From a virus: a stretch of DNA of 21,772 nucleotides. The notes under the pieces were generated by a model. That model searched no databases, was not told where the DNA came from, and was given only the letters and a program-made list of their open reading frames with translations. Positions 1 through 21,772 of the stretch are shown here, in pieces (positions within the stretch are counted from its first letter, which is position 1; every line of letters begins with the position of its first letter). Position numbers and translations under genes: made by a program. The stretch is from positions 1 to 21,772 of the IMG/VR virus record IMGVR_UViG_3300028909_000075, one strand, 5' to 3'.

Positions 1-90
1 GATGCGAATTCAGAAAGAAATAAAATTATTCCCTTAATGGATACTATCCATAAATATTTTGAGAATGTTTTGGATTTTAAAGAAATATAA
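1..90 (+). CDS. C-terminal end of an unidentified protein (partial)
   Basis: Frame 1 is open from the window edge to a TAA at 88-90 and gives about 29 residues ending in VLDFKEI. The composition (charged, helix-forming) looks protein-like, and a good intrinsic terminator follows within a few bases, which supports a real gene end. Too little is present to name a family. It is convergent with the HEPN-like gene on the other strand. Confidence 0.45.
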   Translation, partial: DANSERNKIIPLMDTIHKYFENVLDFKEI

Positions 91-95
91 TATTT

Positions 96-136
96 AGCCG
101 TTGTTGCATCTTCATGGTGTGATAACGGCTTTTTTT
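96..136 (+). terminator. Intrinsic terminator after the leftmost partial gene
   Basis: AGCCGTT (96-102) pairs with AACGGCT (124-130). The stem continues inward through several G-U pairs to a small loop, and a T tract follows at 130-136. The T tract is only on the + strand side, so it serves the rightward gene. It overlaps the stop codon of the leftward HEPN-like gene. Confidence 0.75.
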
Positions 137-1019
137 ATTTATGCCAATCAAATGTTGAAGCAAGCGTATGAATACACACGAAGAGACGTACCGCATCATT
201 TTCCTTCCATGTATCAGCAGATATACGTCCATGCAGAATATACTGCCGATTTATATTTTGGGGTTTCTTAGTTGGATCTGAAAAATTGCCGCCACTATAT
301 AATTGTTTTATAAATTTTGAGATTGATAGCCACACACATATAGGAATAAAATTTTTACCAAATTTATTTTTGCAATTATTATGAATATTTTTTGAGATAG
401 ATGTAATATTAGTTGTATTTTGTTCGTTTCTAGATTTATCATATTTTAAAATAGAATCTTCGAATCCTTTACTCACGATGAGTCCTTCTATTATGGAAAT
501 TAAAGCAGGAATGGTGACAATATAATGTCCATTTTTAAAAACAGCTATACAATCGATTAATAAAGTTTTCCATTGTGATAGATTTGGGTTATTTTGTAGA
601 TCGTCAAAAATTATATTTAATTCGTAATTGTTATCTTTGATAAAGAAATCATAAAGAGCGTTATCTATTTTAAGGAGATTTGTGGAATATCCAACAATAT
701 CATCTATTTCTGTTGGGTTTAAAACCATTGGTAATACCCAGCCAGCTTTTGGCAACAGTGTAGCATATCTTTCCGAACTTTCTTGTACTTTTTTTATTCC
801 TTTATCTAAACTAATTTTAAATTGAAATAGAACTGGTCTTATATTAAGGGCGAGACTTTGTAGAGTTGTGGTTACATGATAAAAAGGTTGGAATGTTTCT
901 TTTATAGCAGATATTTGATTTTGCAAAGTACACATAGTGTTACGGACAGAAAATAGTGGCAGAGGTATTCTTTTTTTATATTTTTGGCTGGATAATTTTT
1001 TCAATAATCTTTTTTTCAT
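135..1019 (-). CDS. HEPN-like protein with R-x4-H motif (candidate RNase / abortive-infection type)
   Basis: Leftward gene of 294 residues. The start was set at the ATG at 1019-1017, because an AAGGCGGTG-type ribosome binding site lies about 6 bases upstream; an upstream in-frame start 13 codons earlier lacks one. Near the C-terminus, R258-QYIL-H263-G gives the R-x4-H signature of HEPN domains, followed by a helix ending in STFDWHK. Before it comes a helical stretch with IPALISIIEGLI (about 165-180), as in Apea-like HEPN proteins of phages and genomic islands. HEPN proteins are commonly metal-independent RNases in toxin-antitoxin and abortive-infection systems, but no nuclease activity can be shown from sequence. 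It runs against the phage genes with its own promoter, so it is probably accessory cargo. It is AT-rich like its surroundings. No partner antitoxin is adjacent. Confidence 0.7.
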   Translation of the reverse strand: MKKRLLKKLSSQKYKKRIPLPLFSVRNTMCTLQNQISAIKETFQPFYHVTTTLQSLALNIRPVLFQFKISLDKGIKKVQESSERYATLLPKAGWVLPMVLNPTEIDDIVGYSTNLLKIDNALYDFFIKDNNYELNIIFDDLQNNPNLSQWKTLLIDCIAVFKNGHYIVTIPALISIIEGLIVSKGFEDSILKYDKSRNEQNTTNITSISKNIHNNCKNKFGKNFIPICVWLSISKFIKQLYSGGNFSDPTKKPQNINRQYILHGRISADTWKENDAVRLFVCIHTLASTFDWHK

Positions 1020-1042
1020 ATAATGCACCGCCTTCGTTAATA

Positions 1043-1071
1043 ATATTATGATAAACATTTAGAAAAAGCAA
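1043..1071 (-). promoter_or_regulatory. Promoter for the leftward HEPN-like gene
   Basis: Read on the minus strand, TTGCTT (1071-1066) and TAATAT (1048-1043) are separated by exactly 17 bases and lie just upstream of the ribosome binding site and ATG at 1019. It is a good match to a housekeeping sigma promoter. Confidence 0.6.
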
Positions 1072-1221
1072 TGCGATTTAGTTTTAAATTAAAGCTTATG
1101 TAACTCGTTTCGGTGAAATAAAAGAAACACTTAAATCTATCAACAGTATCAAAGCGGAATTTTCGGCTTTGACCAATTAACAGAAATCAATGAAGGGCAG
1201 ATCATAACGTCAAGTAGGCTT

Positions 1222-1617
1222 GTGGCTGAGAAATTTAATAAACTTCATAAGCATGTTCTAGAAACTATTGATGAAATCCTGAAAACCGAAAATTCGGCTT
1301 TCTCATTTTTCTACAAATCAACTTATAAAGTTGAAGGCAACAATAAGACTTATCCTCAGTATCTTATGAACCGTGATGGTTTTAGCTTGTTAGCTATGGG
1401 ATTCACCGGCAAGAAAGCGCTTGCGTGGAAATTTAAATTTATCAAAGCTTTTAATGATATGGAAGCGGCGCTTAAAGCTAATGCCCAAACACCAGTTGAT
1501 CAAATTGTTGATACATTTAATTTACCAACAACATTGAAAGATGCTTATCTTCGTCTAGCAGCGTGTGAAGATGAAAAAACTTTATTACTATTATCAGAAT
1601 ATTTAGTTATACTTTAA
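1222..1617 (+). CDS. rha: Rha-family phage regulatory protein, truncated (possible pseudogene)
   Basis: The 131-residue reading frame carries the Rha (pRha) core: EKFNKLHKHVL near the start, then SFFYKSTY, the segment NRDGFSLLAMGFTGKKAL (about 50-67), and the WKFKFIKAFNDME helix. Rha proteins are phage regulators that act in lysogeny control. The only usable start is GTG 1222. In-frame homologous-looking sequence (LTEINEGQ, then IITSSRLVAEKF) continues upstream from about 1174 with no ATG/GTG/TTG before the stop at 1132, and no ribosome binding site precedes the GTG. The C-terminal half seen in full-length Rha/KilAC proteins is absent, because the frame stops soon after LPTTLKDAYLRLA. Both ends therefore look lost. 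It may be a remnant or a short form; a second, complete antirepressor is present at 4868. Confidence 0.65.
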   Translation: MAEKFNKLHKHVLETIDEILKTENSAFSFFYKSTYKVEGNNKTYPQYLMNRDGFSLLAMGFTGKKALAWKFKFIKAFNDMEAALKANAQTPVDQIVDTFNLPTTLKDAYLRLAACEDEKTLLLLSEYLVIL

Positions 1618-1823
1618 AGGTATAAGGTCTGAGCATATTTGATTTATAAAAGATATTAATAAATAAGATTCTTTTTTACTAAATAATAATATTAAAACTC
1701 AGTCCGATTATTATATTGTAATCCAGACGTCCCGTGGTGGTCTGTGAAGAAGATTTAGCTTATATATGGCTTCTTGTATATATTGAAAATATTAAACGCA
1801 CCAGCGAAGTGTGAGAAGTGGGG

Positions 1824-1853
1824 TTGACTGGACGAAATGCAAAAGTGTATAGT
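1824..1853 (+). promoter_or_regulatory. Promoter reading into the gene-free structured region
   Basis: TTGACT (1824-1829) and TATAGT (1848-1853) with an 18-base spacer. Transcription would begin near 1859-1861, and no gene starts downstream before the terminator-like hairpin at 2079-2129. This suggests a non-coding transcript. Confidence 0.55.
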
Positions 1854-1857
1854 AAAT

Positions 1858-2129
1858 TTAGGGAAACAAATCAAATGTTTGCAAAAGGTATATTGCCAGC
1901 CCGTACATTTATACTTATGCGAATGGCAAAGTTTAATCTACTACAGGGCAGACTAAAAAATCGTCATTAATTATAAATCTTTAATTCACGCAAGTTTATG
2001 AGTTTAAAGTTCCCTAAGGTTATTTTATATATTTAACTTTTCGGGAGATCATTTTAATAAAAAAATTACCTCAGGGCACTTTGCGTAGCGTGGCCGCTCC
2101 GGCGGACATGCAAAGCCGTTCTTTTTTTT
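1858..2129 (+). ncRNA. Candidate structured small RNA (about 270 nt)
   Basis: The predicted transcript starts beside TTAGGGAA (1858-1865), which is perfectly complementary to TTCCCTAA (2010-2017) and would tie the 5' end to a point about 150 bases away. Inside, TTGCCA (1893-1898) pairs with TGGCAA (1924-1929). GCCCGTA in its loop (1899-1905) can pair with TACAGGGC (1942-1949, one bulged base), which would make an H-type pseudoknot. It ends in a GC-rich hairpin and T8 tract at 2079-2129. I do not recognise an RNA family. The pairings are visible in the sequence; that the RNA exists is inference. Confidence 0.35.
2079..2129 (+). terminator. GC-rich hairpin with T8 tract (intrinsic terminator)
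   Basis: CTTTGC (2079-2084) pairs with GCAAAG (2110-2115). An inner GCCG-ctc-CGGC stem strengthens it, and eight Ts lie at 2122-2129. The T tract runs directly into the first copy of the 48-bp repeat. Confidence 0.55.
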
Positions 2130-2171
2130 AAGATCCTAGAAATAACTTTTTAATTAGAAACAGCTCTTGCG
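2124..2171 (+). repeat. 48-bp direct repeat, copy 1
   Basis: Identical over 48 bases to 2336-2383. It begins with a T tract followed by AAGATCCTAG and ends in CAGCTCTTGCG. Downstream, GCGGA (2170-2174) can pair with TCCGC further on, and GCTTTT-agtt-AAAAAGC forms a hairpin, so the repeat seems to head a structured unit of roughly 105 bases. Confidence 0.85.
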
Positions 2172-2258
2172 GAAAGCTATATAGTTATTATACATACAGG
2201 TGTCCGCATGCTTTTAGTTAAAAAGCTAGTTAGGACGAGGGATTATAGTCATTTCAAC

Positions 2259-2316
2259 AGGTACGCTTTTCCGGAAAATAGGGGGGGCTTATTCCGGTAA
2301 ATCGTACCTTGTTTTT
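2259..2316 (+). terminator. Strong two-part hairpin with T tract
   Basis: AGGTACG (2259-2265) pairs with CGTACCT (2303-2309). A symmetric 5x5 internal loop leads to CCGGAA (2271-2276) pairing with TTCCGG (2292-2297). The loop carries seven consecutive Gs, and TTGTTTTT follows. It lies between the two copies of the 48-bp repeat and fits a terminator; a protein-binding or origin hairpin is possible. Confidence 0.5.
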
Positions 2317-2335
2317 CGCTATAACGTATAAATGA

Positions 2336-2383
2336 TTTTTTAAGATCCTAGAAATAACTTTTTAATTAGAAACAGCTCTTGCG
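2336..2383 (+). repeat. 48-bp direct repeat, copy 2
   Basis: Perfect copy of 2124-2171, offset by 212 bases. It is followed by a comparable arrangement: TGCG-AGA / TCT-CGCA arms around an AT-rich loop, then a GCTT-tttt-AAGC mini-hairpin. A third partial copy (TTTTTTAAG with CCTAGA, lacking two bases) lies at 2434-2448. Confidence 0.85.
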
Positions 2384-2484
2384 CAGAATTGTATAATAAT
2401 AAACCTATAGTAACTCTACGCAGATTTTAATGCTTTTTTAAGCCTAGATCATTGATTTATATAGAGTTAAGGCAGTTTTAGGTA

Positions 2485-2502
2485 TGTCCAGCCCACTGGA
2501 CA
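2485..2502. promoter_or_regulatory. 18-bp palindrome, operator-like site 1
   Basis: TGTCCAG-CCCA-CTGGACA is a perfect 7-4-7 inverted repeat. Its centre is 32 bp (about three helical turns) from the second site, as expected for two repressor dimers on the same DNA face. The binding protein is unknown; the phage repressor or the replication protein are candidates. Confidence 0.6.
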
Positions 2503-2516
2503 TTATAAGGTAAAAA

Positions 2517-2534
2517 TGTTCAGTCAACTGGACA
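2517..2534. promoter_or_regulatory. 18-bp palindrome, operator-like site 2
   Basis: TGTTCAG-TCAA-CTGGACA has the same 7-4-7 architecture as site 1, and its right half-site is identical. The ten bases AACTGGACAT ending this site recur at 7253-7262, at the start of the HigB-type toxin gene. Sites 1 and 2 lie about 150 bp upstream of the replication gene start. Confidence 0.6.
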
Positions 2535-2685
2535 TGGAAAACGACTTAAATTTATGATAACCATGCATTACGATAAAAAATAAGTATGGTTAATTAAAGG
2601 CAGGTGATATTATATAAGACCAGTAATAGAGTAATGACTCCAAGATAAGATAATTTGTATCAAAATCTAAAGGAGTGTTACTATT

Positions 2686-4389
2686 ATGTACAATAAAAAA
2701 ATTACAAGTAAATTTGATAAAAATGAGGTTGAAATCGGAGTTGTAACACGCACGACGACTACACAGGTCGGGCAAGAGGTTTATACCAAACTCCACGAAA
2801 CGCGATACTGGAGAGAGGAAAAAGGGCGTTATTATCCATGGGGTCAAAAAACACAAATACATCTATATGTAGACAATAATATTATATCGGTACTAGACGA
2901 TCGCTATGCAGATGCTGGTCACCTTTTAGCACTTTTGTATAATATGGATAATAATAATATGATTATTCTTCGTGATGGGCATACAAAGCACGCTTATCCA
3001 GCTGCGACAAGGGAAGATGTCTATAAATTGGCTGGATACAGCAACAAAACAGCAGGACTTGCCTTTTTTCGATTACTATTAGACAAGGATGTTATTAAAA
3101 TCATTACTGTAAATGATAATAAAGGTAGCAAAAATTATAATCGTTATTATATTAATCCAATATTTACGATGCGTGACCGTGGCATTACACTAGATTTATA
3201 CAAATTATTTCGGGAGTCAATTGATCCATATTTGACTGATTTTGCACGACAAGATTTGCAGAAATTGATATATCGCGAAATTACCGGAGATCATGAAGAA
3301 AATATAGAAATAGACAACACCAACGGAGGTTACACAGCAGTATCCAATACTGATAAGCAGGCAGTTTTTAATGAATATATTTTACATGATGAAGCTCCTA
3401 AAACCTATCAAAAAATTGGAAAAGGAATGATTGCTCATCCAATGACTGATGATAACGATACTTATTTTATAGTGAATCAGACGCTCGGATATAAGACTAC
3501 AAAACCGGCTGATATCGATATCAAGGGTTTTACTGCTTGGTTTGTTGACATCGATGCTGGCAAGGGCGAGGACGGTAAATATTTTTCACTGGATGAAGTT
3601 TCGACCCGAAAAGTTAAAATGATGCATGTTATAAATGCTCTACCAACGCCTACCGCAATTGTAGATACGAGAAATGGATATCACGTATACTATGCTTGCT
3701 ATGGAGATATTACGACGCAAGCATGGAATACACTAGAGGATAAATTATTTAATATCGCCCAAATAGCAGATCCGGCCGCAACAGATGTATCGAGATTATT
3801 ACGTTTACCGAATAGTAAATGGATAAAAACCAATACAGGTCTAGCTCCTTATGACGTTACAATAAAACAAGCCAATCGACAAGCTTATGACCTAGACTCA
3901 TTTAATAAACAGCTTGATGAGGTTCAGACGTCAGTACAGGCGACCGCAGAAGATTATCTGTCTACTTATCCTATAACGAAAGTTTCCAAGGCTCAGACAG
4001 CCGCTGGTACGAAATCGAATGAAGACCAAACTGAACGGATACAAGCAATTATAAATTTATCCACCGAAACTTTTGAAACAGCGCTCGTTACTTTTACAGA
4101 TAATATTAATGAGTACTTGCACCAAATTAATCTAGCAGAATTTTTACAAATTGAAAATCCGTCAAGTTTTGTATGTGTCCTTCACGACGACCACAGCCCA
4201 TCAGCAACGATTTACGCTAACGAAACCGGTTATAGATACTATTGTGGATCTTCTGCATGTGTAGGGGACGGTGAAGGCAAGGGTCGCGACATAATTGATG
4301 TTGTTATGATCTTGGCTGATTGTAAATATCAACAGGCTGTTAATTATTTAAGTACGGTTTATAGCATAAAGCAACAAGCCACAGCATAA
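2686..4389 (+). CDS. Replication protein: winged-helix-like N-terminus, AEP primase, C-terminal CHC2-type zinc finger
   Basis: 567 residues; ATG 2686 follows AAGGAG by 10 bases. Residues about 65-195 resemble phage/plasmid initiator winged-helix regions (helical EDVYKLAGYSNKTAGLAFFR, then YYINPIFTM and LYKLFRESIDPYL). Residues about 245-400 carry the archaeo-eukaryotic primase signature: VDID with D288 and D290 for metal binding, TAIVDTRNGYHVYY with N330, G331 and H333, and D367 in ATDVSRLLRLPNSKW. Residues about 493-545 form a DnaG/CHC2-like zinc finger (C497-x2-H500, then C520-x4-C525, followed by RDIIDVVM). It probably recognises the origin and makes primers. No helicase gene is seen nearby. 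The zinc finger lies after the primase core, the reverse of DnaG. A small unknown gene follows and shares its transcript. Confidence 0.8.
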   Translation: MYNKKITSKFDKNEVEIGVVTRTTTTQVGQEVYTKLHETRYWREEKGRYYPWGQKTQIHLYVDNNIISVLDDRYADAGHLLALLYNMDNNNMIILRDGHTKHAYPAATREDVYKLAGYSNKTAGLAFFRLLLDKDVIKIITVNDNKGSKNYNRYYINPIFTMRDRGITLDLYKLFRESIDPYLTDFARQDLQKLIYREITGDHEENIEIDNTNGGYTAVSNTDKQAVFNEYILHDEAPKTYQKIGKGMIAHPMTDDNDTYFIVNQTLGYKTTKPADIDIKGFTAWFVDIDAGKGEDGKYFSLDEVSTRKVKMMHVINALPTPTAIVDTRNGYHVYYACYGDITTQAWNTLEDKLFNIAQIADPAATDVSRLLRLPNSKWIKTNTGLAPYDVTIKQANRQAYDLDSFNKQLDEVQTSVQATAEDYLSTYPITKVSKAQTAAGTKSNEDQTERIQAIINLSTETFETALVTFTDNINEYLHQINLAEFLQIENPSSFVCVLHDDHSPSATIYANETGYRYYCGSSACVGDGEGKGRDIIDVVMILADCKYQQAVNYLSTVYSIKQQATA

Positions 4390-4411
4390 ATTTAAAGGAG
4401 AATGATATAAA

Positions 4412-4693
4412 ATGGATTTAGTAAAAAAATATAATGAACGATGCCCAGAAGCCAATTTAGATAAAATTATAGACGAAATCGAAAGTCATGCATTCCTTAA
4501 AGGTAAATACTGGCGGTCACCAGATGAAATTTATCTCAGTGCTCATATGTATACTATGCTTGAAGAGTTATTTCAAAATCCCGAAATTGAAAAAGAATTG
4601 GCACAACATATGATAGCGATGTACGACTATATTAATGTAGATCACCCCGAGTATAGTTTTTTCGATACGGGAGAGATTTTACCAGAATCATAA
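4412..4693 (+). CDS. Hypothetical protein, 93 residues
   Basis: Starts 22 bases after the replication gene behind AAAGGAG, so it is probably co-transcribed with it. The protein is acidic and helical (segments DLVKKYNERC, EIYLSAHMYTMLEELF, EIEKELAQHMIAMYDYI) with no cysteine cluster, signal peptide or membrane segment. I recognise no family. It is the last gene before a strong terminator, so it may support replication, but nothing in it shows this. Confidence 0.7.
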   Translation: MDLVKKYNERCPEANLDKIIDEIESHAFLKGKYWRSPDEIYLSAHMYTMLEELFQNPEIEKELAQHMIAMYDYINVDHPEYSFFDTGEILPES

Positions 4694-4712
4694 AAAAGAA
4701 TATATGAACACG

Positions 4713-4746
4713 GTCCCATACTTTAATCGGTATGGGGCTTTTTTTT
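4713..4746 (+). terminator. Intrinsic terminator ending the replication operon
   Basis: GTCCCATAC (4713-4721) pairs with GTATGGGGC (4730-4738) in nine pairs including one G-U, followed by eight Ts (4739-4746). Confidence 0.85.
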
Positions 4747-4759
4747 ATGTAAAAAAATA

Positions 4760-4891
4760 AATCATTTCGTTTGTCAAAATAGTGTAAAAACATATCTGTC
4801 TGAGTAATACATTTATGTAATGTTTGCAGCGGCAGCGTTAACAAAATAGACAAAGGTGGTCATTATTATGACAATGACAAACGAAATGATT
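4760..4891 (+). repeat. 17-bp perfect inverted repeat spanning the antirepressor start
   Basis: The 17 bases at 4760-4776 (AATCATTTCGTTTGTCA) are the exact reverse complement of 4875-4891, 98 bases apart. The right arm covers codons 3-8 of the antirepressor gene and the left arm is in its 5' leader. In a transcript carrying both arms, the stem would fold over the initiation region. It could also be two oppositely oriented protein-binding sites. Confidence 0.75.
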
Positions 4892-5677
4892 AAAATTGAA
4901 GAATTAGCAAATGGGATACAGGCAGTATCGGGAAGAGACCTTCATGAGTTCTTAGAAATAAAAAGCAACTGTACTACATGGTTTAATCGTATGTGCGAGT
5001 ACGGATTTGTAGAAAATGAGGATTATATAACTTGGTTTCCAAATTTGGAAAGCGAAAATCATGGTGGTCAAAACAAGGCAGATAATTATTTAACTTTAGA
5101 CATGGCAAAACAAATCTGTATGATCCAGCGTTCCGAAAAAGGTAAGCAAGCCAGATTGTATTTTATCGAAATTGAGAAAGAATATAAAGCCTTACAGGCA
5201 CAACCGGTTGACTCTTATATGATTCAAGACCCAGTCCAGCGTGCTCAACGTTGGATAGCAGAAGAACAGCAGCGTCAAGCTCTTGCTACACAAATCGAAG
5301 TAATGATCCCAAAAATTGAATACCATGATGCGGTTTTAAAATCTAAAACATTGATGACAACGACAGAGATCGCCGCAGATTATGGCATGTCAGCCCGAAA
5401 GCTTAATCAAATTTTATCTAATGAAAATATCCAATATAAAAGAGGCAACCGCTGGTACTTGTACAGTCAGCACAGCGCCAAGGGTTACACCCAAAGTAAA
5501 ACGGCTCTTTATGATGATGGCTGTAAAACTAAAACATCCATGCAGTGGACCCAAGTCGGCCGGGAATTTATTTATGAATTACTAGCGAAATTAGATATTA
5601 AATCGGTAGTTTGCCGAGACGCCGATCAGGCAGAGATTGAAAAGTTAGACACTTTTGCCATACGCCAAATGATATAA
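4868..5677 (+). CDS. Phage antirepressor: AntA/AntB N-terminal domain plus KilAC C-terminal domain
   Basis: 269 residues. The start is ATG 4868, eight bases after AAAGGTGG; an upstream GTG frame opening lies inside that ribosome binding site. Residues about 14-105 match the AntA/AntB domain (VSGRDLHEFLEIKSNCTTWF, GFVENEDYITWF, YLTLDMAKQICMIQRSEKG). Residues about 145-245 match the KilAC/ANT domain (VMIPKIEYHDAVL, then TTTEIAADYGMSARKLNQIL with a helix-turn-helix, then QWTQVGREFI). Antirepressors of this kind oppose the lysogeny repressor and help commit a phage to lytic growth; DNA binding is expected of the KilAC part. A long inverted repeat overlaps its start and may control translation. 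It is preceded by a terminator and probably has its own promoter. Confidence 0.9.
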   Translation: MTMTNEMIKIEELANGIQAVSGRDLHEFLEIKSNCTTWFNRMCEYGFVENEDYITWFPNLESENHGGQNKADNYLTLDMAKQICMIQRSEKGKQARLYFIEIEKEYKALQAQPVDSYMIQDPVQRAQRWIAEEQQRQALATQIEVMIPKIEYHDAVLKSKTLMTTTEIAADYGMSARKLNQILSNENIQYKRGNRWYLYSQHSAKGYTQSKTALYDDGCKTKTSMQWTQVGREFIYELLAKLDIKSVVCRDADQAEIEKLDTFAIRQMI

Positions 5678-5715
5678 ACCGGATCGGATCGTATTGTAAC
5701 AGAGAAGAAGAGGTG

Positions 5716-5731
5716 GGGCGCTCACGCGCCC
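5716..5731. other. GC-rich hairpin after the antirepressor gene
   Basis: GGGCGC-tcac-GCGCCC is a perfect 6-bp stem with a 4-base loop, 39 bases after the antirepressor stop. No T tract follows, so it is not a typical intrinsic terminator. It could stabilise a 3' end or attenuate read-through into the next genes. Confidence 0.45.
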
Positions 5732-5772
5732 TTGATATAAAAGACAAAATAAAAATATGAGGATGATTTTAC

Positions 5773-6108
5773 ATGAAAACAATGAAAACAATTTTAAAAA
5801 ATATTACAGATAACAGAGAAGCACAGGGTCAGGCAGATGAACTGATGACACAAGCCCTAGTCGCTGTAGAAACAGCCCAATATGATAAGGCGTATCAATT
5901 ATCAGAACAGGTCATAAGCCTGTCTGAGAGTGTAGAACAACGTTTGGCGGCCATGACAATTTTGACCTTATGCATTAAGAAAAATCAAGCAGAAACTACC
6001 AGAGTTTTAGATATTGCTTATGATCAAATCAATAAAAATTTGAAAAATATAGAACAAGATATTGCAACGGGCAAAGCCATTTTAGCAAAGGTAGGTGCTG
6101 CAAAATGA
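5773..6108 (+). CDS. Hypothetical helical protein, 111 residues
   Basis: Starts at ATG 5773 behind GAGGATG and overlaps the next gene by four bases (ATGA), indicating translational coupling. The protein is almost all helix (DELMTQALVAVETAQYDKAY, then QLSEQVISLSESVEQRLAAM), with spacing that resembles a single TPR-like helical hairpin followed by a charged helix with NKNLKNIEQDI. There is no signal peptide, metal cluster or known motif, and I cannot name a family. Its coupling to a nuclease-like gene is the only functional hint. Confidence 0.65.
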   Translation: MKTMKTILKNITDNREAQGQADELMTQALVAVETAQYDKAYQLSEQVISLSESVEQRLAAMTILTLCIKKNQAETTRVLDIAYDQINKNLKNIEQDIATGKAILAKVGAAK

Positions 6109-6624
6109 GTAATACGACTAATAATATAATAGAATCTTTTAAAATTGGTGCCGATTCTGAAGAGATTGTATTTGAATGGATGCTGCAAAAAAACTGGAAG
6201 ATGACTGACGTTCGAAAAGATAAAATCTATCAAATTAAAGACATTGACTACCTCGTTCGTGTTGACAACTTCAGCACAAGTGTTGATGTCAAAAGCGACA
6301 AACGCTTTGAAACTGGCAATTATTTTATAGAGACTTTTTCAAGTGTTGAAAAAAATATTATTGGTTGGGGGTTTGGCAGTCAGGCCGAATATATTATTGT
6401 TTATTACCCAACTGTCTGTGAGTTACACCTAATCGATATGTATGCTTTAAAAACATGGAGTTGCTAACGCTGGCAAATATAGAACGATCACTAATGCAAC
6501 GCGACGTGAGGATGGCACTATGTATCACAGTAAGGGCATTGTCATTAATCGTCAAAAACTTATGGATGAACTTGGTACAGATAACATCCAAATTAACAAA
6601 ATAAATATTAAGGACGTGGCTTGA
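6105..6624 (+). pseudogene. PD-(D/E)XK nuclease-like gene interrupted by a +1 frameshift
   Basis: The first frame (6105-6467, 120 residues) has E20, D48 in IKDIDYL and D61-V-K63 in SVDVKSDKRF, the spacing of a PD-(D/E)XK nuclease/resolvase core, then GWGFGSQAEYIIVYY. It stops right after MYALKTWSC. In the +1 frame, protein-like sequence continues without a gap (VANAGKYRTITNATRREDG, then VINRQKLMDELG) to TGA 6622-6624. Omitting one A at 6459 joins TW to VANAG and gives a 172-residue protein. It is therefore a mutated gene, a sequencing error, or a recoded gene. A TTTAAAA slippery heptamer sits just upstream (6446-6452), but it would give -1, not +1. The next gene starts two bases after the TGA, which fits the longer product being ancestral. 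Confidence 0.7.
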
Positions 6625-6625
6625 T

Positions 6626-6961
6626 ATGAGTGATGTTGACAATACAGCATTAAGCAATTATGTAAATTATTCTAAAGTTTCAGTTTTGCGGCAGTTATAT
6701 AAAAGTTTAAACAAATTAAAAATTGCAGCGGAGGCAGGCAATACAACAGCGACCTGCGTTTATATCGACCTGAAAGACGGATTAAGCCAACTATACGGCA
6801 ACCAGAAAGATTATATCCAATGGGTTCTTATTGATGGTTTAAATATGTGGGAGGCCGGCAACATGACTAACAGGTCAACTTCTGGTGTATCTACTTCGAT
6901 AGATCATGCTCTTGCTAAAATCAGTAAGTATTTAATAGAGGACGGTCAAGACAATGAATGA
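6626..6961 (+). CDS. Small phage protein with sigma-region-4-like C-terminus (putative transcription regulator)
   Basis: 111 residues; ATG 6626 follows AAGGACG. The C-terminal half (about 57-103) reads YGNQKDYIQWVLIDGLNMWE, a short linker, then VSTSIDHALAKISKYL. This resembles the helix-turn-helix of small phage late regulators (ArpU/RinA/sigma-70 region 4 type), in which the second helix carries S-x-V-S-x-S-x-D-x-A. The position at the end of the early region, ahead of terminators and the packaging genes, is where Gram-positive phages often place their late-gene activator. The family match is by pattern only. It overlaps the next small gene by eight bases. Confidence 0.6.
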   Translation: MSDVDNTALSNYVNYSKVSVLRQLYKSLNKLKIAAEAGNTTATCVYIDLKDGLSQLYGNQKDYIQWVLIDGLNMWEAGNMTNRSTSGVSTSIDHALAKISKYLIEDGQDNE

Positions 6962-7154
6962 AACTGAATTATTAAAATTGCTGGCGAGTGCAAAAAACCA
7001 ATATGAATATGATCATCTTATCGATAAGTATTTATTCGGTATTAATAAGCAAAATCGAAACTGTAAAAAGAACCGTAAGTGTAATATGCTGACGGCTGAC
7101 CAAATGAATTTAATAGCACGTAAAGAATTTCCTACAGATCCCGACTTTTTATAG
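6954..7154 (+). CDS. Hypothetical protein, 66 residues
   Basis: Overlaps the end of the preceding gene by eight bases, with AGGACGG upstream of ATG 6954. It has a helical acidic N-terminus (ETELLKLLASAKNQYEYDHLI) followed by a basic, cysteine-containing stretch (NRNCKKNRKCN) and a polar tail. Two cysteines alone are not enough for a zinc site. Family unknown. Its last codons form the left arm of the terminator at 7138. Confidence 0.55.
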   Translation: MNETELLKLLASAKNQYEYDHLIDKYLFGINKQNRNCKKNRKCNMLTADQMNLIARKEFPTDPDFL

Positions 7155-7166
7155 GTCGGGATTTTT
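7138..7166 (+). terminator. Intrinsic terminator overlapping a gene end
   Basis: ATCCCGAC (7138-7145) pairs perfectly with GTCGGGAT (7155-7162), followed by a T5 tract. The left arm is inside the last codons of the preceding gene. Confidence 0.8.
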
Positions 7167-7167
7167 C

Positions 7168-7198
7168 AAAGCCTTGGATTTAATCATTGGCTTTTTTT
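7168..7198 (+). terminator. Second tandem intrinsic terminator
   Basis: AAAGCC (7168-7173) pairs with GGCTTT (7189-7194) and a run of Ts extends to 7198. It ends two bases before the -35 box of the toxin-antitoxin promoter, insulating that unit from early read-through. Confidence 0.7.
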
Positions 7199-7200
7199 AC

Positions 7201-7229
7201 TTGACGTTCCCTATTGAATAGGGTAATAT
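7201..7229 (+). promoter_or_regulatory. Toxin-antitoxin promoter with operator palindrome in the spacer
   Basis: TTGACG (7201-7206) and TAATAT (7224-7229) are 17 bases apart. The spacer is almost filled by the perfect 15-bp palindrome CCCTATT-g-AATAGGG (7209-7223). A protein bound there would block RNA polymerase, matching the usual autorepression of HigA-type antitoxins. Confidence 0.8.
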
Positions 7230-7254
7230 ATAAATAGACAGGAGGTCTTTCCAA

Positions 7255-7593
7255 CTGGACATAAAAAGAATGTTTATTAATACTAAGGTTTTTGATAAAG
7301 AATGCAAAAAACTTGACTTTACCGATAGCGATTTACGAAGTCTCGAAAATGAAATACTAGAAAACCCTAATGTTGGTAGAGTTGTACAGGGGACAGGACG
7401 CTTACGGAAGCTGCGATTTGCACCTGATTATACAGGGAAAAGCGGTGGATATAGGATATATTATGTTAATTTTACAAAACAAGAAATAGTATATTTTATA
7501 TTAATATATTCTAAAACGGATAAGGAAAATATAACTAAAGAAGAAAGGAATTCATTGAAACAATTGGTTGATCAACTGGAAGCTGAATTGTAA
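7255..7593 (+). CDS. higB: RelE/HigB-type toxin (type II toxin-antitoxin), probable CTG start
   Basis: RelE-fold mRNA interferase family member, expected to cut mRNA at the ribosome. Recognisable elements are FINTKVFDKECKKL near the start, GTGRLRKLRFA, GKSGGYRIYYV, and YFILIYSKTDKENIT, with the conserved basic and tyrosine residues of HigB2-like toxins. The first ATG is at 7270 (107 residues), but AGGAGGT (7240-7246) is 23 bases from it. An in-frame CTG at 7255 is eight bases from this site and adds LDIKR, restoring the (M)xIKRxFI beginning typical of the family. I therefore prefer CTG (112 residues). The antitoxin gene follows after 20 bases. Promoter and operator lie directly upstream. Confidence 0.85.
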   Translation: MDIKRMFINTKVFDKECKKLDFTDSDLRSLENEILENPNVGRVVQGTGRLRKLRFAPDYTGKSGGYRIYYVNFTKQEIVYFILIYSKTDKENITKEERNSLKQLVDQLEAEL

Positions 7594-7613
7594 ATATAAA
7601 TGAGGTGAATAGA

Positions 7614-7910
7614 ATGTCTGAACTATTTGATTTGCTGTCAGAGTCTTTGAATGAGGCTATAACGGATGCTAAAAGCGAAAAAAAGACTTTAAGGCGCCAT
7701 ACGCGTATGATAAAAATTGAACCAATACCAGATTATACTGCTGATGAGATTAAAGTAATAAGGGATAAAGTGGGTTTTACACAAAAATTACTGGCCGCCT
7801 TTTTAGGGGTATCACCAAAAACGATAGAGGCATGGGAATCGGGGAAAAACAAACCTAATGGGCCATCATTACGATTGCTTAGTTTAATAAAAAACCATCA
7901 GATAGCCTAA
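7614..7910 (+). CDS. higA: HigA-type XRE-family antitoxin
   Basis: 98 residues. ATG 7614 is preferred because GAGGTG lies six bases upstream; a GTG nine bases earlier is part of that site. The C-terminal half is a helix-turn-helix (about 48-90: ADEIKVIRDKVGFTQKLLAA, then FLGVSPKTIEAWESGKNKP), typical of HigA2-like antitoxins that follow their toxin gene. The N-terminal 45 residues are a charged helix that would bind and neutralise the toxin. It should repress its own promoter, probably through the palindrome at 7209-7223. Toxin-first gene order fits the HigBA arrangement. Confidence 0.9.
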   Translation: MSELFDLLSESLNEAITDAKSEKKTLRRHTRMIKIEPIPDYTADEIKVIRDKVGFTQKLLAAFLGVSPKTIEAWESGKNKPNGPSLRLLSLIKNHQIA

Positions 7911-7970
7911 GTGAAACAAAAGCTGAATAAATTCCTTGCAAACCACCTATATAGTAGAGCGATAAATTTT

Positions 7971-8003
7971 AAGTCGTTGATTAATAATCACGGCTTATTT
8001 TTT
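7971..8003 (+). terminator. Intrinsic terminator after the toxin-antitoxin pair
   Basis: AAGTCGTTGATT (7971-7982) pairs with AATCACGGCTT (7986-7996) with one bulged T and one G-U pair. ATTTTTT follows. Confidence 0.75.
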
Positions 8004-8027
8004 ATGTAAAAAATAGGTGATGGATTT

Positions 8028-8783
8028 ATGGAAAATTATGAAATATATAATGATGACTGCTTACTCGCAATGAAGAATATACCAGACAATCGTATACAGT
8101 TGATTTTGACCGATCCGCCCTATGTGTCAACCGAATGCAAATGGGATAAATTACCGGATTTAGATTTATTATTCAAAGAATGGAAAAGAGTCCTTACCAC
8201 TAATGGCACTATCGTTATGACAATGGCATTTCCGGCAGCTATTGATATTATCAATGCAGGCCGTGATATTTTTAAATACGATGCAGTTTGGTGTAAATCT
8301 AAAAAGACTAATTTTGCAAATGCAAAGAACAAGCTAATGCGTCAGCATGAAAACATTCTGCTCTTTAGCAAAGGTACAACCGCTAATGGCAGCAATAATA
8401 AAATGATCTATAATCCACAGGGGTTAATCGAAGTTAATAAGAAAAAGACCTGCCGCATCAAAGATAGTGTAATGGGAATTAGAAATAATTATATTGGTCA
8501 TGAGTACATACAGCAGTACAGCAATTACCCGACAACCTTAATTAATATCAATGGCAGCCAGACGCAAACCAAGCACCAGACAGAAAAACCTGTAGAACTA
8601 TTCGAGTACTTAATCCGTACCTATAGCAGTGAAGGAGATAGTGTTCTTGATCCTTTTGCTGGTTCGGGTACTACAGGGGTGGCGGCCATAAATAGCAATC
8701 GTTATCCTATCTTGATTGAAAAAGATCCACATTGGTATGAAGTCAGTAAAGAGAGAATAGATACCATTATAAATAAAAACTAA
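8028..8783 (+). CDS. Site-specific DNA methyltransferase (adenine-N6 or cytosine-N4, beta-type motif order)
   Basis: 251 residues; ATG 8028 behind TAGGTGAT. The catalytic motif DPPY (29-32, in LILTDPPYVS) precedes the S-adenosylmethionine-binding motif DPFAGSGTTG (208-217), the order seen in N4/N6 beta-class enzymes. HQTEKPVELFEYLIRTYS before the second motif is the usual helix of this family. No recognisable target-recognition insert or cognate restriction gene is adjacent, so it is probably an orphan phage methylase that protects or marks phage DNA. It lies between the toxin-antitoxin terminator and the HNH gene and has no clear promoter of its own. Confidence 0.92.
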   Translation: MENYEIYNDDCLLAMKNIPDNRIQLILTDPPYVSTECKWDKLPDLDLLFKEWKRVLTTNGTIVMTMAFPAAIDIINAGRDIFKYDAVWCKSKKTNFANAKNKLMRQHENILLFSKGTTANGSNNKMIYNPQGLIEVNKKKTCRIKDSVMGIRNNYIGHEYIQQYSNYPTTLININGSQTQTKHQTEKPVELFEYLIRTYSSEGDSVLDPFAGSGTTGVAAINSNRYPILIEKDPHWYEVSKERIDTIINKN

Positions 8784-8822
8784 ACAAATCCTCCACAAAT
8801 GACCTATAAGGTGTAAGGCAAT

Positions 8823-8903
8823 TTATAATCTAACGCTCATTGTTTTCTGGTGGCGGTTTGCCTTTCTGAGTGCCACTCCTAAAATCAATTTTAAATTCGT
8901 CAT
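8823..8903 (-). CDS. Possible 26-residue peptide gene, opposite strand
   Basis: On the minus strand, GGTGGAGG (8918-8911) is a near-perfect ribosome binding site seven bases before ATG 8903. The frame encodes a hydrophobic start (MTNLKLILGVAL) and a basic end (RKANRHQKTMSVRL). A promoter-like pair TTGTTT (8949-8944) and TATAAA (8927-8922) with a 16-base spacer lies upstream. No family is recognised, and short length makes this tentative. Part of its coding sequence is one arm of an inverted repeat. The other arm, read on the + strand, encodes the similar string GLALRKSNRKK, as if a short coding piece had been duplicated in inverted orientation. Confidence 0.4.
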   Translation of the reverse strand: MTNLKLILGVALRKANRHQKTMSVRL

Positions 8904-8978
8904 ATAAAATCCTCCACCTTTTTTATATCGAAATTTTATTCGTAAACAAAATTGGATTGGCACTCAGAAAATCAAACC
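8855..8978. repeat. Imperfect inverted repeat upstream of the HNH gene
   Basis: The left arm 8855-8875 (GGTTTG, two bases, TTTCTGAGTGCCA) pairs with the right arm 8958-8978 (TGGCACTCAGAAA, two bases, CAAACC): 19 of 21 positions match. The loop is 82 bases and holds the ribosome binding site of the small opposite-strand frame. An 11-base string AAATCCTCCAC also repeats at 8786-8796 and 8907-8917. Confidence 0.75.
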
Positions 8979-8999
8979 GAAAAAAAGTAGTGAATAAAA

Positions 9000-9290
9000 A
9001 TGGCACAAGTATTTGCAAAATCATTTTATAATTCCAAAGCATGGAAAAAGACCAGCAAACTATATGCTGCATCAGTCTTCTTTATCTGTGAGAAATGCGG
9101 TCGGCAAGGATACATATGCCATCACATTGTCCACCTAACACCAGAAAATATCACGAACCCAGACATAACGCTTAAACTAGACAACTTGATGTACCTTTGT
9201 CTGGACTGTCACAACAGCATACACGGCAATCAAACTGAAAATAGGAAAGCAGTCTTCGATTCACATGGAAACATGATCGGACTCGAATAA
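9000..9290 (+). CDS. HNH endonuclease (packaging-associated)
   Basis: 96 residues. C30-x2-C33 and C67-x2-C70 make the structural zinc site. H41-H42 and H71 (in YLCLDCHNSIHG), with N62 in LDNLMYL, give the HNH/beta-beta-alpha metal motif. HNH proteins encoded immediately before small terminase are a regular component of cos-type HK97-like phages and work with terminase in making genome ends. The start codon context is weak (no clear ribosome binding site). The gene follows an inverted repeat and precedes the probable cos region. Confidence 0.88.
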   Translation: MAQVFAKSFYNSKAWKKTSKLYAASVFFICEKCGRQGYICHHIVHLTPENITNPDITLKLDNLMYLCLDCHNSIHGNQTENRKAVFDSHGNMIGLE

Positions 9291-9299
9291 AAATCTGAC

Positions 9300-9412
9300 G
9301 AATCCCCCCAAAACCCCTGATAGATCAACGGTTTCACGAAGGCCGGTGCCAAAGTTTATCTTAACAAATTTGTTTTCCCATAGGGGGTGTAGTCCCCCTT
9401 ATTCTTGTTTTT
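9300..9412. other. Candidate cohesive-end (cos) / packaging region
   Basis: This stretch between the HNH and small terminase genes contains a C6 run (9304-9309) and CCCC, a perfect 12-bp palindrome AACAAATTTGTT (9363-9374), and AGGGGG-tgtagt-CCCCCT (9382-9399) followed by a T-rich tract. G/C-rich symmetric sequence at this place is typical of cos sites in HNH-terminase phages. The hairpin could alternatively be a terminator. No cut position can be assigned. Confidence 0.35.
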
Positions 9413-9442
9413 ATAAAATTTTTAGATTTGGAGGTCCTGCAA

Positions 9443-9796
9443 TTGGCGGTTATAGATAAAGATAAAAGGATTAAAAAAGAAATAGTAAAACTTCGAAAGT
9501 TATCCAAAGACTTGGATGAAGATAAGAAAAAAGCCGTTGAAAAATTAATTGAGAATATTGCATTTATGTCCGTCACTCTTGAGGATTTGCAAGTCGAGAT
9601 TAACAAAAATGGGGTAGTCGAGTCATATCAAAACGGAGAAAATCAGTCAGGCAAAAAACAAAGTTCGGCGCTCCAAAGTTATAATGCATTAATAAAAAAC
9701 TATACTTCTTGCTTAACTCAATTGTTAAATCAATTGCCAGATGATGCACAATTTCAGGATGACGGATTTGATGCATTCCTAAAAATGAATAAATAA
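9443..9796 (+). CDS. terS: Phage terminase small subunit
   Basis: 117 residues. TTG 9443 was chosen because GGAGGT ends seven bases upstream; an earlier TTG (9428) lies at the ribosome binding site itself. The pattern LRKLSKDLDEDKKKAVEKLI, then IAFMSVTLEDLQ, then SYNALIKNYTSCLTQLLNQL and an acidic tail with DDGFDAFLK is characteristic of small terminases next to Terminase_1-type large subunits in Gram-positive phages. It should recognise the packaging site and load the large subunit. Large terminase begins 13 bases later. Confidence 0.85.
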   Translation: MAVIDKDKRIKKEIVKLRKLSKDLDEDKKKAVEKLIENIAFMSVTLEDLQVEINKNGVVESYQNGENQSGKKQSSALQSYNALIKNYTSCLTQLLNQLPDDAQFQDDGFDAFLKMNK

Positions 9797-9809
9797 ATGA
9801 TGTGATTAC

Positions 9810-11480
9810 ATGAATTATATTGAACTTTATTATAAAAAAATAGTCAATAATGAGGTCATTGTCTCAAACAAAATACGAAGAATTTATAAGCATTTGATGG
9901 ATAATATTGAAAATCCGTCAGGTGCTTATTTTTTTAATGAAGCAAAAGCAGATCATGCCATTGGTTTTATTGAAAGTTATTGCAAGCACAGCAAAGGTAA
10001 AGTCGGCGGCAAACCTTTCATTCTGGAGTTGTGGCAAAAAGCTTTGGTATCTGCAACGTTTGGTTTTGTGGACAAGGATGGTCTTCGACAATACCGCGAA
10101 TTAATTTTGATAGTAGCTCGAAAGAACGGTAAATCTGCTTTAGGATCGGCCTTGGCTTTATATATGCTTTTTGCTGATGACGAAGCAGGTGCAGAGATTT
10201 ATTCAGCTGCTACCAGAAAAGATCAGGCGAAAATAATATGGAACGAAGCTGTAAAGATGATTAAAAAAAGTCCGGCATTGAAGCGACGATCGAAGTGCCT
10301 GGTCTCAGAAATAAAATCCTATATGAATGAAGGTTCTTTCAGACCTCTTAGTTCTGATTCGAATTCTCTTGATGGGTTAAATGTTCATGCTGCTTTGCTG
10401 GACGAGATACATGCTTGGAAAACTACCGACCTATATGATGTTATCGTCGATGGGAAGACGGCAAGAGACCAGCCATTAACGATCATTACCAGTACCGCCG
10501 GCACTGTTCGGGAGTCAATTTATGATCAGAAATATGAACAATGTACCGATATCATAAATGGATATGAAGACCCAAATGGTTATAAAAACGAAAGGGTCTT
10601 ACCTATAATTTACGAACTTGACTCACTAAAAGAATGGACCAATCCACAGGCTTGGGGTAAAGCGAATCCAGGACTGGGCAGTATAAAATCATTACAGCAA
10701 CTTGCGGAAAAGGTAGAAGCGGCAAAACATAATTCCCGTTTAGTTCCGAATCTTTTATGTAAGGATTTCAATTTAAGGCAAAATTCCAGTCAAGCATATC
10801 TAACATTCGAACAGATCGATAATCAGGCGACTTTTAATTTTAATGATTTTGCTCCTAAGCCATCGTATTGTATTGGCGGTTTCGATTTGAGTCAGACAAC
10901 AGATTTAACTTGTGCAACTATTTTATTTAAACTAGCACCAGATGATCCTATGTTTTATTGTCACCAAATGTATTGGATTCCCGAGGATTTATTTGAAAAA
11001 CGGAAACATGAAGATCATGCACCTTATGATATCTGGTTTCAAAGAGATTTATTAAGGACGAGTGCAGGCAACATCAACGATTTTCACTTAATCACGGAAT
11101 GGTTTTTGGAGATTCAAGAAAAATATGATCTGTATTTATACAAGTGCGGTTATGATGCGTGGGGCGCTCAGTATCTTTCCAAAGAAATGGCCGATACATT
11201 TGGCGAGACCACTATGGATAGAGTTATACAGGGCAAGCAGACACTTTCAGTACCAATGCAGAACTTAGCAGCCCATCTTGAAGCCAAACATATTAATTAT
11301 AATAACAATCCAATTCTGAAATGGTGTATGGGTAATGTTGCCGTGGATATTGATCGTAACGGCAATATCCAGCCTAAAAAGCAAATTAACCAAAGGTTAC
11401 GTATAGATGGATTTGCCAGTTTATTGGATGCTTATACATCGTATGAAAGAAATATGGACGATTACTTAAATATGATTTAG
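9810..11480 (+). CDS. terL: Phage terminase large subunit (ATPase and nuclease)
   Basis: 556 residues, normal for the Terminase_1 family. The packaging ATPase has a Walker A-like VARKNGKSALGSALA (about 102-116) and Walker B LLDEIHAW (196-203). TIITSTAG (about 224-231) fits the coupling motif. The nuclease domain shows D359 in CIGGFDLSQTTDLT and a second acidic motif in YKCGYDAWGAQ (about 444-454). The protein docks on the portal, pumps DNA into procapsids and cuts the concatemer. It is encoded between small terminase and two tiny membrane-protein genes instead of directly next to portal, because accessory genes are inserted there. Confidence 0.95.
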   Translation: MNYIELYYKKIVNNEVIVSNKIRRIYKHLMDNIENPSGAYFFNEAKADHAIGFIESYCKHSKGKVGGKPFILELWQKALVSATFGFVDKDGLRQYRELILIVARKNGKSALGSALALYMLFADDEAGAEIYSAATRKDQAKIIWNEAVKMIKKSPALKRRSKCLVSEIKSYMNEGSFRPLSSDSNSLDGLNVHAALLDEIHAWKTTDLYDVIVDGKTARDQPLTIITSTAGTVRESIYDQKYEQCTDIINGYEDPNGYKNERVLPIIYELDSLKEWTNPQAWGKANPGLGSIKSLQQLAEKVEAAKHNSRLVPNLLCKDFNLRQNSSQAYLTFEQIDNQATFNFNDFAPKPSYCIGGFDLSQTTDLTCATILFKLAPDDPMFYCHQMYWIPEDLFEKRKHEDHAPYDIWFQRDLLRTSAGNINDFHLITEWFLEIQEKYDLYLYKCGYDAWGAQYLSKEMADTFGETTMDRVIQGKQTLSVPMQNLAAHLEAKHINYNNNPILKWCMGNVAVDIDRNGNIQPKKQINQRLRIDGFASLLDAYTSYERNMDDYLNMI

Positions 11481-11492
11481 GGGGTTGAAAAC

Positions 11493-11681
11493 ATGGAAAT
11501 ATTAATATTCTTACTGCAAATTATAGGAGCGGCAGTTGCTGGTTTTACTGTATTTTATTGTATAAAACAGTTTATTATGTTGGTTTCTTCGGCAGTTTTA
11601 TTATATAAGATCAAAAAAATATCAACAAATTTCACTGACGTGGATGAGATTGCAACGAAAATAAAAACAGCATTTAAATAG
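11493..11681 (+). CDS. Small membrane protein, 62 residues
   Basis: ATG 11493 follows AGGGGGT, 12 bases after the large terminase stop. Residues 2-22 (EILIFLLQIIGAAVAGFTVF) and about 25-40 are hydrophobic, giving one or two membrane segments, then a basic cytoplasm-like tail with YKIKKISTN and a short amphipathic end. Function unknown. Genes of this kind between terminase and portal are usually nonessential phage inserts. Confidence 0.65.
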   Translation: MEILIFLLQIIGAAVAGFTVFYCIKQFIMLVSSAVLLYKIKKISTNFTDVDEIATKIKTAFK

Positions 11682-11721
11682 TTTGCTTCATCATATATTG
11701 ATTGGGCAGGAGGTGGAAAAT

Positions 11722-11871
11722 TTGAAATGTATTTTGGGCAATGCAATTAATTTTATGAAATATGGAATCAAATTTTATAAAGAAAATAAGCTGGATTTAG
11801 TAGTCCTGATTATATCAATTATGGCGCTATGTTTATCAGGTGCAATGTGTTGGCAAGCGATATTCCACTAA
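11722..11871 (+). CDS. Small single-membrane-segment protein, 49 residues
   Basis: TTG 11722 is preferred because AGGAGGTGG (11708-11716) lies five bases upstream; the frame is open further back to about 11683 without any site. The protein has a basic N-terminal helix and one membrane segment (LVVLIISIMALCLSGAMCW, about 26-44) close to the C-terminus. Function unknown. Its last 53 bases overlap the 3' end of the leftward gene on the other strand, which also ends in a membrane segment. Confidence 0.6.
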   Translation: MKCILGNAINFMKYGIKFYKENKLDLVVLIISIMALCLSGAMCWQAIFH

Positions 11872-12211
11872 ATATAAGTGCGATGATAGATATAATAATA
11901 GGCGAAATTCGCAATATAAAATCTTTGCGCTGATCTTGATTGTGCTTATGCCTAAGGTCAAAGTAAATATCGCCATGAAGGGTTATTTTGTAAGAACCAC
12001 TGGCATAGACGTTCTTATCATTGCACTTATCAATACAAGTATTTTCGATGTAATCTTTATCAAGCAAAATATGCATATGATCAGAAAATTGCTCTAATTG
12101 AAGATTGGTCAGTAAAGATATTTGATTCATAGCAAGGGCGCGGTGTTCGTGAAAAAGTGTAAGTAAGCCTTCGGAAATAGTATCAAGTTGATTAAAATCT
12201 ATAATAATCAC
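11819..12211 (-). CDS. Leftward membrane-anchored winged-helix-like protein
   Basis: 130 residues if started at GTG 12211. The first 90 residues look like a winged helix (LLTLFHEHRALAMNQISLL, then FSDHMHILLDKDYIE, then a YKITLHGDIYF wing). A charged linker (HKHNQDQRKDF) and one C-terminal membrane segment (ISPIIISIIALIFSGISLAN) follow, so it is a tail-anchored DNA-binding-like protein. The start is uncertain: GTG is within the purine-rich AAGAAGGTG, a stop codon lies two codons upstream, and the predicted transcript begins only about eight bases before it. It is antisense to the late operon and has its own promoter, typical of a lysogeny-expressed cargo gene. Family not identified. Confidence 0.7.
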   Translation of the reverse strand: MIIIDFNQLDTISEGLLTLFHEHRALAMNQISLLTNLQLEQFSDHMHILLDKDYIENTCIDKCNDKNVYASGSYKITLHGDIYFDLRHKHNQDQRKDFILRISPIIISIIALIFSGISLANTLHLINIAP

Positions 12212-12226
12212 CTTCTTTCATTGGTG

Positions 12227-12255
12227 ATTATAACACAATTAAAGAAGGGAGTGAA
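12227..12255 (-). promoter_or_regulatory. Promoter of the leftward winged-helix/membrane gene
   Basis: On the minus strand, TTCACT (12255-12250) and a consensus TATAAT (12232-12227) are 17 bases apart. It overlaps the portal ribosome binding site (12241-12252), so the two opposing signals share DNA. Confidence 0.65.
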
Positions 12256-12261
12256 AAACAA

Positions 12262-13518
12262 TTGAGAATTAATTTTAGAAGTATGTTTAAGTCAATCTTT
12301 AATGTAGAAGACTTCCAAGGGAACGTGGCTGATAAACCGTATACAATGTTTCGGCAATTGAACAATTCCGATAATGTTTTCATACCGTGGGACGGAAATA
12401 GTTATGATGATGCAACCGTTAGAACTTGTATCAATACGATCGCTAAACATGCAGCCAAGTTAAAGCCTAAACATATTCGTCGACAGAACGGAAAAATCAT
12501 TGAAACAGATAGCGTTATCGATTCACTTTTATCGACTCGCCCGAATGAGTATATGAGTACGTATGATTTTATTTACAAGATCGTAAGCCAATTGGCACTT
12601 TATAATAATGCCTTTGTTTATATTAAGAGTGACAGCAAAGGAAATATCATTGGCTTATATCCCTTAAATTATGGTGATGTCGAACTGGTTGAGTTAGACG
12701 CTGTTTTGTATTGTAAGTTTAATTTCTTGAGCGCCGGACAAATGGTAATCCCTTATACAGATATCATCCATATCAGAGACCAGTTCAATCGAGAGGATTT
12801 CTTCGGCGAAACAAACGAACGCCCCTTAAAATCTCCTCTTAAGATATTGAATACGGTTAAACAAGGTCTGGAAAATGCAGTTAAAAATTGTACAAAATTA
12901 CGTGGGATTTTAGAAGTAGTCGGCAACTTAAAACCCGGCGATATCGAAAAAATTAACAAGAATTTTGTTGATTCCTTTTTAGATACTTCTAATTCTACAG
13001 GTATAGCCACTATAGATCAAAAAAGTACTTTTCATCAGTTGACCAGTGATATCCAAACAGCAGATCATTCACAAATGGAATTTATCAGGGATGATGTTTA
13101 CAGATACTTTGGTTTGAATGAAGCCATTATCAAGGGGAATTATACCGAGGATCAATGGGCAGCTTTTTATGAATCAATCATTGAACCTATTGCTATAAAA
13201 TTGTCATTAGAATTTACTTCGAAGCTCTTCACCGAACGAGAAAAGGGTCATGGCAATGAAGTTATATTTACAGCAAATCGTTTGCAATATGCAAGCATGA
13301 AATCGAAAACAACGATGGTACAGGCTTTACTGCCGCAGGGGATTATAACGCTTAATGAAGCGCGTGAAATCTTTGGCTTCTCTGCTGTAGACGATGGAGA
13401 CAAACGACAGGTAAGTTTAAATTTTGTGGATTCGAACAAACAAAATCAGTACCAACTAGGGCAAGCAGATCCTGTTGCTACAGATAACAGTGAGGAAGGC
13501 GAAGAAGAAAATGCATAA
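12262..13518 (+). CDS. Phage portal protein (HK97 family)
   Basis: 418 residues, TTG start behind GAAGGGAGTG. Characteristic portal features include VRTCINTIAKHAAKLKPKHI (about 54-73), LLSTRPNEYMSTYDFI, LALYNNAFVYIK, the LYPLNYGDVEL segment, DIIHIRDQFN, and the late YRYFGLNEAIIKGNYTEDQW and SIIEPIAIKLSLEFTSKLF helices. The dodecameric ring forms the DNA entry vertex of the procapsid and binds terminase and head-tail connectors. The gene end overlaps the protease start by eight bases. Confidence 0.95.
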   Translation: MRINFRSMFKSIFNVEDFQGNVADKPYTMFRQLNNSDNVFIPWDGNSYDDATVRTCINTIAKHAAKLKPKHIRRQNGKIIETDSVIDSLLSTRPNEYMSTYDFIYKIVSQLALYNNAFVYIKSDSKGNIIGLYPLNYGDVELVELDAVLYCKFNFLSAGQMVIPYTDIIHIRDQFNREDFFGETNERPLKSPLKILNTVKQGLENAVKNCTKLRGILEVVGNLKPGDIEKINKNFVDSFLDTSNSTGIATIDQKSTFHQLTSDIQTADHSQMEFIRDDVYRYFGLNEAIIKGNYTEDQWAAFYESIIEPIAIKLSLEFTSKLFTEREKGHGNEVIFTANRLQYASMKSKTTMVQALLPQGIITLNEAREIFGFSAVDDGDKRQVSLNFVDSNKQNQYQLGQADPVATDNSEEGEEENA

Positions 13519-14110
13519 GAAAGAATATCGTTCAGCAGTCATCAGTGCATCAGAACAGCAAGCAGACAATCAGCTCTTAGTTGAAGGATGTGCCGCAGTA
13601 TTTGAACAGGCTACTGTTTTAGCTGAAATTGATGGTGTACAGTATAAAGAAATTATTGATAAAGATGCCTTAATCGGTTGTGATATGTCAGACGTTCCAT
13701 TTAAGTATGATCATAACGATAACTTTTTTGTATTGGCACGTACTCGTAATAAAACATTAAGCCTCACAGCTGATAACATGGGTTTAAATGTCCGTGCCAA
13801 TCTAGCCGATATCACAGCCGGACAAGATTTATATAAATTGATCCAGCGTGGTGACATAGACAAAATGAGTTTTGGTTTTACCGTAGCGCAAGAAAACTAT
13901 GATTCTTTAACTCACACCAGACGAATTTTAAGAATTGATAAAATTTATGATGTATCAGCCGTACCCGATCCGGCATATGATGGCACAAGCATTGATATTG
14001 CAGATGGTGCTGGCGTGAGTGCGAGAGATTGTTTTTCAGGTTATATTGAAGCAGAGAAAATTGCTAAAGAAGAAGCACAACGCAGAAAATTAGTTTTGCT
14101 TACTTTTTAG
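13511..14110 (+). CDS. Prohead (capsid maturation) protease, HK97 type
   Basis: 199 residues from ATG 13511. The frame is open upstream, but that part lies within the portal gene and GAGGAAGG precedes this ATG. The fold signature is VEGCAAVFEQATVL (24-37), H68 in FKYDHND, S120 in DIDKMSFGFTV and the terminal IYDVSAVPDPAYDGTSI (145-161). H68 and S120 correspond to the catalytic His and Ser of HK97-family proteases. It cleaves the capsid protein delta domain during maturation. It sits between portal and capsid protein as usual, though a 213-base gap with a terminator follows. Confidence 0.92.
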   Translation: MHKKEYRSAVISASEQQADNQLLVEGCAAVFEQATVLAEIDGVQYKEIIDKDALIGCDMSDVPFKYDHNDNFFVLARTRNKTLSLTADNMGLNVRANLADITAGQDLYKLIQRGDIDKMSFGFTVAQENYDSLTHTRRILRIDKIYDVSAVPDPAYDGTSIDIADGAGVSARDCFSGYIEAEKIAKEEAQRRKLVLLTF

Positions 14111-14214
14111 ACCTATACAAACTATAGACCAAGCAAAAAAAGTCTCTTAAAACGAATCCTACGAGGTCACTTTTTGGGCTGATTTATTGAAAATTTAATA
14201 CAAATCGAACAAAG

Positions 14215-14238
14215 ACACTATTTCTTATAGTGTTTTTA
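14215..14238 (+). terminator. Intrinsic terminator between protease and capsid genes
   Basis: ACACTAT-ttctt-ATAGTGT (14215-14233) is a perfect 7-bp stem followed by a T-rich tract. It would reduce upstream read-through and set the capsid gene apart. Confidence 0.7.
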
Positions 14239-14249
14239 ATTTTGCCTTT

Positions 14250-14297
14250 TTTGACTGGATAGTCAAATCAAAATGGCTGGATGGCTGGCAATATAAT
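14250..14297 (+). promoter_or_regulatory. Possible capsid-gene promoter/operator region
   Basis: TTTGACT-ggat-AGTCAAA is an 18-bp 7-4-7 palindrome near 14250-14267. It is followed by a tandem ATGGCTGG repeat (14273-14288) and a consensus TATAAT at 14292-14297, 27 bases before the capsid start. No good -35 lies at the right distance, so an activator-dependent or structural role is possible. Confidence 0.4.
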
Positions 14298-14323
14298 AAA
14301 AAATTAATTGGAGTGTTCAAAAC

Positions 14324-15493
14324 ATGGATAAAAGATTAAAAGAAATTATGGATCGTAAAATTGAGATTCGCAAAGCATTGAAAGATGGTTCCGAGCTGGA
14401 TCTGGCAGCAGTCGAAACAGAACTCGCGGCTTTGGAAACAGAAGAAGTCGAACTTCGCAGAAAAGGTGAAATTGCTAATAAAATTAACATTGGTGAAGTA
14501 CCTGTCACAGCGGTACAAAAACCAGAAGAAAAAGAGGTCAGAAAAAATATGGAAGATAAATTTGAATCCATTGAATACAGAAAAGCATTTAAAGATTTTG
14601 TTATTAAAAACTCAGATTTACCAGCAGAATATCGTTCGTCTAGTACAGCCGATGCTAGCGCAGTTATCCCGACCACAGTACTAAATCGTGTCATCGATAA
14701 ACTTACGGCTTCGGGCATGATCTTGCCACTAATCACTCGCACAGCTTATAAAGGCGGTGTTAGTATTCCAATCAGTTCTGTTAAACCAGTTGCGACATGG
14801 GTTGCGGATGGTGCTGGATCTACAGTTCAAAATAAAGCGATGGGAACTTTAACTTTTGGCTATTTCAAACTTCGTTGCGCTGTTGGCGTAAGTTTTACTT
14901 TAGATAATATAGCTCTTTCCGCTTTTGAAAATGCCATTGTTAACAACATTGCCGAAGCTATGGTCATTGCACTTGAAAAATCCATAATCAGCGGTACAGG
15001 AAATGGTCAACCAACAGGTATCCTTGCAGAAACACCTAATGCAAATCAGGTAATATCCGTAACTGCAATTGACTATCCGACCTTAGTTTCGGCAGAAGCA
15101 GCCATCCCTATCGAATATGAAACAGGCGCTGTTTATGTAATGACGAAACAGACTTTTGGTGCATTCTTAAGCATGGTAGATACGAACAAACAGCCAATTG
15201 CCCGTGTGAATTATGGTATCAATGGTGATGCAGATAGAAGCCTTTTAGGACGTAAAGTAATTCTTTGTAACTATTTACCTTCTTATGCAGCCGCAACAGC
15301 TGGTCAAACTTTTGCCTTTATCTTTAAAATGGATGACTACGTTTTAAATACAAATTTTGAAATCGGTATGAGACGTTACGAAGATTACACAACTGACGAC
15401 CAGGTTATGAAAGCAATCATGCTGGCCGACGGTAAAGTCGTTGATAAAAACAGCCTTGTTACTTTAAATATTCCGGCAGCAGCAGCAAAATAA
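14324..15493 (+). CDS. Major capsid protein (HK97 fold, with N-terminal delta/scaffold domain)
   Basis: 389 residues; ATG 14324 follows TTGGAGTG. Residues 1-75 are a charged coiled coil (KRLKEIMDRKIEIRKALKDG, then AAVETELAALETEEVELRRK), the delta domain removed by the protease. The mature shell protein carries RSSSTADASAVIPTTVLNRV, GGVSIPISSVKPVATWVADG, FGYFKLRCAVGVSFTLDNIA, and the LEKSIISGTGNGQPTGIL segment, all typical of HK97-fold capsid proteins of Gram-positive phages. A strong terminator follows. An in-frame internal ATG at 14549 (MEDKFESIEY) lies near the expected cleavage zone. Confidence 0.95.
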   Translation: MDKRLKEIMDRKIEIRKALKDGSELDLAAVETELAALETEEVELRRKGEIANKINIGEVPVTAVQKPEEKEVRKNMEDKFESIEYRKAFKDFVIKNSDLPAEYRSSSTADASAVIPTTVLNRVIDKLTASGMILPLITRTAYKGGVSIPISSVKPVATWVADGAGSTVQNKAMGTLTFGYFKLRCAVGVSFTLDNIALSAFENAIVNNIAEAMVIALEKSIISGTGNGQPTGILAETPNANQVISVTAIDYPTLVSAEAAIPIEYETGAVYVMTKQTFGAFLSMVDTNKQPIARVNYGINGDADRSLLGRKVILCNYLPSYAAATAGQTFAFIFKMDDYVLNTNFEIGMRRYEDYTTDDQVMKAIMLADGKVVDKNSLVTLNIPAAAAK

Positions 15494-15509
15494 ATAAGAC
15501 CTTAAAGTG

Positions 15510-15542
15510 CTCATACCCTTTTCGGGTATGAGTATATTTTTT
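15510..15542 (+). terminator. Strong intrinsic terminator after the capsid gene
   Basis: CTCATACCC (15510-15518) pairs perfectly with GGGTATGAG (15524-15532) around a five-base loop, then TATATTTTTT. It probably makes capsid mRNA more abundant than that of the downstream connector genes. Confidence 0.85.
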
Positions 15543-15560
15543 AAGGGGGACAATAAATAA

Positions 15561-15869
15561 ATGACTTTAGAAGACGTAAAATTATACCTTCGTGTGGATT
15601 CAGACTTAACAGAAGACGATACCTTGATTCAATCGTTAATGGCAGCGGCACAAACTTACATTACCAATCAGACAGGAAAACAATATCTTGTAGATGATGA
15701 GGTCTGGAATTTGGTGATTAAATTATTAGTAAGCCATTGGTACGACAACCGGCAAATTAATTCATCAAAGCCCGGAGTTTTAAGTGAATATCCTCATAGT
15801 GTAACAGCTCTTATTCATCATATTAGTTTATGTAGTGCGTATCCTTATACGGATGGTGAGACCGAATGA
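15561..15869 (+). CDS. Head-tail connector protein (gp6-like)
   Basis: 102 residues; AAGGGGG upstream of ATG 15561. The beginning TLEDVKLYLRVDSDLTEDDT, the helix LIQSLMAAAQTYITNQTG, and the LVIKLLVSHWYDNRQI segment are the diagnostic pattern of the small helical adaptor that binds under the portal (HK97 gp6 / SPP1 gp15 class). The stop overlaps the next gene by four bases. Confidence 0.9.
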   Translation: MTLEDVKLYLRVDSDLTEDDTLIQSLMAAAQTYITNQTGKQYLVDDEVWNLVIKLLVSHWYDNRQINSSKPGVLSEYPHSVTALIHHISLCSAYPYTDGETE

Positions 15870-16204
15870 ACACAGGAAATATGGATAAACGGGTTCAGTT
15901 TTTACAATATAAAGATATAAAAAATAAACTTGGCTTGACGGAACAGGTTCCGATAACAGTACTTAAATGCTGGGCGCAGATTGAACCAGTTAGAGGCCGA
16001 GAATATTACGAAGGTCAGAAAGATCGAACTGAAAACGCCTATAAAATAATAATCCGATATCGTAAAAATTTAAGTGCGGCCATGCTTATTCAATATCAAA
16101 CCCATATCTTTGAAATTCAAAATATCGTAGATCCATATATGGCACACGACACTTTGGAAATTTATTGCAATGAGAAATCACGTGGAACGGGTGTTATGTC
16201 ATGA
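15866..16204 (+). CDS. Phage head closure / head-tail adaptor protein
   Basis: 112 residues, overlapping its neighbours by four bases on both sides. MDKRVQFLQYKD at the start, CWAQIEPVRGREYYEGQK (about 33-50), ENAYKIIIRYRKN and THIFEIQNIVDPYMAHDTLEI match the SPP1 gp16-like / Phage_H_T_join family. These are beta-barrel stopper proteins that close the connector after packaging. Confidence 0.9.
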   Translation: MNTGNMDKRVQFLQYKDIKNKLGLTEQVPITVLKCWAQIEPVRGREYYEGQKDRTENAYKIIIRYRKNLSAAMLIQYQTHIFEIQNIVDPYMAHDTLEIYCNEKSRGTGVMS

Positions 16205-16629
16205 GTTCGGATGATGGCTTTCAGTTCGAAAATCTTGATGAATTTATGAAGGATATTGAATCTGTAGCGAATGAATATCCGGCAACAGCTGAAAAACATT
16301 TACAGAAAATAGGTAATAAATTTAAAAAGATCGTCAAAGAAAAAAGTCCTGATAGTGGTCGCGACCATAAAAACAAACTTAATAAATCATGGAAATCAGA
16401 AGTAAAGGGATATCGGGGCGAAGACTTAGTGTGCAATGTCTGGACAACATCACCACATTTTCATTTACTTGATCGTGGTCATGTACAGAAAGATAAAAAG
16501 GGCAATATCAAAGGATTTGTACAAGGAAAGCACTTTTTAGAAGCTACTGCACAGGAAGTCGAAGCCAATGTTTTACCTAAAGCATTAGAAAAGTTTCAAA
16601 AAGAAATTATAAAAAAATTAGACAGGTAG
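16201..16629 (+). CDS. HK97 gp10-like tail component
   Basis: 142 residues. An N-terminal helical stretch (NLDEFMKDIESVANEYPATA), the basic KKIVKEKSPDSGR, LNKSWKSEV, and the conserved HFHLLDRGHVQ motif followed by GKHFLEATAQEVE are typical of HK97 gp10-family head-tail joining/minor tail proteins. The start overlaps the head-closure gene (ATGA) and tail completion follows. Confidence 0.88.
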   Translation: MSSDDGFQFENLDEFMKDIESVANEYPATAEKHLQKIGNKFKKIVKEKSPDSGRDHKNKLNKSWKSEVKGYRGEDLVCNVWTTSPHFHLLDRGHVQKDKKGNIKGFVQGKHFLEATAQEVEANVLPKALEKFQKEIIKKLDR

Positions 16630-16639
16630 GTGATAAAAA

Positions 16640-17083
16640 ATGCTTAAACAAACTGCTCTACTATCGGCAATCAGCGCCTTAATAGAAACCAAGTATGCGT
16701 ATCCAATATATACAAATGAGATTGTAGAGGGATTCTCGCAGCCGTGTTTCTTCATTAAGTTAATTAAAAGAACAGATACCGAATCATTAAATACAAATAG
16801 CAATGCCTTAAGTATTATTGTCACCTACTTTGCTAGTCCGGATATCAATAAAGAAATAGCTTATTTGGATATGACCGATGATTTAAATTTGATTTTTGAT
16901 ACAGGTTTTCAAGTTAGTGATCGATACCTGCATGTAAAAAACTTTACAGCAGACCGTATTGGCGAGAAACAGGATATATTGCAAGTCACAATACAAATTG
17001 ATTATTTTGATAACACAAATCGGAAAGAACAAATTTACGATTTGATGAAAAAACTAAATTTAGCAGAACATATAAGGAGCTAA
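16640..17083 (+). CDS. Tail completion / tail terminator protein
   Basis: 147 residues; TAGGTGAT before ATG 16640. LLSAISALIETKYAYPIYTN at the start, FSQPCFFIKLI, the beta-rich NALSIIVTYFAS, and the LQVTIQIDYFD strand resemble the small tail-completion proteins that sit between gp10-like and sheath genes in PBSX-type myophages. The assignment relies on order plus these patterns. The last codons are in a terminator stem. Confidence 0.75.
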   Translation: MLKQTALLSAISALIETKYAYPIYTNEIVEGFSQPCFFIKLIKRTDTESLNTNSNALSIIVTYFASPDINKEIAYLDMTDDLNLIFDTGFQVSDRYLHVKNFTADRIGEKQDILQVTIQIDYFDNTNRKEQIYDLMKKLNLAEHIRS

Positions 17084-17108
17084 TACAAAATCGTACTAGC
17101 TCTTTTGT
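17074..17108 (+). terminator. Intrinsic terminator before the sheath gene
   Basis: GGAGCTAaTAC pairs with GTAcTAGCTCT with one mismatch, then TTTTGTT. The left arm includes the stop codon of the preceding gene. Confidence 0.65.
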
Positions 17109-17128
17109 TATAAGAAGGATGATGAAAA

Positions 17129-18220
17129 ATGGGATTAGGATTACCGTCAATTACGATTGCGTTTAAAAGTACAGCAATTACAGCCATTCAACGGTCTCAG
17201 CGCGGAATTGTAGCCATGATTTTACGTGAAGATGACCCGACAACGTTTAAAAGTCCGTACACAATTTACACAAGTACAGATGTTCCGACTACGCTATCAG
17301 CGGAGAATCAGGAACAGATTGGTTTGGCTTTAATGGGATATCAAACACCACCAAGCAAAGTTTTAGTCTATATCGAAGCAACTGCCGCCACGACCTACAA
17401 TGACGTTTTGTTACAGTTGGAAAATGCACGATGGGATTACTTGGTTATTCCAGACATTGCGACAGCGGATGTAATAACCATTGAAACATGGATTAAAACC
17501 ATGCGGAGTACAAAGGATAAAATGGTAAAAGCCGTTCTACCAAATGCTAGTGCGGATAGTGAAGGTATTATAAATTTCACAAATACAAGCATCACAACAG
17601 CCGCAAAAACCTATACGACTGCACAGTATTGCAGCAGAATTGCTGGAATGATTGCAGGTACACCATTGACCATCAGTTGTACATTCGCACCACTCAGCGA
17701 GGTCATTGCTTGCGATTTGTACACAAAGGAACAAATGGATACAAAAATAGGTGCTGGTGAATTGTTCGTTATGTTTGATGGCAGTAAATTCAAAATTGCC
17801 CGTGGCGTTAATTCACTACAAACAACGACTCAGGATAAGTCAGATAGTTTTAAGAAAATTAAATTGATTGATGCTATGGATCTTATTCATGACGATATCA
17901 AAACCACGGCGAATGATTCGTATATTGGTAAGTATTCGAATAGTTACGATCATAAGTGTTTGCTACTTTCAGCCATTCAAGGCTATTTTGATCAGCTTGA
18001 ACTGGACGGAATTCTTGATCCAAAGAAAAATACCGTGGCTATTGATACGGCACAACAACGCGTATACTTGCTTTCAAATGGCGATTATACACAGGCTGAA
18101 CTTGCGGCAATGAAAGATCAAGATGTGAATGCAGCCAATACGCGAGACCAGGTATTTTTAGCAGCAGCCATAAAGATTTTAGATGCCATCGAACAAATTA
18201 AATTAGGTATTTCAATTTAA
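17129..18220 (+). CDS. xkdK: Phage tail sheath protein (XkdK-like)
   Basis: 363 residues; AGAAGGATG upstream of ATG 17129. GLPSITIAFKSTAITAIQRS at the start, GIVAMILRED, the KVLVYIEATA strand, ALPNASADSEGIINFTN, AGMIAGTPL, and the C-terminal lock helices (DLIHDDIKTTANDSYIGKY, then CLLLSAIQGYFDQL and AAAIKILDAIEQI) match the contractile sheath proteins of PBSX-like phages. It polymerises around the tail tube and contracts at injection. Its presence defines the phage as a myovirus. Confidence 0.93.
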   Translation: MGLGLPSITIAFKSTAITAIQRSQRGIVAMILREDDPTTFKSPYTIYTSTDVPTTLSAENQEQIGLALMGYQTPPSKVLVYIEATAATTYNDVLLQLENARWDYLVIPDIATADVITIETWIKTMRSTKDKMVKAVLPNASADSEGIINFTNTSITTAAKTYTTAQYCSRIAGMIAGTPLTISCTFAPLSEVIACDLYTKEQMDTKIGAGELFVMFDGSKFKIARGVNSLQTTTQDKSDSFKKIKLIDAMDLIHDDIKTTANDSYIGKYSNSYDHKCLLLSAIQGYFDQLELDGILDPKKNTVAIDTAQQRVYLLSNGDYTQAELAAMKDQDVNAANTRDQVFLAAAIKILDAIEQIKLGISI

Positions 18221-18223
18221 TGA

Positions 18224-18253
18224 CACGTACTGATTTTTAGTACGTGCTTTTTT
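18224..18253 (+). terminator. Intrinsic terminator after the sheath gene
   Basis: CACGTACT (18224-18231) pairs perfectly with AGTACGTG (18239-18246), followed by C and six Ts. Confidence 0.85.
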
Positions 18254-18282
18254 ATATGAAAAATTATAGGAGTGAATGATAT

Positions 18283-18717
18283 ATGCAAGGAATGACAGCG
18301 AAGCAAGTCATGAATGGCACACAAGGCGAGGTCTGGATTGATGGCGACTATATGGCGCAAATCGTAGAAATGAAAGCACAGGTAACGATCAATAAGACAG
18401 CCGTTTCCATCGTGAAAACGTTAAGTGAACAGTACAAAGTTACTGGCTATACCTGTAAAGGCTCTTTAAAAATGAATAAAGTCAGTTCGTACATGATCAA
18501 CAAAATGAACACAAATATGAAAGCTGGTAAGCAAACCATTTGTACAATCATATCAAAATTAGCAGATCCCGATGCGATTGGCACAGAACGGGTCGTAATT
18601 AAAGATGCCGTCTTTGATGATTTGATTTTGATTGATTGGGCAGCCAAGAAAAATGGTGAAGAATCTTATAACTTTACGTTCAGTGACTGGGATATTTTAG
18701 ATACAGCCGACGAATAA
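18283..18717 (+). CDS. xkdM: Phage tail tube protein (XkdM-like)
   Basis: 144 residues; AGGAGTG upstream. AKQVMNGTQGEVWIDGDYMA, MKAQVTINKTAVSIV, the YKVTGYTCKGSLKMNKVSS strand and the SYNFTFSDWDILD end are diagnostic of XkdM-type tube proteins, which stack as hexamers inside the sheath. It is placed directly after the sheath gene as in PBSX. Confidence 0.93.
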   Translation: MQGMTAKQVMNGTQGEVWIDGDYMAQIVEMKAQVTINKTAVSIVKTLSEQYKVTGYTCKGSLKMNKVSSYMINKMNTNMKAGKQTICTIISKLADPDAIGTERVVIKDAVFDDLILIDWAAKKNGEESYNFTFSDWDILDTADE

Positions 18718-18727
18718 ATCTTACATC

Positions 18728-18747
18728 CCCCACGCTTGCGCGTGGGG
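18728..18747 (+). terminator. GC-rich hairpin after the tube gene
   Basis: CCCCACGC-ttgc-GCGTGGGG is a perfect 8-bp stem. Only ATATTT follows, so it may be a weak terminator or a 3'-end stabiliser for the abundant tube mRNA. Confidence 0.6.
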
Positions 18748-18777
18748 ATATTTAAACAAGAAAAGGAATGATCAAAC

Positions 18778-19367
18778 ATGAGTTTATTAGATAAATTACT
18801 ACAGGCTGATGCCGGAAAGCTTACGGAAAAACCTCATAAAACATATGAAATAAACCGCTTGTCAAAAGCTTTGAAAACTGATTTTATATTAGAATTACAG
18901 GCAATTGATGCACAACGTTACGCCGAAATTCAACGCATGGGTATCGACCTAGGCAAAAAGGGTAATGTTCGGGATGTAAACATTTATGAGATGCAGGTTT
19001 TTACCATTTTAGATGGAGTAAAAGAACCTTCATTAAAAGATAAAAAATTGTTAGAACATTTTAGCGTAAATACTCCAAAAGAATTGGTCACTAAATTATT
19101 TTTATCTGGAGAAATCGCAGATATTTATAACGAAATCAATGAGTTATCCGGTTATGAAAAAGATGATGACGAAGCGGATGAAGAAATAAAAAACTAATTG
19201 AAGCCGATCCGGAAGCACAGCTAATATATTATGCTTGGCGTTTTCATCATATGAAACCGTCTGATATATATTGGCTTCCAGTCGGTGAAAAACAAATTTT
19301 ATATAGCTTTATTCGTTATGAGCTAGAACAAAGAAACAAAGAAAATACCCCTGAAGGGGATGAATAA
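18778..19367 (+). CDS. xkdN: Tail assembly chaperone (XkdN-like) with -1 frameshift extension
   Basis: The unshifted product (18778-19197, 139 residues) is an XkdN-like chaperone: DKLLQADAGKLTEKPHKTYE, INRLSKALKTDFILELQAID, GVKEPSLKDKKLLEHF and TPKELVTKLFLSGEIADIYN. The 0 frame ends with ATA AAA AAC TAA, placing the slippery heptamer A-AAA-AAC at 19188-19194 just before the stop. A -1 shift continues into KLIEADPEAQLIYYAWRFHH (then KPSDIYWLPVGEKQILYSFI) to TAA 19365-19367, giving about 196 residues. The extension has no start signal of its own, so it is expressed only by frameshifting. This matches the G/GT scheme, in which both forms bind the tape measure protein encoded at once downstream. 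Confidence 0.9.
19188..19194 (+). promoter_or_regulatory. -1 ribosomal frameshift site (A AAA AAC)
   Basis: The heptamer is in the correct register for tandem slippage, immediately followed by the 0-frame TAA stop. The -1 frame downstream is open for 57 codons with XkdN-extension-like sequence. Confidence 0.85.
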
Positions 19368-21650
19368 ATGGCTAGAGTTATAGATGCCGTTATGTCCTTA
19401 AAAGATAAATTTAGTCCGACACTACGATTGGTCAATAAAGCATTGGATACCTCAAAAACAGCAATGAGTGGTGCAAAATCACAAGTGGTGCAGCTTGGTT
19501 CTAAGCTGGAGGAAATGAACAAGGTCAATACCCGTACAGCTAAAAGTTTCCAGAAAATCGGTAAGAGTATGGCAAGCATGCAAAATGCCGCAGTCGTGGT
19601 TACACTTACGGCAGCCGCTGAAAAAGGTTATGAGGCATCGAAGAAAATTAATGGTGCTGTTAATCAGATGAAAATATGGGGCGACATAACAGACGAGACT
19701 GCCGCAAAAATGAAAGTTGGCATATTATCCATATCATCCACGTATGCCATTGCAAATGATCAGGTGGCCGAGGCTACACAACAGGCTGTAAAAAGCGGCA
19801 TCAAAGAGGGCGAAGTTCTTGAATGGATGTCGAATACAGCTAAATTTGCCCGTGTTGCTAAAATGGATTTGGCTGAGACTACAAAATACGGGGCGCAAAT
19901 GTCGAAAGCTTATAACTTAAGTACTGCCGACACCGCAGCCGCTTATAACCAGTTAACTACAGCAGCCAAGGCTTGCCATGGTGACATTGATAAGATTACG
20001 GCCAGTGTAGCGGCATTAAGCCCGAAAGCAGCGCAGGCTGGAATATCGCTTTCCCAATTAACAACAACACTGGCAATGATGCGTAATCGTGGATATGATG
20101 AAGCACAATCAGGCGGTATTATGGACAGTATGATTACATCCATTGCAAAAGCTCAACCTGCTCTAGCTAAATTAGGGATTGATGTTTCAGCCGCGCGGAT
20201 TCAGGCGCAGGGTTTAGCTCCAGTTATTGCTGATGTCTACGCCAAGATGGGCGACGATACAAAATTTAAGGCATTATTTAAAAATGTTGATGGTTACAAA
20301 ATGGCTATGATGATGGCGAGTAAAGATGGTGTTTCCGAATGGCAGGGCATGTTAAAGCAGATTAACGAAGGCAGTGCTTCGACGCTCGATAAAATGTGGA
20401 GTCAAATGCAAACACCTGGTGAAAAAACACAACAGGCAATGACAGACCTCGCGAATGCGTGGGTAACAGTCGGTGATGCGCTGGCGCCTGTGTTTACTAA
20501 ATCAGCAACAATGATTAAAACCCTTTTAGCTGCATATAATGGATTATCTGATGGACAAAAAGCACTGATTGCAAACGTAATTCAGTTTGTTATTGTGTTT
20601 GGTGCGCTTACAGTCGCAGTCGGTGGGGCAATGTCATTAATCGGTACATGGATTGGATTAGTTTCCGGCATAGTGCCAGCTATTGAAGGGATTGCCGGTG
20701 CTGCAAAGTTTGTTGGTAAAAACCTACTAGGTCTGACAAAAATATTTAAACTCGTAGGAATGGCCGCAAGATTTTTATTTGCGAATCCTATAGGCATCGC
20801 CATCATGATTATTATTGGTTTGTGTTATCTGATTTATACGTATTGGACACCGATCAAAGAATTCTTTGTGACTCTTTGGGTAGGCATCGTAAATACGTTT
20901 AATACGTCGATTAATTCTATAAAAGAATTTTTTGCTGGCTTATGGCTTGGTATTTTATCCATAGCGACAACTGGTGGCAATGCTTTAGGATCTATCATAA
21001 ACTGGATTGCTAATTTTTTTACAAATGGCTTTGATACAATGTCCAATATTGCCAGAGATATTTTAAATGGTCTGCTCAATAATATTTTTATTATTATTAC
21101 GGGCATTGTAGGCGTATTCAGTGGAATCATAACCTTTTTAACTGGTGCATTTACAGGCGATTGGAGTATGGCTTGGCAAGGCATCGTTGATGTGTTTAGC
21201 AGTATATTCAGTACGATTGCGGCTATTTGCAATAATGTTTTGGGTACAGTAAAAGCAGTTATCAATGACGTAATCAGTGGAATTAACAATATATCTGTAG
21301 ATGTGCCGAACTGGGTTCCGATGGTTGGCGGTCAGCATTATCAACCAGCTATCCCTATGCTTGCAAAAGGTACGGATAATTGGGGTGGCGGCGTTGCGAT
21401 GATTCATGACGCTGGTGCCGAAATTGTCGACTTGCCAACTGGATCAAGAGTTATTCCTCATGATAAATCAATGGATCAGGAATACGAACGAGGCAAAGCA
21501 GATAGTAAAGCCAACGGTTTCGTTTTAAATATTCCTAAACTTGCCGATACAATCATTGTCAGAGAAGACGCAGACATTGATAAAATTATTGAAATGTTAG
21601 CCTTTAAGTTAAAAAGTTATGCTATTAATCAGGCAGAGGGCGCAGTTTAA
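19368..21650 (+). CDS. Phage tail tape measure protein
   Basis: 760 residues. ATG 19368 starts directly after the frameshift product's TAA. The N-terminal third is coiled-coil and alanine-rich (VIDAVMSLKDKFSPTLRLVN start, MKVGILSISSTYAIANDQVA, and LSPKAAQAGISLSQLTTTLA as in TP901-type tape measures). The middle (about 405-620) holds several hydrophobic segments (such as VIQFVIVFGALTVAVGGAMS, IAIMIIIGLCYLIYTYW and IFIIITGIVGVFSGIITFL). The C-terminus has WVPMVGGQHYQPAIPMLAKG and AEIVDLPTGSRVIPHD, the usual ending of this family. It sets tail length and enters the cell envelope during DNA ejection. At this size it predicts a fairly short tail. Confidence 0.93.
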   Translation: MARVIDAVMSLKDKFSPTLRLVNKALDTSKTAMSGAKSQVVQLGSKLEEMNKVNTRTAKSFQKIGKSMASMQNAAVVVTLTAAAEKGYEASKKINGAVNQMKIWGDITDETAAKMKVGILSISSTYAIANDQVAEATQQAVKSGIKEGEVLEWMSNTAKFARVAKMDLAETTKYGAQMSKAYNLSTADTAAAYNQLTTAAKACHGDIDKITASVAALSPKAAQAGISLSQLTTTLAMMRNRGYDEAQSGGIMDSMITSIAKAQPALAKLGIDVSAARIQAQGLAPVIADVYAKMGDDTKFKALFKNVDGYKMAMMMASKDGVSEWQGMLKQINEGSASTLDKMWSQMQTPGEKTQQAMTDLANAWVTVGDALAPVFTKSATMIKTLLAAYNGLSDGQKALIANVIQFVIVFGALTVAVGGAMSLIGTWIGLVSGIVPAIEGIAGAAKFVGKNLLGLTKIFKLVGMAARFLFANPIGIAIMIIIGLCYLIYTYWTPIKEFFVTLWVGIVNTFNTSINSIKEFFAGLWLGILSIATTGGNALGSIINWIANFFTNGFDTMSNIARDILNGLLNNIFIIITGIVGVFSGIITFLTGAFTGDWSMAWQGIVDVFSSIFSTIAAICNNVLGTVKAVINDVISGINNISVDVPNWVPMVGGQHYQPAIPMLAKGTDNWGGGVAMIHDAGAEIVDLPTGSRVIPHDKSMDQEYERGKADSKANGFVLNIPKLADTIIVREDADIDKIIEMLAFKLKSYAINQAEGAV

Positions 21651-21772
21651 CATAAGTTACTCAAACTTCGCACACGAAAAATATACTGTGAGCCTTGAAA
21701 ACTCAATATAAATCGGTCAGTAGATTCCAATATTATGAACATTTCGGCAGACTTTCAGCCCATAAGGATGGT

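Follow-up and report, generated by a model that had tools for sequence, protein, structure and literature searches.

The stretch from 1618 to 2685 of a 21.8-kb IMG/VR virus record (IMGVR_UViG_3300028909_000075, herein the window) reads best, on balance, as the control region of a phage-plasmid-type replication module, in which an operator-controlled rep gene would be combined with a small regulatory RNA. The stretch holds several elements and not one RNA. Their layout, the conservation of a promoter and a 3' module, and the recurrence of a palindrome pair before rep are supported by the sequence; transcription, protein binding and a regulatory role of the RNA are what we infer. The gene order of the window is siphophage-type and ordinary (Rha, replication gene, AntA antirepressor, terminase), and it includes Rep and structural genes. 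An earlier reading of the same DNA, made from the sequence alone, had described 1618-2685 as free of any credible gene, and this is borne out: no open reading frame of at least 60 aa starts and ends within it, and the longest lying wholly inside is 50 aa.

Window-type Rep proteins are rare, and two relatives were found. One is a second IMG/VR record (IMGVR_UViG_3300030294_000132, herein L007), with a terminase 95% and a Rep 54% identical to those of the window. The other is pSRC5 (locus L003), a 35-kb circular plasmid of Selenomonas ruminantium that encodes ParA and has a terminase gene, and whose Rep is 33% identical to the window Rep over 94%. A phage-plasmid combines phage structural genes and plasmid genes for both replication and partition on one element, as pSRC5 does (ParA, Rep, terminase). 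No par genes were seen in the window contig, itself truncated, and because of this we infer a plasmid lifestyle for the window phage from the relative alone. No further Rep relative with an upstream region emerged from repeated scans of viral and genome collections, and a Rep search of genome contigs gave no confirmed match. Two contigs, 3300037279_000120 and 3300029985_000328, match portions of the window at 100% identity, but neither covers 1618-2685. The short open stretch at 1818-1970 (50 aa) is unsupported as a gene in L007.

Rfam covariance models run over the whole window gave 0 matches at the gathering score (GOLLD, ROOL, C4 antisense RNA and others), and the best sub-threshold matches at a relaxed E-value were chance. 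Searches with blastn against phages and plasmids returned no meaningful match to the DNA. A direct-repeat 30-mer and two hairpin patterns run against IMG/VR found only L007 and one chance match (L025, inside a coding gene). The features discussed below are as follows.

1824-1853, plus strand: promoter P1, TTGACT-18-TATAGT (pattern scan; conserved in L007)
1860-2126, plus strand: predicted small non-coding RNA of ~267 nt, bounded by promoter and 3' module, both conserved
2012-2026, plus strand: 5' arm (B) of a helix, CCCTAAGGTTATTTT, pairing with 2062-2076; CCCCGAGGTT in L007
2062-2076, plus strand: 3' arm (C) of the helix, AAAATTACCTCAGGG, pairing with 2012-2026; AACCTTGGGG in L007
2079-2129, plus strand: GC hairpin with a GTAG-containing internal loop, then GTTC and T8; conserved (L007 1185-1232)
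2124-2188, plus strand: copy 1 of a 65-bp direct repeat (repeat search; first 48 bp identical to copy 2)
2260-2308, plus strand: strong hairpin GGTACG..CGTACC followed by TTGTTTTT (z -3.56); possible second terminator
2336-2400, plus strand: copy 2 of the 65-bp direct repeat (89%)
2484-2503, no strand assigned: palindrome 1 of an operator-type pair, ATGTCCAGcccaCTGGACAT (repeat search; the only such pair in the window)
2516-2535, no strand assigned: palindrome 2, ATGTTCAGtcaaCTGGACAT, centred 32 bp from palindrome 1
2529-2558, plus strand: promoter-like TGGACA-18-TATGAT, putative rep promoter (pattern scan, 10/12)
2686-4389, plus strand: replication gene; its N-terminal domain also occurs as a stand-alone protein in pSRC5; weak RepB-type primase and weak CHC2-type zinc matches

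Promoter P1 had been proposed before and proves to be conserved. With its surroundings it forms the best-conserved ungapped 37-mer between the upstream stretch and L007 (27 of 37 positions; L007 991-1027), a level reached by 0/500 shuffles. The consensus of the two sequences is TTGACT-18-TATRGT with the same 18-nt spacer, and order and polarity are kept in L007. Promoter-like matches in the region are no commoner than in shuffles, so P1 draws its weight from conservation and not from match counts.

The 3' module was recovered by local alignment of window 1985-2124 with L007 1085-1230, with a score of 82, the best of 300 shuffles reaching 58. Its 15-bp helix (2012-2026/2062-2076) contains one compensated pair relative to L007, and the pair probability of B with C is 0.57-0.71 in the window and 0.97-1.0 in L007. 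The GC hairpin ending in T8 that the sequence-only reading had pointed out is present (core 2079-2115; T8 at 2122-2129) and its sequence is conserved in L007 (GCGTAGYGTGGYCGC..GCG..CATGCRAAGCCGTTCTTT; described for both phages as GCGTAGYGTGGYCGC..GCATGCRAAG), again with one compensated pair, making two in the whole module (U-A to C-G and C-G to U-A). In the module, 91% of cells are paired, compared with 32-51% when the partners are slid; covariation power is low with two sequences, 247/500 column shuffles doing as well, and the covariation is support, not proof. The module is structured in both phages (z -1.9 and -3.4). We regard 2079-2129 as a probable intrinsic terminator, an imperfect one given the bases that separate hairpin and T-run, and one that a strict terminator scan passed over. 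A covariance model built from the two sequences (R1) scores strongly at those two loci only, with weaker minus-strand matches at both because the helix is near-palindromic.

A discrete RNA of ~270 nt (1860-2126) is likely, because promoter and 3' module are both conserved in L007, where the counterpart spans ~206 nt (1027-1232); that it represents a real small RNA gene we consider probable. The conservation among relatives on which the earlier reading had made such an RNA depend is found in L007, the RNA being known from only two genomes, the window and L007 (n = 2 sequences). The minimum free energy of the whole RNA lies weakly below that of shuffles (z -1.5). Its 5' half shows no structure in either phage (z -0.5 and 0.1) and is not conserved between them. 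Complementarity to gene starts revealed no antisense target common to both phages: for the antA leader, 0/100 shuffles were as good in the window and 26/100 in L007, and the rep leader did no better than shuffles in either.

The interior pairings suggested by the sequence-only reading fail; its main part stands (the gene-free stretch, the lack of an Rfam match and the RNA ends, now seen to be conserved). The segments TTAGGGAA (1858-1865) and TTCCCTAA (2010-2017) are exactly complementary, as claimed, but their pairing has an ensemble probability of only ~0.04, competes with the 2012-2026/2062-2076 helix and has no counterpart of its first segment (A) seen in L007. Among dinucleotide shuffles of the 270 nt, 11% offer an exact 8-base match that begins within the first 12 nt, and 1.4% do so with the start fixed. 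The H-type pseudoknot at 1893-1949 (TTGCCA/TGGCAA plus GCCC/GGGC) can be drawn, and is at chance level: a stricter pseudoknot of 6+6 bp occurs in 170/200 shuffles of the 270-nt stretch.

The term "regulatory" remains the best description of the region, mainly by virtue of the paired palindromes at the rep promoter, which the first reading had missed. The -35 element of TGGACA-18-TATGAT sits within palindrome 2. Upstream of rep, L007 carries ACTATTCCACAGAATAG twice, 33 bp apart (1417/1450), and pSRC5 carries TTGTTCAGttgCTGAACAT twice, also 33 bp apart (L003 4521/4554), so that the same architecture recurs before rep in three genomes with different palindrome sequences. Shuffles yield such a pair in 5/200, 0/200 and 1/200 cases; elsewhere in the window, and across the L007/L024 sequence searched for the relative, no further pair turned up. 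The palindromes are well-supported as a putative operator pair at the rep control region, and divergence of sequence at fixed spacing would be expected of immunity or auto-repression sites. They resemble paired phage operators and Rep auto-repression sites in that two similar palindromes, spaced by some three helical turns, overlap a promoter, and differ from those systems in that the palindrome sequence changes in each relative and the binding protein here is putative.

A second pair in pSRC5 (33.5 bp, L003 4931-4980) lies just upstream of a small gene (L003 5056-5457) for a paralogue of the Rep N-terminal domain that stands alone; because of this position, it suggests, without proving, that Rep-type domains bind the palindromes. 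A phage repressor encoded beyond the left end of the contig is an alternative binder. The RepB_primase-like match in the replication gene falls below the curated cut-off, and an AlphaFold model of Rep made from three sequences has a mean pLDDT of 38.

We propose that promoter P1 would transcribe a short non-coding RNA (~1860-2126) ending at the conserved two-part 3' module, a long helix followed by the GC hairpin and U-tract. Independently, the palindromes, 32 bp apart, would be bound by a dimeric protein, either a phage repressor or the Rep N-terminal domain, and would when bound repress the overlapping promoter at palindrome 2, rep being transcribed from its own operator-controlled promoter. 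The small RNA would act as a regulator of replication or immunity, either in trans, with the variable 5' half as the effector, or as a leader terminated upstream of rep. Should RNA and operator pair work in this way, phage-plasmids akin to the Selenomonas element would offer a small control region amenable to testing, and an operator pair with fixed spacing and changing sequence would offer a concrete handle on superinfection immunity groups. A bolder proposal, which we think quite unlikely, is a new regulatory-RNA family whose conserved promoter and helix-plus-GTAG-hairpin 3' module carry a fast-diverging 5' specificity segment alongside the diverging operators; if true, family and operators would form a two-layer (RNA and protein) immunity or copy-control system of Negativicutes-type phages.

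Control of phage-plasmid replication and immunity is best worked out in the enterobacterial models phage P1, N15 and P4. Small RNAs complementary to gene leaders are established in the control regions of phages P1, P7, N15, P4 and phiR73, and for ICP1 an abundant non-coding RNA in a 1-kb orf-less region is reported (PMC7567579). The region is of this general kind, without demonstrated family membership. Like the P1/P7/N15/P4/phiR73 RNAs (CI RNA, CA RNA, c4 RNA), the predicted transcript would be a small non-coding RNA in the replication or immunity control region of a temperate phage or phage-plasmid; it shows no sequence relation to them and no consistent leader complementarity. Unlike them, it has its own conserved promoter and putative terminator, and no Rfam match at the gathering score. 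The gene-free stretch of ~1 kb recalls the large phage RNAs GOLLD and ROOL, which occupy up to a kilobase without genes in phage genomes (PMC7567579, PMC12286853). Unlike these, the window has no Rfam match, and the suggestion of a kilobase-scale structured phage RNA gives way to ~120 nt at the 3' end of the transcript, the only part both structured and conserved.

Other accounts of the same elements can be weighed against this one. P1 could be the promoter of a rep operon and the RNA a leader deciding whether transcription stops at 2126 or continues toward rep, through alternative pairings of 1858-1865 with 2010-2017, of 2012-2026 with 2062-2076, and of 2073-2077 with the 3' flank of the terminator, in the manner of the rep attenuators of Gram-positive plasmids or of the P4 replication leader. 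In attenuators of the pT181 and pIP501 types, rep is preceded by an antisense-controlled structured leader that can pair in alternative ways and contains a terminator. The window likewise has, upstream of rep and on its strand, a potential leader with a terminator and competing pairings; segment C is common to the B:C helix and the extended terminator hairpin, and in the folding model the 1858-1865/2010-2017 pairing, when forced, brings back the extended terminator at a cost of 2.7 kcal/mol. Unlike in the plasmids, the terminator does not stand just before rep: 560 nt lie between 2126 and the gene, and they include a further terminator-like hairpin as well as a second promoter. Nor is the first pairing conserved in L007, where segment A has no counterpart, and a scan covering the sigma-70 type only found no minus-strand promoter at 8/12 in 1858-2300 for a countertranscript. 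Such a switch is possible in the window on the model, without support in L007, and we judge this account of the region unlikely. Similar doubt attaches to the conserved parts being a promoter and terminator that insulate neighbouring genes, or the remnant of a lost small gene, with an inert RNA. Only promoter and terminator are conserved, while the interior shares neither sequence nor length (148 nt before the 3' module in the window vs 72 nt in L007), and the absence of window 135-1617 from L007 suggests a cargo site next to them. A lone terminator, however, needs neither the conserved 15-bp helix nor the GTAG internal loop, and the T-run gap would make this hairpin an imperfect one.

The first reading had also entertained an origin-associated RNA. 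It had missed both the 65-bp direct repeat and the hairpin at 2255-2320, which has z -3.6 on the plus strand and folds better on the minus strand (z -5.45). With these strong hairpins and the repeat, next to a gene with the sub-threshold RepB_primase-like domain, the region might be a replication origin whose hairpins are recognised by a Rep primase, like the ssi sites of RSF1010. We consider this very improbable: the region contains no iterons (tandem direct repeats of 15-22 bp near rep), no DnaA box and no distinct AT-rich or skew signal, and the 65-bp repeat is not seen in L007.

In pSRC5, a structured, terminator-ended stretch upstream of rep (L003 4660-4785; z -3.6) lies between the two palindrome pairs, an order relative to the palindromes that differs from the window. 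It may be a functional counterpart of the window RNA; as a homologue it was rejected by model R1. A 41-aa hydrophobic peptide with the appearance of a type I toxin is also encoded in pSRC5 (L003 4252-4377), its gene spanned by an inverted repeat (4268-4281/4379-4392).

L007 contains three to four variants of the GC hairpin (GTAG/GGAG + stem + ATGYGAAG) within 340 bp (932-953, 1061-1082, 1195-1216, 1240-1266) and none elsewhere in the sequence searched; two have the opposite orientation to the rest, and the cluster recalls REP elements. A REP/RAYT-like dispersed repeat (GTAG/GGAG + hairpin) was not demonstrable from three to four hairpins in L007 932-1266 and one in the window.

Window 135-1617 carries a minus-strand 307-aa ORF (phrog_30981) and the Rha gene, and L007 is without such genes. 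A left-end terminator hairpin, AGCCGTTGTTGCATC..GATAACGGCTTTTTTT, lies at window 95-137; L007 has a similar one at ~765-800, and there the small RNA begins within ~200 nt after it, so window 135-1617 looks like an insertion or cargo site. Downstream of rep, a perfect 17-bp inverted repeat (AATCATTTCGTTTGTCA at 4760-4776, TGACAAACGAAATGATT at 4875-4891), absent from L007, has its arms on either side of the ribosome-binding site that serves the AntA antirepressor gene; its 3' arm sits in the first antA codons, and the antA mRNA could fold its start into a 98-nt loop through it. Further on, the window encodes a HigB/HigA-like toxin-antitoxin pair (7270-7910), the second protein of which is HTH_3.
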